Positions 1 to 64,000 of a stretch of DNA of 64,000 nt are shown one piece after another. The notes under the pieces were generated by a model. The model did not search any database and was not told where the DNA came from. It saw only the letters and a program-made list of their open reading frames with translations. The stretch is from assembly GCA_001515945.1 (NCBI GenBank), contig LOER01000038.1, positions 1 through 64,000 on the forward strand, written 5' to 3'. Source of the stretch: Desulfitibacter sp. BRH_c19 (GTDB lineage: Bacteria > Bacillota > DSM-16504 > Desulfitibacterales > Desulfitibacteraceae). Numbering within the stretch: position 1 is the first letter of the stretch; every line of letters starts with the position of its first letter. The position numbers and the translations under genes are program-made.

Positions 1-936
1 GAAGAAGTAAGTGCAGAGCAACTAGGAGGAGCAGTAACCCATAACCAAAAAAGTGGAGTAGCTCACTTTGCATCAAAAACAGAAGAAGAGTGCCTAGAAA
101 AAATAAAAGAACTATTATCATATATACCATCAAACAACATGGAAGAAGCACCATTAGTAGCCACAGAAGATGACCCAGGAAGAGCAGAAGAAAAACTAAT
201 GGACATCGTACCAGTAGACCCAAATAAACCCTATGACATCAGAGACGTAATAAAAACAGTAGTAGATGATGGTCAAATCTTAGAAGTACAAGAACTTTAT
301 GCGCAGAACATAGTAATCTGCTTTGCAAGACTAAATGGAAGAAGCATAGGAATAATAGCAAATCAGCCAAGAGTAATGGCAGGATGCCTAGACATAAACG
401 CATCAGATAAGGCAGCAAGGTTTATACGTTTCTGTGATGCATTTAATATGCCAATAGTAAACTTCGTAGACGTACCAGGATTCTTACCGGGAACAGACCA
501 GGAATACGGAGGAATAATACGACACGGAGCAAAGATGCTGCATGCATATTGTGAAGCAACAGTACCAAAAATAACCCTGGTTATCAGAAAAGCTTATGGA
601 GGAGCATACCTAGCAATGTGTAGCAGAGACTTAGGAGCCGATCAGGTATTAGCATGGCCATGTGCAGAAATAGCAGTAATGGGCCCAGAAGGAGCAGCAA
701 ATATAATTTTCAGAAAAGACATAGAAGGATCAGAAGACCCAATACAAAAAAGAGCAGAGAAAATAGAAGAATATAGAGTGAAATTTGCCAATCCATTTGT
801 AGCAGCAGAGAGAGGCTATGTTGATGCAGTTATAGACCCAGCACTAACAAGACCGTATCTATGCAATTCATTAGAAATGCTACTTACAAAAAGAGAAAGT
901 CGTCCGAATAAAAAGCATAATAATATACCGCTGTAG
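1..936 (+). CDS. mmdA: Methylmalonyl-CoA decarboxylase alpha subunit (carboxyltransferase), 5' truncated
   Basis: C-terminal part of a biotin-dependent carboxyltransferase; the frame is open from base 1, so the true start lies upstream of the window. It would move the carboxyl group from the acyl-CoA to biotin on the carrier subunit. The crotonase-fold C-terminal half is clear: VDVPGFLPGTDQEYGG, the GAKML segment, AYGGAYLAM and AVMGPEGAANI. The linked small OadG-like, biotin carrier and membrane beta subunits identify a sodium-pumping decarboxylase rather than propionyl-CoA carboxylase, although the substrate is inferred. Codon use is peculiar: four-fold families end almost only in A (GTA, GGA, CCA, ACA), unlike the genes downstream. 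Confidence 0.9.
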   Translation, partial: EEVSAEQLGGAVTHNQKSGVAHFASKTEEECLEKIKELLSYIPSNNMEEAPLVATEDDPGRAEEKLMDIVPVDPNKPYDIRDVIKTVVDDGQILEVQELYAQNIVICFARLNGRSIGIIANQPRVMAGCLDINASDKAARFIRFCDAFNMPIVNFVDVPGFLPGTDQEYGGIIRHGAKMLHAYCEATVPKITLVIRKAYGGAYLAMCSRDLGADQVLAWPCAEIAVMGPEGAANIIFRKDIEGSEDPIQKRAEKIEEYRVKFANPFVAAERGYVDAVIDPALTRPYLCNSLEMLLTKRESRPNKKHNNIPL

Positions 937-1046
937 GCGGAGGTCAGAGGATGGAAGTCAATAAAGGCAAGAAGCAGGAATAAGAATCAGGAAAAAAGTG
1001 ACATAGCGTAACTTAATTACATGACATCTTGTAGAGGAGGAATAAA

Positions 1047-1394
1047 ATGGATATGTTAGTATTAGGTATGGAAGTATCCCTAATAGGTATGGGTGTAGTA
1101 ATAGTAGCACTTGGGATATTATTCATGTTAACCAGGAGTATGTCAAAAGTACTAATAAATCATAAAAACAGATCTGAAAAAGGTATTGAAGAAGTGAGTA
1201 AGAGTTTAGCTACAACCATAGAAGAACCATCACAACTAGATAAAGAAGAACAAATTTCATCAGAGATTATTGTTGCTATAGCCACGGCGGTAGCTAGCAC
1301 GATAAATTCCAGAAGCACTTATAGAATAAGAACGATTAAAAGAATAGATTATGATTTAAGTCCAAGCTGGAGCCGACTTGGCAGAACGGAATAA
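1047..1394 (+). CDS. mmdD: OadG/MmdD-family small subunit of sodium-pumping decarboxylase
   Basis: A 115-residue protein with one N-terminal membrane segment (about residues 8-29, rich in V, I, L and G) followed by a polar tail, which is the layout of OadG/MmdD subunits that hold the carboxyltransferase to the membrane beta subunit. A strong ribosome site (GAGGAGG) precedes the ATG. It lies between the carboxyltransferase and the biotin carrier, as in known mmd clusters. The tail lacks the usual long Ala/Pro-rich linker, which is instead present in the separate carrier protein. Confidence 0.8.
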   Translation: MDMLVLGMEVSLIGMGVVIVALGILFMLTRSMSKVLINHKNRSEKGIEEVSKSLATTIEEPSQLDKEEQISSEIIVAIATAVASTINSRSTYRIRTIKRIDYDLSPSWSRLGRTE

Positions 1395-1446
1395 CTCAAA
1401 CTGTCGAGAATGCTGTTGATTGGCATAGATGAAAGGGGAAAATAGG

Positions 1447-1830
1447 ATGAAAAAACTATTGAGAATTACAATTGAAGGTAAAACTTATGAAGTTGAAGTA
1501 GAGGAAATAGGTGTAGAAGGTGCTAAGTCTGCAGAAATATCAAAAACAGCACCAGTTCCTACAACAGCTCCACAAATAGCACAAACTCCTAAAGAAACTC
1601 CAAAAGTTGCAGCAGAAGGGGAAATAGTACCAGCGCCGATTCCTGGAAAAGTTTTATCTATTAAAGTAAAGTCTGGAGATACAGTTGCTGCAGGGCAAGT
1701 GATACTCATATTAGAAGCAATGAAAATGGAAAATGAAATAACTGCTCCAGTAGACGGACAGATTAAAGAGATACTTGTATCAGAAGGGCAGTCAGTAAAC
1801 TCAGGGGAAACATTGTTGATTATAGGTTAA
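1447..1830 (+). CDS. mmdC: Biotin carboxyl carrier subunit of methylmalonyl-CoA decarboxylase
   Basis: Small biotinyl protein carrying CO2 between the carboxyltransferase and the membrane beta subunit. The C-terminal biotinyl domain is complete, with PIPGKV and the biotinylation motif EAMKMEN (target Lys about residue 93). A flexible Ala/Pro/Thr-rich linker covers about residues 30-58. I chose the ATG at 1447, preceded by AGGGGAAAATAGG, over an in-frame ATG at 1429 that lies before this ribosome site. It belongs to the mmdA-D-C-B operon. Confidence 0.88.
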
Positions 1831-1885
1831 TATTATCTTACATCATTACATCTTGGATAGCATCTTGGAAGGGAGATGGCAAAAT

Positions 1886-3001
1886 ATGATTCTAGAAGCT
1901 TTAGAGAAGCTTATATCTCAAACCGGATATGTAAATCTTGGTTTAGGGGAAGCAGCTATGCTGTTAATCTCCTTTATACTAATATATTTAGCGGTAGTTA
2001 AGAAATACGAACCCTTACTATTGCTTCCCATAGGCTTTGGTGTAATGCTTACCAATCTGCCGGCTACAGGAATTATGGATCCTGGAGGATTCTTGTATCA
2101 TCTATACCAGGGAATAGACCTTGCAATATACCCACCACTTATATTTTTAGGCGTAGGTGCAATGACAGACTTCGGACCTTTAATTGCAAACCCAAAAACT
2201 TTATTGCTTGGGGCAGCAGCTCAATTTGGTATCTTTGTAACATTCATAGGAGCATTATTTTTAGGTTTTACACCAGCTGAATCAGGAGCAATAGGAATAA
2301 TAGGTGGAGCAGATGGACCAACAGCGATATTTTTGGCATCCCACCTTGCACCAGATTTGTTAGGGACAATAGCTATAGCTGCATACTCTTATATGGCATT
2401 AGTGCCTATAATCCAACCACCGATTATGAAAGCCCTCACAACTCAAAAGGAAAGAGAAGTAGTAATGGAACAGCTTCGGCCTGTTTCAAAAAGGGAAAAA
2501 GTAGTATTTCCAGTTGCGGTATCAGTTGTAGTAATTTTAATGCTCCCAGTTGCAGCACCACTTATAGGTATGTTGATGTTAGGTAACCTCTTAAGAGAAA
2601 GTGGAGTAACAGAAAGATTGTCTGATACAGCACAAAATGCTCTTATAAATATAGTAACAATATTTTTAGGGTTAACTGTGGGCGCAACAGCCAAGGCAGC
2701 TATCTTCTTAACATGGAGCACTATTGGTATTATTGTACTAGGTTTAGTAGCCTTTGCCGTAGGTACAGCTGCAGGAGTATTAATAGGAAAGATTATGTAT
2801 AAGTTCTCGGGTGGAAAAGTCAATCCACTTATAGGCGCCGCTGGAGTATCAGCAGTCCCTATGGCAGCAAGGGTAGTACAGGGAGTTGGTGCAGAAGCCA
2901 ATCCAAAGAACTTCCTATTAATGCATGCAATGGGTCCAAATGTAGCAGGCGTTATAGGCTCAGCTGTTGCTGCAGGCATTCTTCTTACTATCTTCGGGTG
3001 A
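1886..3001 (+). CDS. mmdB: Sodium-translocating decarboxylase beta subunit (membrane)
   Basis: Integral membrane subunit that decarboxylates carboxybiotin and couples this to Na+ export. It has many hydrophobic segments over about 371 residues and the family signature [17 protein letters not shown], whose Asp (about residue 143) is the conserved Na+/proton-binding acid of OadB/MmdB proteins. The ATG at 1886 has a GGGAG ribosome site ten bases upstream; an in-frame TTG at 1853 has none. It is the last gene of the mmd operon, with a weak inverted repeat just after the stop. Confidence 0.92.
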
Positions 3002-3114
3002 CAAAGGGACGTTTCGTTTGTCATATTAATCAAAGTAAATATACCATGTGTATAATTCTTATTAGATAAGTGTTATAATTATTATATATAAACTAATGAG
3101 GGGGTCAATGCTAA

Positions 3115-3711
3115 GTGACCATTGTTTTTCTTATTTTGATTGGTTATCTCATAGGCTCCATCCCTTCAGGGCTTATTGCTGGAAAACTAATATCTGGGAT
3201 AGATATTAGAGATCATGGAAGTGGTAACATGGGGGGAACTAATGCTTTTCGAGTTCTTGGAGTTAAAGGTGGCATGATAGTAACTAGTGCAGATATAATT
3301 AAGGGTCTGATACCTGCCTATTTGGGTCTAATACTTGCAGGAGAGCTAGGTGCCATAATTACAGGAGCATCAGCGATCTTCGGTCATGCATACCCACTCT
3401 TTGCAGGTTTAAGAGGTGGAAAAAGTGTCGCCACAGGAACCGGAGTGTTTTTGGTAATAATGCCAGTTGCAATTGGGATCTCCGCCATTATTTTTTTTGC
3501 TACCTTAGTAATTACACAGTATGTATCCTTGGCTTCACTTTTAGGAGCTCTTACCTTAGTGGTTTCTAGTATTGTACTGAAGCAAAGTATCTGGAAAGTA
3601 ATAGTAAGCATCCTAGTTTTCGTATTTGTGGTATATCGTCATAGAGGCAATATTGAAAGACTTTTATATGGTCGGGAGACTAAAGCTAAACTATGGAAGA
3701 GAAGATTCTAA
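3115..3711 (+). CDS. plsY: Acyl-phosphate:glycerol-3-phosphate acyltransferase PlsY
   Basis: Membrane enzyme that acylates glycerol-3-phosphate from acyl-phosphate, the first step of phospholipid synthesis in Firmicutes. The 198-residue multi-spanning protein shows the PlsY signatures: GYLIGSIPSGLI near the N-terminus, DHGSGNMGGTNAFRVLG (about residues 33-49), HAYPLFAGLRGGK with the glycine-rich loop, and the late YRHRGNI segment. The start is GTG with a GAGGGGG site about ten bases upstream. Its 3' end overlaps the convergent downstream gene by 21 bases. Confidence 0.93.
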   Translation: MTIVFLILIGYLIGSIPSGLIAGKLISGIDIRDHGSGNMGGTNAFRVLGVKGGMIVTSADIIKGLIPAYLGLILAGELGAIITGASAIFGHAYPLFAGLRGGKSVATGTGVFLVIMPVAIGISAIIFFATLVITQYVSLASLLGALTLVVSSIVLKQSIWKVIVSILVFVFVVYRHRGNIERLLYGRETKAKLWKRRF

Positions 3712-4767
3712 TAGATCAACAAAAGCTTCTAACCTGGTTTGTAAACCAGCATCACCTGATTGCTCATCTATGAAGATAGAAATGAAGGGTATTTCTTTGT
3801 CTTCAGTAGATCTATTTAAGATCCCCTTTGCCACTATTTCAGGCATACATGTAAGGGGGGCCATGTGGATAATCCCATTACAATTACTAGCAATAAACAT
3901 ATTTGCCTTTGCTACATTTTCAAAACAATGACCTCCTATATCTCTATTAATATATGGGGAGGCAAAGTTTTCTAGGTATTCATGATTTTTATAGCCTAGT
4001 GCGTCAAGAAAAATCTTTTCTTTTACCCAATCACTAATATAAATGGATTTGACTAACTCAATTCCTAAATGTCCTAATTTCTTTTCTAAATTTAGATTAA
4101 TATTTGGTTCTAAAAGAGAGTAGATTTCACCAACAAGGCCTATTTTCATAGGCTTTTTATTTTTGTCCACTTGTATTTTCTGAAACCACTTTTGCATTTT
4201 AGAATGTATCATTATCAGATCTTTGTAAGAACGTGCACCTTTAACCTTATCTGTGACTTCTTCAAATATTCTACAAGTACTTCCTCTTGATAATTCTCTA
4301 GGCCTGCAATATAAAGCGAATTTCTCGGCTTTGTCTATTAATTTTAGCTTTGAGTACCCAAAGTGAACTGCATAAAGAACCTGGAGTATATTTTTTGAGT
4401 TGCTGATTAGCCTTAATTTATTAAGTAGGTCTTGTTGATTTTTTTCTACCATTTCAACTATTAGATAGTCAAATTTAAATCCTAGATTCTTTAATATCAC
4501 AAACTGTGTCTGTCCGTAATACCCGAATCTACATGGACCGAAACCACCTGCAAAAATCAAAGTGTCAGCACCCTCTTCCAACGCTTCAATAAAATTGCCT
4601 ACATTAATTTTAAAGGGAAGACACGCAAACTCGGGGGAATACTTTGTTCCAAGCTCGATGGTTCTTTTAGTTATGGGCTTATTTATATGATAATCAGTTT
4701 CTAGAACATCAAAGCAAGCTTCCAGACCTATATGTAAATGCCCCATTAAGGGAAAGGCCACTTTCAT
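3691..4767 (-). CDS. DUF2229-type acyl-CoA dehydratase activase-related protein (second of pair)
   Basis: 358-residue protein of the family related to the component-D/activase side of 2-hydroxyacyl-CoA dehydratases. Visible features are the MKVAFPLMGHLHI start, a Cys-containing FACLPFKINVGNF segment, FAGGFGPCRFGYYGQTQ and the late GIIHMAPLTCMPE segment; conserved Cys residues could hold an Fe-S cluster. A strong AAGGAGG site precedes the ATG. It overlaps the 3' end of the preceding paralogous gene by 59 bases, so the two are cotranscribed and probably form a heterodimer. No dehydratase or ATPase activase lies nearby, so the substrate is unknown. Confidence 0.7.
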   Translation of the reverse strand: MKVAFPLMGHLHIGLEACFDVLETDYHINKPITKRTIELGTKYSPEFACLPFKINVGNFIEALEEGADTLIFAGGFGPCRFGYYGQTQFVILKNLGFKFDYLIVEMVEKNQQDLLNKLRLISNSKNILQVLYAVHFGYSKLKLIDKAEKFALYCRPRELSRGSTCRIFEEVTDKVKGARSYKDLIMIHSKMQKWFQKIQVDKNKKPMKIGLVGEIYSLLEPNINLNLEKKLGHLGIELVKSIYISDWVKEKIFLDALGYKNHEYLENFASPYINRDIGGHCFENVAKANMFIASNCNGIIHMAPLTCMPEIVAKGILNRSTEDKEIPFISIFIDEQSGDAGLQTRLEAFVDLLESSLP

Positions 4768-5674
4768 TTTTTACCTCCTTGTTTCTGATAACCATATCTA
4801 GAAATGCTTCTAACCTGGTCTGCATTCCAGTAGGACTTGTATGTTCGTCTAATGTAACTGTCAAGACTGGTACATTTTCTGTCATTTTTAAAATATAGGG
4901 CTCTATTATGGCATTAGTACCACAGGCAAAACTGTTCAGAAAAATAAAACCATCAACGATTTCTTCCTGGGAATAATGCTTAGCAGCAGCTACCATATTT
5001 CTAGGGTAACTCCAGAATAGATCCTTGTCTAATATTTTTGTATTGGCATCAACTTGAGAGGGGGAAAGCTCCTGGGGTATTCTAATAACTGCACCATAGT
5101 CTATTAGTTTTTTATTAAGATCAAAGTTAATAAATGAATCGTTTAATAGGTATGGCTGGCCAATGATTGCAATCTCAAGACAGGAATCTGCAGATGCATT
5201 TTGTTTTACACGGGGTGGAACATTTTCATGCATTGTCCATGACTTTTCAACAGCATCCCAGGCTCTTGAATGATCATATCCAAGCTTTATGGCGAATTCG
5301 TAGTAGTCTTCCTTCCATTTAAATTGTCTATTATAGGAATTGATTTCAGGGGTTAAAAAAACTTGTTTTGAAAATGTTGTCCTAGTGGTTTCTGGTAAAG
5401 CAATCATCTGAGGACAGTAGTATCTCTTGGGCTCAGTACTTTTTATTCCTGGTATAAATATAAAATCAGCTTTATCCATTAGATAAGCAACATGGCCTAA
5501 AAACAGTTTTACTGGAATACAAGCTTCATCTACAGCAAGTCTTACTCCTGAATCTAAAATTTCCTTATTCGTTGTTGGTGAGACTACTGTTTCTATATTT
5601 AAATTTTTAAAAAAGGATTCCCAGAAGGGATAAAAATAGTAGTATGCTAATGCCTTAGGTATACCAATCTTCAT
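4709..5674 (-). CDS. DUF2229-type acyl-CoA dehydratase activase-related protein (first of pair)
   Basis: 322-residue member of the same family, beginning MKIGIPKALAYYYFYPFW and carrying the segment DEACIPVKLFLGH and a late SFACGTNAIIEPY segment with Cys. I chose the ATG at 5674 because AAAGGAGG precedes it; the upstream in-frame ATG at 5692 overlaps that site. The family is annotated as activase-related to (R)-2-hydroxyglutaryl-CoA dehydratase. Function is inferred from family only. The leader contains a long stem-loop (5814-5886). Confidence 0.7.
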   Translation of the reverse strand: MKIGIPKALAYYYFYPFWESFFKNLNIETVVSPTTNKEILDSGVRLAVDEACIPVKLFLGHVAYLMDKADFIFIPGIKSTEPKRYYCPQMIALPETTRTTFSKQVFLTPEINSYNRQFKWKEDYYEFAIKLGYDHSRAWDAVEKSWTMHENVPPRVKQNASADSCLEIAIIGQPYLLNDSFINFDLNKKLIDYGAVIRIPQELSPSQVDANTKILDKDLFWSYPRNMVAAAKHYSQEEIVDGFIFLNSFACGTNAIIEPYILKMTENVPVLTVTLDEHTSPTGMQTRLEAFLDMVIRNKEVKNESGLSLNGAFTYRSGSLL

Positions 5675-5813
5675 ATTTGGCCTCCTTTTCATACATGATT
5701 CTTGCCCAAATGGAAAGCTTTTAACCTTAGATGTTTTTTTTATTACGGAAATATTTTAAAGGATTTAGCTAAGTTTTGTAGAACTGATGTTTCATAGAAT
5801 ATATAAAACAAAA

Positions 5814-5886
5814 CTTGGCTGCGCCAGTAGTTCTAGCATTGTGTCTTTTGCAATGCGTAGAAATACCAGTACTATAGTGCGCCAAG
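5814..5886 (-). ncRNA. Long structured hairpin, possible RNA terminator or leader element
   Basis: CTTGG/CCAAG ends close a long imperfect stem whose inner arms TTCTA-GCATTG and CAATGC-g-TAGAA pair perfectly apart from one bulge. Read on the minus strand the stem is followed by TTTTGTTTT, so it could end an RNA or form a leader of the DUF2229 operon starting at 5674. It matches no riboswitch class that I recognise. Confidence 0.4.
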
Positions 5887-5964
5887 TCCTTAGGCACAGG
5901 CGGAGGCCTTAGTCTTTGTGAATACTATCTACCTTGTTTGACCTTATACTTTTTGATAGTATAA

Positions 5965-6201
5965 TAAAAAACCCTGAGTATAATACTCAGGGTCGAGTTG
6001 CATCTCCCGCTCTAGCCGTTTGCCGGAATTTTGAGAAACCTGCCTACGCAGGTGGGTACTCTGCTAGTTGGTTTTGAATTCCTTTCCCAGAAGGCTTTTC
6101 ATACTCAACCAGACACCGAATTCCCAATGTTTTAGTGTTGGTTTCAAAATAACCGGCCCTAACACGAACTTAGCAGGATTATTTATAGTTTTTCTTTGGC
6201 A
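5965..6201 (-). ncRNA. ssrS: 6S RNA
   Basis: Candidate 6S RNA, which binds the housekeeping sigma-70 RNA polymerase. On the minus strand the sequence has 6S-like parts in order: GTTCGTG then GGGCCGG on the 5' side, a central region with TTGGGAATTCGGTGTCTGG, then GAGTATGAAAAGCCTTCTGGG near the apex, and a small GC-rich hairpin (CCTGCG/GCAGG) on the 3' side of the bubble. TTGCC at the 5' end can pair with GGCAA near the 3' end. An ideal promoter precedes it and an intrinsic terminator ends it, giving about 200-230 nt. A covariance search would settle it. Confidence 0.72.
5972..5992 (-). terminator. Intrinsic terminator of the 6S RNA
   Basis: Perfect 9-bp stem CCCTGAGTA/TACTCAGGG with a 3-nt loop, followed on the minus strand by a T-run. 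Confidence 0.8.
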
Positions 6202-6207
6202 ATTATT

Positions 6208-6236
6208 ATTATACATGAGGCAAAGATTTTATGCAA
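6208..6236 (-). promoter_or_regulatory. Sigma-70-type promoter for 6S RNA
   Basis: On the minus strand TTGCAT (6236-6231) and TATAAT (6213-6208) are 17 bases apart, predicting an RNA start near 6201. Confidence 0.75.
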
Positions 6237-6249
6237 GTAGGTGAACATA

Positions 6250-6555
6250 ATGCCATATATATCCAAAAAGCCTATCAAATTAGCTGCAGCTCTAAAATAT
6301 ATCCAAGAAGAAAATCAAGCACCTATCATAATTGCGGCTGGTAAAGGAGTAACTGCCGAGCATATTATAGAAAAGGCTAAAGCAGAAGGCATTCATGTTC
6401 ATGAGGATAATCAACTAGCGGAAATCTTGGCTTCAATGGAGTTAGGTTCTGAAATTCCAACCGAGTTATATCAAGCTGTGGCCCATATATTAGCTTTCGT
6501 ATGGAAGTTGGATAATAAGTATAATACACCAGAAAGGGATCCCATTGGAAATTAA
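6250..6555 (+). CDS. FlhB C-terminal-domain protein (YlqH-like)
   Basis: 101-residue soluble protein equivalent to the cytoplasmic C-terminal domain of the flagellar export switch FlhB, without the membrane part. Seen: APIIIAAGKGVTAEHIIEKA and the HEDNQLAEIL segment; the usual autocleavage motif NPTH is absent, as in solo YlqH-like proteins. The ATG at 6250 follows AGTAGGTG; a GTG at 6241 is the other option. The next gene overlaps it by 11 bases. Solo FlhB-C proteins sit outside flagellar operons and their role is not settled. Confidence 0.75.
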   Translation: MPYISKKPIKLAAALKYIQEENQAPIIIAAGKGVTAEHIIEKAKAEGIHVHEDNQLAEILASMELGSEIPTELYQAVAHILAFVWKLDNKYNTPERDPIGN

Positions 6556-7501
6556 TCAGATAAAAAACATTATTATAAATAGATCAGAATCTATGAAATC
6601 TATCTTAAATGTGAAAGCAGGGCAATTGCTATGGGCTAATGTCTTAAGTGTAAAAGGAAATGACCTTTCTTTAAAAATTGGGTCCCATGTTATTGAAGCT
6701 AAAGCTCAAGCCTATGTCAAAGAGGGACAGCTATTAAGGCTTCTTATAGAAGGGGTTAAAACCCAGGAGATTAGATTAAAGATAGTTAATGAGGATAGTA
6801 GTGTGCTTAAGCCAGAGCAGAGTATTGCAAAGGCAATGGGTATTAAAACAAATGAGATTATAGAAGAAGTAATTAAACAAATGGTAAGATTAAGGTTACC
6901 ATTAAGTAGGGAGACTGTTTTAGAGTTTACCAAATTACAGGGTAATATTATTCAAAAAATGAATTTAAAGCCATCAAGGCTAATCCAATTAGCTGCCTGG
7001 TTAAGATCAGTAAATATAGAGAGTGATTTAGAAAATCTTTTAAAATTAAACAATTTTTTCAAGGGGCAACTGGATAAAAAGGAGGAAACTCTCTTTTTTC
7101 AGTTTTTAAACACCAGAGAAACTCTTGTTCTTGGTAATTATAATATTTATGGATGGCCTATTTTAGAAAACCATATCTATCTAATGACCCAGAACCATAA
7201 GAAAGCAAAAATATCTCCCGAACAATGCTTTTTAGTCGTTAAAATAACTTCAAAAGCTGTGGGAGATTTATGGTTTAAAATGGATTATAAAAATCTTTTC
7301 TTAAAGGTTAGTATTAGCTGTGCAAGTGATATTTCTGAGGAAATTGTAATTAGTGAAATTGAAACATTAAAAACTGCCTTAATAGGAGCTGGCTATCCAG
7401 ATTTAAAATTATCTACCAAGGTTGAAGTACTAGATTCAATACTTGATTTCATTCCAGGACCTGACCCAGAAGATATAAATTATGTTAATCTGCAGGTTTA
7501 A
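6545..7501 (+). CDS. Hypothetical protein paired with the FlhB-C gene (YlqG/FliK-like)
   Basis: 318-residue soluble protein with a TTG start overlapping the preceding gene. It begins with a beta-rich region (AGQLLWANVLSVKGNDLSLKIG and VKEGQLLRLLIEG), followed by a helical middle and a C-terminal part ending in a short acidic tail. The layout resembles YlqG/FliK-like hook-length-control proteins, which occur beside YlqH in Bacillus; the assignment is tentative. Its stop overlaps the convergent M20 gene by four bases and no terminator lies between. Confidence 0.55.
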   Translation: MEINQIKNIIINRSESMKSILNVKAGQLLWANVLSVKGNDLSLKIGSHVIEAKAQAYVKEGQLLRLLIEGVKTQEIRLKIVNEDSSVLKPEQSIAKAMGIKTNEIIEEVIKQMVRLRLPLSRETVLEFTKLQGNIIQKMNLKPSRLIQLAAWLRSVNIESDLENLLKLNNFFKGQLDKKEETLFFQFLNTRETLVLGNYNIYGWPILENHIYLMTQNHKKAKISPEQCFLVVKITSKAVGDLWFKMDYKNLFLKVSISCASDISEEIVISEIETLKTALIGAGYPDLKLSTKVEVLDSILDFIPGPDPEDINYVNLQV

Positions 7502-8652
7502 TCCTCACTAAACTCTTTTTGAATTTTCATTAGCAATCCATTGTCATTTATAATTTCATATCCTGTTAAAGCTAAGGCGGCTGCTCCCTGAATAATTCTT
7601 TCATGAGCAATTTCTGATACTGTTAAATCTGCCATTTTCTTGGTATGTGCATTAACATTCGGGTGATTTAATCCAATATATGGATGAATCGAAGGTACTA
7701 CATGACTGACATTACCCATATCTATAGAACCGAAACTTGCCCTGGCCGGATTTATTTCTGTTACCCCTACCTTTTTGAGATTGTTAATAAAGGCTTTAGA
7801 TAATACTTGGTTAGTGATCATATTATCATAGCTTATTTGATAATTTGATATATTTACGGTTGCACCTGTCATTAATGCAGCACCCTTTGCAATGTTTCTT
7901 ACTTTATCCACTACCGTATCTAAGTATGTACGTTCTTTAGCTCTTACATAAAACTGAGCAACAGCTTTATCAGGTACTACATTGGCTGCTACGCCACCTT
8001 CTTTAATGATACCATGTATTCTAACATCCGATTGAATATGCTGTCTTAATGCATTAATTCCATTAAAGGTTTGAATGGCTGCATCCAATGCATTAATTCC
8101 TGCTTCTGGTTGTGCTGCCGCATGACTTGTTTTTCCTCTGAAATCAAATTGGATAGCATCCAGTGCTAAAGAACCACCACTTTCAAAGGTTTCGCCCAAT
8201 GGATGTAAAATCATAGCTATATCAATATCACCAAATATTCCTTTTTCCACCATATATACTTTGCCGCCATCAGTTTCCTCGGCTGGTGTTCCTAATACTA
8301 TTACCGTTCCTCCTATTTCACCTACTATTTTGCTAAGAGCGATTCCAGCTAACGCACTCATGGTTCCAATCATATTATGACCACATCCATGGCCAATTTC
8401 AGGTAAGGCATCATATTCACATAGATAGGCAATCTTTGGTCCTGGAATATTACTATTATATATGGCCATAAAAGCCGTAGGTTTATCTGCTATTCCCATT
8501 TCAATTTTAAAATGATGTTTACTTAAAAAGGCTGTGAGTTTTTCTACAGCCTGATATTCTTGATCACCCAATTCTGGATTTCTATACATAAAGTCATTGA
8601 TCTCCCAAGCCTCCTCTTTTATTGACTCTAGTGTATTTAATATTCTTTCCAT
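7498..8652 (-). CDS. M20-family amidohydrolase (AbgB-like)
   Basis: 384-residue metallopeptidase of the M20D/AbgB group, which hydrolyses N-acyl or p-aminobenzoyl-glutamate-type amides. Metal-site segments are visible: YLCEYDALPEIGHGCGHN, GTPAEETDGGK (the catalytic Glu pair) and the dimerisation-domain GKTSHAAAQPEAGINALDA. A late SIDMGNVSHVVPSIHPYIG supplies the C-terminal metal His region. A GGAGGAAT site precedes the ATG. It appears monocistronic; the substrate is not determinable here. Confidence 0.85.
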   Translation of the reverse strand: MERILNTLESIKEEAWEINDFMYRNPELGDQEYQAVEKLTAFLSKHHFKIEMGIADKPTAFMAIYNSNIPGPKIAYLCEYDALPEIGHGCGHNMIGTMSALAGIALSKIVGEIGGTVIVLGTPAEETDGGKVYMVEKGIFGDIDIAMILHPLGETFESGGSLALDAIQFDFRGKTSHAAAQPEAGINALDAAIQTFNGINALRQHIQSDVRIHGIIKEGGVAANVVPDKAVAQFYVRAKERTYLDTVVDKVRNIAKGAALMTGATVNISNYQISYDNMITNQVLSKAFINNLKKVGVTEINPARASFGSIDMGNVSHVVPSIHPYIGLNHPNVNAHTKKMADLTVSEIAHERIIQGAAALALTGYEIINDNGLLMKIQKEFSED

Positions 8653-8852
8653 TATAAATATTCCTCCTTTGGTGTGGGGTCAGGCTTGACAAATTGACAT
8701 TTTGGTTTCACCATTAACATAATTCTTAACAGATTTTAAACAAAATTGGTCAAAAAAGTTGCAGATCCAGACTCTTTCAGATAATAATGATATTATAGTT
8801 ATTATAAACATAACCATAAACAAAACCAAAACATTTTTTGGGAGGGATTGTT

Positions 8853-9569
8853 GTGAAGGAAAAAATTCTTGCTCATAGAGGTGTTTCCAGGAGAGCTCCA
8901 GAAAATACTTTAGCTGCATTTAAAAAGGCCTTAGATCTAGGTCTTGGCGGCATTGAGCTTGATATTCAAATGTCGAAGGATGGTCATGTAATAGTACTAC
9001 ATGATGAAAAAGTTGATAGAACTACAGATGGAAAGGGTTTTATCAAGGATATGACTTTGGAGGATATAAAAAAACTTGATGCAGGTAGTTGGTTTGGAGA
9101 CGAATTTATTGGGGAGAAGGTTCTTCTACTTGAAGAGGTTTTAGAATTTATTGGTGACAGGGGCTTTATTATAAATATTGAGCTAAAATCAGGTATAATT
9201 CAGTACGCTGGTTTAGAGGATAGAGTTTTGGATATAGTAAAGCACTATAATTTTTTGGATAGGACAATTTTTTCTTCCTTTAATCACTACAGTCTGGTTA
9301 ATATAAAAGAAAAGTGCAGTAATGCTAAAATCGGTCTTCTATATTACGCAGGTTTAGTTGACCCATGGGAGTTTGGAATGAAGCTTGATGCATACTCCCT
9401 GAATCCTTTCTTTACTTCAGTTACAGAACAAATGGTTAAACGGTGCCTAGAAGTAGGATTGCAAGTAATACCTTTTACTGTTAATGATAATATTTTCGCT
9501 AAAAGATTGGTTGAGTGGGGAGTAGAATACATCATTACAGATATTCCAGACAAAATTATCACTTCGTAA
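8853..9569 (+). CDS. ugpQ: Glycerophosphodiester phosphodiesterase
   Basis: TIM-barrel hydrolase that releases glycerol-3-phosphate from deacylated phospholipids. The GDPD signatures are complete: AHRGVSRRAPENTLAAF at the N-terminus, GGIELDIQMSKDGHVIVLHD with the metal-binding ELD and catalytic His, and a late PFTVND segment. No signal peptide, so cytoplasmic. The GTG at 8853, six bases after GGAGGG, is preferred to an upstream TTG. Confidence 0.92.
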   Translation: MKEKILAHRGVSRRAPENTLAAFKKALDLGLGGIELDIQMSKDGHVIVLHDEKVDRTTDGKGFIKDMTLEDIKKLDAGSWFGDEFIGEKVLLLEEVLEFIGDRGFIINIELKSGIIQYAGLEDRVLDIVKHYNFLDRTIFSSFNHYSLVNIKEKCSNAKIGLLYYAGLVDPWEFGMKLDAYSLNPFFTSVTEQMVKRCLEVGLQVIPFTVNDNIFAKRLVEWGVEYIITDIPDKIITS

Positions 9570-9611
9570 GTTCTAGTGGCTATCTGCTAAAGTAATCGAT
9601 AAATTGCGGAT

Positions 9612-9649
9612 TAAAATCGAGTGCGGATATGAAATCGCACTCGATTTTA
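9612..9649. terminator. Bidirectional intrinsic terminator
   Basis: TAAAATCGAGTGCG and CGCACTCGATTTTA form a perfect 14-bp stem flanked by A- and T-rich sides between the convergent diesterase gene and the Gln-rich gene. Confidence 0.8.
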
Positions 9650-9660
9650 ATTTTATCTGC

Positions 9661-9936
9661 TTACTTTTGTTGTTGTTGCTGCTGTACTTGTTGAAGCTGT
9701 TGTTGTGCCTGTTGTAGTTCTTGCTGTGCTTGGGTAAGCTGCTGCTGTTGCTGAGCGTTGCCTCCAGCTTGAGACTGTAGCTGCTGAATTTCTTGCTGGG
9801 CTTGCTGAAGCTCTTGTTGTGCTTGCTGCATTTTTTGTGGATTTGCATTAGCTTGAGCTTGTTGGATAGACTGCTGTGCTTTTTGAACTTTTTGTAGACT
9901 TTGCTGGACTTTTTGTTGTTGCCCCTGTTGTTGCAT
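9661..9936 (-). CDS. Gln-rich coiled-coil small protein
   Basis: 91-residue protein made largely of Gln, with degenerate repeats of the form QQAQQELQQAQQE; only a central QAGGNAQQQ breaks the pattern. The heptad-like spacing of Leu/Ile/Val suggests a coiled coil. A clean AGGAGG site precedes the ATG and a terminator follows the stop, so it is probably a real gene. No family recognised; its low complexity makes homology calls unreliable. Confidence 0.6.
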   Translation of the reverse strand: MQQQGQQQKVQQSLQKVQKAQQSIQQAQANANPQKMQQAQQELQQAQQEIQQLQSQAGGNAQQQQQLTQAQQELQQAQQQLQQVQQQQQQK

Positions 9937-9988
9937 AATAATTGTAGCCTCCTAGTTAAATAAAATTTAAAAACTTTGGGTTATCATT

Positions 9989-10083
9989 TGTTAGTATGTG
10001 TAAGAATACTAGAACATTATTCAAATATTACTATGGGGAAAAATTATACATGTTTTAATTAGCTCAAATAAAACATACTAACA
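9989..10083. repeat. Paired 11-bp inverted repeats between divergent genes
   Basis: TGTTAGTATGT at 9989-9999 and its exact reverse complement ACATACTAACA at 10073-10083 bracket the divergent promoter region of the Gln-rich gene and kamA. Could be operator halves or an RNA stem; no known regulator assigned. Confidence 0.4.
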
Positions 10084-10113
10084 GATAGAAGAAACTAAAA
10101 GGAGTATGAAAGC

Positions 10114-11265
10114 ATGCAGGAACAATGTTATAGTACTGATAATACTTATATTACTAAGAATGAGACTAAAAAAAATAGCCAGGCTGAAATTGAGGAATGG
10201 CAGGAGCAAATGCGAAATCAAGTAAATACTCTGGAGGAACTGGAGAAATATATAAATGTAACTAGAGACGAAAAAGATGCAATTGAGAATTCATCAGCAA
10301 AATGGGGAGCAACTCCCTATTTTACTTCACTTATGGATAAAGATGATCCTAATTGCCCCATAAGAAAGCAAATCATTCCTTCAAAGGAAGAGCAGAAAAA
10401 TAAATATGGTATTGAAAGCTATTTAGTTTTTAAAGAGAATCGTAGTGATGAAGAAAATCGTCCTGATACGATTGCAAGACAATATCGAGATAGGATTGCT
10501 TTTACAGTAGTAAATACTTGTGGCATATACTGTAGGCACTGCTTTCGTAAAGAGCTTGTGGTGGATGAGTCTTTAGAACTTAGACTTGATGTTGATGAAG
10601 GACTAGAATGGATTAAAGAGCATTCAGAAATTAGGGAGGTATTGGTAACTGGTGGGGACCCCTTACTTCTTTCAGATGACAGGATTGAGTACATTATTGC
10701 AAAAATAAGAGAAATTCCCCACATTCAAATGATAAGATTTGGAAGTCGGTTGCCAATAGTTCTTCCACATAGGATTACAAAGGGATTACAGAAAGTACTA
10801 AGTCAATATCACAAAGTTCCTATTTGGTTAAATACCCAATGTAATCATGCTAAAGAAATTACTGAGAAAACCGCTGAAGCAGTTTGGGATCTATTAAAGT
10901 GTGGTGTCAATGTGGGGAATCAAGCGGTTCTATTAAAAGGAATTAACGACGATAAAAAGTCCTTTAAGGAACTACATCAAAAACTTTTAAATATTAGAAT
11001 TAGACCTTATTATCTCTTTTATCTCGAGCCAGCACCGGGTATTGATCACTTTCGTACTCCCGTAACAAAAGGGGCAGAGCTTATAAGAGATACCTTAAGA
11101 GGGCATACTTCTGGATTAGCTCAGCCAATGTATGTTATAGCTACAAATATAGGAAAGATTCCTTTAATGCCAGACTATTATATTCAGGGCGAAAATGAAA
11201 ATGAATATCTTTTGAGAAACCATGAAGGAAAAACAACAATCCTTCCAAAGGGTTATGACCATTAA
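10114..11265 (+). CDS. KamA-family radical SAM aminomutase
   Basis: 383-residue member of the lysine 2,3-aminomutase family (radical SAM plus PLP). The cluster-binding motif is CGIYCRHC, followed by VTGGDPLLL and GNQAVLLKGIND, and a family-typical HFRTPV segment with the RGHTSGLAQP region. In lysine 2,3-aminomutase two Asp residues hold the substrate amino group: the GVND position is kept here (GIND), but the CDLS position is YLEPA, giving Glu for Asp, so the substrate is uncertain (lysine or another amino acid). ATG follows AAGGAG. Monocistronic, with a terminator downstream. Confidence 0.82.
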   Translation: MQEQCYSTDNTYITKNETKKNSQAEIEEWQEQMRNQVNTLEELEKYINVTRDEKDAIENSSAKWGATPYFTSLMDKDDPNCPIRKQIIPSKEEQKNKYGIESYLVFKENRSDEENRPDTIARQYRDRIAFTVVNTCGIYCRHCFRKELVVDESLELRLDVDEGLEWIKEHSEIREVLVTGGDPLLLSDDRIEYIIAKIREIPHIQMIRFGSRLPIVLPHRITKGLQKVLSQYHKVPIWLNTQCNHAKEITEKTAEAVWDLLKCGVNVGNQAVLLKGINDDKKSFKELHQKLLNIRIRPYYLFYLEPAPGIDHFRTPVTKGAELIRDTLRGHTSGLAQPMYVIATNIGKIPLMPDYYIQGENENEYLLRNHEGKTTILPKGYDH

Positions 11266-11315
11266 TACCTTGACTGTGTGGTTTGAAAATTAAGAATTAC
11301 CTATCGTAAAGGGAA

Positions 11316-11339
11316 AGAGGCGATTAGTTGCCTCTTTTT
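11316..11339 (+). terminator. Intrinsic terminator of the kamA-family gene
   Basis: AGAGGC/GCCTCT stem with an 8-nt loop and a T5 tail. Confidence 0.8.
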
Positions 11340-11402
11340 GCTTTTTGAATGCAATTATTGTTGTTTTGAGGTAAAATGTTGAAGTGAAGTGAGGTGTCAT
11401 AG

Positions 11403-13289
11403 TTGATTATTCTCCAGTGTAACAATTTATCCAAAAGTTTTGGAGTAGACAATATATTCGAAGAAGTATCTTTAGTAATTAACCAAGGAGAAAAGGTTGG
11501 CCTAGTGGGGCCAAATGGTGTAGGTAAGTCTACCCTTTTAAAAGGTATTGTTGGAGAGGAATCTGTGGATAAGGGTGTGATTACCTTTGGTAAGGGCATT
11601 AGAGTAGCGTACCTTCCACAATCAACTAGTATCTTGGAAGGGGACAAACCCTTACTTGACTATGTTCTAGAAGAGTATCAGGACCTCTTAAAGCTCAGGC
11701 AAGAGATCCACAGATATCAGACTAAAATGTCTTTGCCTGAAGTATATAATGATTCCAAAAAACTAGAAGAGGTAATGACTGTATATTCTAGTTCGGTTGA
11801 ACTTTATGAAAGAGAAGGTGGCTACAGTTTTGAAAGTAAAATCAGGGGAGTTTTGATTGGTCTGGGATTTCAGGAGGATGATTTTACTAGAACTTTAAGT
11901 ACCTTTAGTGGTGGTCAAAAAACAAGGATTTCCCTTGCAAAAATACTAATTAGAAACCCTGAATTATTAATCTTAGATGAACCTACTAACTATCTTGATT
12001 TAAAGTCTGTAGAGTGGTTAGAGGGCTATTTGGTAAATTATGTGGGCACAATTTTGCTTGTATCCCATGATAGATATTTTCTTGATCAGGTTACAACAGT
12101 AACCCTTGACCTTAGAAAATCAGGAATTGAAAGCTATCCTGGTGGCTATTCTAGATACTTAATTTTAAAGCAACAACGCCAAGAGGCTAACAGAAAAGAA
12201 TATGAAAAACAGCAGGATCATATTGAACGTCAAGAGGATTATATTAGAAAATATAAGGCCGGTATTAAATCAAAACAGGCAAGGGGTAGGCAAAGTATTC
12301 TTAGCAGACTAGAAAGAGTTGAGCGACCGGACGATTATGCTAAAACGGCCTCAATAAAGTTTCGTATGGAGACAGGCACAGGAGAGAAGGTGCTCGAAGC
12401 GAAAAACTTATCGATGGAGTATCCAGGAAATCTTTTGTTTAAAAACATAGATATCAACATCTGGAAGGGTGAAAAGGTTGCTTTAATAGGTGATAATGGT
12501 ACAGGAAAAACGACTCTGCTAAAAATGCTGGCAGGCAGGATTTCAGGTAGTGGCGAGATTAGGTTTGGTTCTAGAGTTAAAACTGCCTTTTTTACTCAGG
12601 AACATGAGGATTTGAACTTAGATAATACGGTGATGGAAGAGCTGTGGCTAAATCCGAGAATGACAGAAAATGAAGTTAGGTCTGTACTTGGAAGGTTTTT
12701 ATTTTCTGGTGATAGTGTGGAGAAAAAAGTAAGCTCTCTTAGTGGTGGAGAAAGAAGCAGACTGATGCTTGCCAAGCTTTTTCTGCAAAATGCAAATTTG
12801 TTGATTTTAGATGAACCTACAAACCATCTTGATATTCAAACTAGAGAAGTTCTGGAAGAAGCTCTTATAGAATTTCCCGGAAATTTACTTTTTGTTTCCC
12901 ATGACCGTTATTTCATAAACAAACTTGCTACTAGGGTTCTTGAACTGGAAGAAAGAAATATAAAAGAATATCTTGGAGATTTTGATTATTATAGATGGAA
13001 AAAAAGAGAGGCCGAGCTTGATGAGGAAGCTAAGTTGGAAAGAAATAAGGTAGTTACAAAAAAGGTTTCTAAAGCTAAGCCAACCAACCTAAAGGAAAAA
13101 TGGATATCTGTAGAAGAAATAGAAAAGCAAATTGAAGTTTTGGAAGAGGAGCTTGGTGTTCTCGGTGAGAAACTTGGGGATACAGAACTTTATAGCAATC
13201 CTCAAGAAGTAAGAAAGTGTACAGAAGGCTATAAACAAATTGAAGATCAATTAGCGGAACTTTATCAGAAGTGGGAAGAGAAAGTCTAA
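11403..13289 (+). CDS. ABC-F family ATPase
   Basis: 628-residue soluble protein with two ATP-binding cassettes and no membrane domain, as in ABC-F translation factors that act at the ribosomal E site. Cassette 1 has GPNGVGKSTLL, signature FSGGQKTR and LLILDEPTNYLD; cassette 2 has GDNGTGKTTLL, LSGGERSR and LLILDEPTNHLD. The charged helical linker between them (about residues 255-320) and a C-terminal coiled coil (about 565-628) fit the YdiF/Uup group. Start is TTG with GAGGTG upstream. No sign that it is a resistance-type member. Confidence 0.9.
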   Translation: MIILQCNNLSKSFGVDNIFEEVSLVINQGEKVGLVGPNGVGKSTLLKGIVGEESVDKGVITFGKGIRVAYLPQSTSILEGDKPLLDYVLEEYQDLLKLRQEIHRYQTKMSLPEVYNDSKKLEEVMTVYSSSVELYEREGGYSFESKIRGVLIGLGFQEDDFTRTLSTFSGGQKTRISLAKILIRNPELLILDEPTNYLDLKSVEWLEGYLVNYVGTILLVSHDRYFLDQVTTVTLDLRKSGIESYPGGYSRYLILKQQRQEANRKEYEKQQDHIERQEDYIRKYKAGIKSKQARGRQSILSRLERVERPDDYAKTASIKFRMETGTGEKVLEAKNLSMEYPGNLLFKNIDINIWKGEKVALIGDNGTGKTTLLKMLAGRISGSGEIRFGSRVKTAFFTQEHEDLNLDNTVMEELWLNPRMTENEVRSVLGRFLFSGDSVEKKVSSLSGGERSRLMLAKLFLQNANLLILDEPTNHLDIQTREVLEEALIEFPGNLLFVSHDRYFINKLATRVLELEERNIKEYLGDFDYYRWKKREAELDEEAKLERNKVVTKKVSKAKPTNLKEKWISVEEIEKQIEVLEEELGVLGEKLGDTELYSNPQEVRKCTEGYKQIEDQLAELYQKWEEKV

Positions 13290-13293
13290 AAAA

Positions 13294-13349
13294 TCTTAAG
13301 AATATCTTAAGGTTTTCTTATAAGGTTTTTAAAATTAGAGGTATATACT
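13294..13349 (+). promoter_or_regulatory. Tandem 11-bp direct repeats plus -10 box (response-regulator promoter)
   Basis: TCTTAAGAATA, TCTTAAGGTTT and TCTTATAAGGT follow one another at exact 11-bp steps (13294-13326), with a weaker fourth unit to 13337. A TATACT -10 box lies at 13344-13349, so the repeats replace the -35 region. OmpR/PhoB-type regulators bind 11-bp direct repeats in this position; the likely regulator is the OmpR-type gene at 14310. Confidence 0.6.
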
Positions 13350-13399
13350 AGCATTGTACGATAAACATATAAGAATTTAGAAAAGGACGGTGTAATAAG

Positions 13400-13957
13400 A
13401 TGAAAAAGATATTTTTTGTGGGTGTTTTGTTGATAGCTCTATTTTCAATGGCAGTAGTCGGGTTCGCATTTCCAAACGGTGTTGGTAATGCAACTGTAGC
13501 TGTTGAAGGAGACGATTATGGACCACAACGTCTAGGAAGGGGCTGTGGCACCCAGGCTGGTGGACAGACCATGTCTCCTATGCAAGCCTTAGAAGAATTA
13601 ACTGGTTTATCTTATGATGAGATTAGAGAAATGCGCATTGAAGGTAAATCTTTTGAAGAAATTGCTGAAGCTAAGGGACTAGATGTAGAAGACATTAAAG
13701 AGGAAATTCTTGAACAAAGAAGAGATGTACTGCAAGAGATGGTTGAACAGGGAATCATTAGCCAAGAACTTGCTGATGAACGTCTTGAGAATATGAAGTC
13801 CAGAGTGGAATATATGTTAGAAAGAACAGATGGATGTTATCTAGGAGAGTTTAACGGGGAAAACATGTATGAGAGAATGACAGAAAGAATGGGTGGAAAA
13901 GGTTTTGGAGGACAAATGGGCAGAGGGATGAATGGAAATTATAATAACAGCATCTAA
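13400..13957 (+). CDS. Small exported protein of DUF2680 type
   Basis: 185-residue secreted protein: a clear signal peptide (about residues 1-24, MKKIFFVGVLLIALF core, likely cleavage near GFAFP), then a helical acidic domain and a Gly/Met-rich C-terminal tail (MGGKGFGGQMGRGMNG). The central MSPMQALEELTGLSYDEIREM resembles DUF2680/YckD-like proteins. Its promoter has response-regulator-type repeats and the two-component system follows, so it may be an envelope or metal-stress target and feedback sensor, by analogy with CpxP-like proteins (inference). Confidence 0.65.
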   Translation: MKKIFFVGVLLIALFSMAVVGFAFPNGVGNATVAVEGDDYGPQRLGRGCGTQAGGQTMSPMQALEELTGLSYDEIREMRIEGKSFEEIAEAKGLDVEDIKEEILEQRRDVLQEMVEQGIISQELADERLENMKSRVEYMLERTDGCYLGEFNGENMYERMTERMGGKGFGGQMGRGMNGNYNNSI

Positions 13958-14024
13958 CCTCTGATGAAAAACTTCCTTGATTATATTTTGCGAATCAAAC
14001 TGAAGAAAACTAAAGTCAAACTTT

Positions 14025-14052
14025 TAAAAGAAGGGAAATCCCCTTCTTTTTT
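14025..14052 (+). terminator. Intrinsic terminator after the exported protein
   Basis: AAAAGAAGGG/CCCTTCTTTT stem with a short loop and T-run. Confidence 0.75.
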
Positions 14053-14093
14053 GACTATCAATAGCTTTACACTTACCAGGTTGTCCCAATTTA

Positions 14094-14252
14094 TTTTATC
14101 CAAAATATTATATATGCTAAGATCCCCCACTTCAATATAAGGAAAGGGGACACACCTGTGAGCAGAACCAGGAATGTCCCTAATTTGGCTAAATCTGGTG
14201 GAGTAGAGTCTCCATCTGATTCCCCGATGTTCAACTTTAGCTGAACGAGTTC
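14094..14252 (-). repeat. Structured interspersed repeat, copy A (IS200/IS605-end-like)
   Basis: In reverse orientation this matches the copy at 32166-32281: it shares an end with AACTCGTTCAGC, a TCAGATGGAG/CTCCACCTGA-type hairpin, a GAAGTGGGGG segment and the terminal ATATTTTGGATAA. Copy A has about 45 extra bases in the middle. It fills most of the 14053-14309 gap; no gene is seen there. Confidence 0.6.
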
Positions 14253-14309
14253 ACTTTAGCAATAAAATAGTATATAATCCTGATATGAGAGGTAGGGAGA
14301 TGGATAACA

Positions 14310-15011
14310 ATGGCAAGGCATATCCTTGTAGTTGAAGATGAAAAGAAACTAAATAAGCTTGTAAGTGATTATTTGATTCAAGAAGGCTACAAAGTTACTA
14401 GTGTATATAATGGCAAAGGTGCACGACATGTCTTAGATAATCAACCTATCAATTTAATCCTCCTTGATTGGATGCTTCCAGATGAAAGTGGTTTGGATAT
14501 TTGTAGAGATGTGAGGAGCCAGTCGGGCGTACCCATTATCATGCTTACTGCAAAATGTGATGAATTTGATAAGGTCATGGGATTGGAAATGGGTGCAGAT
14601 GATTACATGACAAAACCCTTTAGTTTTAGAGAACTGGCTGCTAGGATAAAAGTTGTCCTGCGCAGGTATGGAAATCTAATTGTAGATGATGAGCTTATTA
14701 AACATGGCGGCTTAGCTGTAGATTTAAACAAACATTCTGTGATGGTAGATGGAAGACAGGTTAAATTGACACCTACTGAGTTCAAGCTATTAGCTCATTT
14801 AGTTCAAAAGCCTGGCAGAGTATACTCTAGACTTCAGTTATTAGAGACTGTTGGAGAAGCCTATGAGGGTTATGAGAGGTCGCTTGATACTCATATGAGC
14901 AATTTACGAAAAAAGATTGAGAAAAACCCTAATAAGCCGGGCTATATCATAACAGTATATGGTATTGGATATAAAATGGGGGAGAATATTAGTGAAGACA
15001 CTAAGAGTTAG
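14310..15011 (+). CDS. OmpR-family response regulator
   Basis: 233 residues: receiver domain (1-120) with the acidic pair VVEDE, phospho-acceptor Asp in LILLDWMLPDESG, Thr in MLTAK and Lys in TKPF, then a winged-helix DNA-binding domain (about 130-225) with KLTPTEFKLLAHL and a YITVYGIGYKM end. It overlaps the sensor kinase gene by 20 bases. The 11-bp repeats at 13294 are a candidate target, so the system may control the exported protein just upstream. Confidence 0.92.
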   Translation: MARHILVVEDEKKLNKLVSDYLIQEGYKVTSVYNGKGARHVLDNQPINLILLDWMLPDESGLDICRDVRSQSGVPIIMLTAKCDEFDKVMGLEMGADDYMTKPFSFRELAARIKVVLRRYGNLIVDDELIKHGGLAVDLNKHSVMVDGRQVKLTPTEFKLLAHLVQKPGRVYSRLQLLETVGEAYEGYERSLDTHMSNLRKKIEKNPNKPGYIITVYGIGYKMGENISEDTKS

Positions 15012-16353
15012 AATTATAGCTGGATTAGTAGCAATAGCATTTCTGGTTGCCTTAGCTTTTGCTCTTTTTACCGTTATCAACACAAAGAGGCTGTTTGCAG
15101 ATTATCTCAATGAGTATAGAATCACAAGACAAGTTCAGTGGGCTAGGGTTTTGGCGGAACACTATTTACAAAGAGGCTCTTGGCAGGGTGTAAATCAAAT
15201 ATTACCAGGTTCCAGGGAAAACGGTAGCATGGGAATGATGAGGGGTAGAAGAGTTACTTCAGGTGAAATGATTGTACTGGCTGGACCTAACGGTGATATA
15301 CTTGCAGCAACAGATAGATTTGACAGTCAATCATTAAACGGGGATGAACTCCAACAAGCTAGTGCCATTCAGATAGATGAAAAAATTATTGGTTATGTAT
15401 ATCTAAAAGTGGAGTACGAAATTCCTGGACTTGCCACCATGGAGAGCCAGTTTCTTAGATCAGTTTATTATTCTAGCATTGGTGGAGGAATACTGGTTGC
15501 AATCATAGCAGCCCTGATTGGAATATCCTTTAGTAATAGATTGATTCACCCACTAAAACAACTCACGGATTCTGCAAAAAAAATAACCAAGGGTGAATGG
15601 GAAGTAAAAGTTAATTTGGATCGGGATGATGAAGTAGGAGAACTGGCCCAGGCATTTAATGTTATGACAGAAAAACTGCGAGAAACCGAAATGGCAAGAA
15701 AGACACTTGTAGCTGATGTTGCCCATGAATTAAGGAACCCACTTGCCACATTGCGGGCACAGTTGGAAAGCATTCAAGAAGGTGTAACCAAACCAGAGAC
15801 TCAGGTTATCCTATCATTAAATGATGAAGTTATTCGTCTTAGTAAGCTAGTAAATGATTTACAGGACTTATCATTGGCTGAGGTAGGCAAATTGAGTTTA
15901 AATAAAGAAAATGCAAGACTAGATTTATTACTACAAAAAGTAGTAGGTTTATTTGAAGGTTCCATTCAAGATAAGGAAATTGAGCTTTCTATTACAGTTC
16001 CGGAACTACCTCAAATTAGTATGGATTCGCAAAGAATGACTCAGGTAATAATTAATCTTCTGGGTAACGCAATCAGACATACTCCATTTGGGCAAAAAAT
16101 AAGTATCTCAGGGGGAGAAAAGGCTAGAGAAATATATGTAGAGATATTTAATGAAGGGGAGTCTATATCTATCAAAGACCTACCCTATATATTTAATAGA
16201 TTTTATAGGGCAGATAAGGGAAGAGCCAGAGAACAGGGTGGCTCAGGACTTGGATTGGCAATTACTAAAAGCCTTATCGAAGCCCATGGGGGTACAATTG
16301 GAGTACTTAATGATTATAAAGGTGTAAAATTTTTCTTTATACTACCAAAATGA
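14992..16353 (+). CDS. Membrane sensor histidine kinase
   Basis: 453-residue kinase: N-terminal membrane helix (about residues 6-27), an extracytoplasmic sensor region with a Met/Gly-rich stretch (GSMGMMRGRR), a second helix (about 158-180), HAMP, phospho-acceptor His in ADVAHELRNPLATL, and an ATPase domain with LLGNAIRHTP and GGSGLGLAITKSL. GTG at 14992 is preferred because GGGGGAG precedes it. Partner of the regulator at 14310. The signal is unknown; the Met-rich stretch hints at metal or envelope stress. Confidence 0.92.
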   Translation: MKTLRVRIIAGLVAIAFLVALAFALFTVINTKRLFADYLNEYRITRQVQWARVLAEHYLQRGSWQGVNQILPGSRENGSMGMMRGRRVTSGEMIVLAGPNGDILAATDRFDSQSLNGDELQQASAIQIDEKIIGYVYLKVEYEIPGLATMESQFLRSVYYSSIGGGILVAIIAALIGISFSNRLIHPLKQLTDSAKKITKGEWEVKVNLDRDDEVGELAQAFNVMTEKLRETEMARKTLVADVAHELRNPLATLRAQLESIQEGVTKPETQVILSLNDEVIRLSKLVNDLQDLSLAEVGKLSLNKENARLDLLLQKVVGLFEGSIQDKEIELSITVPELPQISMDSQRMTQVIINLLGNAIRHTPFGQKISISGGEKAREIYVEIFNEGESISIKDLPYIFNRFYRADKGRAREQGGSGLGLAITKSLIEAHGGTIGVLNDYKGVKFFFILPK

Positions 16354-16384
16354 GTTGTTTTGGAATTTGTTGGAGGTGAAATGA

Positions 16385-17050
16385 ATGAGTAGTGTATTTG
16401 ATATTCTAGGGCCAGTAATGGTAGGACCATCTAGCTCCCACACAGCGGGAGCAGTAAATATAGGCAGAGTTGCAAGGCAGATCCTTGGTAATGAACCTAT
16501 TAGAGCGGATATTACTCTATATGGGTCTTTTGCGATGACTTACAGGGGACATGGTACTGACAGAGCATTAGTAGCTGGTATTCTTGGAATGACCACCTAT
16601 GATTCAAGAATAAAAAATGCCCTAGAAATTGCTGAGCAACAAAATGTTAAGATAAATTTTGTATTAGAAGGACAACATCCCTATCATGCAAATACAGCAA
16701 AAATCGTTATTTATGGTGGAGATCACAGGGCAGAAATTATAGGAGTATCAATTGGTGGAGGAAGAATTTCTATCAAAGAAATAGATGGTTTTGCAGTAAA
16801 TCTATCGGGCGAATATCATACTCTTATTTGCTCATATGATGAACAATTGGGTATGGTGGCACAGGTATCTGCTATCCTTGCCTCAGAGAATGTAAATATA
16901 GCTTTTATGCGTGTTTCAAGAAATGAAAACAGAGATAGAGCATTGATGATTGTACAAGTGGATCAACCTTTGACAGAAGAAGTGGTTTCCAAACTAAATA
17001 AATTAGAGGCTATAGCACATGTAAAATATCTAAGAAAAATAGAATTTTAA
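16385..17050 (+). CDS. sdaAB: L-serine dehydratase, iron-sulfur dependent, beta subunit
   Basis: 221-residue subunit of the Fe-S L-serine deaminase that converts serine to pyruvate and ammonia. The N-terminal MVGPSSSHTAGAVNIGRVAR is the conserved beta-domain motif; the C-terminal part (about residues 148-221, TLICSYDEQLGMVAQVSAIL) is an ACT domain. A GGAGGTGAA site precedes the ATG. sdaAA follows 17 bases after the stop. Confidence 0.95.
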   Translation: MSSVFDILGPVMVGPSSSHTAGAVNIGRVARQILGNEPIRADITLYGSFAMTYRGHGTDRALVAGILGMTTYDSRIKNALEIAEQQNVKINFVLEGQHPYHANTAKIVIYGGDHRAEIIGVSIGGGRISIKEIDGFAVNLSGEYHTLICSYDEQLGMVAQVSAILASENVNIAFMRVSRNENRDRALMIVQVDQPLTEEVVSKLNKLEAIAHVKYLRKIEF

Positions 17051-17066
17051 GAGGTGGTAAATTAAT

Positions 17067-17939
17067 ATGGAAAAGTTTCACTCTTTACAAGAATGGACAT
17101 CTCTAGCTGATAAACATGGTATTTCTTTAGTAGAAGTAGTTATAAGAGGAGAAGTGTCAGCATCAGGAAAAAGCCAAGAAGAAATAAGGGAAAAAATGTC
17201 CAATAACTTGAAGGTGATGCAGAATTCAATAAAAGAGGGGCTTGAAAAAAAGGAAGCTACCATGGGAGGACTTGCAAATAGAGAAGGGGTCAAAATTCTT
17301 GATGCCGTTAAAGAAGGAAAAATAGCGGATGATAGAATTTCAAAGGTAACATTTAGGGCCCTTGCAGTTAGTGAATTGAATGCAGCCATGGGATGTATTG
17401 TCGCTGCACCTACTGCAGGCTCATGTGGAATTTTGCCAGCAATTTTAACAACAGTAGGAGAAGAAAGAAACAGTAGTTATGACGAATTAGTTGATGCCCT
17501 TTTTATTGCCTCTGGTATTGGAACTATCATTGCTGAAAGAGCTACAATTGCAGGAGCTGAAGGAGGCTGCCAGGCCGAATGTGGTTCTGCAGCTAGCATG
17601 GCAGCTGGTGCAGTAGTATATTTGCATCAGGGAACTCCAGAACAGATGTTAGATGCAGCAGCGTTGGCGCTAAAAAATTCGCTTGGACTCGTTTGTGATC
17701 CTGTCGCTGGATTAGTGGAGGTACCCTGTATCAAAAGAAATGCCTTCCTTGCTGTTCAAGCCTTAGTTGCTGCTGACTTAGCTATTGCTGGAGTAAAAAG
17801 TGTTATTCCAGCAGATGAAGTTATTGATGCAATGTCAGAAATCGGTAAAGAAATGTCATCTAAGTATAAAGAAACTGCCCAGGGAGGCCTTGCAAAAACT
17901 CCAACTGGCCAAAAAATAGCACAAGAAATTAGGGGATAG
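17067..17939 (+). CDS. sdaAA: L-serine dehydratase, iron-sulfur dependent, alpha subunit
   Basis: 290-residue catalytic subunit. Cluster-ligand cysteines appear in AAPTAGSCGILPA, GGCQAECGSAASMAAGA and LVCDPVAGLVEVPC, as in bacterial two-subunit enzymes. Cotranscribed with sdaAB, and the next membrane protein gene starts five bases after its stop. Pyruvate from serine would feed fermentation; the gene lies well away from the mmd sodium pump. Confidence 0.95.
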   Translation: MEKFHSLQEWTSLADKHGISLVEVVIRGEVSASGKSQEEIREKMSNNLKVMQNSIKEGLEKKEATMGGLANREGVKILDAVKEGKIADDRISKVTFRALAVSELNAAMGCIVAAPTAGSCGILPAILTTVGEERNSSYDELVDALFIASGIGTIIAERATIAGAEGGCQAECGSAASMAAGAVVYLHQGTPEQMLDAAALALKNSLGLVCDPVAGLVEVPCIKRNAFLAVQALVAADLAIAGVKSVIPADEVIDAMSEIGKEMSSKYKETAQGGLAKTPTGQKIAQEIRG

Positions 17940-17944
17940 GATTT

Positions 17945-18610
17945 ATGAAGATTGATTGGTGGGTAGGAAGAAAGAGGTTTGGTGTTTTTATGTCAGGGCT
18001 ATTTCTGATCTCATTAGGAGTAGTCTTTATGATTAATGGAGCATTGGGCGTTGCCCCATGGGACGTATTTCATTTGGGGTTAGAGACATATATTCCATTA
18101 ACACTTGGCCAAACTATGCAGGCAACAGGGTTAGTTCTAATCATTATCAGCTATTTTATGGGCGTAAAACCAAACCTAGGAACACTACTCAACATGATTT
18201 TCATAGGTGTATTTTTTGACCTGATAGTCTTTATGGGTTTTACTTTTAGTCCAGAAATCCTAGCCGTGCGAATTCTTTTCTTCCTGGTTGGGTCCTTTAT
18301 CTATGGATTTGGTTCAGGTATGTATATAAGTGCCAACTGGGGACCCGGCCCAAGGGATAGTTTAATGGTAGCTCTCAACCAGAAAACCGGAATACGTATT
18401 GGTTATGTGAGGGGAAGTATAGAAATTACTGTCCTTGGAGTAGGCTTTTTACTTGGTGGTCCTATTGGAATTGGCACAGTTGTATTTTCCATTTTCATTG
18501 GGTTTCTAGTTGAATTTGGCCTCTACTGCATGAAAAGATTTTTAGACCTCACAGCACCTATTAGAAGGAGCAAAAAACAGGAAAAAGTTTTAGTACCTAA
18601 TTCAATTTAA
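17945..18610 (+). CDS. YczE/YitT-like integral membrane protein
   Basis: 221 residues with about five to six hydrophobic helices. Family features include FMINGALGVAPWDVFHLGL near the N-terminus, GQTMQATGL, and the conserved ISANWGPGPRDSLM with GIRIGYVRGSIE. YczE-type proteins have no firmly known transport substrate. The tight spacing to sdaAA suggests cotranscription and perhaps a role in serine or amino-acid movement, which is inference only. Confidence 0.75.
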   Translation: MKIDWWVGRKRFGVFMSGLFLISLGVVFMINGALGVAPWDVFHLGLETYIPLTLGQTMQATGLVLIIISYFMGVKPNLGTLLNMIFIGVFFDLIVFMGFTFSPEILAVRILFFLVGSFIYGFGSGMYISANWGPGPRDSLMVALNQKTGIRIGYVRGSIEITVLGVGFLLGGPIGIGTVVFSIFIGFLVEFGLYCMKRFLDLTAPIRRSKKQEKVLVPNSI

Positions 18611-18692
18611 GTATTTTGGGTATCCTATTTTTAGTATTTGTTAAAGACCTTTAGGCTATAAATAGGCTAAGGCACTAAGAAGGGAGTAACTC

Positions 18693-19796
18693 ATGCCTGT
18701 ACATTTAAATAATGAACAGCTTTTGGAGCTTTTCCTAGCTGTTATTTTTCGGGAAGCTGGCTATATAGCAGGCATTCCAAGAAGATATATAGAAGGAAGA
18801 GGTGGAATACATCAAGTATCATTTATTATAGTAGAAAAAAACCTTGTTCCATTTAGCAATGACACAGTATTAATACCTAAATTTATAAATGGAGATTATG
18901 ATAACCAATGGCAGCAGATAATGTGGCTTTCTGGAGTTGTAAATGACCTTCAGCAGGCTAGACCTAAAAACTATAATCCGTTACCTGATGCAAGTGGTCA
19001 AAGTGTTGGTGAATATTTTCATAAAATTTATGGTGGTGTCAGGTCAGATGGTGAATTCTTATCTGTAGAGTATAAAGGTATATTATTGGTCTTTGGAACA
19101 AATATTTTTTCTAAGATAAGACAATATGCCAACTCTCAAGGGATTGCAATCATGTGTTTCCCTGAGGTGTACTGTGAAAAACAATTAGATACTTGGATAG
19201 ATATAACCAAAAAACAACTATATTCATCCTTTGAAAATAGCACTATCAATATTAAAGGCTTATTACACCATACTAGAAAGATTTCTGATTATAGAAAATT
19301 GTTGAAAAAAATTCGGCGACAGAATCCGCAGTTATCCCCAGAAGAATATCATGACTTGTTGACTATACTTTATGCTTTGTTAAAAGAACCAAAGCTTCGG
19401 CCTTTATTGGATTACCTTAGAAAAATGATAATAGGATCATTAGATTCTCAACCTGTTTTACTAGAAGTAAACAATATTACAAACTCTCAGCTCATAGTAG
19501 GAGCGGCAGATTTTTTTAAGGACATTGCTAAAAAATACAAAAACAGAAACCTGCTACTATCCAAAAGATTAGGGTTTAGAGGAGAAGTAGATAGGGAAAA
19601 CGGTAAAGCTTTGTATCATATAAATCTATATCCAGATGATAATTATCATCCAGTACCAGATAATCTAAAAGACATGCGATTAAAAGCATACGTTTCAGGT
19701 GAACAAATAGATTCTATAAGAGAAAAAAAGACCTGTCTTAAAATTATGATTAAAGATGGCTTGATTTTGACTGCGGACATTTTATTAGTTAAATAA
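18693..19796 (+). CDS. Hypothetical protein, 367 aa
   Basis: Soluble protein with no signal peptide or membrane segment; I do not recognise the family. The N-terminal third (REAGYIAGIPRRYIEGRGGIHQ) has a faint resemblance to restriction-endonuclease-like (Mrr/NERD) folds in its G-x-G-G-I-H pattern followed by short strands, but the usual D...ExK is not evident. The middle is Lys-rich and helical (KKIRRQNPQLSPEEYHD). GGGAG precedes the ATG. Own transcription unit between the membrane protein and ychF. Confidence 0.6.
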   Translation: MPVHLNNEQLLELFLAVIFREAGYIAGIPRRYIEGRGGIHQVSFIIVEKNLVPFSNDTVLIPKFINGDYDNQWQQIMWLSGVVNDLQQARPKNYNPLPDASGQSVGEYFHKIYGGVRSDGEFLSVEYKGILLVFGTNIFSKIRQYANSQGIAIMCFPEVYCEKQLDTWIDITKKQLYSSFENSTINIKGLLHHTRKISDYRKLLKKIRRQNPQLSPEEYHDLLTILYALLKEPKLRPLLDYLRKMIIGSLDSQPVLLEVNNITNSQLIVGAADFFKDIAKKYKNRNLLLSKRLGFRGEVDRENGKALYHINLYPDDNYHPVPDNLKDMRLKAYVSGEQIDSIREKKTCLKIMIKDGLILTADILLVK

Positions 19797-19905
19797 CAAT
19801 GCCATTGCTATCTAGTGGGTAAAAGTATAAAATTATAGTGGTTTTCTACATAAAGATCAGTCATATTACATAAATCAGATTTAGAAGTGAAGGGGAGATT
19901 GTATC

Positions 19906-20991
19906 ATGAAAGTAGGATTAGTTGGACTACCTACAGTAGGTAAAACTACTTTTTTCAATTTATTAACAAATGCAAAGGTAGAAACAAGTGCTTTTCAAAG
20001 TGGCAAGGTTAGTGCTAATTTAAGCCTAGCAAAGGTACCTGATGAAAGAATAGATTTTCTTGCCCAGGTGTACAAACCAAAAAAAATTACCTATGCTCAA
20101 ATCGAAGTTACAGATGTACCAGGGTTAGTAAGAGGTGCTAGTGAAGGCAAGGGTTCAGGAAATCAATTTCTTAGTACTATAAGCAAGGTTGACTGTCTTG
20201 TCCATATTGTTAGGGCATTTGCTGATGACAATATAATCCATTCGGATGGTTCCATAAATATTATCCGAGATATTGAAAACATTAGTACAGAGTTGCTCCT
20301 TGCAGACCTGCAGTTAGTAGAAACAAGAATTGATAGAATTGATGCAGGCAAGAAAATCACCAAAGAACTTATGGCAGAAAAGGAAGTCCTGCAAAAGCTG
20401 CAGGAATCATTAGAAAATGAAGTTGTAATGGCAAATATTGAACTATCAGAGGCAGAAGAAGAGATATTGAACCATCTTGATTTTTTGACAGATAAAACAG
20501 TCATTATTGTAATCAATGTTGATGAAGAACAGCTTAGTGAGGGCTATGAGAATAGGGAAGAAACTATTAAATATTGCAAGGAAAAAAATCTTTCTGTATT
20601 GGAAGTCTGTGCCAAGGCAGAGGTAGAGATTAGTGAGCTAGATGAGGGAGATAGAATAGAATTCATGAAAGATCTAAATATAAAAGAACCTGGTATTGAC
20701 CTCTTAGCGAAAGCTATATACGAAAGATTAGGATTAATATCCTTTTTAACTAGCGGGGAAGATGAAGTAAGGGCTTGGACAATAAAAAGAAACACAACTG
20801 CAAAAGTTGCAGCTGGTAAGATACACTCAGATATTGAACGTGGCTTCATTAGAGCTGAGGTAATAAACTATAAGGATTTCAAAGAGTGCGGGACCATGGT
20901 CAAGGCAAAGGAACTAGGTAAACTCCGCTTGGAAGGAAAAGAATACATAGTACAGGATGGAGATATGATCAACTTTAGATTTAATGTGTGA
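19906..20991 (+). CDS. ychF: Obg-superfamily nucleotidase YchF
   Basis: 361-residue P-loop ATPase/GTPase that associates with ribosomes and redox stress control. Seen: P-loop GLPTVGKTTFF, DVPGLVRGA, an INVDEEQ segment (YchF has N-x-x-E instead of NKxD, favouring ATP), a coiled-coil helical hairpin (about residues 135-185) and a C-terminal TGS domain ending RLEGKEYIVQDGDMINF. AGGGGAG precedes the ATG. The ~250 bases downstream contain no gene or clear signal. Confidence 0.92.
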   Translation: MKVGLVGLPTVGKTTFFNLLTNAKVETSAFQSGKVSANLSLAKVPDERIDFLAQVYKPKKITYAQIEVTDVPGLVRGASEGKGSGNQFLSTISKVDCLVHIVRAFADDNIIHSDGSINIIRDIENISTELLLADLQLVETRIDRIDAGKKITKELMAEKEVLQKLQESLENEVVMANIELSEAEEEILNHLDFLTDKTVIIVINVDEEQLSEGYENREETIKYCKEKNLSVLEVCAKAEVEISELDEGDRIEFMKDLNIKEPGIDLLAKAIYERLGLISFLTSGEDEVRAWTIKRNTTAKVAAGKIHSDIERGFIRAEVINYKDFKECGTMVKAKELGKLRLEGKEYIVQDGDMINFRFNV

Positions 20992-21244
20992 CCAGCCGGG
21001 AACATTTAATCAATAGAAAACGGCACAATTGAGCTCACCAACTCGCTTCGCTCAGACAAGCAAACCATAACGCCTTTTTTGTCTCCATAAATCAATAATT
21101 GCACAAACTCATTTTAATGGTTCGCTTCATTATACCGTTTCTTATAAGGGTGTTTATTAAGTGTTTTGTTTTTTCTGGCTTATGACTCCTGAATTCTGTA
21201 TTCTACATGATTTTTAGTTAAAATTTGAAAAGGGGAGATTTAAA

Positions 21245-21856
21245 ATGTCAACAAAAAAATGGCGGTGCACAGTTTGTAATTATATACATGAGGGAGAAAC
21301 CCCGCCTGATAAGTGTCCTATCTGTGGTGTAGGTCCTGAAAAATTTGTACTCATTACAGAAGAAACAGTAGATGATGCCAAAAAAAGAGATCTTCAGAAA
21401 GTATGCTTTGGTATTTCCTATGGGCTTTTTGTTATTTGTTCTAAAGACGGAGCTAAATTTAATGGTCAAGCTGCTAATAGCCTGTTTCAAATTACAAGTG
21501 ATCCTATTCAGGTGGTCGTAGGAATTAATAAAAACAACTTGACCCATGAATATATTAAGAAAAGTGGAGTGTTTACAGGAAGCATTTTAAGCCAGGAGAA
21601 CCATGACCTAGTAAAGCACTTTGGATTTCAATCGGGTAAAGAAGTGGATAAGATGAAAGATGTTAAATATAAGCTAGGAGAAAAAACGGGAGTGCCGTAC
21701 ATTAGGAAGACCTTATCATATTTGGAGTGCGAAGTTGACTGGGAGAAAACAGTAGATGTTGGTACCCATACACTATACGTTGCAAAGGTCATAGGTGCAG
21801 AAAGTTTGGAAAAGGGTGAACCAATGACCTATGCTTATTATAGAGCAACCCGATAA
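21245..21856 (+). CDS. Rubredoxin-like/flavin reductase fusion protein
   Basis: 203 residues: an N-terminal rubrerythrin-type rubredoxin domain (CTVCNYIHEG ... CPICG, four Cys) followed by a flavin reductase-like FMN domain (about residues 50-203; FGISYGLFVICS, GINKNNLTHEYI, TGSILSQ). Related to high-molecular-weight rubredoxin Hrb, which passes electrons from NADH to flavodiiron proteins for O2 or NO reduction, although here the rubredoxin part comes first. AAAAGGGGAG precedes the ATG. Confidence 0.85.
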   Translation: MSTKKWRCTVCNYIHEGETPPDKCPICGVGPEKFVLITEETVDDAKKRDLQKVCFGISYGLFVICSKDGAKFNGQAANSLFQITSDPIQVVVGINKNNLTHEYIKKSGVFTGSILSQENHDLVKHFGFQSGKEVDKMKDVKYKLGEKTGVPYIRKTLSYLECEVDWEKTVDVGTHTLYVAKVIGAESLEKGEPMTYAYYRATR

Positions 21857-21928
21857 TATAACATTTTGACAACATCAGAACGTAAAATTAAAGTAATGTT
21901 TTTGGAAATATATAGTTTCAATACATAA

Positions 21929-21965
21929 ACACCCCTATTCTAGAAGAAAATAGAATGAGGGGTGT
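21929..21965 (+). promoter_or_regulatory. Stem-loop covering the ribosome site of gerKA
   Basis: ACACCCCTATTCTA and TAGAATgAGGGGTGT form a 14-bp stem with one bulge and an 8-nt loop, followed by TTTT and then the ATG at 21970. The GAGGGG ribosome site is inside the stem, so it may act as a terminator/attenuator or translation block for the germination operon. Confidence 0.55.
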
Positions 21966-21969
21966 TTTT

Positions 21970-23604
21970 ATGTTTTTTTTCCCATGGCTAAAAAAGCCAA
22001 AACTTAAACGAAAATCTAAAGCCAAGGATAAACCTAAAGGTATATCTAAGCAAAAACAAAAGTGCCCAGGAGATGAACCAACCTTTGCAGTTTCTAAGAG
22101 GTTGGAAAAAAATTTAGAAGAGATACAGCATAAGCTCGGAAACAGTAATGATATAGTTATTAGAAGCTTTCTCATGGGTAAGGAAAACAATCATAAGGGT
22201 GTCCTAGTATATGTTGATGGTCTAGTCGATAAAAACATGGTTCATGAACAAGTATTAAAGCCTTTAATATATTCTACTGACCCAACTGATTTAATAATGC
22301 ATGGATTTCTCAAGGACGCATTTAAAAAACTAGAGAATACTAGCATATTAGTAGCTGATACAAAGGAAGAAAAGTGTTTAAATAAAGCATTGGAAAGTGT
22401 TTTGGAAGGGCAGAGCCTTGTAATTTTAGACAAAGTTCCTAGTGCCTGGATATTAGACACAAGGGGATGGCAGACAAGGGGAATTGAGGAATCTACTGAA
22501 AATCCCATTATAAGGGGACCTAAGGAGAGCTTTGTAGAGACATTAAGGCTAAATACAGCCATGATTCGTAGAAGGATACATTCTCCCGATCTTCGAATCG
22601 AGACTAGAGTGGTAGGAAAGGTTACAAAGACAGCAGTAACGGTATGTTATATTGAAGGAATTGTAGACCCTAATGTGGTTAAAGAGACCTATAAGAGGTT
22701 AAACAAGATTGAAATTGATGGAATTTTGGATACTGGTTACCTTGAAGAATTTATGCAGGATCATCCTTTTACCCCCTTTCCAACTATGGCTCACACAGAT
22801 AGACCAGATAAGGTAGCTGCTAACCTTCTTGAAGGAAGGGTAGCCATATTAGTTGATGGCAGTCCAGCTGTGTTAACCGCTCCAGCTGTTTTTATGGAGT
22901 TTTTACAAGCTTCAGAGGATTACTATGAAAGGTTTGTAGTGTCTACACTATTGCGTTGGATTAGAATATTGTCTTTGTTTATATCCGTTTCCTTACCAGC
23001 ATTATATATTGGAGTTGTTGGTTATCATGTTGAAATGTTACCACCTGCGCTAATGATTAGTATAGCGGCTGGTAGGGGTGGCACACCATTTCCTGTGGTT
23101 CTTGAAGCCATAGTGATGGGCGTGTCCTTTGAGATACTCAGAGAAGCAGGATTGAGGCTACCAAAACAGGTTGGTCAAGCTGTAAGCATTGTAGGGGTTC
23201 TTGTAATTGGGCAAGCTGCTGTAGAAGCGGGGGTAATATCACCCATAATGGTAATTATTACCGCTCTTACTGCCATAGCTTCTTTTTCCATTCCCAATTA
23301 CAGCTTTGCTTCTGCCTTTATCCCCTTACGTCTTATTCTGCTTTTTATGGCATCTATTTTGGGAGTCTTCGGTATAATGGTAGGATTGATTTCAATAGTA
23401 GTCAATACTGTGAGCTTACGCAGCTTTGGTGTCCCATATCTTGCTCCTATTACACCTGCAAGGTTTGCAGGAATTAAAGATACCCTAGTACGAGTTCCTT
23501 GGTGGCTTATGCGTCGAAGACCTATTAGGTTGACAGACAATGAAATTCGTCAGCCTAAAGGACAGATGCCAAAGGAAAAAAAAGGAAAACCTCAAGGAGG
23601 TTAA
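21970..23604 (+). CDS. gerKA: Spore germinant receptor subunit A (GerA family)
   Basis: About 544 residues; inner-spore-membrane subunit of a germinant receptor. Basic N-terminal region, a large soluble GerA domain (about residues 40-300, including YVDGLVDKNMV and TRGWQTRGIEES), then five or so membrane helices (VSLPALYIGVVGYH, PFPVVLEA, GVISPIMVIITALTAIASF). The ATG at 21970 follows GAGGGGTG; an in-frame ATG at 21955 lies inside the preceding stem. First gene of gerKA-KB-KC plus a small membrane gene. Confidence 0.92.
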   Translation: MFFFPWLKKPKLKRKSKAKDKPKGISKQKQKCPGDEPTFAVSKRLEKNLEEIQHKLGNSNDIVIRSFLMGKENNHKGVLVYVDGLVDKNMVHEQVLKPLIYSTDPTDLIMHGFLKDAFKKLENTSILVADTKEEKCLNKALESVLEGQSLVILDKVPSAWILDTRGWQTRGIEESTENPIIRGPKESFVETLRLNTAMIRRRIHSPDLRIETRVVGKVTKTAVTVCYIEGIVDPNVVKETYKRLNKIEIDGILDTGYLEEFMQDHPFTPFPTMAHTDRPDKVAANLLEGRVAILVDGSPAVLTAPAVFMEFLQASEDYYERFVVSTLLRWIRILSLFISVSLPALYIGVVGYHVEMLPPALMISIAAGRGGTPFPVVLEAIVMGVSFEILREAGLRLPKQVGQAVSIVGVLVIGQAAVEAGVISPIMVIITALTAIASFSIPNYSFASAFIPLRLILLFMASILGVFGIMVGLISIVVNTVSLRSFGVPYLAPITPARFAGIKDTLVRVPWWLMRRRPIRLTDNEIRQPKGQMPKEKKGKPQGG

Positions 23605-23607
23605 GCT

Positions 23608-24729
23608 GTGCAAGAAAAGATTTCTAAGGGGCAGTTTTCTAAACTGGTTACTCTTATAATAATTTCAACTGTTTTTTTAACATTACCAAGAAGACTAGCT
23701 TTAGTTGCCCAGTGGGATAGCCCAATTTCATTAGTTCTAGGCTATGGAGCTGCCTGGTTTCTTGGTGTAATAGTAATATGGTTAAGTTTAAAACATCCAA
23801 ATGACACATTTATAGAGTACAGCAAAAAAATCCTAGGACCTTATCTTGGTAGTTTATTTGGAATCATGGTATTCCTAGTAATTATGAATCTAAATATCTT
23901 AACAATAAGATTAGCAGGAGCTACATATATTGCAGCTGGATATACACAGACCCCCATAATTGTATTTGCAGGAGCAACTGTTTTACTGTCTGTTTGGATT
24001 TTAAAAGAAGGAATAGAGGTTCTTGCTAGAGTTGCAGAGTTTTTCTATTTTCCACTAATCTTATCCATTGCTATATTACCCCTAACTGTAATAGATAAAT
24101 TAAGTTTGGATAACCTGTTTCCATTACTTGCATTTGGTCTTGAACCTGTACTTAGTGGTGCAATGCTGGCTTTTTCTATTGGTATAGAGCATGTTTTTCT
24201 TGTGGGTTTGTTAATTTCTAAAATTCAAAACCTGGACAAGAAGGTGTATCATCAACACTTATACGGTGTAGTTATAGGTGCCTTTATTATTTTGCTGATG
24301 GTAGCTTCTACAATCGGTGTTTTTGGGGTAGCTGATATACAAAGATTTTATCTGCCTCCCTATCAATTGGCTAAAGTGGTTGAGATAGGTGCCTTTATTA
24401 ACGGCATAGAGATTATTCTATTAGGAATATGGACTATTGCTAGTCTATTAGAAGTTACAATATTTTTATACATAAGTGTACATATTTTGAGCCAATTAAT
24501 ATATGTAAGCTATAGGGATATTATAGTTCCATTGGCTTATCTATTCTTGTCTATGGCTATGGCACCAATGGATAATCATCAAGTGGAAAGTGAGTTTACT
24601 ATTGTGGGTCAATTTGGTATTCTTCCAGTAGCTCTTTTGCTTGTAGCTTTTCTAGTTCCAGCCCAATTATTCTATCAGTGGAAGACAAAGCAAAAGTTAG
24701 GAGGCGATTCTAATAAAGAAGCAAAGTAG
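23608..24729 (+). CDS. gerKB: Spore germinant receptor subunit B (GerAB permease-like)
   Basis: 373-residue membrane protein of the GerAB/ArcD/ProY family with ten predicted helices, for example LVTLIIISTVFLTLPRR, LGSLFGIMVFLVIMNLNIL and PVALLLVAFLVPAQLF. It is the likely amino-acid-binding subunit of the receptor. GTG start three bases after the gerKA stop, preceded by CAAGGAGG. Its 3' end overlaps the likely start region of gerKC. Confidence 0.92.
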   Translation: MQEKISKGQFSKLVTLIIISTVFLTLPRRLALVAQWDSPISLVLGYGAAWFLGVIVIWLSLKHPNDTFIEYSKKILGPYLGSLFGIMVFLVIMNLNILTIRLAGATYIAAGYTQTPIIVFAGATVLLSVWILKEGIEVLARVAEFFYFPLILSIAILPLTVIDKLSLDNLFPLLAFGLEPVLSGAMLAFSIGIEHVFLVGLLISKIQNLDKKVYHQHLYGVVIGAFIILLMVASTIGVFGVADIQRFYLPPYQLAKVVEIGAFINGIEIILLGIWTIASLLEVTIFLYISVHILSQLIYVSYRDIIVPLAYLFLSMAMAPMDNHQVESEFTIVGQFGILPVALLLVAFLVPAQLFYQWKTKQKLGGDSNKEAK

Positions 24730-25912
24730 TGTATTATTGTTTGGGGTAGTACTAGCTTTACTTATGATAGCATCAATAATCATGGTAAGTTGCTGGGATA
24801 TTGAAGAAATAGAAGATCTAGCATTAATTTCAAATATAGCTTTTGATGTGGGGGAATTTAAAGAATACAAAATGACTGTGCAAATACTGCTACCTGAGGC
24901 TTTAGGTGGTGCTGGTAAAAGTGATGGGGGTAGTGGCGAAAGCCCCGTTTTTGTGATTAACGCTGAAGGTCAAACTGCCTTTGAAGCAAATCGAAAACTT
25001 CGAGAGTATCTTCCTAAAAGACCTTTTTATGGGAATACCATGTCTGCAATTATAGGTGAGGATTTGGCTCGACAAGGAGTAATGCCTGTATTAAATATAC
25101 TAGAAACTGATCACGAGTTTAGACGTAGCACGCAACTATTTCTGGCAACTGGACAAGGGGGAAAAGTGCTAGAGGCCAAAATCAGAGTTATGGCAAACCC
25201 TGGGGATATTCCAATGGGCTTTGTTCAGACATTACCTGGCATTTCAACAACAGTAACCCAAAATGCAGGGGACTTTATAAGCCAGGCTGTTGGTAATACC
25301 ATGGAGCCTGTAATGCCTGTTATCAGAGTTATTGAAGCAGACCCTGAAATAGGAGAGAACCCTGAAGTTAGGGTAGCTGGAACAGCTGCTTTTAAAAAAG
25401 ATAAATTAGTAGGGTTTTTAGACGAAAAGGAAAGCGGGGGACTATTATGGGTTTTAGGTAGAGTCGATGGAGTTATAAGCTTTCAGGCTGCTAAAACAAA
25501 TGAAAGTGTTACCATTGAATTAACAAGAAGTTCCAGTAGCATTGAGGCCCTAATAGATGAGTCAGGTAATCTTTCTGTAAATATTAACATAAGGACTGAA
25601 GGGAACCTGGCTGACCAAACTGGCTTTGCTGACTTGGCTGATCCAAAAATTCGCCGTAGTATTGAAAGGAGATTAGCAGAAACAATTCGTCAGGAAATAA
25701 AAAGTACTTTAAATAAAGCACAAAAAGAGTTGAAAACTGATGTATTTGGTTTTGGGGAAGTATTTTTCCGAACTTATCCTAGGCTATGGAGTGACACACT
25801 AGAGCCTCAGTGGGATGATATATACCCGTATATTCCGGTTAACATATATGTTGAGGCACATGTTAGACGAACAAACCTTACCATAGAAGCTCCTGTAGTT
25901 GGAGGGAACTAA
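24713..25912 (+). CDS. gerKC: Spore germinant receptor lipoprotein subunit C (GerC)
   Basis: Ger(x)C lipoprotein of about 400 residues. A lipoprotein signal ends in IIMVSC-WDIEEIEDLAL, the usual GerC mature start. The start is odd: no ATG, GTG or TTG gives a normal signal peptide. The TTG at 24737 lacks a ribosome site and basic residues, whereas AGGAGG at 24699 lies eight bases before an ATA at 24713 that gives a signal sequence with KK then a hydrophobic core. Either a rare ATA (or ATT at 24707) start is used or an ATG was lost. The C-terminal GerC domain is intact (FFRTYPRLWSDTLEPQWDDI). Confidence 0.85.
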   Translation: MKKQSSVLLFGVVLALLMIASIIMVSCWDIEEIEDLALISNIAFDVGEFKEYKMTVQILLPEALGGAGKSDGGSGESPVFVINAEGQTAFEANRKLREYLPKRPFYGNTMSAIIGEDLARQGVMPVLNILETDHEFRRSTQLFLATGQGGKVLEAKIRVMANPGDIPMGFVQTLPGISTTVTQNAGDFISQAVGNTMEPVMPVIRVIEADPEIGENPEVRVAGTAAFKKDKLVGFLDEKESGGLLWVLGRVDGVISFQAAKTNESVTIELTRSSSSIEALIDESGNLSVNINIRTEGNLADQTGFADLADPKIRRSIERRLAETIRQEIKSTLNKAQKELKTDVFGFGEVFFRTYPRLWSDTLEPQWDDIYPYIPVNIYVEAHVRRTNLTIEAPVVGGN

Positions 25913-25914
25913 CA

Positions 25915-26154
25915 ATGCCTCACCTACTCATAATAATGTTGATAATATCAGTATTGGTTATAGCTTTTATTGAATTACCAAGATTATTAAAGGAAAAGAA
26001 GATAAGGGAAATCCTGGTATTTTGTGTGCTACTATCCGCTGGCTTTACCCATGCCCTTATACAAACAATGGGCATTGAAGTGTCAAGTAATGTAGAGGTT
26101 ACATTTAAAATAGTGGGCTTAATAAAGGAATGGATAGGTTTGTTAATACAATAG
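25915..26154 (+). CDS. Small membrane protein of the germination operon
   Basis: 79 residues with an N-terminal membrane helix (about 3-20), a basic loop (LLKEKKIRE) and a second hydrophobic segment (ILVFCVLLSAGFTHALI). Its ATG follows the gerKC stop by a few bases with GGAGGG upstream, so it is the fourth gene of the operon. Small GerD-like or orphan subunits of this kind occur in other ger operons; the function is unknown. Confidence 0.65.
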   Translation: MPHLLIIMLIISVLVIAFIELPRLLKEKKIREILVFCVLLSAGFTHALIQTMGIEVSSNVEVTFKIVGLIKEWIGLLIQ

Positions 26155-26202
26155 AGCTAAGTAATGTGCCCAATTCTGGCAATTTCTAGAGTAACAGGGT
26201 AC

Positions 26203-26231
26203 TTGTCTTGAAATTCGCCATATGTTATAAT
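26203..26231 (+). promoter_or_regulatory. Sigma-70-type promoter upstream of tRNA relic
   Basis: TTGTCT and TATAAT with a 17-base spacer. It now drives only a tRNA 5'-half relic (26281) and possibly the intact tRNA-Ala beyond. Confidence 0.6.
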
Positions 26232-26280
26232 GTTTTTTGTCAGTCGAACATAATAGACTGCAAGAAATTGAATAAATAGT

Positions 26281-26320
26281 GGGGGTATAGCGCAGCTGGG
26301 AGGACTATTGCGTTGGAAAT
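26281..26320 (+). pseudogene. tRNA 5'-half relic
   Basis: GGGGGTATAGCGCAGCTGGGAG is a tRNA acceptor and D-arm sequence, but the anticodon and T arms are missing. Broken remnant of a second tRNA in front of tRNA-Ala. Confidence 0.55.
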
Positions 26321-26327
26321 ACTACCA

Positions 26328-26356
26328 TTGAAAAGTTAATTGAAATTGCATATAAT
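26328..26356 (+). promoter_or_regulatory. Promoter of tRNA-Ala
   Basis: TTGAAA (26328-26333) and TATAAT (26351-26356) with exactly 17 bases between, ending 15 bases before the tRNA. Confidence 0.7.
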
Positions 26357-26371
26357 AGAAGTGCATAACTT

Positions 26372-26447
26372 GGGGCATTAGCTCAGCTGGGAGAGTACTA
26401 GACTGGCAGTCTAGGGGTCATGGGTTCGAGTCCCATATGCTCCACCA
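26372..26447 (+). tRNA. tRNA-Ala (anticodon GGC)
   Basis: 76 nt with encoded CCA. Acceptor GGGGCAT/ATGCTCC contains the G3:U70 pair that identifies alanine tRNA; the anticodon stem CTAGA/TCTAG holds loop CTGGCAG, anticodon GGC. T arm GGGTTCGAGTCCC is regular. Confidence 0.96.
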
Positions 26448-26458
26448 TAATTTGTCTG

Positions 26459-26482
26459 AAAACCCGTATCATTGCGGGTTTT
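26459..26482 (+). terminator. tRNA-Ala terminator
   Basis: AAAACCCG/CGGGTTTT stem immediately after the tRNA. The same terminator reappears with an IS relic at 39.4 kb and its right half at 59.3 kb. Confidence 0.7.
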
Positions 26483-26700
26483 AATGTATCTATAAGAGAT
26501 TTCCATTGTATAATTTGTAGTTTTTGCAAAACCGCATTAAAAAAAGGGCAATTAAGCCCTGATTGCTACCAGCAGTTTTTCCGTGCCAACCATATTGATG
26601 GCTCGTTTCAAATTATAAGCAAGAAAACTAAGCCCCAGCTCAGCTGTGGCTTTTTCAATACCCTTGCGTGACAGTCTGACCAAAATCGACAAACCAAAGT
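26483..26700 (-). mobile_element. Transposase 3'-end relic, copy 1 (IS1182-like)
   Basis: On the minus strand about 50 codons of a transposase C-terminus are readable, ending at a TAA at 26552-26554: RKGIEKATAELGLSFLAYN, then LKRAINMVG. This matches the C-terminal end of IS1182/DDE-type transposases. No upstream catalytic part or inverted repeat remains. The same relic recurs at 39370-39582 and 59272-59490. No other gene is seen between here and the CheB/CheR gene. Confidence 0.65.
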
Positions 26701-27014
26701 CACTCAGGAGATTGAGTGCTTTTTGCAATTTTAAAACCTTTTTTTACAAAAGCAGGAATTAGCTTGAATATTATTGAAAGATAGAGGTATATGGGTTATT
26801 AGGAGATAAAATAGCATGAATCCCGGAAAAAATAAATATGGTTTGCGGGGGAGAATGGTTGAACGCTTTTTACCCTCGCAAATAGGACCTTAGATAACGA
26901 AGTTTAGCGACAGGCGATATGACCTTCTATTTGAAACCGGAATTTTTAAAGAATGTGATCTTGCGGGTAAGAGTTAGTGCAGAAAATTTGGGTATAAAGA
27001 ATGGAGAGATACGA

Positions 27015-29774
27015 GTGGTTAAACAGAAGAATGCTGATATGCAAAAAGAGATCTGCTCACACGATGAACAATACGAAACTGATCAAGAGAAAACTCCAGA
27101 GGAGGACATTTTTCCAATCATCGGGATTGGTGCTTCTGCTGGGGGCTTAGAAGCCTTAGAACTTTTCCTTGGGAATGTGCCGGAAAAAAGTGGGATGGCT
27201 TTTGTTGTGGTTCAGCATCTGGATCCAACGCGAGAGGGCATCATGGTGGAACTGCTTAAGCGTGCAACAATCATGCCCGTCTTTCAGGTACAAGAGCACA
27301 CTATCGTTCAGCCCGACTGCGTATATCTTATCCCACCAAACAAGGAAATGTCCATCTTCCACGGAGTGTTACACCTTTTCGATCCCGCAGCACCTCGCGG
27401 TCTCCGTCTGCCAATTGATTTCTTTTTTCGCTCTCTAGCCGATGACCGTCTAGAACGGAGCATTGGAGTGATCCTCTCTGGCATGGGAACCGATGGTACG
27501 CTAGGTCTAAAGGCCATTAAAGAAAGAAACGGAGTGGTCCTTGCACAGGATCCGGCTTCGGCGAAATTCAATGGTATGCCAAAAAGCGCTATCGGCACCG
27601 GTCTGGTTGACATCGTAGCCCTAGTGGAGGAGCTACCGTTAAAGATTATTGCCCACCTTAAGCACAAACCACTAATCTTCGACTGGTCTGAACCCATGGC
27701 AGATAAAGAAGATAGTGCCTTTGAAAAGATAGTTATTCTACTGCGTTCACAGACGGGCCACGATTTTTCTCTTTACAAGAAGACCACAATTTACCGGCGC
27801 ACCGAACGGCGCATGGGCATCCACCAGATTGACAAGCTACCAACCTATATCCGCTTGCTACAGGAGAGTCCTCAGGAACTGGAGTTGCTTTTCAAGGAAC
27901 TATTGATCGGTGTGACTAGTTTTTTCCGCGATCCAGGGGCATGGGAGCAGTTGAAAGATCAGGTATTTCCAGAGCTTCTTAGAGGGCGCTCGCCGCATCA
28001 GCCGCTACGAGCCTGGGTTCCCGGCTGCTCCACAGGGGAGGAAGCTTATTCCCTGGCCATTATTTTCAAAGAGGTACTGGAGCATTTCAAACCTACTACA
28101 GATATCTCCTTTCAGATATTTGCCACTGACCTGGACCGTGACGCCATTGAAAAAGCCCGTCAAGGTTTTTATACATCCAACATTGAGGCAGATGTTTCTT
28201 CGGAAAGGTTAAGCCGCTTTTTCATCCAGGAAGAAGACGGTTACCGCGTAGCTCAAAATATTCGCGAGATGGTTGTTTTTGCTCCTCATAATATCATCAT
28301 GGATCCACCCTTCACCAAACTGGATATCTTGAGCTGCCGCAACCTACTCATCTACCTGACCTCCAAGCTGCAAAAAAGGCTCATGGCACTTTTTCACTAC
28401 AGCTTAAATCCAGGCGGTATACTATTTCTGGGTAGTGCGGAAACTACCGGTAGCTTTTCTGACCATTTCGTGCTACTAGATGGTAAAGGGCGATTCTACC
28501 GGCGGTTAGAGTTCAGCCCGCGCACGGAGTTGTTCGAATTTCCTTCTTCACGCTATCCTGTATTGCCTGGTGCGCTGAAAATGGCTGTCACTCATCCTCA
28601 TGCACAAAAGCATAACCCGAATCTAGAGGAAATAGCGAAGCAGTTGATCCTGCAACGGTATGCTCCGGCAGCCGTGCTGGTTAATGACAAGGGAGATATT
28701 CTTTATACTATTGGGCGAACGGGCAAGTATCTGGAACTGCCAGCCGGCAAGGCTAACTGGAATATTTTTGCTATGGCCCAAGCAGGGCTGCGCTACAAGC
28801 TAAGCAATGCTTTCCAGAAAGCGTTCCGCCAAAATAGCACGGTAACCTTGAAAAACTTAAAGATAGATACTGATAACGGGAGAAATACAGCAGATGTCAC
28901 CATTGAGCCGCTTCCAGAGACGGAGAGGCAGCAGCGCCTGGTCATGATTGTATTTACAGAAATCAGAGTGCCCTCCATGATGAAAGTACCAGGTAGGGCT
29001 AAACGGGCACCTGCCCATAGAAACCGTGTGGCGGAATTGGAATTAGAACTGGCACAAGCCAGTCAGGAACTGCAGACCTTTCATCAAGAGATGCAGACTT
29101 CCCAGGAAGAACTTTTATCCGCCTACGAGGAACTGCAGTCCACTAATGAGGAACTACAATCCACAAACGAGGAAACAACCTCGTCTAAAGAAGAACAGCA
29201 GTCCTTAAACGAAGAATTGCAGACGGTTAATTACGAGCTACTAACAAAGGTAGAAGAGCTATCCCAGGTAAATAGTGACATGAAAAACCTGCTTGAAAGT
29301 ACTGATATCGCTACTTTATTCCTAGATAACAAGCTCCGCGTGCGGCGTTTTACCGCTCAGACGGCCAAGATCATCAAGCTGATTCCAAGCGACGTGGGAC
29401 GGCCAATCACGGATATTACCTCTGATCTGTCTTACCCGGAATTGGCTGCAGATGGTAATGAAGTACTGCGGACACTTATATTTAAGGAAAAGTCGGTCAC
29501 CGCCGACAACGGGCGCTGGTTTAGGGTGCGTAGTATGCCCTACCGCACGATTGAAGACAAAATTGACGGTTTGGTGATTACCTTTACAGATATAACCGTT
29601 TTAAAGACGCTTGAGGCTGTTCTTATGCGGACCCAGATCGATTTGGAGAGACGTATTGCTAAAAAAGATATAGAAATGAACGAGACCGGGAAGAAAATGC
29701 AGAATGAAATAGCGAGTTGTCAGGAAGAAAATATAGATAAAACTCCGACATCTGAAAAAGATGGGAGTGATTAG
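27015..29774 (+). CDS. CheB-CheR fusion chemoreceptor-modifying protein with coiled coil and PAS
   Basis: About 919 residues. Order: CheB methylesterase (catalytic Ser in IGASAGGLEAL, His in VVQHLDPTREG, Asp in LSGMGTDGTLGL), CheR methyltransferase (TSFFRDPGAWEQL, SAM loop PGCSTGEEAYSLA, SCRNLLIYL), a Gln/Glu-rich coiled coil with ELQSTNEELQSTNEE repeats, and a C-terminal PAS domain (about 770-880). GTG at 27015 has GGAGAG upstream; the in-frame ATG at 26919 does not. The base composition is richer in G+C than neighbouring genes, suggesting transfer. It probably acts in a PAS-kinase signalling pathway with the next two genes. Confidence 0.88.
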   Translation: MVKQKNADMQKEICSHDEQYETDQEKTPEEDIFPIIGIGASAGGLEALELFLGNVPEKSGMAFVVVQHLDPTREGIMVELLKRATIMPVFQVQEHTIVQPDCVYLIPPNKEMSIFHGVLHLFDPAAPRGLRLPIDFFFRSLADDRLERSIGVILSGMGTDGTLGLKAIKERNGVVLAQDPASAKFNGMPKSAIGTGLVDIVALVEELPLKIIAHLKHKPLIFDWSEPMADKEDSAFEKIVILLRSQTGHDFSLYKKTTIYRRTERRMGIHQIDKLPTYIRLLQESPQELELLFKELLIGVTSFFRDPGAWEQLKDQVFPELLRGRSPHQPLRAWVPGCSTGEEAYSLAIIFKEVLEHFKPTTDISFQIFATDLDRDAIEKARQGFYTSNIEADVSSERLSRFFIQEEDGYRVAQNIREMVVFAPHNIIMDPPFTKLDILSCRNLLIYLTSKLQKRLMALFHYSLNPGGILFLGSAETTGSFSDHFVLLDGKGRFYRRLEFSPRTELFEFPSSRYPVLPGALKMAVTHPHAQKHNPNLEEIAKQLILQRYAPAAVLVNDKGDILYTIGRTGKYLELPAGKANWNIFAMAQAGLRYKLSNAFQKAFRQNSTVTLKNLKIDTDNGRNTADVTIEPLPETERQQRLVMIVFTEIRVPSMMKVPGRAKRAPAHRNRVAELELELAQASQELQTFHQEMQTSQEELLSAYEELQSTNEELQSTNEETTSSKEEQQSLNEELQTVNYELLTKVEELSQVNSDMKNLLESTDIATLFLDNKLRVRRFTAQTAKIIKLIPSDVGRPITDITSDLSYPELAADGNEVLRTLIFKEKSVTADNGRWFRVRSMPYRTIEDKIDGLVITFTDITVLKTLEAVLMRTQIDLERRIAKKDIEMNETGKKMQNEIASCQEENIDKTPTSEKDGSD

Positions 29775-29775
29775 T

Positions 29776-31350
29776 ATGAGCAAGAATAATAATGAGTTAC
29801 GCAGCCGAGCAGAGGGACGATTGAAAAAAAATAAGCCAAAAGAAGGCATTCCTGTGACTCGGGCAGAATTGCAACGACTTGTTCATGAACTTGAAGTCCA
29901 TCAAATTGAGCTGGAGCTACAAAACGAGGAATTGCAGCAGGCACACTCTGACTTGGATGCACATCTCAGTCAGTACACTGACCTCTACGACTTTGCTCCC
30001 GTGGGCTACTTCACCTTGGCGCGTGACGGGACGATCCTCCAAACCAACCTAACAGGGTCACACCTTTTGGGGATAGAACGTTCTAGATTGACAAACCGAC
30101 CACTCGGTTTATTCATTGCTTCAGAGTATGGTCCCATTTTCAACGCTTTCCTGGGAAAAGTATTTACGGGCGGAACCAAAGAGAGCTGCGAGGTGGCAAT
30201 CCACAAAGCAGGAATGGACCTACTTTATGTGCACATTGAAGCCAGGCCCTATGAAAACGGACAACAGTGCCGCATTGCAGTAGTTGACATCAGCCAGCGC
30301 AAACAGGCGGAGGAAGGACTGCGGGATAGCAATAAAAGGTATAAAGATTTAGTGGAGCAGACCAGCGACTGGGTTTGGGAGATAGATACAGAGATCAAAT
30401 ATATTTACACTAACCCCAGGATATTTGAAATAATTGGCTATGGCTCTGCTGTAGAAATTATTGGAAAGACACTCTTTGATGTTATGAATCCCGAGGAATC
30501 TGGAAGATCTAAACTGTTTTTTGAAGATATAATACAAGGGCAAAAGAGTTTTGCTTTATTTGAAAATACCATGTTGAATGTAGAGGGGCACCCTGTCTTT
30601 TTTGAAACAAGTGGGATACCATTTTTTGATGAGCAAGGTTGTTTACAAGGCTACCGTGGTATTTCCAGGGATGTAACAGCAAGAAAGGAAGCCGAAGCGG
30701 AAGCAGTTCGCGTCGAAGCGCTTCAATCTATTGAAAATGAAAGGATGCGCTTGGCTAGAGAATTGCATGATGAAGTAGGCATGATCCTCTGTGCCATTAA
30801 GCTGGACCTGCAGTTGGTCTGCTCGGTGATTTCTGAGGCAGATATAAAGCTTCAAGAAAGGTTGCAGGAAAGTATAAATAAAGTAAATGATTCAATAGTA
30901 AAAGTCCGCCATAAATCAGCTTATTTACGACCCCCTGCGCTGGACGTTCTTGGTCTAATTGTTGTGTTAAAAGACATGGTAGAGGAAATGAATCAGAAAA
31001 CGAGCATGAATACCCAGTTGAAGGTTGGTCCTGAGGTGCCAGAATTTAGTCCAGAAGTAGCAAATACCCTTTACCGCTGTATTCAGGAATCTTTAACCAA
31101 TGCGGCCAATCATGCTTCTGCCAGCAATTTGACTATAGACCTTACCTGGAATTCAAAGACGGTCACCTGCAGGATTCGAGATGATGGTATCGGCTTTGAT
31201 ATAAATGCTTTTAACGACTACTCCTCTAACCATCTTGGCTTGCTGGGTATGAAAGAACGTGTTTTTTTGTTAAAAGGAACAATCGAAATAAAATCTTCTC
31301 CCGGTCAAGGGACCTATATTAGAATAATTATACCAATCTGTAAAAAGTGA
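29776..31350 (+). CDS. PAS-domain histidine kinase (NarL/DegS-type)
   Basis: 524 residues, starting two bases after the CheB/CheR stop with GGGAGTG upstream. N-terminal helical linker LQRLVHELEVHQIELELQNE, PAS 1 (about 60-175), PAS 2 (about 185-300), then a HisKA_3-type dimer domain with RLARELHDEVG (phospho-His) and an ATPase domain (RIRDDGIGFD, HLGLLGMKERV). No membrane segment, so a cytosolic sensor. The first ~180 residues are a near-copy of the N-terminus of the protein at 32759. The LuxR-type regulator follows at once. Confidence 0.9.
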   Translation: MSKNNNELRSRAEGRLKKNKPKEGIPVTRAELQRLVHELEVHQIELELQNEELQQAHSDLDAHLSQYTDLYDFAPVGYFTLARDGTILQTNLTGSHLLGIERSRLTNRPLGLFIASEYGPIFNAFLGKVFTGGTKESCEVAIHKAGMDLLYVHIEARPYENGQQCRIAVVDISQRKQAEEGLRDSNKRYKDLVEQTSDWVWEIDTEIKYIYTNPRIFEIIGYGSAVEIIGKTLFDVMNPEESGRSKLFFEDIIQGQKSFALFENTMLNVEGHPVFFETSGIPFFDEQGCLQGYRGISRDVTARKEAEAEAVRVEALQSIENERMRLARELHDEVGMILCAIKLDLQLVCSVISEADIKLQERLQESINKVNDSIVKVRHKSAYLRPPALDVLGLIVVLKDMVEEMNQKTSMNTQLKVGPEVPEFSPEVANTLYRCIQESLTNAANHASASNLTIDLTWNSKTVTCRIRDDGIGFDINAFNDYSSNHLGLLGMKERVFLLKGTIEIKSSPGQGTYIRIIIPICKK

Positions 31351-31360
31351 GGCGTTCGCT

Positions 31361-32008
31361 ATGCGTGTTCTATTAGTAGATGACCATGCAATTTTCCGAC
31401 AGGGACTGCGTGCTTTATTAGAAACTGATGATAGTATTGCAGAGGTTGTTGGTGAGGCGGAAGATGGGCTTGAAGCAGTAACTCTCACAGGAGAAATGGC
31501 CCCCGATGTAGTTATTATGGATATCTACATGCCGAAGCTCAGCGGATTGCAAGCAACTAAACAGATACGAGAACGTTTTCCAAACACTAAGGTAATTATC
31601 CTTTCTAGTTATGCGGATAAAGTGTATGTAAAGGAAGCTTTAAAGTTTGGTGCATTGGGGTTCGTGATTAAAGATGCTGTATTTCAAGAGCTCAAAGTAG
31701 CACTAAATGCTGTAAAAAATGACAAAATATATCTGAGTCCCGGGTTACTGGAGCCTATCGTGACCCATTACATTGACTCACCTCCTGTGAGTAAGGATTT
31801 AATAGTATACAATAAGCTTACAACAAGGGAACGGGAAATATTTAAACTTTTTATTCATAAATGTAGCCGTAAGGAAATCGCTGAGAGATTACAAGTAAGC
31901 CCAAAAACAATTGACACGCACCGCTTTAATCTTCTGCAAAAATTAAATCTCAACAACGAGACAGAAATGATTGAATTTGCCAAAAAGCTTAAACAGGATA
32001 GGTCCTAA
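31361..32008 (+). CDS. LuxR/NarL-family response regulator
   Basis: 215 residues: receiver domain with LVDDHAIFRQGL, phospho-Asp in VVIMDIYMPKLSG, Ser in IILSSY and Lys in VIKDA, and a LuxR-type HTH (KLTTREREIFKLF, EIAERLQVSPKTIDTHR). Ten bases after the kinase gene, making a standard pair. No target site identified. Confidence 0.93.
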   Translation: MRVLLVDDHAIFRQGLRALLETDDSIAEVVGEAEDGLEAVTLTGEMAPDVVIMDIYMPKLSGLQATKQIRERFPNTKVIILSSYADKVYVKEALKFGALGFVIKDAVFQELKVALNAVKNDKIYLSPGLLEPIVTHYIDSPPVSKDLIVYNKLTTREREIFKLFIHKCSRKEIAERLQVSPKTIDTHRFNLLQKLNLNNETEMIEFAKKLKQDRS

Positions 32009-32034
32009 AATAAAGCTTTCTCCATAAGTACACT

Positions 32035-32068
32035 AAACAATCCTTATCGTGTGACAAGGATTGTTTTT
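32035..32068 (+). terminator. Intrinsic terminator of the CheB/R-kinase-regulator operon
   Basis: AAACAATCCTT/AAGGATTGTTT stem with a 10-nt loop and T-run. Confidence 0.85.
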
Positions 32069-32071
32069 ATT

Positions 32072-32126
32072 TACTTACTTATCAGTATTGTGCTGATAGA
32101 CTTCTCAGAAATTATGCATATACAAT
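32072..32126 (+). repeat. Promoter-like intergenic repeat, copy 1 of 3
   Basis: Contains CAGTATTGTGCTGATAGACT, then TTCTCAGAAATTAT and a -10-like TACAAT. Copies at 34335-34389 and 34922-34981 align over about 50 bases and each ends in a TATAAT-like box. Confidence 0.5.
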
Positions 32127-32165
32127 AGATTTAATATTCAAACTAATTACAGTTTCATTGTCAGT

Positions 32166-32281
32166 AAACTCGTTCAGCCAAAGCTGAACATCGGAGAATC
32201 AGATGGAGACTCTACTCCACCTGATAAAGACTCCACTTATAGAAGTGGGGGTCTTGACCCATATAAAATATTTTGGATAAA
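32166..32281 (+). repeat. Structured interspersed repeat, copy B (IS200/IS605-end-like)
   Basis: Begins AAACTCGTTCAGCC with a short CAGC..AAAG..GCTG stem, then a CAGATGGAG/CTCCACCTG hairpin, then CCACTT-ATAG-AAGTGG followed by GGGTCTTGACC, ending ATATTTTGGATAA. Reverse-orientation partner of copy A at 14094. The two hairpins near a GGGGGTCTTGA tail resemble right ends of IS200/IS605-type elements; no transposase present. Confidence 0.6.
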
Positions 32282-32341
32282 CTAACCACCCCATAAGAAG
32301 AGCAATGTATAAAAAAGACTGAATGTAGGAGGTGAATAATT

Positions 32342-32597
32342 ATTTTACGTTTAACCGGTCTCCTTATTATCTCGGCGCTGGTGCTGCCAGTTCTAAGTTT
32401 CATACTACCAACTTTTGCTATGGTGGGATTCGGCAGAGCGCTACTTGCGGCGGTCGTTATCACCTTTTTTAGCTACGTCGTGGAGGCCACTATGGGTAAG
32501 GAAATATCCCCTCCAGAGCAGAGGCATAGGTGGGGTTATTGTGGCTATAATCTTTATTCAAAAAACCAAAAGATTAGTGATTGAGGTACAGAAATGA
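32342..32597 (+). pseudogene. Frameshifted copy of the small membrane protein gene at 36061
   Basis: Nearly identical to 36061-36387 from the GGAGGTGAATAA leader onward. One extra base near 32509 (CCCCTCCAG instead of CCCCCCAG) shifts the frame, after which QSRGIGGVIVAIIFI continues in another frame and soon ends at an unrelated tail. Last third missing. Also starts without ATG, GTG or TTG, at the same ATT as the intact copy. Confidence 0.7.
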
Positions 32598-32639
32598 AAA
32601 ACACACTTCCGAGAAATATAGTTACCACCCATAAGTATA

Positions 32640-32758
32640 GCTAAAAGAAATATGAAGATGAATGCAGGTCAAGAGAGACTGCAGGATGAAATAGCGGGAT
32701 TATAGCGGAAAAAAATACAGATAAAAACCTGAAATCTAAAAACACGGGAGTGGCGAGC
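32640..32758 (+). pseudogene. Duplicated 3'-end fragment of the CheB/CheR gene
   Basis: Aligns with 29660-29775 (shared CAGGATGAAATAGCGGGAT-type stretch and AAAATACAGATAAAA), with substitutions and stops. It is the upstream edge of the duplication that also copied the PAS module now in the gene at 32759. Confidence 0.55.
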
Positions 32759-34330
32759 ATGAGTAAGATTAATAACAAGTTGTCCGGCGAGTTGCGGAGC
32801 CGGGCAAATGGGTTGCTGAAAAAAAGCAAGCCAAAAGAAGGCTATCCTGTGACGCGGGAAGAACTGCAACGGCTTGTTCATGAACTTGAGGTCCATCAAA
32901 TCGAGCTGGAGCTGCAAAACGAGGAACTGCAGCAGGTACGCTTAGAACTGGATGCACATCTCAGTCAGTACACAGAACTCTACGACTTTGCTCCAGTAGG
33001 ATACTTCACCTTGGAACGCGACGGGACGATCATCAAAGCAAATTTGACAGGTTCACACCTGCTGGGGATAGATCGTTCCAGATTGGTAAACAGTCCATTC
33101 AGTATATTCATTGCTGTCGAGTACCGCCTCATTTTCAACACTTTCCTGGAAAAAGTATTTATGAGTGGAGCCAAAGATAACTGCGAGGTGGCAATCCTCA
33201 AAACAGGAATGGAACCATTCTATGTGCACATTCAAGCCATGGCTGTTGAAAACAGGCACCAGTACCGCATTGCAGTTGTAGACATCAACGAGCGTAAGCA
33301 GATGGAAAACAATCTAAGATTCATCAGCTTTCACGATGGGCTTACAAATCTTTATAATAGAACTTATCTGGAAGCAGAGATGGATAGGTTAAATACAGTA
33401 AGACAGTTGCCTATCAGCATCATCATGGCAGATTTAAACTGTCTTAAGCTAGTAAATGATACCTATGGGCACAGTACAGGAGATGATATGCTAAAATGTA
33501 TTGCTGATATTTTACGGAAATCATGTCGAGAAGAGGATATTATTTCTCGATGGGCTGGTGATGAGTTTGTTATTCTTTTACCGCAAACTACAGAAAATGA
33601 AGTAAATACTATGTGCGAAAGAATAAACAATAAATGTTGTAAAGCTTATATAAAAGATGTTCCTATATCAATAGCTTTAGGTGTAGCTACAAAAAATAAT
33701 GCAGATAAACCTCTTCCAGAAATATTGAAAGAAGCCGAAGACGATATGTACAAGCATAAGTCTGCAGAAAGCAGGAACACAAGGAATGCTGTGCTAAATG
33801 CTATGCTTAAAACCCTTGCGGCTAAGAGCTTTGAGACTGAGGAGCATACTGTGCATATGTTAGCTGTTGCCCACAAAATTGGCGAGAAGATTAATCTTTC
33901 TGAGCATGATTTTAGCAAATTAAACTTGCTGGTTAACTTGCATGATATCGGAAAAATCAATATTCCTGAAGAAATCCTGACAAAAAATGAAACCTTAACT
34001 GCAGATGAGTGGGAGATAATTAAAAAGCATCCGGAAACAGGATTTAGGATTACACAGGCTACTGAAGAATTTGCTCATGTTGCCAATAACATTTTATGTC
34101 ACCATGAACGCTGGGATGGTTCAGGTTATCCGCAAGGATTAAATAAAAAAGAAATACCCTTATTGGCTAGGATAATAGCTATTGCTGATGCTTACGAGGT
34201 AATGTCTAACGGGAGGGCCTATAGGAAACCTATATCCCAAAAAGAAATTATTAATGAATTTAAAAGATGTTCAGGAACTCAATTTGACCCTGACTTAATA
34301 GAAGTGTTTTTAGAAATATTAAGAAACTAA
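32759..34330 (+). CDS. PAS-GGDEF-HD-GYP cyclic-di-GMP signalling protein
   Basis: 523 residues. Helical linker and PAS (about 1-180) almost the same as in the kinase at 29776; then a diguanylate cyclase domain (DLNCLKLVNDTYGHSTGDD and RWAGDEFVILL, so AGDEF instead of GGDEF, a variant active in some enzymes); then an HD-GYP phosphodiesterase domain with HDIGK and HHERWDGSGYPQGL (about 345-520). It may make and break cyclic-di-GMP. ATG at 32759 eight bases after GGGAG. Probably formed by joining a copied sensor to a new output. Confidence 0.92.
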   Translation: MSKINNKLSGELRSRANGLLKKSKPKEGYPVTREELQRLVHELEVHQIELELQNEELQQVRLELDAHLSQYTELYDFAPVGYFTLERDGTIIKANLTGSHLLGIDRSRLVNSPFSIFIAVEYRLIFNTFLEKVFMSGAKDNCEVAILKTGMEPFYVHIQAMAVENRHQYRIAVVDINERKQMENNLRFISFHDGLTNLYNRTYLEAEMDRLNTVRQLPISIIMADLNCLKLVNDTYGHSTGDDMLKCIADILRKSCREEDIISRWAGDEFVILLPQTTENEVNTMCERINNKCCKAYIKDVPISIALGVATKNNADKPLPEILKEAEDDMYKHKSAESRNTRNAVLNAMLKTLAAKSFETEEHTVHMLAVAHKIGEKINLSEHDFSKLNLLVNLHDIGKINIPEEILTKNETLTADEWEIIKKHPETGFRITQATEEFAHVANNILCHHERWDGSGYPQGLNKKEIPLLARIIAIADAYEVMSNGRAYRKPISQKEIINEFKRCSGTQFDPDLIEVFLEILRN

Positions 34331-34334
34331 CTTT

Positions 34335-34389
34335 GTAGTATCTATGAGTACTGTGCTGATACACTTCTCAGAAACTATTAGAATATAAT
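34335..34389 (+). repeat. Promoter-like intergenic repeat, copy 2 of 3
   Basis: GAGTACTGTGCTGATACACT, then TCTCAGAAACTATTAG and TATAAT; lies 150 bases upstream of the Spo0E-like gene. Confidence 0.5.
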
Positions 34390-34535
34390 TAAAAATATTT
34401 TGACTAGTATGCGTGAAATGTCAGCAAATTGATTATAAATATAACTATTGATGGAAAGTAATAGCAATTGAAAGTCATGAAACAATAAACATAAGTTTAC
34501 CAAATATGAATTTATACAAGGAGGAAATGCAGGTC

Positions 34536-34703
34536 ATGGCAGATTTAAAAGTTGAATTAGAAAACAAAAAAAAGGAACTAGACACATTGGTAGAAAAAAA
34601 ACAAGATCTTTTAGATCCTGAAGTATATATAAAGAGTTGTGAATTGGACAAGTTAGTTGTAAAGGTAATGCGTGGCTGGAAACGAGATTTTTGTGGTTCT
34701 TAG
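34536..34703 (+). CDS. Spo0E-family aspartyl-phosphate phosphatase
   Basis: 55-residue helical-hairpin protein with the family motif S-x-ELD (KSCELDKLV) after a Lys/Glu helix (ELENKKKELDTLVEKKQDLL). Spo0E-like proteins dephosphorylate Spo0A~P or related regulators and delay sporulation. ATG at 34536 is chosen 11 bases after AAGGAGG; two upstream in-frame ATGs overlap or precede that site. It lies right after a cyclic-di-GMP gene, so it may link second-messenger state to sporulation (inference). Confidence 0.75.
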   Translation: MADLKVELENKKKELDTLVEKKQDLLDPEVYIKSCELDKLVVKVMRGWKRDFCGS

Positions 34704-34921
34704 TAGAAATGATCGGTTTCTTGTCTTTTACAACAACGGGAGAGACCAAGATCACCGACCTTGCAGAGGCGACTCCTGTTAGTCTTCATTCAATTGCTTA
34801 TAATTAGCATGTTAATGGTTAGGTCCAGTTTCATATAGAAATAAGTTCTGGGGGCTTGGATAATTATATTCAGGTCCACTTTTGTACCAATAGTGTGGCT
34901 CTCATTGTTGCAGATTTGTTT

Positions 34922-34981
34922 TTACTTACTTATTTATGAGCACTATGCTGATATACATCTAAGAAGCGTCTGGTATAAAAT
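34922..34981 (+). repeat. Promoter-like intergenic repeat, copy 3 of 3
   Basis: GAGCACTATGCTGATATACAT and a final TATAAAAT. It is the only clear element in the 34704-35167 gap, which otherwise holds no supported gene. Confidence 0.45.
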
Positions 34982-35167
34982 GGAATTAAAATTAAATTAA
35001 ATTTTCTTACATTTTATCGTCGTTACAGATTGACTTCTGCACAAACTTGAAATCGATTACCTTCAACCGTCCATTTGCCTAATACTAAATAGAATTCTAA
35101 GCATTCTTTCAAAAAACATAAGCAGTAAAGCTTTATAAAAATCATTGAAGTGAAGGAGAGGATTAAC

Positions 35168-35842
35168 GTGTTCTTATATAAACTTGGCAAACCGTTACCT
35201 CTTTTCATATTATCAATTTGTATCTTGTTATTAATCCTCTGGGGTTATCAGTCTTGGCAGTCGCAGAATCACGTATATTCCCAGGACATAGAGATGGTTG
35301 ATCCTATATACTCCCAGGAACAAAAAATTGAGGGAGTAGAAAGCTGTTTAAAACTCCCTGATATAGATTTTGATTCTTTGCAAAGGGGGCTGGTATTAAA
35401 TCTTCTTGGAAAAAGCTTTGCTGAGATAAAGGGAGTGCTGGGGGAGCCACATGAACAGGGGTACAGCAATTTGTATGGGCCACACAACTATGTGCTCTTT
35501 AACTTTAAAAACGGCCCCATTCTATTTAGTTCGCCGGAGAATATGAAGAAAAAATTAGCAGTCAGCATCATTCTAGGAGGAGAGCAAGAAATTTTGGGTG
35601 CAAGAGTGGGAATGACTTTCCTGGAAATAAAAAATATTTTAAGTATACCCGATTTCGGACCTGAACCTGGTCCAGACAATTTATGGTATATTACTTATTT
35701 TTATGGGGGGATGACAAACCAAATCCCAGAGGTCTTTTTAAGTTTTACTGCTGATGCGGTTAATAGTCCCACTCATGAAGCTTTTCTTAAATGGGAGCCT
35801 ATGGGTAATTGGGATGCAGAAGTAACCCTTCTAAGAAACTAA
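35168..35842 (+). CDS. Membrane-anchored extracytoplasmic protein, unknown
   Basis: 224 residues; an N-terminal membrane anchor (about 8-26, FILSICILLLILWGY) followed by an outside domain. The soluble part holds two similar units: LLGKSFAEIKGVLGEPHEQG and VGMTFLEIKNILSIPDFGPE, a BLIP/SmpA-like 'G-x-s-x-x-e-i-k-x-x-L-G-x-P' repeat pattern. GTG at 35168 follows AAGGAGAGG. First of a run of small membrane and surface genes; the function is unknown. Confidence 0.6.
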   Translation: MFLYKLGKPLPLFILSICILLLILWGYQSWQSQNHVYSQDIEMVDPIYSQEQKIEGVESCLKLPDIDFDSLQRGLVLNLLGKSFAEIKGVLGEPHEQGYSNLYGPHNYVLFNFKNGPILFSSPENMKKKLAVSIILGGEQEILGARVGMTFLEIKNILSIPDFGPEPGPDNLWYITYFYGGMTNQIPEVFLSFTADAVNSPTHEAFLKWEPMGNWDAEVTLLRN

Positions 35843-35895
35843 TATAAATATGATTGAAACATATTATGTGAAATTTAGTAACAGGGGTGATAAGT

Positions 35896-35964
35896 ATGTT
35901 TAGAATTATTGGAATAGTGGTCGTAATCTACATTATTTACCTAGTTGTTAGTAGAATTCTTTAA
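35896..35964 (+). CDS. 22-residue single-span membrane peptide
   Basis: MFRIIGIVVVIYIIYLVVSR plus IL: one hydrophobic helix with two Arg. AGGGGTGAT lies seven bases before the ATG. Too short for homology; a candidate small membrane protein. Confidence 0.4.
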   Translation: MFRIIGIVVVIYIIYLVVSRIL

Positions 35965-36060
35965 AAAGACTTTTATTCTTTGAACTAAGGTTCATCCACG
36001 GCATAATTGATCTATGAATGTGAATTTAGGTACAAGGAAAACATATGGAGGTGAATAACC

Positions 36061-36387
36061 ATTTTACGTTTAATCGTTCGCCTTATTATCTCGGCACTAG
36101 TGCTGCCAGTCTTTAGCTTCATACTACCAGGCTTTGCTATGGTGGGCTTTGGCACAGCGCTACTGGCAGCGGTTGTTATCACTATTTTGGGCTACGTCGT
36201 GGAAGCTATTATAGGTAAAGAAATATCCCCCCAGAGCAGAGGAGTCGTTGGGTTCATTGTGGCTGCAATCGTTATTTACGGGGCTCAGTTTTTTGTTACT
36301 GCCATGACTGTTTCTATCCTTGGCGCCGGCATAGCAGCCAGCTTTATAGGTATTGTGGATGCTCTTGTGCCAACGGAACTTCTCTAG
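36061..36387 (+). CDS. Small holin-like/YvlD-like membrane protein with non-standard ATT start
   Basis: About 109 residues with three to four membrane helices (ILRLIVRLIISALVL, FGTALLAAVVITILGYV, GFIVAAIVIYG, ILGAGIAASFIGIVDAL). Resembles phage-holin-4/YvlD-like proteins. A strong GGAGGTG site at 36047 is followed nine bases later by ATT at 36061; the first usual start codon is GTG at 36100, which has no ribosome site and would lose part of the first helix. The pseudogene at 32342 shows the same arrangement, supporting a real ATT start. Confidence 0.6.
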   Translation: MLRLIVRLIISALVLPVFSFILPGFAMVGFGTALLAAVVITILGYVVEAIIGKEISPQSRGVVGFIVAAIVIYGAQFFVTAMTVSILGAGIAASFIGIVDALVPTELL

Positions 36388-36461
36388 GATTGTTCCTTTT
36401 ATCCTGAACTCGACATAGTCAACAGCTTGTAGTTTTTAAATATGAATGGAGGAATGTAATA

Positions 36462-36614
36462 ATGAGTGATGAGATCGATAGAAAACCCGATGAAGAAGGT
36501 TTTGCGTGGGGCAAGGAAAAGGATATTGTCGCCCCAATCCAAGAAGGTGAGTCTGAGGAGCTCTTTAATGAGTCGCCCGTCAATACTGGACTGAGGGTCA
36601 CAATCAAAAGATAA
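36462..36614 (+). CDS. Small acidic protein, 50 aa
   Basis: Soluble, acidic (MSDEIDRKPDEEGFAWGKEK). Its leader, TTTTTAAATATGAATGGAGG then AATGTAATAATGA, is nearly the same as that of the YggT-like gene at 38707, and DRKPDEE echoes VRKPDEE there. It may be a decayed or diverged copy of that gene's start. Function unknown. Confidence 0.45.
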   Translation: MSDEIDRKPDEEGFAWGKEKDIVAPIQEGESEELFNESPVNTGLRVTIKR

Positions 36615-36791
36615 ACCTGCCCATGACATCAGTATAAAGTTTTGGAGTGGACTGCATAGTTATCTCTGATGATTACCTGGAGCATTCCACTAAGATTTAT
36701 TTTATGAAGAGAGAACTCATTAGAAGCAGCTCTGTGCTTTAGGAGTTAAGAAAAAGATAACATGAAAAAATCAAAAGGAGATTTGATAGTT

Positions 36792-38355
36792 ATGAAAACA
36801 TATAATAAAAAACTATTTATATCCATACTAATACCGTTACTTTTAATAATGACAATACCGTTAGCAGCAGGACAGAAAGACCCTGTGGAGCTTGGAACAG
36901 CCTCCAGTTTTAGCCGTTTTAGCTGGATCGACAATTACCAATACGGGAACGAGCGAAATTACAGGAGATGTTGGACTGCATCCAGGGACTGAGTTTACGG
37001 GGCAGGGAACCGCGACAGTATATGGGACGGTATACATGACTGATGCAGTTGCACTTCAAGCCAAAATTGACCTGGCAACCGCGTACAACGACACCGTGGG
37101 AAGAGCAACAGATGAAACTATTTCCGCTGACCTTGGTGGAAGAACCTTGACTCCCGGCGTTTACACATCTACTTCCAGTATGGCAATAACGGGCACTCTC
37201 ACGTTAGATGCCCAGAACGACCCCAATGCTGTCTTCATATTTAAGGTCGGATCCACACTCACCACAGCATCGGCCAGCGAGGTTAAACTCATTAACGGTG
37301 CTCAGTCCTGCCTAATCTTTTGGCAGATGGGAAGTTCCGCAACCTTAGGAACAGATTCTGATTTTGCGGGAAGCATCTTAGCGTCAGAATCTATCACAGC
37401 CACTACCGGTGCGAAGATCCAAGGACAGTTGCTGGCACTAACTGGTGCGGTCACGCTAGATAGCAATATCATTACAAATATTTGTGTGACTACACCTGCC
37501 CAACCAATAAAAATAACCAAAACCGTTGACTCTGATGAGGCTTATGCAGGTGATACAGTAACCTACAACTATTTAGTTGAAAACAATGGTGACATGGAGC
37601 TCAGGATAGAGCTTGAAGATAACAAACTGGGCATGATTGTTGAGTTCGATGATGAGATAGTAATTGCAGCTGGAGAAAACGAAACGTTTACTGCAACTTA
37701 TACTGCTCAATCTGATGATATTGGCACAACTATCGTAAATATTGCTGTTGTCAAAGGATGGTTTAATGAAGACCTAGAAGCCTATGTTTCTGCCATGGAC
37801 GATGCATCAATAAGCGTGGTTCGTCGTTCATCAGGCGGTGGCGGCGGTGGAACCACCAGCAACCCTCAAATAAGTATTATCAAGACTGCCAGTCTTAATA
37901 GTGCTAAAGTGGGTGATGAGATAATTTATACCTTTACTGTCAGGAATACTGGAAACGTTTCTTTGTTATATGTAAAGGTAGAAGATAATAAATTAGGATT
38001 AATAAGTATGGGTTCGAGTACTCTAGATGTAGATGAACAGGCAACCGGCACTAAATCCTATGTGGTTCAATCTCAGGATGAAGGAACTACCATAGTCAAT
38101 ATTGCCACTGCATCTGGAACATATGGAACAAGTACTGTATTGGACACTAGTAATGCTAGCGTTGTTGTTGTAGCAGAAGAGATAGAAGTTACACCTACAC
38201 CTACACCTACACCTACACCTCCTATAGAAACTGAGCCAGAACCTGAGCTACCCAAAACAGGTGGGGCTGGTCTGCTGCTGGCAATTAGTGGAGTTGCTAT
38301 CGCCCTGACTGGTGGCATGTTTCTTAAAGGCTATGGCAGGAGAGAAGAAGACTAA
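36792..38355 (+). pseudogene. LPXTG-anchored DUF3494 (ice-binding-like) surface protein with frameshift
   Basis: Signal peptide (MKTYNKKLFISILIPLLLIM, then TIPLAAG), DUF3494 domain (STITNTGTSEITGDVGLHPG through TGAVTLDSNIITNICV), two DUF11-like repeats (each with TxVNIA and DNKLG), a Gly6 hinge, a Pro/Thr tract, and an LPKTG sorting signal with membrane helix and RREED tail. One extra base near 36909 (TTTTAGCCG where TTTTGCCG is expected) separates the signal peptide from the domain, so the gene is broken unless there is a sequencing error or recoding. The rest is open and intact. Confidence 0.8.
38191..38220 (+). repeat. Hexanucleotide tandem repeat (ACACCT)5
   Basis: Five perfect ACACCT units encoding the Thr-Pro wall-spanning linker. 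Slippage would change linker length by two residues per unit without a frameshift. Confidence 0.85.
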
Positions 38356-38484
38356 AGTTTAATTTGAGAAAAAACAAGTCAAGCTCAGCAAAAATGGGCT
38401 TGACTATCTATAGCACTAAATTTTACAATATGCAACGCTTGCTGAAATAATCATAATTTAGAGTAGAGAAAGCGATGATGAAAC

Positions 38485-38628
38485 ATGATTAGGACGATTG
38501 CGATAATTCTCATAATTTTATGGCTTCTAGGAATAGTTAGTTCGAATACTATGGGAGGGTTTATCCATATCCTTCTCGTAATTGCTATTGTTGTAATTTT
38601 GCTAAATATCATTGGTGGCAGGCGTTAA
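38485..38628 (+). CDS. lmo0937-family small membrane protein
   Basis: 47 residues: two hydrophobic helices (TIAIILIILWLLGIV and IHILLVIAIVVILLNII) separated by SSNTMGGF, ending GGRR. This is the lmo0937/DUF5670 pattern, often stress-inducible in Firmicutes. Sits in the surface/stress group between the LPXTG gene and the YggT-like gene. Confidence 0.7.
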   Translation: MIRTIAIILIILWLLGIVSSNTMGGFIHILLVIAIVVILLNIIGGRR

Positions 38629-38706
38629 TAAGTATAATTGAATCCCACTTAAAAGCTTAAATTTTGTAACAGCTTATGGTTTTTAAAAAGATGGAGGAAT
38701 GTAATA

Positions 38707-39078
38707 ATGACAGAACAAATTGTTAAACAACTAGATAATGTAATAATAACTGAAGAAATCGTTAGAAAACCAGATGAGGAAAGGTTTAAAGCAAGAAGAG
38801 TAGTTTACTATATTGTAGGTGTTTTAGAGACTTTGCTTGCGTTTCGTTTGGTATTTAAAATTTTGGGGGCGAATCCAGATAGTGGTTTCGTATCTTTCAT
38901 TTATTCAATATCACAGGTGTTTTTAATTCCGTTTAGCACTATTTTTAGGTCTGCAGCAACTGAGGGGATTGAAACACAGGCAGTTTTAGAGCCTAGTACA
39001 ATTATAGCAATGATTGTTTATGCTGTGATTGCTTGGGGGATTGTTAAATTATTTATTGTTGTGAGAGAACATGACTAG
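38707..39078 (+). CDS. YggT-family membrane protein
   Basis: 123 residues: soluble N-terminal tail (about 1-35, acidic and basic) then two or three membrane helices (VVYYIVGVLETLLAFRLVFK, FIYSISQVFLIPFSTIF, IIAMIVYAVIAWGIVKLFI) with the LLAFRLVFKxLGAN pattern of YggT-like proteins. GGAGG precedes the ATG. Members influence envelope or ion homeostasis; the exact role is unknown. Confidence 0.7.
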   Translation: MTEQIVKQLDNVIITEEIVRKPDEERFKARRVVYYIVGVLETLLAFRLVFKILGANPDSGFVSFIYSISQVFLIPFSTIFRSAATEGIETQAVLEPSTIIAMIVYAVIAWGIVKLFIVVREHD

Positions 39079-39167
39079 GATCATAGCAAACTCATTGGCA
39101 AGAAATATTTCTCGTGATGAAGTCATTAATGAAGTTGGTTTTTAAATTACAAGGAGGGGAACCAATT

Positions 39168-39302
39168 GTGGTACAGGCAAAAAGTCCATTAATGGAGATA
39201 ACTATGCAAAAAAGGAAAATGAAACTTTTAAAAACAATTGCTCCAAGTATTGTGCTGTATTGCTACCTTCTAGCAATATTGCTTTGGTGCATATGGGTTT
39301 AA
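39168..39302 (+). CDS. 44-residue membrane peptide
   Basis: GTG start nine bases after a strong AAGGAGGGG site. A basic N-terminal half (QKRKMKLLK) is followed by one membrane helix (IVLYCYLLAILLWCIWV) that runs to the stop. No family recognised. The next 60 bases hold no gene and lead into the second tRNA-end/IS relic. Confidence 0.45.
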   Translation: MVQAKSPLMEITMQKRKMKLLKTIAPSIVLYCYLLAILLWCIWV

Positions 39303-39369
39303 CACCCCAACAAATACACCGATACGCTAAACCTCCTCAAAAATGTCATAATAGTCATTGTTCGTAAAT

Positions 39370-39582
39370 TCAAGTACTGTCTCCCGCACCATAATTTGTC
39401 TGAAAACCCGCAAAGATGCGGGTTTTGGTATATCTATAAGAGATTTTCATTCTAAAAATTTGTAGTTTTGGCAAAACCGCATTTAAAAAAGGCAATTAAG
39501 CCCTGATTGCTGCCAGCAGTTTCTTAGTGCCAACCATATTGATAGCTCGTTTCAAATTATAAGCAAGAAAACTAAGCCCCAG
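39370..39582 (-). mobile_element. tRNA 3'-end, terminator and transposase relic, copy 2
   Basis: A broken tRNA 3' end (TTCAAGTACTGTCTCCCGCACCA) is followed by the AAAACCCG/GCGGGTTTT terminator and the same transposase C-terminal remnant as at 26.5 kb, ending abruptly in AAGCCCCAG. Same orientation as copy 1. Confidence 0.65.
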
Positions 39583-39677
39583 TGCAAAAAGAGAAGTAAT
39601 GGAACTTAATTGAAAAGTAGCAAACTAGGGCATAATTATGGTATGATTGGCTCATACGAATAAAGGAGATGATAATT

Positions 39678-39938
39678 ATGCCTCAGATTATTCCAATTAG
39701 GGACTTGAAAAAAACTAGTGAGCTTTCGGAAATGTGCCGAAAAGCGAAAGAACCTGTGTTTATAACTAAAAATGGCTATGGTGATATGGTTATCATGAGT
39801 ATGGAAACCTACGAGAAAACTATGTTAATGAATGATATTTATAGAAAATTAGATGCAGCTGAACAATCTATTGCTAGAGGTGAAGTAATGGATGGCTTTG
39901 ATTCTTTAAGAAAAACTAGAGAAAAATATGACTTATAA
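39678..39938 (+). CDS. Phd/YefM-family antitoxin
   Basis: 86 residues: N-terminal DNA-binding fold (IIPIRDLKKTSELSEMCRKA, EPVFITKNGYGDMVIMSMET) and a C-terminal toxin-binding helix region (LRKTREKYDL). AAGGAG precedes the ATG at 39678. Overlaps the toxin gene by 11 bases. It would bind and silence the toxin and repress its own promoter. Its place right after the tRNA-end repeat suggests arrival with mobile DNA. Confidence 0.88.
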   Translation: MPQIIPIRDLKKTSELSEMCRKAKEPVFITKNGYGDMVIMSMETYEKTMLMNDIYRKLDAAEQSIARGEVMDGFDSLRKTREKYDL

Positions 39939-40239
39939 GCTTATTGTTTCAAAAGAGGCTCACAAGGACATTGATAATATAGTTCATTACATTGCTGTAG
40001 AACTTGTTAATCCGACAGCAGCGACAAGTTTTATTGAAGATGTAGAAAAAAGCTACTACGCTGTTGTTCATAACCCACGCATGTATAGCTTATGCAAAGA
40101 TGTCAGTCTCAGCAGACAAGGATATAGAAAAATAGCTATCAAAAATTATCTTATATTATACCGTATTGACGATGAAGCAAAGACTGTTTTTATTGTGAGA
40201 ATAATTTATGGTGGGAGAAACTATGCTGAGTTAATCTGA
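39928..40239 (+). CDS. RelE/ParE-family toxin
   Basis: 103 residues with the RelE/ParE fold: EAHKDIDNIVHYIAVEL helix, NPRMYSLC loop and strands YRKIAIKNYLILYRID and VFIVRIIYGGRNY. Second gene of a type II toxin-antitoxin pair. RelE (mRNA) versus ParE (gyrase) action cannot be told from the sequence. A strong terminator follows. Confidence 0.88.
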   Translation: MTYKLIVSKEAHKDIDNIVHYIAVELVNPTAATSFIEDVEKSYYAVVHNPRMYSLCKDVSLSRQGYRKIAIKNYLILYRIDDEAKTVFIVRIIYGGRNYAELI

Positions 40240-40248
40240 AAAAATTTA

Positions 40249-40292
40249 AAAATGCACACCCTGGTGCAAATTTGAATAAGGGTGTGCATTTT
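40249..40292 (+). terminator. Intrinsic terminator of the toxin-antitoxin operon
   Basis: AAAATGCACACCC/GGGTGTGCATTTT, a 13-bp perfect stem with an 18-nt loop. Confidence 0.8.
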
Positions 40293-40365
40293 ACATCTCA
40301 ACATATTCATAAGGCATTGTGAACAGTTAGTTGTTTTTGATTAGCCCAATTATTTTGCAAGCTGC

Positions 40366-41169
40366 TTATTCCAAATTAAGTCGCTTACTTAAAATGAAAT
40401 TTGTTATTGCGTAGTAAGCTGCACATAGGATTACTTCAATAATAATTCCATAAGCAATTGCTATTTGAATTAATCCATGCATGCCAACGAAATCATTGGA
40501 AGAGACATGTTGATTATTGAAAAGATAGTCTGTTCCAGGGGCCAGGCTGATGATTGTCAAAAGAATCTGTGAAAGAGTACTTAGGGCAATGAAGGCTCCG
40601 AAGGAGGCCAGTATTTTATGTTTACAGAAAAGGTGCCCAATGGAAATCGACGCATATACTATCAAAATGACTGCAGCTAAGCCTATAAGAATTGCTATGA
40701 TAAACTCAAAAGTCAAAATGTATGTTGAGATTCCCAATTGTTCAATCACTTGGTAATAAAAAGTTGTCAATTGCCCAGTAAGTGTAGTTATGTCTCCTTT
40801 TTCAAGAGCAATAATAAGGATTGAAATTAAGGCGGTTATTCCACTAGTCACTATCCAAAGCATAGAAATAAGGAGTTTACTTGCAATATGTTTCCAAGGT
40901 TTTACTGGTAGTGTATGCATCAAATAGCCTTCATCCGAAAGCAGATTTTTAGAAAAACGTTGAACCATCATAACAAAGGTCATTACAAACATTCCCACCA
41001 TAATAATGACGTAGATGGCCATGCTGATGACTGCGGGGGCAGCCCATTTCTCGGGACCAATAGTAGAAATGATTTTAGTAATTCCTGCGAACATCAGTAA
41101 AGCTAGGAATAGTGGTACAAATATTCTCCCAGTCGCTTTTAGCTCGTACTTTAAAAGTTTGCTTAACAT
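40366..41169 (-). CDS. ABC-2-type transporter permease (YtrC-like)
   Basis: 267 residues with six predicted helices, beginning LLKYELKATGRIFVPLFLALL; further helices include IVTSGITALISILIIAL and FIIAILIGLAAVILIVYAS. Partner of the ATPase just upstream (7-base overlap), forming an exporter under the GntR/YtrA-type regulator. Such systems in Bacillus respond to cell-wall antibiotics; the substrate here is unknown. Confidence 0.82.
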   Translation of the reverse strand: MLSKLLKYELKATGRIFVPLFLALLMFAGITKIISTIGPEKWAAPAVISMAIYVIIMVGMFVMTFVMMVQRFSKNLLSDEGYLMHTLPVKPWKHIASKLLISMLWIVTSGITALISILIIALEKGDITTLTGQLTTFYYQVIEQLGISTYILTFEFIIAILIGLAAVILIVYASISIGHLFCKHKILASFGAFIALSTLSQILLTIISLAPGTDYLFNNQHVSSNDFVGMHGLIQIAIAYGIIIEVILCAAYYAITNFILSKRLNLE

Positions 41170-41861
41170 TTGAAGACCTCCCTGAATAAAGCATTGACCG
41201 ATTTACCCTTTTCATCCCGGATATCATCTACAGAAGAATTTAAGACTATTTTACCTTGATTTATAAAAACTACATAATCCAATATATTTTCTATGTCTGA
41301 AATGAGATGGGTAGAAATAATTACTGTTGAGTTTTCATTATAATTGCTAAGAATAGTCTTAAGAATATAATCTCTTGCCGCTGGGTCTACTCCACCTATA
41401 GGCTCATCCAAAAGATAAAGCTCAGCTTCACGGCTCATGACAAGAATTAATTGTACTTTTTCCTTTGTACCTTTGGACATGGTTTTTAGTCTGTCACTAG
41501 AGTTGATATTTAAACTTTTCAGCATTTCGTAAGCTTTAGACGAATTAAAATTAGCATAGAAATCCGAAAACAAATCAATGATTTGATTTACCCGCATCCA
41601 ATCATTCAAATAGGTCTTTTCCGGGAGGTAGGATACAATTTCCTTAGTTTCAATGCCTGGGGTGTTGCCTCCAATGAGAATTTTTCCACTAGTAGGGGTT
41701 AAAAGTTCGTTTGCAAGCTTAATTAGAGTACTTTTCCCGCTACCATTAGGTCCCAAAAGCCCTACAATCTGGCCCCGTTCTATATCTAGACTTACATCTG
41801 ATACGGCTACTTTACTTCCGAATTTTTTTGTAAGTCCTTCGCATTCTAAAATACCAGTCAT
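41163..41861 (-). CDS. ABC transporter ATP-binding protein (YtrB-like)
   Basis: 232 residues: Walker A GPNGSGKSTLI, a signature that reads MSKGTKEK rather than the usual LSGGQ, Walker B LYLLDEPIGGVD and the switch His in ISTHLISD. It powers the permease at 40366. It overlaps the end of the regulator gene by four bases, so the three genes form one operon. Confidence 0.9.
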   Translation of the reverse strand: MTGILECEGLTKKFGSKVAVSDVSLDIERGQIVGLLGPNGSGKSTLIKLANELLTPTSGKILIGGNTPGIETKEIVSYLPEKTYLNDWMRVNQIIDLFSDFYANFNSSKAYEMLKSLNINSSDRLKTMSKGTKEKVQLILVMSREAELYLLDEPIGGVDPAARDYILKTILSNYNENSTVIISTHLISDIENILDYVVFINQGKIVLNSSVDDIRDEKGKSVNALFREVFKC

Positions 41862-42229
41862 TTCTTCATCTCCTTTATCATCTTATTAATAATGGTTAAT
41901 ATCTCATTTTGTTTAAAGCCCATTAACTGCATTTTTTCCAGGAACTCCAAGATTTGTTCCTTAGCCAATTTTGCTTTTGCCATTTCAACCATATGTGCAT
42001 CCTCCGTAATTGACCGACCGCTTGTGCGATGTGTAATGATGAGACCATCCTCCTCCAATTTCACTAGAGCTCTCTGCATAGTATTGGGATTAACTGCGGC
42101 CTCTTGAGCCAGGTCCCGTACCGAAGGCAGTTTGGTGCCTAGTGGATAAACACCGGAAAAAATCATCAGCTCAATTTGTTCAATCAGCTGGGTGTAAATA
42201 GGTCTGTCAGATTTCAATTCCCATGACAT
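41858..42229 (-). CDS. GntR-family regulator, YtrA type
   Basis: 123 residues: N-terminal winged HTH (RPIYTQLIEQIELMIFSG, LPSVRDLAQEAAVNPNTMQR) and only a short helical C-terminus (LAKEQILEFLEKMQLMGFK), as in YtrA-type regulators that repress their own ABC exporter operons. ATG at 42229 follows GGGGTGAT. The long palindrome at 42243-42278 over its promoter is the likely operator. Confidence 0.88.
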   Translation of the reverse strand: MSWELKSDRPIYTQLIEQIELMIFSGVYPLGTKLPSVRDLAQEAAVNPNTMQRALVKLEEDGLIITHRTSGRSITEDAHMVEMAKAKLAKEQILEFLEKMQLMGFKQNEILTIINKMIKEMKK

Positions 42230-42242
42230 GATATCACCCCGT

Positions 42243-42298
42243 TGTATTATTGTATTAAACACTTAATACAATAATACACTATTTTTAGTTATTGTCAA
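42243..42298 (-). promoter_or_regulatory. Promoter and 16-bp perfect palindromic operator of the ytr-like operon
   Basis: TGTATTATTGTATTAA and its exact reverse complement, four bases apart, span 42243-42278. On the minus strand TTGACA (42298-42293) and TATTAT (42276-42271), 16 bases apart, form the promoter; the operator covers the -10 box and the start site. Confidence 0.8.
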
Positions 42299-42493
42299 TA
42301 GGAGATTTAAATTTGTTTTTAATAAGCGGTATCCGTGCATAATGCAAGACTGAAGGTGAAGAATTTCTGTTTATATGCAGGAATTCTCTCATAATAACAC
42401 GAAATAAATTAAATTAACTTTGCTTAACCTTATTAGAACGGTAAAAAGTTTGAATGACGGTCTCAAAAATTCCATGTTGAAGGAAAATTATTG

Positions 42494-44215
42494 ATGAAAA
42501 AAAGGAGTTTAATTCTTCAGCTGTTCATTATTTTGTTTATTATCCTCCAATGCCTGATTATCTTTTTGGGCTTTTCGACCTATAAATATGCTGAAACAGT
42601 TATTCAGAAAGAGGTTATTCAGCTCAACTCAAATATGCTTCAGCAGCTTGCTATTAGAATCGACCAGGAATTAAAGGATGTTGAGGTCCTAGCCAGCCGC
42701 ATTGCATATGATACGAGTATCATTGAATTACTAAAAAATAGCTCAGACGGAGAGAGTGTAAGCAAGGAACAAATTCAAAAAATTGAAGGTATTATGGCTG
42801 GTTATATCTGGTCCTATCGGAATACGGCGATGCTCATTGACGCACATTTGATCGACAGGCACGGTAATACCTACTCCACTTCGTACTCCATGTCATCCAA
42901 TCAGGAGGCAGACCTGGCTATATATAGTAAAATATTGGAAAACCGTACCGATAGCGTGATTTTTCCCATTAAGACTTCTCAAAACGCTTTAGGAGGAACC
43001 AACTATTTTTTTCAGGTAGTAAGAAATGTTAATGCATATATTTCCAAACAAAATTACGGGCTGCTGCTTTTAAATGTTAATGAAAAACTGCTTTGGGACA
43101 ATTACATTCGTTTGACCAATGGAGAAAAGGGTTTCAGCATTGTGGACAATAACGGCGTGATAATATCTCATAAGGATAAAGACCAAATGAATAAAACACT
43201 AAATAGCTTTGTTGAAGCAAATAACAGAAACAAGCTGGAAAACTATTATTTAAAAGATGGCAAGCTCCACATTTTTCACCAAATTAACGGATACGGTTGG
43301 TACATTGTAGAGTCAATTTCTTTGAAAAGTGCAATGATGCCTCTAAAAAAAATAGAGTTTTTTTTATTAGCTTTTGGATTTTTATGTGTTTTACTTACAG
43401 GTTTGGCACTAATTGTAGTAGCAAAAAAAATTGCAAAACCGTTAGCTTTACTGACTAATAAAATGACTGAATTCAACAATGGTGATCTTTCGATTCAAAT
43501 TCCTGATAGTACTTATAGGGAGTTTTCGGAAGTCTCTATTTCTTTTAATGAACTTATTCATCGCGTAAATTATCTGCTCGAAGAAAATATTAACAATGAA
43601 CGTCAAAAAAGATTGCTAGAGCTTGATTTTTTGCAGGCTCAAATTAATCCGCATTTTATTTATAATACGTTAAGCTCTATTCGTTTTTATGTTGAAATGG
43701 GTAAACATGAAGCAGCAGAGGAAATGCTTTATCATTTTTCTAAGCTGCTTAGAAGGGTGCTGTCCCGTGCAGATGAATTCGTACCGTTAAGAGATGAGAT
43801 TAACCACTTAGAGGACTATATAGCCCTGCAAAAGATGAGATATTCCAATGCTTTTACAGTAGAATTCTTACTGGATAAAAATACCTTAGATGCCCAAATC
43901 CCCTCATTCATTCTGCAGCCAATTATCGAAAATGCTATTTTTTTTGGCCTGCAGGCAAATAGATTGATTGTCATTAAAGTAAAAGCTGAATTAGCAGATA
44001 ATGATTTATATATTAGTATTTCTGACAATGGAATCGGGATAAGCCAGGAAAAAATAACTGAAATCTTTAGTAAAGAGGTTCAAATGAACAGAGTAGGAAT
44101 TTTAAATGTGCATGAACGAATTAAAATTTTGTGTGGAGGCTCCTATGGTTTGACAATTGAGCAGAATCAGCCAGAAGGAAGTAAAATAATCCTTAAATTA
44201 CGGTATTATACCTAG
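42494..44215 (+). CDS. YesM-type sensor histidine kinase
   Basis: 573 residues: membrane helix (about 8-30), a large outside dCache-like sensor domain (about 35-275), second helix (about 285-305), HAMP (VVAKKIAKPLALLTNKM), His-kinase domain with phospho-His in QINPHFIYNTLSSIRFY and ATPase motifs PIIENAIFFGL and ISDNGIGIS. ATG at 42494 chosen over TTG at 42491. It pairs with the AraC-type regulator ten bases downstream and likely senses the ligand of the BMP importer. Confidence 0.92.
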   Translation: MKKRSLILQLFIILFIILQCLIIFLGFSTYKYAETVIQKEVIQLNSNMLQQLAIRIDQELKDVEVLASRIAYDTSIIELLKNSSDGESVSKEQIQKIEGIMAGYIWSYRNTAMLIDAHLIDRHGNTYSTSYSMSSNQEADLAIYSKILENRTDSVIFPIKTSQNALGGTNYFFQVVRNVNAYISKQNYGLLLLNVNEKLLWDNYIRLTNGEKGFSIVDNNGVIISHKDKDQMNKTLNSFVEANNRNKLENYYLKDGKLHIFHQINGYGWYIVESISLKSAMMPLKKIEFFLLAFGFLCVLLTGLALIVVAKKIAKPLALLTNKMTEFNNGDLSIQIPDSTYREFSEVSISFNELIHRVNYLLEENINNERQKRLLELDFLQAQINPHFIYNTLSSIRFYVEMGKHEAAEEMLYHFSKLLRRVLSRADEFVPLRDEINHLEDYIALQKMRYSNAFTVEFLLDKNTLDAQIPSFILQPIIENAIFFGLQANRLIVIKVKAELADNDLYISISDNGIGISQEKITEIFSKEVQMNRVGILNVHERIKILCGGSYGLTIEQNQPEGSKIILKLRYYT

Positions 44216-44224
44216 GGAGGAATT

Positions 44225-45019
44225 ATGTTAAGAATAGTTATTGCAGATGATGAGCAGCCGATTCGAGAGTGGTTGAACTATTGTTTGAAAGATAAAAAGG
44301 ATAGTCTGGAGGTTGTTGGGACCGCGTCTGATGGATGGCAGGCATATGAGCTTGCTATAAAAGAAAGGCCTGATGTGGTAATTATGGATATCAGGATGCC
44401 TAAAATGGATGGGATTACCACAATGAAAAATATTAAGCAGGTACTACCTCAGACGGAATTTGTTATTTTGACAAATCATGCTGAGTTTTCTTATGCAAAA
44501 CAAGCAATTTCCTGCGGTGCCAAGGAATATATTTTAAAGTCTGAATTAAGAAGCTCAGAATTGATTCAGATTTTGGAAAAGATAGAAGAGGGTCGCTATG
44601 CGTATCACGACAGGCAAAGAATCAATGACCAGTTGGAATATGCCGCCAAAAAAACGCTGACAGAGGATCCAAGTGATCATCCCGAAAACAATAAATTTAT
44701 AGAAAAGGCCTTGAATTATATTCATGAGCATTTTCATGAAGCCATTTCGCTGGCAGACGTTGCAAGCCAGGTCTATCGTTCCCCGGAGTATTTCAGCAGA
44801 TTGTTTAAGGGAGTAACAGGAGAAAATTTTAGTATTTACTTGATTAATTATCGTCTGATCCAAGCAAGGTCACTTTTGAGCAATACTGATTTAAAAATAA
44901 CAGAGATAGCTTATAGGGTAGGTTATCAGAACCCCAGCTATTTTTCCAGACTTTACAAAAAGTATATGGGCATAACTCCGGAAGAGGAACGTAGAAAAAA
45001 GTTAAACAAAACAAAATAG
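44225..45019 (+). CDS. YesN-type response regulator with AraC HTH
   Basis: 264 residues: receiver domain (VIADDEQPIREWL, Asp in VVIMDIRMPKMDG, Lys in ILKSE) and a C-terminal AraC/XylS DNA-binding domain with two HTH units (SLADVASQVYRSPEYFSRLF and KITEIAYRVGYQNPSYFSRL). Ribosome site AGGGAGG. Its likely target is the BMP/ABC operon that starts 140 bases downstream. Confidence 0.93.
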   Translation: MLRIVIADDEQPIREWLNYCLKDKKDSLEVVGTASDGWQAYELAIKERPDVVIMDIRMPKMDGITTMKNIKQVLPQTEFVILTNHAEFSYAKQAISCGAKEYILKSELRSSELIQILEKIEEGRYAYHDRQRINDQLEYAAKKTLTEDPSDHPENNKFIEKALNYIHEHFHEAISLADVASQVYRSPEYFSRLFKGVTGENFSIYLINYRLIQARSLLSNTDLKITEIAYRVGYQNPSYFSRLYKKYMGITPEEERRKKLNKTK

Positions 45020-45052
45020 TGCAAAATATCAAATAAGTAACAATTATATCAA

Positions 45053-45087
45053 GATAGTAATAGAAACTCGACATTACTGTTACTATC
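45053..45087 (+). promoter_or_regulatory. Inverted repeat upstream of the BMP operon
   Basis: GATAGTAATAG and CTGTTACTATC pair over 11 positions with one mismatch, 13 bases apart. May end the regulator transcript or be a binding site; no T-run follows. Confidence 0.4.
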
Positions 45088-45157
45088 GTATTCGCCTGTC
45101 TTTGTTACAATTAATTTGAGAGGATTTACTCTTAAATTATACTGGGGAGGGAAGGAA

Positions 45158-46177
45158 ATGTTTAAGAAAAGTTCCAAATTAACAGCAATTGTATTGGCCG
45201 CAGTAATGCTGCTTTCGCTGACTGCATGCAGTCAAACAGCAGATTCAGGAGAGAAAGATGATGAAGATTACAAAATGGTTCTTATTTTACCCGGGCCTAT
45301 TAACGATCAAAGCTGGAACGCAACAAACTATGCCGGGTTGGTAAAATCCAATGAAACTCTTGGTACACAAATGGAATATGTAGAGAATGTACAGGCTGCA
45401 GATTATGAGTCTACCTTTAGAAATTATGCAGAGCGTGGATATGATTTAATTATGGCAGCAGGCACCCAATTTGATGAGGCAGCAAATAAAATTGCCGAAA
45501 GTTATCCTGAAACGACTTTTTGTGTAGTAAATGGTATGGTTAGCAACGGAGCAAACGTATCACCAATTTTCCCGAAAGAATATGAGGCGAGTTACATAGC
45601 TGCTTTAATGGCGGGAGAAGTTACTGAAGACGGTCAATTTGCCACAATTGGTGGTTTCCCCAATAAGGCTATGGAAAATTTGTTGGATGTGTATGAGAAG
45701 GTATCTGTTGATATAGCCAAAGAGCGCGGTATTTCTAATGCAAAAGCAGTTCGTGCCTATGCAAATAGTTGGGATGACGTAGCTTTAGGAAAACAAATGG
45801 CTGAAACAATGATTAATAACGGAGCAGATGTATTGTTTGTTTATGCAAATCAGGTTGGTTTAGGCTCTATTCAGGCTGCCAAAGAAGAAGGTGTTAAGTT
45901 TATTGGTTTCTCTGGAGATCAGACAACAATTGATCCTAATACAGTTGTAGGTTCTGTAGTCTTTGATTTTGAAACATTCTACGTTTGGGCTGTTCAAAAA
46001 TATCTTGATGGTAGTTTAGAAGGAAACAAAGTGCATCAAGCAGGAATTGCAGAGAATATCTTTAAGCCGGTGTACACCGATAATATTAGCAAAGAAATCC
46101 AGGATAAGGTGACTGAAGGTATGGCTAAAGCCAGTAAGGGAGAAATTGATTTTACTGCAATGTTTGTCAATAAGTAA
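45158..46177 (+). CDS. BMP-family ABC transporter substrate-binding lipoprotein
   Basis: 339 residues: lipoprotein signal (KLTAIVLAAVMLLSLTAC), then the BMP/PnrA fold with LILPGPINDQSWN, YAERGYDLIMAAGTQFDEA and VVGSVVFDFETF. Family members bind purine nucleosides or related ligands. ATG at 45158 follows GGGAAGGA; an upstream ATG gives an unlikely leader. First gene of a four-gene importer. Confidence 0.9.
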   Translation: MFKKSSKLTAIVLAAVMLLSLTACSQTADSGEKDDEDYKMVLILPGPINDQSWNATNYAGLVKSNETLGTQMEYVENVQAADYESTFRNYAERGYDLIMAAGTQFDEAANKIAESYPETTFCVVNGMVSNGANVSPIFPKEYEASYIAALMAGEVTEDGQFATIGGFPNKAMENLLDVYEKVSVDIAKERGISNAKAVRAYANSWDDVALGKQMAETMINNGADVLFVYANQVGLGSIQAAKEEGVKFIGFSGDQTTIDPNTVVGSVVFDFETFYVWAVQKYLDGSLEGNKVHQAGIAENIFKPVYTDNISKEIQDKVTEGMAKASKGEIDFTAMFVNK

Positions 46178-46226
46178 ACTCGTTCAGCCAGTAAATGTAA
46201 ATAGAAAATAGAAAATAAACAAATTT

Positions 46227-46259
46227 AATTAGCGGTTCCGAGAGGTGCCGCTAATTTTT
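46227..46259 (+). terminator. Terminator-like hairpin between binding-protein and ATPase genes
   Basis: AATTAGCGG/CCGCTAATT with a 12-nt loop and T5. Likely a partial terminator that lets the binding protein be made in excess over the transporter. Confidence 0.7.
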
Positions 46260-46278
46260 AAAAGTAGGCGGTGAAATT

Positions 46279-47811
46279 ATGGGAGAAGGTTTTTTTGAAC
46301 TTAATGGCATTAGTAAGTATTTTGCCAAAGTAATTGCGAATAAAGATGTTTCCTTTTCGATCCGTCGAGGCGAAGTTTTAGCTTTGTTAGGGGAAAATGG
46401 AGCAGGTAAAAGTACGATTATGAAAATTCTTTATGGACTTTATAAAGCCGACGAAGGGAAAATATATAAGGATGGCAAGGAAGTAAAAATAAATTCCCCT
46501 AAGGATGCCATGGAACATGGAATTTCTATGATCCAACAGCATTTTTCTCTGGTATCTGCTCACACTGTAATGGAAAATATTATCTTAGGAAATGTTCGTG
46601 GAATCATCGATTACAAATTGCTACAGGAAGAAATTAAAAAGCTGGCTGAGTTTTATGGATTTGATATTAATCCTAATGACTATATCCGCAATTTGGCTGT
46701 AGGTGTTCAACAAAAAGTAGAGATTTTAAAGGCACTGCATCAAAAAGCAAATCTTTTAATTATGGATGAACCTACCGCAGTTCTTACTCCTCAAGAATCT
46801 GACAGCCTTATGCAATTTATAAGAGATTATACCGCACAGGGTAATTCTGTTATTTTTATCACTCACAAGTTAAAAGAGGTAATGAGTGTTGCTGATCGGA
46901 TTGTCGTCATGAGGGCAGGAAAGGTTTGCGGAGACATAAAACGAGACGAGACAGATGAAATGGAATTATCTAAATTAATGATAGGCAGGGATTTAAACTG
47001 GGCAACAAAAGATGGTCTGCAGAAACCTGTCAGCCAAGAAGCATGGTTAGAAATACAAGATGTTACTATAAAAGAAGAAACTGGAGTTCCGGCTTTAAAA
47101 AATGTCTCTTTGACAGTACACAAAGGAGAAATCCTTGGGATTGCAGGAGTTAGCGGCAATGGCCAGCAGGAACTTTGCGAAGTAGTGTATGGTGCTATTT
47201 CACCTACAAGTGGGAGAATCCTATTGGATGGGAAGGATATTACTAAAAGAGATACTAGAGCAAGGATAGATCTAGGAATTGGTTATGTCCCCGCTGATAG
47301 AAGCAGAGATGGCATGATTATGGAGATGTCAATTGCCGAGAATATGATGCTCAAAAGCAGCTATGGTGGAAAATGGAAAAAAGACGGATTTATTGACAAG
47401 AAAAAGCTTAATCAATACACATTACAGGAGATCCAGGAGTATTCAATTAAGGCGCCATCTGCGGATACAATTGCCCGCGGTTTATCAGGGGGTAACCAAC
47501 AAAAAGTAATTTTGGCCCGAGAAGTCGATAATGGGCAGAAGGTAATAATCTTTGATCAACCAACCAGAGGGTTAGATCTAGGGGCTGTTAACCATATTCA
47601 CAGAGTAATTCTTGATGAACGAGACAATGGAAAAAGTATTTTACTGGTATCTACTGAGCTTTCGGAGGTATTTGCTCTTTCTGACAGAATTGCTGTTTTG
47701 TACAAGGGTGAAATACAAGGGGTATTTAATCCTGATGAGCTTACTACTGAAAAAATTGGTCTTTTAATGGCGGGGTTTCGAGGAGGAGAGGTGAGCAAAG
47801 ATGCATGCTAA
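46279..47811 (+). CDS. Nucleoside-type ABC importer, duplicated ATPase
   Basis: 510 residues with two ABC domains as in BMP-type and sugar importers: domain 1 GENGAGKSTIMK, LLIMDEPTAVLTP; domain 2 GVSGNGQQE (degenerate P-loop), LSGGNQQKVILARE and IIFDQPTRGLDLG. Energises the two permeases that follow; its stop overlaps the first permease gene by 11 bases. Confidence 0.92.
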   Translation: MGEGFFELNGISKYFAKVIANKDVSFSIRRGEVLALLGENGAGKSTIMKILYGLYKADEGKIYKDGKEVKINSPKDAMEHGISMIQQHFSLVSAHTVMENIILGNVRGIIDYKLLQEEIKKLAEFYGFDINPNDYIRNLAVGVQQKVEILKALHQKANLLIMDEPTAVLTPQESDSLMQFIRDYTAQGNSVIFITHKLKEVMSVADRIVVMRAGKVCGDIKRDETDEMELSKLMIGRDLNWATKDGLQKPVSQEAWLEIQDVTIKEETGVPALKNVSLTVHKGEILGIAGVSGNGQQELCEVVYGAISPTSGRILLDGKDITKRDTRARIDLGIGYVPADRSRDGMIMEMSIAENMMLKSSYGGKWKKDGFIDKKKLNQYTLQEIQEYSIKAPSADTIARGLSGGNQQKVILAREVDNGQKVIIFDQPTRGLDLGAVNHIHRVILDERDNGKSILLVSTELSEVFALSDRIAVLYKGEIQGVFNPDELTTEKIGLLMAGFRGGEVSKDAC

Positions 47812-48862
47812 GTTAAGAGATTTACTAATTACTAACATACTAGCTATTCTTTTGGGAATTACTGTAAGTGGATTAATGCTACTTTTTCTTGATAAAAATC
47901 CCATAAACGCATATACCGTACTAATCACATCAATAGTGCGGGACGGCTATACCTTTGCGGACATATTTGTAAAAGCTACACCGTTAATGTTTACTGCCTT
48001 AGCATTTGCTTTTACCTACAAAGCTAATTTATATAATATCGGAGCCCAGGGGCAATTTTACATTGGAGCGGTTATTGCAGTAGCAGCCTCCCTATTTTTT
48101 CAGAATATCCTGCCTAGCTGGCTTGTACTAATTATTACTTTGCTCCTGACGATTGTTGGAGGTGGCCTCTGGGGCGCATTTGTCGGCTTTGTGAAGGCAA
48201 AGTATAATTCTAGTGAATTTTTGGTTAGCATGATGTCAACCTATATAGCTTTGGCAATCATGAATTATCTATTGCGAACTTTTTTAATGGAAACTAAAGG
48301 TGAATACCCTCAAACTGAAGCTCTTTCACCCTCTGTTTGGCTACCTACTATTATTCCGGGTACCAGACTGCATATTGGTTTCATTTTGGCAGTACTGGCT
48401 TGTATTGGTGTATGGATTCTGCTTTACAAGACTTCGATGGGCTATCGCATTCGGGCTGTGGGTCATAATGCAAGAGCCGCGCAGATGTCAGGAATCAATG
48501 CCAAGAAAATTTACATTCTGGCATTCTTTATCAGTGGGGCATTAGCCGGCGCTGCAGGCTTTACGGAAGTTAATGGTGTTCAGCATATGCTGGTTCAGGG
48601 CTTTAATATAGATATTGGAGCAGCCGGTATTGGGATTGCAATTTTAGCCAACGGCAACCCTATTGGTATTATTTTTGCAGCTATTTTGTTTGGTGCGCTG
48701 AAGGTTGGTGGTACCATAATGGGGCAGATGTCAGGGATACCTTCAAGTATCATTGAATTGATGCAAGGCTTTGTGATGGTATTTGTAATTCTGGCTTATT
48801 TTGTTAGAAACTGGTTGGAAAATAACCGGGAAAAACGCAAATTGCAAAAGGCGGTGGTATAA
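47801..48862 (+). CDS. Nucleoside-type ABC importer permease 1
   Basis: 353 residues, eight to ten helices; family features FTYKANLYNIGAQGQFYIGA, AKYNSSEFLVSMMSTYIAL and the cytoplasmic coupling region YRIRAVGHNARAAQMSGIN. BPD_transp_2 family like YufP. Stop codon overlaps the next ATG. Confidence 0.92.
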   Translation: MHAKLRDLLITNILAILLGITVSGLMLLFLDKNPINAYTVLITSIVRDGYTFADIFVKATPLMFTALAFAFTYKANLYNIGAQGQFYIGAVIAVAASLFFQNILPSWLVLIITLLLTIVGGGLWGAFVGFVKAKYNSSEFLVSMMSTYIALAIMNYLLRTFLMETKGEYPQTEALSPSVWLPTIIPGTRLHIGFILAVLACIGVWILLYKTSMGYRIRAVGHNARAAQMSGINAKKIYILAFFISGALAGAAGFTEVNGVQHMLVQGFNIDIGAAGIGIAILANGNPIGIIFAAILFGALKVGGTIMGQMSGIPSSIIELMQGFVMVFVILAYFVRNWLENNREKRKLQKAVV

Positions 48863-49779
48863 TGATCAGCTTGTTATTAGGTAGAACAATAATGATGGGA
48901 ACGCCACTACTTTTTGGAGCTACAGCGGAAGTAATAGCAGAAAGAACTGGTGTAATGGTAACCGCCGTTGAAGGTATCTTCTTAATGGGGGCCTGGGCTG
49001 GTTTTGTTGGAGCGTATTTGAGCGGCAGCTTGACTGTTGGGTTTTTATCTGCCATTATTGCTGGCTTGTTGGTTGCAGCTTTGTATGGATGGATTTGCAT
49101 ATATTTAAAGCAGCATCAGGTTGTTACAGGAGTGGCCATTAATATTTTGGCAGTAGGTCTTTGTGCATTTTTGTACCGTGTCATTTTTGGGGTTCCAATA
49201 ACTCCGCTGACAGTTAGTCCCCTAACAACGATTCCAATTCCAGTACTTTCACAAATTCCGGTAATTGGGCAAATATTTTTTAATCAAAATATCTTAACAT
49301 ACGCAATCTATTTTCTTGCACCTCTAACGTATTTTATGCTCTATAAAACTTCTATGGGTTTAACGATACGTTCGGCTGGTGAAAATCCTGAAGCGGTAGA
49401 TGTTGCGGGAATAAATGTTTTGACTATTCGTTTTTTTGCGGTGCTTTTCGCAGGTGTTATGGGCGGAATAGCCGGTGCTTTTTATTCCATTGGTTTTCTG
49501 GGAATGTTTGCTACTAACATAATTGGCGGTCGTGGCTGGATTGCTTTTGCTATTTGCTTTTTGGGAAATTGGAATCCAAAGGGCGCAGTTATTGGTACTC
49601 TAGCTTTCGGGTTTGCGGAAGCAGTAGCTATTTATATGCAGTCTATAGGAAGCAATTCCTTTTTCCCTAATGAATTATTTATTGCTGTACCATATATTCT
49701 GACGATTGTTTTAACAATTACCCGAAAATCATTTAATGTGCCTGCCAAATTGGGGGTCCCTTATCTTAAAGAGAATTAA
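48862..49779 (+). CDS. Nucleoside-type ABC importer permease 2
   Basis: 305 residues, eight or more helices; FGATAEVIAERTGVMVTAVE at the start and the coupling segment LTIRSAGENPEAVDVAGIN. YufQ-like partner of permease 1. The operon ends here without a clear terminator; the next 350 bases hold a tRNA relic and a regulator relic. Confidence 0.92.
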   Translation: MISLLLGRTIMMGTPLLFGATAEVIAERTGVMVTAVEGIFLMGAWAGFVGAYLSGSLTVGFLSAIIAGLLVAALYGWICIYLKQHQVVTGVAINILAVGLCAFLYRVIFGVPITPLTVSPLTTIPIPVLSQIPVIGQIFFNQNILTYAIYFLAPLTYFMLYKTSMGLTIRSAGENPEAVDVAGINVLTIRFFAVLFAGVMGGIAGAFYSIGFLGMFATNIIGGRGWIAFAICFLGNWNPKGAVIGTLAFGFAEAVAIYMQSIGSNSFFPNELFIAVPYILTIVLTITRKSFNVPAKLGVPYLKEN

Positions 49780-49883
49780 TAAAAGGCTTGGAATATTTTA
49801 ACCTCTTATCTACTGCTTCTGCGATCTTGGATAGGGGGTCAACTAAAGCGGGATACGATGGCTTCCCTCAAAATGCATAATGT

Positions 49884-49957
49884 GAGAATATGGCGCAGAT
49901 GGGAGAGCCCTGACTGGCATCCAGGAGGTCAGGGCTCAAGTGCCTCTATCTCCACCA
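49884..49957 (+). pseudogene. Degenerate tRNA-Ala relic
   Basis: A D-arm (GCGCAGATGGGAGAG), an anticodon arm with loop CTGGCAT (GGC) and a 3' CCACCA are recognisable, but the acceptor and T stems have several mismatches. Similar to the intact tRNA-Ala(GGC) at 26372; unlikely to fold into a working tRNA. Confidence 0.55.
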
Positions 49958-50029
49958 AATCAATAATTAACTGAGACCAATTCGGTCCAAGTTTTTTGTT
50001 ATTTTTGCAATAATTAAATAAAGGATGAC

Positions 50030-50138
50030 AGGCTTCTAACATTAGATAGAGATAGGGATGAGGATGCATCATTTCCTTGAGTGTCCCAGGCCTAGGTCCT
50101 CTATCAATTACTGCATGTCCCTGACTAAACTCAGGCAA
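50030..50138 (-). pseudogene. Fragment of a Crp/Fnr-family regulator gene
   Basis: Reads GHAVIDRGPRPGTLKEM followed by a hydrophobic stretch, matching GHAIIDGGPTPGTLQAI of the intact regulator that starts at 50819 on the same strand. Only about 35 codons of the cNMP-binding domain remain; no HTH. Confidence 0.6.
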
Positions 50139-50141
50139 TGG

Positions 50142-50819
50142 CTAGATATCCTTAGCCAATAATTTTAAATTTTCAATATCTTTGATAAGAAACTGATTTC
50201 GTGTGATTTCAATTATGCCTTTATCTCTTAATCGGTAAAGTAGCCTACAAACAACTTCACGCTTAGTTCCTATCCTTGCTGCCATATCATCAAGTGTCAT
50301 ATTTCTGGGAACTTGATGTTGATCCTTGGAATAGTATTCGTCGAGTATTAAGCTTGCAAGGCGGGTTAAAACGTCTTCAAAAGCCATTTGGTTAATTGTA
50401 TTAGAAGCTTCGCGCATTCGCTTCATTAGAATTGTAGTAATTTCCCAAAGAGCTTCTGGGTTTTGTTTTATAATAGGCATTAAATGATCCTTATGCCATA
50501 AATAGATCCTGGTGTTTGTCTGAATTGCTTGGAGTGTTCCGGGTGTGGGGCCCCCGTCAATTATTGCGTGCCCTAAAAATATGTCTCCCGGTTTAAATGT
50601 GCGTAAAACAAGGCTATGGCCTTTATGCGATTCTCTCGCCATTACCATAATTCCTTTTTGTACCAAAATAATATAAGGCAATAAATCATTATACAAAGAG
50701 ATTATTTGACCTTTTTTTAGGTCACGACATACGGCTAGCTCACATAATTTTGTGAGCTCTTTTTTATTCAATTTTCTAAATACCAATGCTTTTGACATCA
50801 TAATCAATACATTATCCAC
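50142..50819 (-). CDS. Crp/Fnr-family transcriptional regulator
   Basis: 225 residues: cyclic-nucleotide-binding-type beta roll (about 1-120, GHSLVLRTFKPGDIFLGHAI), a dimer helix (NPEALWEITTILMKRM) and a Crp HTH (MTLDDMAARIGTKREVVCR). No N-terminal Cys cluster like that of Fnr is seen, though Cys26 and Cys31 (approximate) are present in LCELAVC. GTG start with AAGGGGG upstream. Divergent from the heme/membrane-protein operon, so probably its O2-, NO- or redox-dependent activator. Confidence 0.88.
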   Translation of the reverse strand: MDNVLIMMSKALVFRKLNKKELTKLCELAVCRDLKKGQIISLYNDLLPYIILVQKGIMVMARESHKGHSLVLRTFKPGDIFLGHAIIDGGPTPGTLQAIQTNTRIYLWHKDHLMPIIKQNPEALWEITTILMKRMREASNTINQMAFEDVLTRLASLILDEYYSKDQHQVPRNMTLDDMAARIGTKREVVCRLLYRLRDKGIIEITRNQFLIKDIENLKLLAKDI

Positions 50820-51022
50820 AGAATGTTACCCCCTTGGCAGTATTGGGTAGCTGAAAGGTCCCTGAAATACCTTTCTTCTATGACTATGTTTGCAAAGATG
50901 CTTAGATCAGAGAATTATAGTTTTCGGATTCTATTATTAGTCATCCTTATTATATACATAAAATTAATTTATTGCTTTGCCTAAAGTCAAAGTATTTTTT
51001 GAAATTCAATGATAGTTTCTTA

Positions 51023-51064
51023 TTAGATAGAAATAATCTTCTTAAGAAATAGGGGTGATATAAT
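51023..51064 (+). promoter_or_regulatory. Candidate Crp-family site and promoter of the heme-respiratory operon
   Basis: TATAAT at 51059-51064 has no good -35 box; instead the imperfect dyad TTAGAT-N6-AATCTT (51023-51040) is centred near -40, where Crp-type activators bind. Weak dyad match. Confidence 0.35.
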
Positions 51065-51173
51065 GCAATGATTTATTAAAGGTAATAGTAATCTTTTTGT
51101 ATTTGTAATTAGGCTGATTCTAGTTTAAGACAGGTTTAGAAAAAACATAGGCTATGAAGGAGGTTTTATTAAT

Positions 51174-52091
51174 ATGTCATTATATTCTCAAGAAGTATCT
51201 TCGGGAGCAAGAAAGTTAGTTATCGTTTTGGTGTTGATATCAGCCGTATTCATGATTGGAGTACAGCCGTTTATGACTGCACCTGCTTTGGATACGATTC
51301 AAGTGGCCCAGTTTGAACGAATTGATAAGTTTTATGCTGAAGGAAACCCAGCAGCACCGCTTATAGAAAATACTCCAGCAATGGTTGGTTTCTTTTTTGC
51401 ACAATGGACAATGCTTTCATTCATTGGAGGATTAGTTTTATTCATTATTGCTAAGCCCTTGTACAATGGGGTTAAATGGGCTAAAGCAATTGCCTTGATA
51501 TGTCTTGCAATGCCTTCTATAGGTGGGGCTTATATGCTGGTACCTTGGATGAACTTTGTTAGTAGTTCGCCTGATGCAGGTTTTCCGCCAGCGGTAATTA
51601 TCATGGCAGCCGGCCTAATCCCCTATTTTGCTATTGTTATGGCGGGTAAAAGTAGTGCTATTGAAAAAGCAATCCTCTTCACAATTTTTACCTTGCTCGG
51701 GGTTGCAGCTGCTTATACCTTTGGTAATGGCCATGCAGCACACCGCATACTAATTGGGCATCCTATGCTACCCCAATATGGACCAGATATCTTTGTATTA
51801 AACTATGCTCGTACTGCAGGTTGGATAGCTGTACTGGGACTTACGGCTGCTATCTATTTGCTGGCAATGCGTAAAGAAGTTGGTTGGTGGATTGGACTAT
51901 CTGCAGGAGCAGTCACAGGTTTTACTGGCCTATTAACCCATTACTATCGTCATGTTACCGTGGATTATTTACTTCAGGGCTTAGCTGGATTGGCTATTGT
52001 AGCAATCCTGTTAATTCCCATGGTAAAACGACTGCTTATTGGTAATGTAGAACAGAAAGGAACAATATCGGAAAAATTTCATAGTGCATAG
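51174..52091 (+). CDS. His-rich multi-span membrane protein (unknown, oxidase-cluster)
   Basis: 305 residues with about eight helices. Conserved-looking polar spots include NGHAAHRILIGHPMLPQ and THYYRHVTVDYLLQG, several His at membrane edges that could bind heme or metal. No CxxCH motif. I do not recognise the family with confidence. AAGGAGG precedes the ATG. First gene of the operon under the divergent Crp regulator and probably a partner subunit of the protein at 52370. Confidence 0.65.
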   Translation: MSLYSQEVSSGARKLVIVLVLISAVFMIGVQPFMTAPALDTIQVAQFERIDKFYAEGNPAAPLIENTPAMVGFFFAQWTMLSFIGGLVLFIIAKPLYNGVKWAKAIALICLAMPSIGGAYMLVPWMNFVSSSPDAGFPPAVIIMAAGLIPYFAIVMAGKSSAIEKAILFTIFTLLGVAAAYTFGNGHAAHRILIGHPMLPQYGPDIFVLNYARTAGWIAVLGLTAAIYLLAMRKEVGWWIGLSAGAVTGFTGLLTHYYRHVTVDYLLQGLAGLAIVAILLIPMVKRLLIGNVEQKGTISEKFHSA

Positions 52092-52156
52092 AATAGCAGT
52101 ACGGTAATTCAGATGTGTAATGGAACCATAACATTACAATGAATAGAGGTGAAGTG

Positions 52157-52234
52157 ATGGAAGGATCATATTTTTTGATTGGTTCTGTCGTAGTTGGTGC
52201 TGTTCTCATGTTGGTATTTTGGAAATTAAATTAA
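52157..52234 (+). CDS. 25-residue membrane peptide, candidate small subunit
   Basis: Begins MEGSYFLIGSVVVGAVLM and ends LVFWKLN: a single helix. AGAGGTGA lies just before the ATG and the gene is between two membrane-protein genes of one operon. Size and place recall small subunits of terminal oxidases such as CydX or CcoS-like peptides (analogy, not homology). Confidence 0.55.
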   Translation: MEGSYFLIGSVVVGAVLMLVFWKLN

Positions 52235-52369
52235 TGGTGCCAAACATTATTCCGTAATCAGATTTAGCTGAAAGTGTATGTGAGCTGGGTGAAATGCCTG
52301 GCTCACTTCTAACCTTTCTTATTAACTGAAGAGAATGTAAAAATGATAAGGAATGGGGGAGGGCGATTA

Positions 52370-53896
52370 ATGTCCAATCGTATAAAGTACCTGTTTAGTT
52401 CCACAAATGGGTTGGTGCTTATGGCGATAGCGATAATAAGCATAATAGCAGCTATTTGGGGTACTTTGTCAGGACCCATGGTGGAAATGGGAGTAAGAGA
52501 TATTACAGTAAAAGTTTTAGGCATGAAAATGGTAGAGGCAGAACGCGAGGGTAGGGTAATAATGCTCTATCATGTGATAGCCATGGCAGTAATAGCTATT
52601 TTAGTATATTTAATTACCGCAAATGTAAGGATGGATAAGAAATTAGCTCTATTTGCAAATGCATTGGTAACAGCAGGGTATCTTATTGTTGTACCGGCAG
52701 GCTTGTTATTTGCTTATTTTGGTCGTAACTGGGTAATGCATGGTATGTATGTATTTGGCTTATCGATGATTTTTTTATCAGGCTTGATACTAGCTGTGGC
52801 CCTGTGGCCTTGGAATAAAAAATACTATTTAGAAAAAGGTTCCCCATATGCTCATCTACCTTCTGGTCTAGACTTAGAAAGGGTTGCCTTTTGGGCTATG
52901 ACTTTAGCTACACTCGGATCCGCAGCTTTAGGAGGAATGGTAGCATCATATTTTGGTAATGGCTTTGAAGTGTTTTTGGCAGAAGACACCATACGTCATC
53001 CTGTAAAGAACCACCTGCAACTATCAATAGTGGGTCATTTACATATTATGCTGGCTCTAATGGGGATAGCAATAACTTTGGTAATGGGAAGATGGTTAGA
53101 TTTTAAAGGTATATGGCATAAAATAGCTATGCCTAGCATGGTACTTGGTACAATTACTCTTACAATAGGAGCTTGGGCTGTTGTACCTGCTCAGAATATA
53201 GCTCATACAATCATCTATGTGGGTGCGGTGTTTTCCATGTCTGGAGGCTTGTTCTTAGTAATCTATGGCATGCCTAAACTAGTCAAGGATCGACTACAAG
53301 AGCAGGGTCTTGTAAAAGCGACTTTTTGGCAAAAGACTATGGCCCTTTTCCATGACCCATTAAAGTTTGGGGTATTGTGGCAGATGATATTTATGAATTT
53401 TACAACCAGTTTTGTAGGAATTTTCATGGCTATCAGGCTAACAGAAATTTTTCGAGTATGGCCCCATCGAGAAGAACGTATAGAACTAGCTGGTCATTGG
53501 CATATATTGTCTGCCATTATAGCTATAATGATTCTGTTCTATTTCTTAGATAGGATAGGCTTGAAAGGAAGAATCCGACAATGGTTTGGGTGGACAATGA
53601 TTATAGCTTCAGATTTAGCCTTTGCAGCAATAACTGTTTTTGAGATGAAACGGTTATTTGTTACCGAATATATGCAACAGCCTGTAGTGAACTTAACAAT
53701 GATATTAACTGACATAGGATTAGGGTTGATACTAATCTTATTGGCTGGTTTTTTGATATGGCGAATAATTGACCTGTTTAAAAGTAAAGGGCTATGGATA
53801 AAAGAACTAGAGGAAACAGATATTGAAGTGACATGTTTAGATGAAACAACTACAGTACAATCTAAACAAGAGTCAGGACGGGAGGTGTCACAATGA
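52370..53896 (+). CDS. Large membrane protein distantly like heme-copper oxidase subunit I
   Basis: 508 residues, about 12 helices. His positions suggest heme binding: H68 (MLYHVIAMAV), H124 (WVMHGMYVFG), H223/H225 (SIVGHLHIMLALMG), H279 (NIAHTIIYVG) and H376/H378 (LAGHWHILSAI). GHLHIMLALMG resembles the helix-X segment of oxidase/NOR subunit I, but the His-His copper pair of helix VII is not seen. ATG at 52370 follows GGGGGAGGG. The linked heme O synthase and NapH-like gene support a heme electron-transfer role. Could be a divergent NO reductase or oxidase, or a quinol-binding cytochrome b. Confidence 0.6.
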   Translation: MSNRIKYLFSSTNGLVLMAIAIISIIAAIWGTLSGPMVEMGVRDITVKVLGMKMVEAEREGRVIMLYHVIAMAVIAILVYLITANVRMDKKLALFANALVTAGYLIVVPAGLLFAYFGRNWVMHGMYVFGLSMIFLSGLILAVALWPWNKKYYLEKGSPYAHLPSGLDLERVAFWAMTLATLGSAALGGMVASYFGNGFEVFLAEDTIRHPVKNHLQLSIVGHLHIMLALMGIAITLVMGRWLDFKGIWHKIAMPSMVLGTITLTIGAWAVVPAQNIAHTIIYVGAVFSMSGGLFLVIYGMPKLVKDRLQEQGLVKATFWQKTMALFHDPLKFGVLWQMIFMNFTTSFVGIFMAIRLTEIFRVWPHREERIELAGHWHILSAIIAIMILFYFLDRIGLKGRIRQWFGWTMIIASDLAFAAITVFEMKRLFVTEYMQQPVVNLTMILTDIGLGLILILLAGFLIWRIIDLFKSKGLWIKELEETDIEVTCLDETTTVQSKQESGREVSQ

Positions 53897-54804
53897 GAAG
53901 CATAACTATGATATTAATGGTATTAGTCATTGCTGTATTTGCAAGTGGGTGTGGTGTAGTGCCAGATACTCCAGATGCTGTTAAGTTATACAATAAAGCC
54001 GGTGTTGATCCGAATTCATGGGCATTAGTTCCAACTGGTGAGTTCTTACAGGGTCAATTTAACAAATCCACTACTATAGACTATGACTATGAAATTATGG
54101 TTACAAACGTAACTAATTATCAATATGCTAGATATCTTGAGGAGGTTCTGGCTGCAGGAGAGATTGAGATTGAAAATGGCAACATATATGGTTATTACCC
54201 TGGAGATGAATTTGAAGATGGTAAGCACGAAGAAAAGATCGAAGAAGGATATTATTTGCATATGCCCCTAGAAGATCTAGCCACTAGAATCACATACGAC
54301 GGAACTAGTTTTTATGTAAAGGATGGTTATGAAAACCATCCAGTAACCATGGTAAGCTGGTTTGGAGCTAAAGCTTATGCCGATTTTTTTAATTACAGAC
54401 TACCAACAGGACTTGAGTGGGAAAAAGCAGCCCGTGGTACGGATGACCGTCCTTATCCTTGGGGTGATGAGCTTACAAAATATAATGCAAATTACTATCA
54501 TAGCGGTGACCCCTTTGAAACCAACAATGGCTATAGTGACACAACACCCGTTGGATTTTACAACGGACAAAAATATGGTGATTTTCAGACCTTTGATTCC
54601 CCTAGCCCTTATGGCCTGTATGATATGGCCGGCAATGTAGCTGACTGGACAGGAGAAAAACACTATAAAGTACATTATCGTTATATGCGCGGAGGAAATA
54701 GTGGCAGCTATGGAATAGATACCCGAATCTGGAAGGATAACAGTTCGCATCCAGAATATGTGAGTCCTAGTGTAGGATTCCGCTGTATACGCGAGCCACA
54801 ATAA
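53893..54804 (+). CDS. Formylglycine-generating-enzyme-like (SUMF1/NirV-like) lipoprotein
   Basis: 303 residues: lipoprotein signal ending FASGC, then an FGE-sulfatase domain (VPTGEFLQG, HPVTMVSWFGAKAYADF, RLPTGLEWEKAARG, YPWGDE, SPYGLYDMAGNVADWTG, SVGFRCI). The two Cys of true formylglycine enzymes are not evident, so it is probably structural or redox-related, like NirV of nitrite-reductase loci. It overlaps the preceding gene by four bases and would sit outside the membrane next to that protein. Confidence 0.85.
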   Translation: MRSITMILMVLVIAVFASGCGVVPDTPDAVKLYNKAGVDPNSWALVPTGEFLQGQFNKSTTIDYDYEIMVTNVTNYQYARYLEEVLAAGEIEIENGNIYGYYPGDEFEDGKHEEKIEEGYYLHMPLEDLATRITYDGTSFYVKDGYENHPVTMVSWFGAKAYADFFNYRLPTGLEWEKAARGTDDRPYPWGDELTKYNANYYHSGDPFETNNGYSDTTPVGFYNGQKYGDFQTFDSPSPYGLYDMAGNVADWTGEKHYKVHYRYMRGGNSGSYGIDTRIWKDNSSHPEYVSPSVGFRCIREPQ

Positions 54805-54831
54805 AACTGCATAAGAACGGGGGGAGAACTT

Positions 54832-55737
54832 ATGAATACCAGCCATGTAAGAAATACGCACCTACCCCAGGAAACAGTAGTATATTCTTTGGAAAAACTT
54901 AAGCAGTACTGGATGCTTATAAAAAGCAAACAAACGTTTTTACTGGTAATTACAGGGTGGGCAGGATTTAGTAGTGGGGCATGTCCCCTTACACACTCGA
55001 AAATGTTGTTAGCTTCTCTTGCCTGCCTTTTTTTGGTAATTAGTGGATGTACCATGTTTAATATGATACTTGATCGGGATATCGATGCCAAGATGAACCG
55101 GACAGCTAAAAGACCTTTGCCCAGTGGGGCATTAAAGGTAAAAGAAGTCATTCTTTGGGGAAGCATCATTTTACTAGTAGGTTTAGGGTGGGCCTTTTTG
55201 CTCAGTCCCCTATTTGGATTGATTGTGGCGGCAGGAGTATTTATAGATCTAGTGGTCTATACCATATTACTAAAAAGAACTACAGCTTTTTCAATCCTCT
55301 TTGGGGGTATATCTGGTGGTATGCCAATTTTAGCTGGAAGGGCTTTAGGGTTAGGCACTATAGATACTATTGGAGTCCTCCTTGCCTTAGCAATACTGTT
55401 GTGGATACCAACCCACATTATGACATTTAGCATTAAATATAGAGATGATTATAGTAGGGCAGATATTCCAACATTCCCATCTCAGTATGGAGTGGAAAAC
55501 ACACGAAAAATAATTGCTATGTCTACAATTATGGCTAGTATAAGCATGATTCTATCAGCGTATTTAATAGGGATGAATGGATTATGTTTACTTGCAATGG
55601 TCTTATCCAGTATAATCCTGATTACTTTTGCAACTATTTATATGAGTAAATCCTGTTACAAGCTTGATATGAGATTATTTAAAATGGCATCCATCTACAT
55701 GCTAGTGACCATGATACTAATTGGTTTTGGGGCATAA
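54832..55737 (+). CDS. ctaB: Heme O synthase (protoheme IX farnesyltransferase)
   Basis: 301-residue UbiA-family membrane prenyltransferase. Diphosphate-binding motif NMILDRDIDAKMNRTAKRPL matches CtaB, as does the second motif KYRDDYSRADIPTFP. It would farnesylate heme b to heme O, a cofactor used by heme-copper oxidases. Unusual in a clostridium and strong evidence that an oxidase-like protein is encoded here (52370). GGGGGGAG lies before the ATG. Confidence 0.9.
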   Translation: MNTSHVRNTHLPQETVVYSLEKLKQYWMLIKSKQTFLLVITGWAGFSSGACPLTHSKMLLASLACLFLVISGCTMFNMILDRDIDAKMNRTAKRPLPSGALKVKEVILWGSIILLVGLGWAFLLSPLFGLIVAAGVFIDLVVYTILLKRTTAFSILFGGISGGMPILAGRALGLGTIDTIGVLLALAILLWIPTHIMTFSIKYRDDYSRADIPTFPSQYGVENTRKIIAMSTIMASISMILSAYLIGMNGLCLLAMVLSSIILITFATIYMSKSCYKLDMRLFKMASIYMLVTMILIGFGA

Positions 55738-55775
55738 CTTGAGATAAAACTATTTAAGCAACAGGGGGAATATTT

Positions 55776-56957
55776 GTGATTAGTGTTAGTAAATTGGTAT
55801 GTAATACTGAAAGCTTTGGAGATACTTTACGATACAACAAGGATTCTAAAGGTACTTCTCATGGAACTACATGTCAGAAAGGGCCAGTAGTGGTATGGAA
55901 TTGTACCAAAACCTGTAATCTAAATTGTATTCACTGTTATGCAAGTGCAAGTGCTGAAAATGAAGAATGTGATGGGGAATTAACCACTAAGGAAGGTAAA
56001 ACTCTTATTGAGAATTTAAAGGCGTATAATGTTCCTGTGCTTCTAATTTCAGGTGGGGAGCCTTTAATGCGTGATGATATACTCTATTTAGCTAAATATG
56101 CTAATAATTTAAATATTAGGACTACCTTTTCTACGAATGGAACCCTGATAACAAAACAGATAGCTAAACAGCTTAAAGAAGCAGGTACTAGCTATGTCGG
56201 TATTAGTATTGATGGTATTGGTGAAACAAATGATTCTTTTCGTGGGCAAAATGGAGCTTTTGACAAGGCTGTAAGAGGAATAGAAAATTGTTTGTCAGTA
56301 GGGCAAAGAGTTGGTTTGCGTTTTACGATAAATAAGCGTAACTTGTCGCAGCTTCCCGGTATTTTTACTCTTATTAAGGATATAGCTATTCCTCGTGCCT
56401 GTTTTTATCACCTTGTATATAGTGGGCGAGGAAGTAGTTTGATCAAGGAGGACATAAGTCTTCAGGAAGCAAGGGAAACCATGGAACTGATTATAGACCA
56501 TACAAGAAACTTTCAAAGTATGGGTTTAGATAAGGAGATTCTAACAGTAGCAAATCATGCAGATGGAATTTATCTTTACCTTAAGTTAAAGAACGAAGAC
56601 CCTGTAAAAGCTAAAAAAGCCTGGGAATTATTAAAAAATAATGGGGGTAATCGTACAGGAATGGCCATTTCAAGCGTGGATTGGAATGGAAATGTTCACC
56701 CTGACCAATTTACTGCTAATTATACTATCGGAAATGTTCGTAAAAAGCCCTTTGGGGAAATATGGAGTGACAAGTCTAATAAGATCCTTTTGGGGTTAAG
56801 AAATAGAAAATCTCTTCTAAAAGGTCGTTGCTCGAAGTGTCAATGGCTTGATATCTGTAATGGAAATGTTCGGGTTAGAGCTGAAGCGGTTTATGAAGAC
56901 TTATGGCAGTCAGATCCTGCCTGTTATTTATCAGATCTAGAAATTGGCCTTCAATAA
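55776..56957 (+). CDS. ahbC: Radical SAM heme-synthesis protein AhbC/NirJ
   Basis: 393 residues: radical SAM site CNLNCIHC, GGEP in LLISGGEPLMRDD, YVGISIDGIGETNDSFRG and CFYHLVYSGRGS, typical of AhbC (12,18-didecarboxysiroheme deacetylase) and its NirJ relatives; a C-terminal Cys-rich SPASM-type end (RCSKCQWLDICNGN, then DPACY) could hold another cluster. GTG start after GGGGGAA. With AhbA/AhbB downstream it belongs to the siroheme route to heme; heme d1 synthesis is the alternative. Confidence 0.87.
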   Translation: MISVSKLVCNTESFGDTLRYNKDSKGTSHGTTCQKGPVVVWNCTKTCNLNCIHCYASASAENEECDGELTTKEGKTLIENLKAYNVPVLLISGGEPLMRDDILYLAKYANNLNIRTTFSTNGTLITKQIAKQLKEAGTSYVGISIDGIGETNDSFRGQNGAFDKAVRGIENCLSVGQRVGLRFTINKRNLSQLPGIFTLIKDIAIPRACFYHLVYSGRGSSLIKEDISLQEARETMELIIDHTRNFQSMGLDKEILTVANHADGIYLYLKLKNEDPVKAKKAWELLKNNGGNRTGMAISSVDWNGNVHPDQFTANYTIGNVRKKPFGEIWSDKSNKILLGLRNRKSLLKGRCSKCQWLDICNGNVRVRAEAVYEDLWQSDPACYLSDLEIGLQ

Positions 56958-56968
56958 ACAGGATTCTT

Positions 56969-57110
56969 GACTTCAGGTGGAGTTTTTACTCCATCTGAAG
57001 GTTAGAAACCGTTATCCACGCTAGTAACACTTATGAACTTGTTCATTAGTGTTGAGTGTGTGCAAAGCTGGACATAGCACCGCTTATAGAAGATGGGAGT
57101 CTTGGAGTGA
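56969..57110 (+). repeat. Structured interspersed repeat, copy C (related to A and B)
   Basis: Starts CTTCAGGTGGAGT/ACTCCATCTGAAG (perfect stem apart from one G-T pair), followed by an AACACT-ATGAAC/GTTCAT-AGTGTT hairpin and CTTATAGAAGATGGGAGTCTT, which parallels CTTATAGAAGTGGGGGTCTT of copy B. It sits inside the operon between ahbC and ahbA. Confidence 0.55.
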
Positions 57111-57208
57111 AATTTGTCAACTTGTTGGCATAGCTGAACCCATGCAAGGCTAGCGGTGATAGTCATCGGATAAGTACTGGCTTGAGTAAACAAGGGTAGG
57201 TGTGTAAA

Positions 57209-57694
57209 ATGGATTATCCTGACAAACAAATTCTATCCATTATTCAAAGTGACTTTCCAATTGTTGCTAGACCGTACTTATGTATAGCTAAAAAAGTTGG
57301 TCTGTCCGAGGCAGAGGTGTTGATGAGGCTAAAGAAATTGCTTGCAGATGGGTTGATTAGACGTATAGGCGCGGTTCTAGATTCTAAATGCCTTGGCTAT
57401 AGCAGTACTCTTTGTGCTATGCAAGTGTCTGAGGAAAGAATACCAGATGTGGCTACTGTAATTAGCTCTTATGAAGGGGTGACTCATAATTATATCCGAG
57501 AACACAAATACAACCTCTGGTTTACTCTAATATGTAATTCTCCCCAAATGCTGAATTATATCATTCAAGAAATAACAAATAAAACCGGTATAACAGTTCA
57601 TACTTTGCCTGCAATGAAACTGTTTAAGATAAGCGTAAAACTCCCAGTTCCCGGAATGGAGGTAGATACTTATGAAGTTAACCACTTTAGATAA
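57209..57694 (+). CDS. ahbA: Siroheme decarboxylase subunit AhbA (Lrp-like)
   Basis: 161 residues: Lrp/AsnC-like HTH (about 1-60, QSDFPIVARPYLCIAKKVGL) and an effector-type beta domain with VTHNYIREHKYNLWFTLI. Siroheme decarboxylase subunits keep this regulator fold but act as enzymes, converting siroheme to 12,18-didecarboxysiroheme. ATG at 57209 preferred. Overlaps ahbB by 23 bases. Confidence 0.88.
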   Translation: MDYPDKQILSIIQSDFPIVARPYLCIAKKVGLSEAEVLMRLKKLLADGLIRRIGAVLDSKCLGYSSTLCAMQVSEERIPDVATVISSYEGVTHNYIREHKYNLWFTLICNSPQMLNYIIQEITNKTGITVHTLPAMKLFKISVKLPVPGMEVDTYEVNHFR

Positions 57695-58163
57695 AGTCAT
57701 AATTTGTGAATTGCAAAATAGCATTTCCCTAGACTCTCGCCCTTTTAATTCCATTGCAGAGCAAATTGGTATTACAGAAGTAGATTTAATTAAAAGAATT
57801 GAATTATTACAGGAAAAAGGTTTTATCAGGCGGGTTGGAGCAGTTGTTAATCACAGAAAGATGGGTTATATTGCTAATCCAATGATTGCTTGGAATGTAC
57901 CAGATAATCTTGTAGATAAAGCGGGGCAAGAAATTGCTGCCTATTCTGAAGTAACTCATTGCTATCTAAGACCACGTCTGCCAGATTTTCCGTATAATAT
58001 TTATTCCATGATTCACAATCAAACGCGGGAAGCATCAGCTAAAATGGCTAAAGAAATCTCGGTATCAATAGGAATTGCGGATTACATGTTGTTATATAGC
58101 AGCGTTGAACTTAAAAAGTCAAGTATGAAGTATTTCAACGAGGAGGGGTTACAAGAAGCTTGA
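57672..58163 (+). CDS. ahbB: Siroheme decarboxylase subunit AhbB (Lrp-like)
   Basis: 163 residues, same fold as AhbA: DSRPFNSIAEQIGI then FIRRVGAVVNHRKMGY, and VTHCYLRPRLPDFPYNIY with the His/Tyr pattern used for siroheme binding in AhbB/NirD-like proteins. Forms a heterodimer with AhbA. Homologous to NirDL/NirG/NirH of heme d1 synthesis. Confidence 0.88.
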   Translation: MKLTTLDKVIICELQNSISLDSRPFNSIAEQIGITEVDLIKRIELLQEKGFIRRVGAVVNHRKMGYIANPMIAWNVPDNLVDKAGQEIAAYSEVTHCYLRPRLPDFPYNIYSMIHNQTREASAKMAKEISVSIGIADYMLLYSSVELKKSSMKYFNEEGLQEA

Positions 58164-58222
58164 CTCAGAAACCAGATTTTGATTAACTCATTTAAAGCGT
58201 GTGCAAAGGAAGTGACATTATA

Positions 58223-59260
58223 ATGCTAGTAACTGTTACAGCTGTAGTTTTAGTTATAAATATTCCATTTGGCTTTTGGCGCGCGAGAGTTAAAAAACTT
58301 TCATTACCATGGTTATTATCGATCCACTTTCCGATAATTATAGCATTTATGTTGCGTGCTATAGCTGATTTAGGATGGGGATTATCCACCTTTCCTCCAT
58401 TTATGGCGGCCTTTCTTTTAGGCCAGTTTTTTGGAGGAAAGCTATATCTAACTTCTCAAAATTATAAAAAAATGAACTCAGTGAAAACCATTTGCTTTAT
58501 CCTTTTGAAGAATATAAGTATTAAAAAAGAGCAAATAAAATGTGTGGCAAAAACTAAATGGCATAGAAAAAATATTCAAGCACTCTTTTTTGTACTTTTT
58601 ATTTGGTTTATATTAAATTTTATTCCTAGTGTAAAATTTCTTTTTACTGTTCTTATATTATTTATTTTAATTACTTTAACGCTGCGCACAGGACTTTGTG
58701 GTTGGATGTGTCCTTTTGGAACACTATTCGAAAGGTTTAATACACTTGGAGGAAAAATAGAAAGTATTGGCATTATTCAACCTAGATACAAAAAATATAA
58801 AAAATGGATAAAAGACAACAGAGGTTTATTAAATAAAATTGATAAATACGCTAGGTACTTTAAATATCCTTTCTTACTATGGACTATTTTTTCATCTGTT
58901 TATTCATTCAGAGCTGGACATTTGGCTGTCCCATATGTATTTCTAGTATTGTTAACTTTAACGTTATTTATTAATAGGGCTTGGTGTAGATATGCCTGCC
59001 CAGTAGGTGCGCTAATAGGAGTTTTAGGAAAGTTAAGCCCAACTATAATAACACGGGATGAACAAAAATGTATCAAATGTAACAGATGTAGTAGAGTTTG
59101 TTCAATGAATATCGACGTAGCTAAACAAAAGCATGTAAAAGCTACAGATTGCATCACATGTTTAGAATGCGTTGATGCTTGTCCTATCCATGGAGCATTA
59201 GAATTGAGAGTTGCTTTACCTCGAATTACAAATAGGAAAAACAGAAATACTAGTTTTTAG
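58223..59260 (+). CDS. NapH/NosR-like membrane protein with two [4Fe-4S] ferredoxin sites
   Basis: 345 residues. Three N-terminal helices (VTVTAVVLVINIPFGFW, IHFPIIIAFMLRA, FMAAFLLGQFFGG), then two NapH-type membrane CxxxCP motifs (CGWMCPFGTLFERF, CRYACPVGALIG) and a C-terminal 2[4Fe-4S] domain (CIKCNRCSRVC, CITCLECVDAC). Such proteins carry electrons from quinol across the membrane in nitrate, nitrous oxide or related pathways. The extra N-terminal helices look like a fusion. ATG at 58223 with AAGGAAGTGA upstream. Last gene of the operon. Confidence 0.88.
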   Translation: MLVTVTAVVLVINIPFGFWRARVKKLSLPWLLSIHFPIIIAFMLRAIADLGWGLSTFPPFMAAFLLGQFFGGKLYLTSQNYKKMNSVKTICFILLKNISIKKEQIKCVAKTKWHRKNIQALFFVLFIWFILNFIPSVKFLFTVLILFILITLTLRTGLCGWMCPFGTLFERFNTLGGKIESIGIIQPRYKKYKKWIKDNRGLLNKIDKYARYFKYPFLLWTIFSSVYSFRAGHLAVPYVFLVLLTLTLFINRAWCRYACPVGALIGVLGKLSPTIITRDEQKCIKCNRCSRVCSMNIDVAKQKHVKATDCITCLECVDACPIHGALELRVALPRITNRKNRNTSF

Positions 59261-59271
59261 AATGCATTTAT

Positions 59272-59490
59272 TGTAAGTCCCATTATCTCCACTGTCTACC
59301 ACAAGGGGAGCATATAAATGATGCGGGTTTTTTATATATCTATAAGAGATTTCCATTCTATAGATTTGTAGTTTTTGCAAAACTGCATTAAAAAAAGGCA
59401 ATTAAGCCCTGATTTCTGCCAGCAGTTTCTTGGTGCCCCAACCATATTGATGACTCGATTCAAATTATAAGCAAGAAAACTAAGCTCTTT
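59272..59490 (-). mobile_element. tRNA 3'-end-like, half terminator and transposase relic, copy 3
   Basis: GTAAGTCCCATTATCTCCAC resembles the tRNA-Ala 3' end; then GATGCGGGTTTTTT (right half of the terminator) and the same transposase C-terminal remnant, cut at AAGCT. A premature base (GGTGCCCCAACC) breaks its frame. Confidence 0.6.
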
Positions 59491-59564
59491 TTTTGAGAAT
59501 GTCTTATTTACTAATAATAACCTCCAGTATTCCTGTTTTTTTCTGCTATAAGTATAAATTATAA

Positions 59565-59609
59565 TACCCTATAGGGGAGACTCTTTTTACTTGTCTACTC
59601 TATAGGGTA
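59565..59609. terminator. Hairpin after the TRAP operon
   Basis: TACCCTATAG-GGGAGAC and GTCTACTC-TATAGGGTA form a long stem between the relic and the end of dctM. Confidence 0.7.
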
Positions 59610-59653
59610 CATTTTATAGCGATCTAGGTTTCTTTTTAAGTTATAAATTGACA

Positions 59654-60940
59654 TTACATACCAAATAAATTTGGCAAAAAAAGTGTTATTTGCGGAATAA
59701 AAGTGACTAAGATTAAAGCAACAATTAAAGCTAATAAAAATGGCCAAATTGATTTGACTAAAGTTTCAAATTTTATTCCTGATATACCACAAGCGACGAA
59801 TAGATTAGACCCAATAGGCGGTGTTATAAACCCTATTGATAGGTTTAAAATCATCATTACGCCAAAATGGTATACATCAATCCCATAAAGAGCAACAATT
59901 GGGTATAGTATAGGACTTAAAATGATGATTGCAGTAAAAGTCTCCATGATACACCCGACAATCAATAATAGAATATTAATGACGATTAATAATACAAATA
60001 TATTACTACTCATTGAAGTTAATGCACTTTCTACCATCTTTGGCACACCTTCAACTGTCAAGATTTTGCCTAGTACTGATCCTGTAGCGACGACAATTAA
60101 TATTGATGAGACAGTAATAGCAGAGTTGACAAGAGCTTTTGATGTTATGTTAATCGAAAGTTCTTTATAAATAAATTTTCCAACAATGAATCCATATACA
60201 CATGCAACAACAGCTGCCTCTGTTGCTGAAAATATACCGCCATAAATACCGCCTATAATAATAATAGGTACAAATAAAGCCCATATAGCATCGGCTGCAC
60301 ATTTTACTGCATTTTTGAAATTGAAATTAGCACTTGAACTTTTATAACCATCTCTTTTAGCGTAATAATAAACCAAAATCATAAGAACGAAACCTGCTAG
60401 AAGCCCTGGTCCTATTCCTCCCATAAACATGGTGCCGGGAGAAGCGGCAGGAAGTGCCACACTATACATGATCATAGGGATACTTGGAGGTATTATTGTA
60501 CCTAAAACGCCGGCGGCAGCAGTAAGTGCTGTCGCAAATGAACGGGGATATCCTTGTTCTTCCATTGCAGGTATTAAGATAGTACCAACGGCAGCAACAG
60601 TCGCAATAGCTGATCCACTAATAGCCCCGAAAAATATACAGGTTAGAACTGTAACGATTCCCAGTCCACCTGTGAAATGTCCAACTAGTGAATTGGATAA
60701 ATTAATGAGTCTTTTCGATAACCCCCCACCTTCCATTAGTGAACCAGCCAAAATGAAAAATGGAATTGCAATAAGAGGGAAGCTATTCATTGAGGAAAAA
60801 ATAGCTTGTGAAATAAAATCAAGCCCCATTGTACCGCCTGCAAATCCGTAAATGCAAAGTGCTATTCCAATGGAAACGCCAATTGGAACTGATAAAAGCA
60901 CAAATACAGCAAAGGATGCTAACAGTAAGAATATGTGCAT
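59654..60940 (-). CDS. TRAP transporter large permease DctM
   Basis: 428 residues, twelve or so helices; DctM landmarks IAIPFFILAGSLMEGGGLS, GAISGSAIATVAAVGTI and PPSIPMIMYSVALPA. Its ATG overlaps the DctQ stop by one base. Third gene of a TRAP importer that uses a Na+ or H+ gradient to take up an organic acid-type substrate. Confidence 0.93.
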   Translation of the reverse strand: MHIFLLLASFAVFVLLSVPIGVSIGIALCIYGFAGGTMGLDFISQAIFSSMNSFPLIAIPFFILAGSLMEGGGLSKRLINLSNSLVGHFTGGLGIVTVLTCIFFGAISGSAIATVAAVGTILIPAMEEQGYPRSFATALTAAAGVLGTIIPPSIPMIMYSVALPAASPGTMFMGGIGPGLLAGFVLMILVYYYAKRDGYKSSSANFNFKNAVKCAADAIWALFVPIIIIGGIYGGIFSATEAAVVACVYGFIVGKFIYKELSINITSKALVNSAITVSSILIVVATGSVLGKILTVEGVPKMVESALTSMSSNIFVLLIVINILLLIVGCIMETFTAIIILSPILYPIVALYGIDVYHFGVMMILNLSIGFITPPIGSNLFVACGISGIKFETLVKSIWPFLLALIVALILVTFIPQITLFLPNLFGM

Positions 60941-61440
60941 TAATCCAGCCCCCCATTTCTTTCCACTATTCTTTCTTTAAACAATAGCTTTGTGTCAGCC
61001 ATGAGTCTGTAAATGCTAAGAACAAAGCCAAATGGGACGGCAATTTGAATCATCCACATATAAAGGCCGGTAGATTCAGAAATTTGCAGGTTGATAAAAA
61101 TCAGTTTATAAACCTTGATAAATGAATAATAACTAATAATGCCACAAAATATCATAAATATTAAATTCGAAAATACTTTAAGATAAAACTGCATTTTTTC
61201 AGATAAAATTACAAATGCTAATTCTACCTTGATGTGCTTTCTCTTTTTTACTGCCAATGAGATGCCAATAAAAACGGACCATATTAACATATAGGTAAGT
61301 AGATCTTGGCTCCAAGATATTGAGAGATTAACTACATATCTAAAAAATATTTGAGCTGTTGCTATTATTAGCATAGCGGTATAGGTTGCAATTAAGAGCC
61401 ACTCTTCAATATGCTCATCAAACAATTTTAAGAGTTTCAT
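60940..61440 (-). CDS. TRAP transporter small permease DctQ
   Basis: 166 residues with four helices (EWLLIATYTAMLIIATAQIF, DLLTYMLIWSVFIGISLAV with family Trp upstream). ATG at 61440 follows GGGAGGAT; the upstream ATG at 61479 has no ribosome site. Confidence 0.9.
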   Translation of the reverse strand: MKLLKLFDEHIEEWLLIATYTAMLIIATAQIFFRYVVNLSISWSQDLLTYMLIWSVFIGISLAVKKRKHIKVELAFVILSEKMQFYLKVFSNLIFMIFCGIISYYSFIKVYKLIFINLQISESTGLYMWMIQIAVPFGFVLSIYRLMADTKLLFKERIVERNGGLD

Positions 61441-61520
61441 AAATCCTCCCACAATTTTAATTGAATAATAAGGTGACAATAGGCACCTTATTATTCAATT
61501 AATACATTCCATTGAAATAT

Positions 61521-62561
61521 TTATTTACCTTCTATTTCTTTAATTATTGAAAGGGCACTATCCAATACTTCTTTCCCTATTTTTTCTTCAAAATTTTTGT
61601 AAGTTGGCAATGCCATCTCGATAAATACCTGTCTCTCTTCATCTGTTAAATAAGTGATTTCAGTAGTTTCTTTAATCTTTTCTATACTTTCATTTTCAAG
61701 TTCAACGGCTAATTCTCTATTAAATATCTGTGTACTCAGAGCTGCTTCTTCAATTATGCTTTTGACATCATCTGGATAAGAAGCAAATACGCCTGTATTG
61801 ATGAATAACCCAACAGGGTCAAATGCATGCATCGTATCAGTCATATATTCTTGAACCTCATTAAACTTCATGCTCGCAGTATTACTGAAACTATTCTCCT
61901 GCCCATCAATTGTTTTTGTTTGCAGACCAACGTATATATCCCCATATGGAAGTGGTGTTGGATTAGCACCATATGCTTTAAAGTAGTCGATTTGAACGGG
62001 ATTATCTAATGTTCTTATTTTTAACCCCTTTAAGTCATCAGGGTGTTTTACAGGTGCTTTGTTATTTGAGACACTTCTATAACCACCGTCAAATACAGCA
62101 AGTTGTTTAAATCCTTGTTCTTCAATGCTTTTGGCGATGTCTTTTGCCAGATCGCTGTCTAAAAATTCAAAAGCTACTTCTTTGCTGCTAAATAAATAAG
62201 GTAGATTGTAAAGTAAAAATGCATCAGAAAATTGTGCAAAAGGTGGGTAAATGTTTACACACATTTCAATACTGCCATCTTGAACACCATTGAAAATATC
62301 AGCACTTCCACCCAATGATCCTCCAGGGAAAAGTTCAACATCAATTCGTCCTTCAGACAGCTGTTCTACCTGCTCTTCAAAATGACGCATAGAACGTGTT
62401 GCAATATCCTGTTCTGGTGTAACAAGACCTACTTTGATTTCGAATTCCCCTTGTTTTATTTCTGAACCTTCGTTGTTGGGAACTACATTATTTGAATTAT
62501 CAGAACAACCAGCAGCAAACAACACCATTGCAACAAGAACCAATAATAATACTTTTTTCAT
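61521..62561 (-). CDS. TRAP transporter substrate-binding lipoprotein DctP
   Basis: 346 residues: lipoprotein signal (KKVLLLVLVAMVLFAAGC), then the DctP fold with GSLGGSADIFNGVQDG, DDLKGLKIRTLDNPVQ (conserved Arg that binds the substrate carboxylate) and LQTKTIDGQENSFSN. ATG at 62561, seven bases after AGGAG. Divergent from a molybdenum hydroxylase operon, suggesting an N-heterocyclic or aromatic acid substrate (inference). Confidence 0.92.
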   Translation of the reverse strand: MKKVLLLVLVAMVLFAAGCSDNSNNVVPNNEGSEIKQGEFEIKVGLVTPEQDIATRSMRHFEEQVEQLSEGRIDVELFPGGSLGGSADIFNGVQDGSIEMCVNIYPPFAQFSDAFLLYNLPYLFSSKEVAFEFLDSDLAKDIAKSIEEQGFKQLAVFDGGYRSVSNNKAPVKHPDDLKGLKIRTLDNPVQIDYFKAYGANPTPLPYGDIYVGLQTKTIDGQENSFSNTASMKFNEVQEYMTDTMHAFDPVGLFINTGVFASYPDDVKSIIEEAALSTQIFNRELAVELENESIEKIKETTEITYLTDEERQVFIEMALPTYKNFEEKIGKEVLDSALSIIKEIEGK

Positions 62562-62722
62562 TTTCATTCTCCTTTTTTATAAAGTATAATGATATAGAGT
62601 GTAATGCATTGTACTTGACATTAATATATTTATCCCATGACTAATTATGACTTTTAGATATAATTTTAGTGTCAAAATGTTATACTTTTAGAGTCCTTCA
62701 AATTAATGTATAAGCGCTTCGC

Positions 62723-62761
62723 GTCCCCAGTATCAAAAATAGTGGTTTTGATATTGGGGAC
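62723..62761. repeat. 16-bp stem-loop in the divergent intergenic region
   Basis: GTCCCCAGTATCAAAA pairs with TTTTGATATTGGGGAC (one G-U), loop ATAGTGG, followed on the plus strand by ATTATTTTTT. It has terminator form but lies between two divergent operons. Nothing else is seen in 62562-62936 apart from a TATAAT-like box near 62892 upstream of the hydroxylase. Confidence 0.6.
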
Positions 62762-62936
62762 ATTATTTTTTAGGGCTCAGATGATTTTTACCTATTTAAT
62801 CATAGCGTCTGTTTAACTAGCAGTAAGCTGATTCTAATTATTTGTCATAGGAAAGTCATAAATTCGTGCAAGTCATTACAGATTTTCCTACTATAATATA
62901 AAATAAGATGAGTTACGAGGTATTGGGGGTAATCAA

Positions 62937-63389
62937 ATGATAATCAACGCTATGATCAACGGGGAGTCCATTCAAAAAGACTGCAATCCCAACAAAAGAT
63001 TAGTGGATTTTTTACGGGATGATATGAAATTACAGAGTGTTAAAGAAGGTTGTGGTGAAGGGGAATGCGGTTCGTGCACTATACTTCTTGATCAAGAAGC
63101 CGTAATGTCATGTATGGTATTGACAGGGCAAATTAACGGGCGTAAAGTGACAACAGTTGAAGGATTGGATCAAATGGGTGAGCTCGAACCCCTTGTAGAA
63201 TCATTTGTTAATTCAGGAGCTGTACAATGCGGTTATTGCACACCAGGGATGGTCATCTCGACAAAAGCCTTGTTGTATAAGAACCCGAACCCTACTGAAG
63301 AAGAAATTAAAAGCGCTTTAGAAGGAAACCTTTGCAGATGTACCGGATATAACAAAATTGTTGAAGCCGTTAAAAATATAGAGGAGTGA
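62937..63389 (+). CDS. Molybdenum hydroxylase 2Fe-2S subunit (XdhC/CoxS-like)
   Basis: 150 residues: plant-type [2Fe-2S] domain with CGEGECGSCTILLD and a second C-terminal [2Fe-2S] domain with QCGYCTPGM and LCRCTGYNKIVEAV. Small subunit of xanthine dehydrogenase, nicotinate or CO dehydrogenase-type enzymes. A GGGGGTAA site precedes the ATG. The FAD subunit follows five bases later. Confidence 0.93.
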   Translation: MIINAMINGESIQKDCNPNKRLVDFLRDDMKLQSVKEGCGEGECGSCTILLDQEAVMSCMVLTGQINGRKVTTVEGLDQMGELEPLVESFVNSGAVQCGYCTPGMVISTKALLYKNPNPTEEEIKSALEGNLCRCTGYNKIVEAVKNIEE

Positions 63390-63394
63390 CAGAT

Positions 63395-64000
63395 ATGAAA
63401 ACGAATACATTTTACGCTCCTGAAACTATGCAAGCACTTGTAGAATTATTAAAGCTGAAAAAAAATAGAAGTGATTTTTACTTTGTAGCTGGTGCTACTG
63501 ATCTTTTGATTCATTTTAAAAAGCAAGGGATCTTGGATTTTACAGCTATTGATTTAACACACTTGGATGCACTAAAAGAAATTGTAAAAAAAGATGACTG
63601 CATTGAAATTGGTGCAGTAGTCACCATGGCAAAGCTTGAGAAATCCAAAACCGTTCTGGACCACGCAAATGCTTTAGCGGAAGCTGCTAGAAGAGTGGGA
63701 TCAACACAAATACGCAATCGTGCGACCATTGGAGGAAACGTTGCCAGCGCTGCTCACTGTGCAGATACCATTACTGCATTCTTTGCATTAGGAGCCACAG
63801 CTATCTTACTGAATTCAGAGGGAGCATTTCGAGAGATGCTTTTGGAAGAGTTCATCTTGGGTCTTGGTCGTACGCAAATTGAACCAGATGAAGTACTTAT
63901 TAAAATACGCGTTCCTTATGGAAGCAAGCATGTTTATTCGAGTTTTTCTAAAGTTGGTAGTAGAAAGAGTGTGACCATATCCAAGCTCAACCATGCGGTC
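63395..64000 (+). CDS. Molybdenum hydroxylase FAD-binding subunit (XdhB/CoxM-like), 3' truncated
   Basis: 202 residues before the window ends. FAD-binding type-2 fold: FVAGATDLLIHFKKQG, the TIGGNVASAAHCADT motif and GAVVTMAKLEKS. It passes electrons from the molybdenum centre through the 2Fe-2S subunit to NAD or ferredoxin. The molybdopterin subunit must lie beyond the window; without it the substrate (xanthine, nicotinate or another heterocycle) cannot be set. Confidence 0.9.
   Translation, partial: MKTNTFYAPETMQALVELLKLKKNRSDFYFVAGATDLLIHFKKQGILDFTAIDLTHLDALKEIVKKDDCIEIGAVVTMAKLEKSKTVLDHANALAEAARRVGSTQIRNRATIGGNVASAAHCADTITAFFALGATAILLNSEGAFREMLLEEFILGLGRTQIEPDEVLIKIRVPYGSKHVYSSFSKVGSRKSVTISKLNHAV

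Follow-up and report, generated by a model that had tools for sequence, protein, structure and literature searches.

The question raised by this locus is what function might be served by a 508-aa membrane protein that matches no described family and is encoded close to a heme O synthase. The locus occupies positions 50142-59260 of the window, by which we mean the whole 64,000-nt stretch analyzed from Desulfitibacter sp. BRH_c19 (contig LOER01000038.1, GCA_001515945.1). An earlier note on this DNA had described it as a self-contained heme-based membrane system with its own heme supply and regulator, and the gene positions that it gave hold, every reading frame being open there. A Crp/Fnr-type regulator, with a Crp-like HTH (PF13545, 7.5e-14) and a cNMP-binding domain (PF00027, 8.3e-9), is encoded on the minus strand (50142-50819), divergently from an operon on the plus strand. 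This operon opens with M305, a 305-aa polytopic membrane protein (51174-52091), and continues with a putative micro-gene (52157-52234), which has a Shine-Dalgarno-like stretch (AGAGGTG) and would encode a 25-aa membrane peptide with one hydrophobic, membrane-spanning segment. The gene of the 508-aa protein (52370-53896), our candidate for a catalytic subunit resembling those of heme-copper oxidoreductases (HCOs), shares an ATGA overlap with that of a SUMF1/FGE-like exported lipoprotein (53893-54804), and a series of heme genes and a NapH-like gene complete the group.

That the 508-aa protein lacks a described family, as had been suspected, was borne out by every search: it has no match in Pfam, NCBIfam, PHROGs or the PDB sequences, a profile hmmsearch of its family against the PDB sequences gave 0 matches, and 0 of 23 family members matched the COX1 profile (PF00115) at E<=0.1. 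Among the literature matches listed there is no description of the family, which may have been named in the NOR-diversity survey of Murali et al. A reference set of these authors comprises, according to PMC12569097, 67 NOR sequences and 865 of other HCOs. Relatives are absent from the plasmid and viral collections; within an Anaerolineae class they were present in 65 of the 396 genomes sampled (about one in six), and they occur also in Bacillota, including the cultured Syntrophaceticus schinkii. The closest in the tree are those of Syntrophaceticus (L008) and of the Bacillota MAG Ch109 (L009). Residue conservation was scored on a set of 53 rows, equivalent to 50 distinct genes (L028/L062, L033/L063 and L046/L060 are duplicates), which excludes pieces shorter than 300 aa, genes shadowed in the ORF caller (L047, L052, L064), the fragment L015 and later-retrieved matches. 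Neighborhoods were counted at 65 loci (52 of clade I, 11 of clade II and 2 intermediate), with the window itself and L047 excluded and with the clade II members L052 and L156 placed by score, outside the tree. The records G943 and G1083 are apparently identical to G147 and G286.

The predicted structure points toward the HCO family. The AlphaFold2 model of the 508-aa protein (pLDDT 71.5, pTM 0.78) has the 12-helix HCO fold, and the best 50 PDB entries listed by VIA-align 2 are all HCO subunit I (Z 16.6-21.8), with CcoN at their head (8smr_E, Z 21.8, rmsd 4.0 over 404 residues) and with a cNOR among them (3o0r_B, Z 19.5); the benchmark quoted for mostly helical models that lack a clear match is a best Z of about 14. 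Foldseek also puts CcoN on top, but with an E of only 9.8e-4, a TM of about 0.55 and an rmsd of 7.3. No corresponding similarity to COX1 was found between profiles: hhalign comparison of the family with each HCO group gave nothing significant (best E 0.014 and 0.015), and in the control the known HCO groups (6 to 9 sequences each) link mutually at 2.7e-6 or better. The NOR profile had been enlarged from 2 to 9 sequences; its 2-sequence version was weak even among known groups (E 0.02 for B-N, 0.0072 for N-g and 1.7e-4 for A-N). Because the weak local alignments are out of the expected register, pairing H279 with the TM10 HxH of HCOs and the TM6 HLH with the TM10 HGH of NORs, the sequence neither proves nor maps a relation to HCOs. 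The absent profile link, the modest Foldseek values and the low-confidence blocks of the model that cover two ligand regions (59 for residues 271-280 and 51 for 371-380) were counted against the reading that we prefer below.

If the HCO likeness were an artefact of AlphaFold2 and of helix bundles in general, the protein could be some other 12-helix membrane protein, such as a transporter or a different heme b protein. Such an origin would suit both the moderate confidence of the model and the missing sequence link, but it does not account for a list made up entirely of HCOs with Z values above the benchmark, nor for histidine positions and a CtaB linkage that agree independently with an HCO reading; we consider it quite improbable. 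To judge from its model, the protein looks rather like an undescribed branch, and a very distant one, of the family to which mitochondrial cytochrome oxidase and the bacterial nitric oxide reductases belong.

All 53 rows share eight invariant residues (H68, H124, H223, H225, M227, H279, H376 and H378); the seven histidines form an identical set in both clades, and six of them, all but H124, are spaced roughly as in HCOs. H68 stands in the second long helix (TM2), as the putative counterpart of the HCO ligand of the low-spin heme, and H376-W-H378 in the tenth (TM10) forms an HCO-type HxH, putatively the ligands of two hemes. The spacing of these sites in the 508-aa protein (155/56/97) is near that of the single cNOR for which patterns located every site (141/51/89). 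It shares with CcoN of cbb3, the C-family HCO, a TM10 GHxH motif and, within about 10 residues, the TM6-HH-TM10 spacing (50/88 in five CcoN). We know of no counterpart of the invariant H124 among known HCOs. The canonical His-His pair for CuB/FeB, present in CcoN, is absent, since H279 is followed by a variable residue 280 (M, T, I or K); TM6 does carry a His, and in fact two (H223-x-H225). The unmatched H124 and the variable residue 280 were likewise entered against the preferred reading.

HCO oxygen reductases have an active-site Tyr on TM6 (A and B families) or near the His-His pair (C family). In the 53-row set no Tyr is invariant on TM6 or near H279, where residue 283 is Y in 33 rows, N in 19 and T in 1; Y67 and Y116, however, are invariant. 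The absence of a TM6 Tyr is shared with cNOR NorB and qNOR, as are the fold, the HxH motif and the approximate His spacing. These enzymes carry a Glu four residues past the TM6 His, as a report on AxqNOR gives for Glu490 and His486 (PMC10256718), whereas the 508-aa protein lacks the HLWVE motif and has Met227 at +4 from H223 in 53 of 53 rows. Its operon also has no NorC, no cytochrome c and no qNOR extension, and its profile is not similar to theirs (E 0.18) or to that of CcoN (E 0.05). The gNOR, which is counted as a NOR family, likewise has no His at the TM6 place (DMVADG). The place of Met227 is held by Tyr in O2 reductases and by other residues in NORs, the described families having Tyr, Glu, Asp, Asn or Gln.

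The gene-neighborhood search that the earlier note had asked for showed conservation. In clade I the SUMF1-like lipoprotein gene lies directly downstream of the 508-aa gene at 51 of 52 loci, and CtaB within 1.5 kb downstream at 47 of 50; in Ch109 the 508-aa gene and the FGE-like gene even share one reading frame. This block of 508-aa gene, lipoprotein and CtaB is more than a chance association, since dozens of genomes, from two phyla, have it. CtaB is missing beside the genes of L008, L009 and L064, which was also counted against the preferred reading, and neither FGE nor CtaB is near the intermediate L048 and L049. Among the observations counted in its favor, nrfHA occurs within 8 kb of 3 of the 65 loci, multiheme lipoproteins occur directly upstream in 3 of the 65, and a gNOR-like COX1 precedes clade II genes.

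In clade II the 508-aa-type gene directly follows this gNOR-like COX1 in 4 of 11 loci and precedes CtaB in 4 of 11. The gNOR-like protein is an ordinary member of the COX1 family (3.8e-63) with D in TM6, and is in this respect distinct from the 508-aa family with its lack of COX1 matches. The adjacency suggests a further possibility, a heme protein with the HCO fold that is not a reductase and acts in electron transfer, sensing or assembly, in clade II perhaps as a partner of gNOR. A single His where HCOs have a His-His pair would suit such a role, and H124 and H225 could ligate extra hemes instead of Cu. Still, all seven histidines are invariant across both clades, and no recognizable COX1 exists in the host, Ch109, Syntrophaceticus or G567, so the protein cannot be solely a gNOR partner. 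On balance we think a non-reductase role unlikely.

The lipoprotein itself carries an FGE-sulfatase domain (PF03781, 1.3e-33). NirV, with a comparable SUMF1 domain, adjoins nirK and so offers a precedent for such a domain beside an N-oxide enzyme. The lipobox Cys20 is present in 51 of 51 lipoprotein rows; the window copy has only one other Cys, Cys298, and differs from 49 of the 51 rows, which have an additional Cys at position 163. The two-cysteine Cu(I) site of FGE, a bis-thiolate according to PMC12123546, is therefore not expected in the window copy. A role of this copy as formylglycine generator was considered and found unlikely, as it has no second free Cys; the argument applies to the window copy only, its relatives mostly having Cys163.

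The heme genes give a more qualified picture. CtaB (54832-55737) is a UbiA-family protein (1.3e-46; TIGR01473, 6.1e-62) whose best NCBIfam match is heme O synthase at 209.9 bits, just below the cut-off of 210.3. The gene that follows (55776-56957), earlier labeled AhbC, does encode a radical SAM protein of the NirJ1/AhbC type, but it scores higher with NirJ1 (TIGR04054, 635.7 bits) than with AhbC (TIGR04546, 527.9 bits), both below the cut-off of 650. After it come the siroheme decarboxylase subunits AhbA (57200-57694; NF040708, 168.5 bits) and AhbB (57672-58163; NF040707, 171.8 bits), both above cut-off; with a 242-base gap between the radical SAM gene and AhbA, the whole operon is a putative single transcript. 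All three are second copies, with 61% (radical SAM), 52% (AhbA) and 49% (AhbB) identity to those of the host heme operon on contig C32, which contains AhbC-, AhbD-, AhbA- and AhbB-like genes (the AhbD-like gene at 370.8 bits, below its cut-off of 500). The window operon has no AhbD-like gene, and so does not hold the four Ahb genes together, and it has no early heme genes either; the idea of a self-contained system is not supported. Nor is the second set conserved: within flanks of limited length, AhbA and AhbB were found at none of the 65 related loci and NirJ1 near one, 7.7 kb away. The supposed dedicated heme supply is borne out in part only. As CtaB stands with AhbA and AhbB, a supply of heme b/o would seem a better fit than heme d1, despite the best score of the radical SAM protein being with NirJ1.

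At E<=0.001 the host has no COX1, no CydA (cytochrome bd) and no CtaA (heme A synthase), which leaves its heme O synthase without another obvious client. Heme O is typical of bo-type, O2-reducing enzymes. Taken with the lack of COX1 and cytochrome bd and with the invariant Y67 and Y116, this might suggest an enzyme of the HCO fold (heme o3-Cu) that reduces or scavenges O2 and so removes trace oxygen, with Y67, Y116 or Met227, for example, in place of the TM6 Tyr. Such an enzyme is hard to reconcile with the finding that neither the TM6 place nor the surroundings of H279 have a Tyr in all rows, with the gNOR-like neighbors in clade II, and with the COX1-family gene that 9 of 10 clade I Anaerolineae carriers tested possess anyway; we judge it, too, to have little probability. 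The host has only a weak NrfA-like stretch, below the family cut-off, which was counted against the preferred reading.

The earlier suggestion of a heme-binding, terminal-oxidoreductase-like protein is probably correct, given the HCO fold of the model, the seven invariant histidines and the linkage with CtaB and the lipoprotein. We would give about an even chance to the reading that the locus encodes a heme-O-containing membrane reductase of the HCO type, from an undescribed and very divergent branch, with NO its most likely substrate because no Tyr stands four residues past the TM6 His. From the observed gene order, its conservation, the invariant residues and the similarity of the model we infer that H68 and H378 would hold a low-spin heme and H376 a high-spin heme, presumably heme O from the neighboring CtaB, opposite which a non-heme Cu or Fe may be bound by H223, H225 and H279, with or without Met227. 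Menaquinol would be the electron source; the NapH-like Fe-S protein may pass the electrons on here, as multiheme lipoprotein cytochromes may do in some relatives. In place of the cytochrome c subunits that accompany CcoN, which has no such link to heme O synthase, the SUMF1-like lipoprotein would be the fixed partner subunit on the outer face. By converting NO to N2O the enzyme may rid anaerobes of NO, with the Crp/Fnr protein as its regulator. More tentative, and to our mind rather doubtful as a whole, is the full combination of a new deep HCO branch, a new active site (two TM6 His, one later His and an invariant Met), heme O, a SUMF1-like lipoprotein and reduction of NO to N2O, missed by COX1-type profiles.

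This family would be overlooked wherever O2 and NO respiration is surveyed by counting matches to COX1 or NOR profiles. If NO-reducing, it would represent an uncounted source of N2O and an NO defence in anaerobes; if O2-reducing, a hidden oxidase in anaerobes. With either substrate it would offer a natural active-site variant (M227 and the extra His) for probing O2 versus NO chemistry, and it is a candidate outgroup in the debate on HCO evolution.

The remaining genes are less constant. M305 has no family above chance in Pfam, NCBIfam or PHROGs, and its AlphaFold2 model, built from 2 sequences, is too poor for a structure search (pTM 0.40). Of the 32 related loci whose upstream flank reaches 5 kb or more, 7 have a homologue. 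The closest, L061 (49% identity), keeps four of its six His, which would allow a metal or heme site in this His-rich protein, but L010 (28%) keeps none, and the site is thus no family-wide feature. Being absent from most loci and lacking these His in L010, M305 is not favored as a metal-binding core; it is possibly an accessory subunit. The 25-aa peptide does not seem to be a conserved subunit, since no comparable small ORF was found upstream of the 508-aa gene in relatives, several of whose loci have less than 500 bases there. Quinol feeding through the NapH-like membrane 4Fe-4S protein (58199-59260; TIGR02163, 1.4e-22, 80.5 bits against a cut-off of 213), a possible electron donor module, may apply here but would be variable, as such genes are near 4 of the 32 loci. 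No convincing Crp dyad was found in 50820-51173, and promoter-like sites are no commoner than in shuffles (28 vs 34.1). Crp-like genes are near 13 of the 32 loci.

The gene block described in the earlier note was borne out, both in its gene content and in its operon-like arrangement: a Crp/Fnr gene on the minus strand stands first and diverges from a plus-strand series that opens with a 305-aa membrane protein (51174-52091) and continues with a 25-aa membrane peptide, a 508-aa membrane protein (52370-53896), a SUMF1/FGE-domain lipoprotein (53893-54804), heme O synthase (CtaB, 54832-55737), a NirJ1/AhbC-type radical SAM protein, AhbA and AhbB, and lastly a NapH-like Fe-S protein. An ATGA overlap joins the 508-aa and lipoprotein genes. 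The earlier note could match the two central membrane proteins to no described complex; neither has a convincing counterpart in Pfam, NCBIfam or PHROGs, nor did the 508-aa protein match any PDB sequence.

Its predicted structure makes the 508-aa protein a candidate catalytic subunit of the heme-copper oxidoreductase (HCO) kind. The AlphaFold2 model, made from nine sequences (pLDDT 71.5, pTM 0.78) and weak at 271-280 and 371-380, has about twelve long helices. Foldseek ranked CcoN first (E 9.8e-4, TM about 0.55); at E near 0.2, further HCOs and unrelated helical proteins were intermingled. When Foldseek's best 1000 chains were re-aligned (VIA-align 2), all 50 matches listed were HCO subunits I, with Z from 21.8 down to 16.6, led by CcoN (Z 21.8, rmsd 4.0 over 404 residues) and including cNOR at 19.5; according to the program's documentation, mostly helical models that have no clear match typically peak near 14. 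With hhalign, the known A, B, gNOR, enlarged NOR and CcoN groups were linked to one another in all ten pairwise comparisons (E 2.7e-6 or better); the family (the 508-aa protein and its relatives) scored 0.36, 0.15, 0.11, 0.18 and 0.05 against these groups, respectively, and 0.014-0.015 against pooled HCO sets, while the initial NOR profile, of two sequences only, also missed known groups. None of 23 family members matched the COX1 profile at E<=0.1 or had a plausible NCBIfam model, and the family profile found no PDB chain. The case for the proposed HCO membership is therefore made by predicted fold, histidine pattern and gene linkage; sequence similarity is no part of it. Among the papers listed on NOR/HCO families, NirV/FGE and the carriers, a set that does not include the main NOR diversity paper, none described the family.

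Across the family alignment (53 rows, 50 distinct genes) the invariant polar residues are R62, Y67, H68, T101, Y116, H124, R171, E205, R209, H223 and H225, to which M227, H279, D329, E369, H376, W377, H378 and W408 must be added. The model places H68 in long helix 2, H124 in helix 4, H223/H225 in helix 6, H279 at the start of helix 8 and H376/H378 in helix 10. From H68 through H223 and H279 to H376 the spacing is 155/56/97. Among the HCOs collected for comparison, cNOR has TM6-HH and HH-TM10 gaps of 51/89, qNOR and L092 have 51/92-98, CcoN has 50/88 and the single A-type protein with both sites located has 49/86; the HH-TM10 gap is 105 in the B-like L089, and TM2-TM6 is 141 in the sole cNOR whose TM2 site the pattern search clearly located. 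The FeB ligands reported for qNOR (PMC10256718) are His486, His537 and His538, with Glu490 at +4 from His486; in the family, by contrast, every row has Met at +4 from H223, and the second position of the His-His pair varies.

The family is rare around the host, Desulfitibacter sp. BRH_c19 (1 of 41 genomes in the search of relatives, the host itself; 3 of 398 in its phylum, including the host and one fragment), and common in the class to which the Anaerolineae MAG G400 belongs (65 of 396, some as fragments only). The nine loci with named carriers come from Syntrophaceticus schinkii, the Bacillota MAG Ch109, and Anaerolineae, Ardenticatenia and other Chloroflexi MAGs. The large clade I of the tree places the Anaerolineae next to a subgroup formed by the host, S. 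schinkii and Ch109 (0.975); clade II, of 9 rows, branches deeply with support 1.0, and a few sequences fall between the two.

Conservation of the neighbourhood in other genomes, which the earlier note had named as a test, was evident in clade I. Of the 65 loci compared, 52 belong to clade I, and in all of these except L139 (51 of 52) the lipoprotein gene follows within 300 bases. Heme O synthase follows within 1.5 kb in 47 of the 50 clade I loci whose downstream sequence reaches at least 2 kb; L008 of Syntrophaceticus, L009 of Ch109 and L064 are the exceptions. In Ch109, the 508-aa homologue and the FGE-like gene form a single 804-aa open frame. Upstream genes are less constant: of the 32 loci whose upstream sequence extends at least 5 kb, 7 have a 305-aa homologue, 4 a NapH-like gene and 13 a Crp-like gene. 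A different protein of roughly seven helices, X231, directly precedes the family gene in 20/44 loci and keeps one His in 37/37 rows; it is uncharacterised (e.g., L012:1555-2250), and a second copy often follows ctaB.

Clade II has the lipoprotein in 0/11 loci and heme O synthase next door in 4/11; in 4/11 a COX1 gene precedes the family gene. One of these neighbours scores 3.8e-63 against COX1, and DMVADG stands in TM6 of three of them; the sequence of the fourth (L055) ends before that point. We read them as gNOR because D is the gNOR active-site residue in Table A4 of PMC8756737. At L053 and L054, and also at L051 and L055, two HCO-fold proteins adjoin, the gNOR-like COX1 lying directly upstream. 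The ammonifying nitrite reductase genes nrfHA are near 3/65 loci, on the same strand downstream at L014 (3957-5454, about 0.8 kb 3' of ctaB) and on the opposite strand, 3-8 kb off, at L141 (12591-14420) and L143 (3-1119). NO is the favoured candidate substrate: the TM6 Tyr is lacking, some relatives have gNOR-like genes or nrfHA nearby, and the regulator is of the Crp type. O2 reduction, or a non-catalytic role, is a less probable alternative. Three of the 65 loci have a tandem multiheme lipoprotein pair directly upstream (L130:1320-3429, L132:5992-8083, L140:9562-11557), cytochromes with 6-7 CxxCH motifs of which several have a lipoprotein-like start; these are possible electron donors for the HCO-like protein.

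The FGE-like lipoprotein has a lipobox Cys in 51/51 rows and is predicted to be exported. Unlike true FGE, the window protein has no two-Cys copper site, and it is therefore taken as a structural or electron-entry partner. Of the six His of the 305-aa protein, the closest homologue found (L061, 49%) retains four, with the NGHAA, GHP and THYxRH motifs preserved, and that of L010 (28%) retains none; in some of these systems the protein may serve as an accessory subunit that carries heme. In the extended cluster at L061, two 305-aa homologues flank a lipoprotein (15037-16566) of two repeats, each with a GHSC motif, whose weak FmdE similarity (1.5e-4) is just under cut-off.

The claim that the system has its own heme supply held in part: the block does contain AhbA, AhbB, NirJ1 and CtaB, but it is not self-sufficient. 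A siroheme-route heme operon with AhbA-, B-, C- and D-like genes lies on another host contig (C32, locus L105), its content being read, mostly from translations, as HemA, HemC, CobA/HemD, AhbC, HemB, AhbD, AhbA, AhbB and HemL; profile scores were obtained for the genes read as AhbD and AhbC, both below the AhbD cut-off. With 52% (AhbA), 49% (AhbB) and 61% (NirJ1) identity to the C32 copies, the window genes are diverged second copies, which probably boost or specialise heme flow. COX1, CtaA and CydA were not found in the host genome at E<=0.001, and the only UbiA-family match besides the window heme O synthase is presumably MenA, from motifs that we recognised in its sequence; heme O synthase thus has no other visible client in the host.

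A short ORF at 49929-50138 (minus strand) resembles part of the adjoining Crp protein (50% identity across about 26 aa, E 4e-5) and is probably what remains of a second Crp gene; at L061 two Crp-like genes adjoin.

Follow-up and report, generated by a model that had tools for sequence, protein, structure and literature searches.

A membrane protein family with a predicted heme-copper oxidase fold and no helix VII histidine pair

The window, a stretch of 64,000 nucleotides from Desulfitibacter sp. BRH_c19, encodes at 52370..53896 (+) a 508-residue protein with twelve transmembrane helices that is predicted to adopt the fold of the heme-copper oxidases (HCOs) and carries no His-His pair on helix VII. 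The protein is probably a new branch of the enzyme class that reduces oxygen or nitric oxide (NO). Our leading explanation, to which we assign a probability of about 45%, is a deeply divergent family on the HCO scaffold: a membrane hemoprotein containing heme O that works as the reductase of a small gas, with NO the most probable substrate. In all known HCOs, CuB or FeB has three His ligands, of which helix VI provides one and helix VII an adjacent pair (His-His); this metal site is regarded as the hallmark of heme-copper oxidases and NO reductases without exception. A search of the open-access literature turned up no description of the present family.

Seven invariant histidines

Translation of the main gene starts at the ATG at 52370, with the ribosome-binding site GGGGGAGGG just upstream. 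The two H-x-H motifs picked out by the first-pass annotation, GHLHIMLALMG (H223/H225) and GHWHILSAI (H376/H378), stand in the translated open reading frame 153 residues apart, as it had stated, and the HH dipeptide does not occur once in the 508 residues. Seven His (H68, H124, H223, H225, H279, H376 and H378) are kept in 26/26 family members wherever the position is covered, and this invariance holds down to 35% identity, the members at loci L059 and L060 being 35-37% identical to the window protein. With both H-x-H pairs and the three single His unchanged across 26 sequences, the pattern goes beyond chance.

The His codons were located by codon arithmetic from the start at 52370 and set against the helix limits predicted by AlphaFold2. 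H68 (52571..52573 (+)) lies in helix II (residues 56-85), at the position of a low-spin heme ligand in HCOs; H124 (52739..52741 (+)) is among the first residues of helix IV (121-144) and has no counterpart among known HCOs; H223-L-H225 (53036..53044 (+)) falls in helix VI (215-242); H279 (53204..53206 (+)) is likewise among the first residues of helix VIII (275-311); and H376-W-H378 (53495..53503 (+)), in helix X (366-395), takes the positions of two HCO heme ligands. Thus the helix II His and the helix X H-x-H that bind heme in HCOs are present with matching helices and spacing, the helix VI His of the CuB/FeB site is represented by the invariant H223 and H225, and the HCO set is extended by a second helix VI His, by H124 where helix IV starts and by H279 where helix VIII starts. 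Each of the seven His, all on even-numbered helices, sits no more than nine residues into the hydrophobic core and on the same membrane side, as do HCO ligands. Loop charges mildly favour an N-in topology (K+R 26/140 inside versus 13/102 outside), which would put the invariant His on the outer membrane side, where HCO hemes lie.

The absence of the copper His pair, remarked on earlier for the single protein, extends to the whole family: a conserved HH on helix VII is missing from all 26 members, and that helix has no conserved His of any kind. Helix VI has the consensus GHLHIML(A/T/E)L, and among the 26 members there is no invariant Tyr on helix VI or VII. The three-His metal site is thus absent from the 26-member alignment, and no conserved Glu or Tyr near helix VI takes its place.

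Predicted fold and relation to heme-copper oxidases

Two AlphaFold2 models were compared with the PDB using Foldseek. The first, built on a 26-row alignment with the window protein as the modelled sequence, has 12 TM helices (mean pLDDT 80.8, pTM 0.86), and its matches at ranks 1-26 all belong to the HCO superfamily (cbb3, aa3, ba3, cNOR, qNOR; TM-score 0.38-0.60), with a Foldseek probability of 1.00 for ranks 1-25; the next fold after the HCOs is a GPCR at rank 27 (TM-score 0.12). The second, of a 35%-identical member (pLDDT 81.4, pTM 0.85), likewise matches HCOs throughout ranks 1-22, with TM-scores up to 0.62; the two models draw on a largely common set of homologues and are therefore not fully independent. 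A fold unrelated to COX1, which the first-pass annotation had said would speak against its reading, did not appear, both models matching only HCOs and NO reductases, and the resemblance to HCOs that it had proposed is supported by predicted fold and conservation alike. The spacing of the His points the same way: from helix VI to helix X (H225 to H376) it is 151 residues, as in the B-type oxidase used for comparison (151), and from helix II to helix VI it is 155/157 against 162. We consider it very likely, from these models, that the main protein has the HCO fold.

Sequence comparison gave a different picture. The profile-profile check against COX1/NorB turned out negative: no significant match was obtained with hhalign to seven HCOs (COX1 + NOR, NOR only and A-type sets), all seven of which share the invariant H-H, and the best echo, between repeat 2 and the HCO helix X region, reached P = 6e-4 as the best of nine comparisons. 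None of the 26 members matches PF00115 at E <= 1; Pfam and NCBIfam at E <= 1 returned nothing beyond noise for the main protein, as did Pfam for the 26 members. The main protein has no match in PHROGs and no relative in plasmid records, the family has none in the PDB by sequence (hmmsearch), and neither the cytochrome bd profile PF01654 nor, at E <= 1, the NnrS profile PF05940 matched. With the COX1/NOR profile comparisons not significant, the link to HCOs rests on the fold.

This undetectable sequence homology, together with Foldseek E-values of 6e-4 to 0.3 and an rmsd of 7-10 A over all columns, is what would be expected if the fold were an unrelated one and the HCO likeness an artefact of predicting the structure of a 12-helix protein. 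Such an artefact is nevertheless highly improbable, since the PDB holds many 12-TM transporters and yet the top 26 and top 22 matches are exclusively HCOs, and since helices II, VI and X carry their invariant His in HCO order and spacing. The defining helix VII His-His is lacking, as is a match to the PF00115 profile, and the protein is therefore better described as a variant on the HCO scaffold than as a member of COX1/NorB.

Among named systems, subunit I of the B-type (ba3) oxygen reductase of Thermus thermophilus (PDB 4g7s / 4g72) comes closest in its 12-TM fold, for which the TM-scores were highest (0.60 and 0.62), and its helices II, VI and X carry His at nearly the same spacing; the main protein differs from it in the additional invariant His on helices VI (the second), IV and VIII and in lacking the helix VII His-His, the helix VI Tyr and detectable sequence similarity. 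The lowest Foldseek E-value, 6.5e-4, was obtained with the C-type (cbb3) oxidase CcoN (PDB 8smr, 3mk7), whose helix VII HH and cbb3 Tyr are absent here, and neither CcoO nor CcoP was recognised. With cNOR/qNOR (NorB; PDB 3o0r, 4xyd, 3ayf, 8bgw) the family shares the fold, the lack of a Tyr-His cross-link and, at some loci, NO-related neighbours; however, the FeB ligands of these enzymes (three His plus a Glu on helix VI) were not found, and no NorC or cytochrome c subunit was recognised in the cluster. The NO-reducing gNOR, eNOR and sNOR keep the helix VII His pair, the very feature that the main protein has lost. In these Hemp and Gennis types, the active-site residue varies among NO-reducing HCOs (PMC8756737). 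An HCO-type ligand set outside the classical families, in some cases with replaced CuB and heme ligands, has been described for the 'bd-like' oxidases of Nitrospira/Nitrospinae (PMC8026999); those proteins are related to cytochrome bd, whose profile PF01654 has no match in the present family.

The HCO fold is a pseudo-threefold design in which a four-helix unit occurs three times, at intervals of about 155 residues, and the main protein repeats accordingly. In profile-profile comparison, residues 205-326 align with 360-480 (P = 4e-7), H-x-H upon H-x-H, and residues 55-168 with 205-326 (P = 0.0017), H124 pairing with H279. The internal repeat suspected by the first-pass annotation is thus real; its further suggestion of a duplicated cytochrome is not needed, as the repeat is the inherent pseudo-threefold four-helix symmetry of the fold and calls for no separate duplication event. 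Of the likeness to helix X heme ligands that had been seen in both motifs, the second H-x-H, on helix X, bears it out, and the first sits on helix VI, the usual place of the CuB ligand. The lone His described as preceding each H-x-H exists in substance, with the correction that H279 follows its H-x-H in repeat 2; in repeat 1, H68 precedes H124.

Gene neighbourhood

In the window the main gene belongs to a cluster that also includes the gene for a 305-residue membrane protein of unknown family, TM305 (51174..52091 (+)), which recurs as upstream partner at some Chloroflexota loci (26-30% identity). A CRP/FNR-family regulator (50142..50819 (-)) is divergently transcribed, and CRP/FNR homologues lie near the main gene at several other loci. 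The stop codon of the main gene is overlapped by the ATG of a lipoprotein gene (53893..54804 (+)) with an FGE/SUMF1-like domain (PF03781), followed by the heme O synthase gene ctaB (54832..55737 (+); TIGR01473, 209.9 bits, cut-off 210.3). Further downstream are a NirJ1/AhbC-like radical SAM protein of siroheme-route heme synthesis (55776..56957 (+); TIGR04054, 635.7 bits, cut-off 650), the siroheme decarboxylases AhbA (57200..57694 (+); NF040708, 168.5 bits, over cut-off) and AhbB (57672..58163 (+); NF040707, 171.8 bits, over cut-off), and a membrane 4Fe-4S protein of the NapH/NosR type (58199..59260 (+)), a possible electron donor. AhbD/NirJ2 is absent from the operon, where 55776-58163 (+) holds the NirJ1-like protein, AhbA and AhbB, and the NirJ1 score falls just under its cut-off, so that the route may lead to heme b or to heme d1.

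The order main gene, lipoprotein, ctaB is common to most of the Chloroflexota loci examined. Counterparts of TM305 and of the NapH-like protein accompany the main gene at L013, where the NapH-like homologue lies between TM305 and the main gene, and at some other loci. Three unnamed membrane proteins often flank the core in Chloroflexota, N1 upstream and N3 and N2 downstream. N1 and N3 (L045:9407-10060 (-) and L045:5358-5963 (-)) are paralogous, have one invariant His each and bracket the core of main gene, lipoprotein and ctaB in many loci; N2 (L045:4613-5302 (-)) is a 228-residue protein in which the motifs GGiGTtCaA and THtwgG are conserved; it occurs in about 12-15 loci.

The FGE-like domain matches PF03781, yet its active-site consensus reads GGSk..Y without the copper-binding Cys pair. 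The lipoprotein was accordingly rejected as a copper-loaded FGE and, lacking the catalytic Cys pair, is read as a structural subunit of the outer face. At L012:9992-12406 (+), in one Bacillota genome, the main protein and the FGE-like lipoprotein are fused in an 804-residue open reading frame; a lipobox-like hydrophobic segment is found at the junction. Between the TM305 gene and the main gene, a 25-residue single-helix open reading frame, MEGSYFLIGSVVVGAVLMLVFWKLN, with a good ribosome-binding site lies at 52157-52234 (+); as it has no counterpart at other loci, it was dropped as a candidate for a conserved CcoQ-like subunit. The COX1-family protein beside the divergent member at L060 (L060:9319-10944 (-)) is an unusual NOR-like HCO, with SHH and THAH intact and a helix VI, WWGLDMVADG, that has Asp at the place of the CuB/FeB His and Asp at +4.

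Heme O synthesis in family hosts

Heme O, the product of CtaB, is used in HCOs as such or as the precursor of heme A. The ctaB gene lies within the cluster in the window and at most of the Chloroflexota loci examined, and its occurrence among the Bacillota genomes compared follows that of the family. One CtaB each (209-244 bits) was found in the window's genome (G000, 100% complete), in G147 and in Syntrophaceticus (G398); none above 84 bits was found in eight comparator Bacillota, two of them of the same genus (3/3 versus 0/8, P = 0.006). COX1 is absent from all three host genomes, and cytochrome bd from G000 and G398. In Syntrophaceticus, ctaB is not adjacent to the main gene and its product is 56% identical to the window CtaB; in G147 it is again not adjacent, lies in a heme-synthesis cluster and encodes a protein 29% identical to that of the window. 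It is very likely that the main protein binds heme, and its dependence on heme O is likely, judging from the ctaB neighbour and the co-occurrence.

Adjacency to ctaB and to heme synthesis genes would also suit an assembly or heme-handling factor, such as a carrier or inserter of heme O serving another enzyme. We think this very improbable: G000, G147 and Syntrophaceticus contain no COX1 client for heme O, and the fold of the family resembles the enzyme itself.

Distribution of the family

Among 398 genomes of its own phylum, G147 (63% identity) was the one genome besides the window's with a full-length relative. When GTDB species contigs were searched with an alignment of two sequences, matches came from Syntrophaceticus schinkii, from a single Bacillota MAG and from seven contigs of Chloroflexota (Anaerolineae / Ardenticatenia). 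Besides the window genome there are two Bacillota hosts. Within Chloroflexota the family is present in 17/400 genomes sampled across the phylum and, in the order to which Anaerolineae bacterium UTCFX2 belongs, in 53/161.

Candidate substrates

The neighbours of the main gene at several loci point to nitrogen oxides. The nrfHA genes adjoin the cluster at L017 and L051, the call at L051 resting on homology to the L017 pair and on an NrfA match at G549:C181, and expression of nrfHA has been reported for UTCFX2 (PMC5460018). One divergent member has as its neighbour a flavodiiron protein, for which NCBIfam gave the anaerobic NO reductase flavorubredoxin as the best match, below cut-off; another adjoins a NOR-like COX1 protein. 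Across Chloroflexota, NrfA occurs in 14/15 genomes with the family and 16/385 others (P = 9e-17). Within one order the association shrinks to 23/53 versus 21/108 (P = 0.002, odds ratio 3.2), which indicates that much of the phylum-wide signal is shared ancestry; after this order-level control, the NrfA link was dropped as strong evidence for NO. All three Bacillota hosts are without NrfA.

Heme O has been known chiefly as a cofactor of HCOs that reduce oxygen. This, the HCO fold of the two predicted models, the host without any other known oxidase and the divergent CRP/FNR-type regulator are all in keeping with an oxygen reductase, a heme-only or two-His-metal oxidase scavenging traces of O2 in anaerobes. 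Such a function is nonetheless unlikely, given that the active-site Tyr of oxygen-reducing HCOs (at helix VI +4, or on helix VII in the C-type) is missing, that no conserved Tyr or Glu stands at helix VI +4, and that the three-His CuB site of all O2-reducing HCOs is absent; in addition, the nrfHA, flavodiiron and NOR-like COX1 neighbours point elsewhere, and several Chloroflexota hosts already own a COX1.

The missing metal site, on which HCO catalysis depends, raises the question of whether the protein is catalytic at all. It could instead be a heme protein on the HCO scaffold that acts as a quinol-oxidising electron carrier, a gas sensor or an NnrS-like protein relieving NO stress; the extra His could form further bis-His hemes for electron transfer, and the unnamed membrane partners are conserved alongside. 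We judge this role unlikely as well, for H376 and H225 still occupy the positions of the ligands to the high-spin heme and the active-site metal, a heme O synthase of its own speaks for a specialised heme at the active site, and neither NnrS nor another Pfam family is matched. On balance we lean towards a gas reductase over a non-catalytic protein and, with NO as main substrate still a tentative proposal, rank NO reduction or detoxification first, O2 reduction second and a non-catalytic role third.

A possible arrangement of hemes and electron flow

As an NO-reducing hemoprotein of anaerobes, the protein may serve NO detoxification or act as an electron sink, with heme O supplied by the neighbouring CtaB. 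The threefold symmetry of the fold allows the invariant His to be assigned provisionally to its pores. In pore C, H68 (II) and H378 (X) would bind a low-spin heme, as in all HCOs, and in pore B the active-site heme would be bound proximally by H376 (X). On its distal side would stand H225 (VI) and H279 (VIII), acting directly or through a two-His non-heme metal; beside a heme-only reading, it is thus conceivable that these two residues could hold a non-heme metal. In pore A, which is blocked in known HCOs, H223 (VI) and H124 (IV) may bind a third heme. Electrons might come from quinol via the NapH-like Fe-S protein, and the lipoprotein would cap the outer face. The most elaborate form of this proposal, a tri-heme enzyme of pseudo-threefold symmetry with which strict anaerobes would reduce NO (or O2) by means of heme O, and which would have both the two-His metal site at H225/H279 and the third heme at H223/H124, is doubtful.

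A widespread family with the predicted fold and heme ligands but without the helix VII pair would mean that the HCO scaffold allows a different active site, and the gain of invariant His at symmetry-related positions would bear on the evolution of the threefold-symmetric fold. Anaerolineae are common in anammox and sludge communities, and among the hosts are organisms regarded as lacking any HCO-type terminal oxidase or NO reductase. For anaerobic Bacillota and for Anaerolineae, the family would be a further enzyme of respiration or detoxification that has so far gone uncounted.
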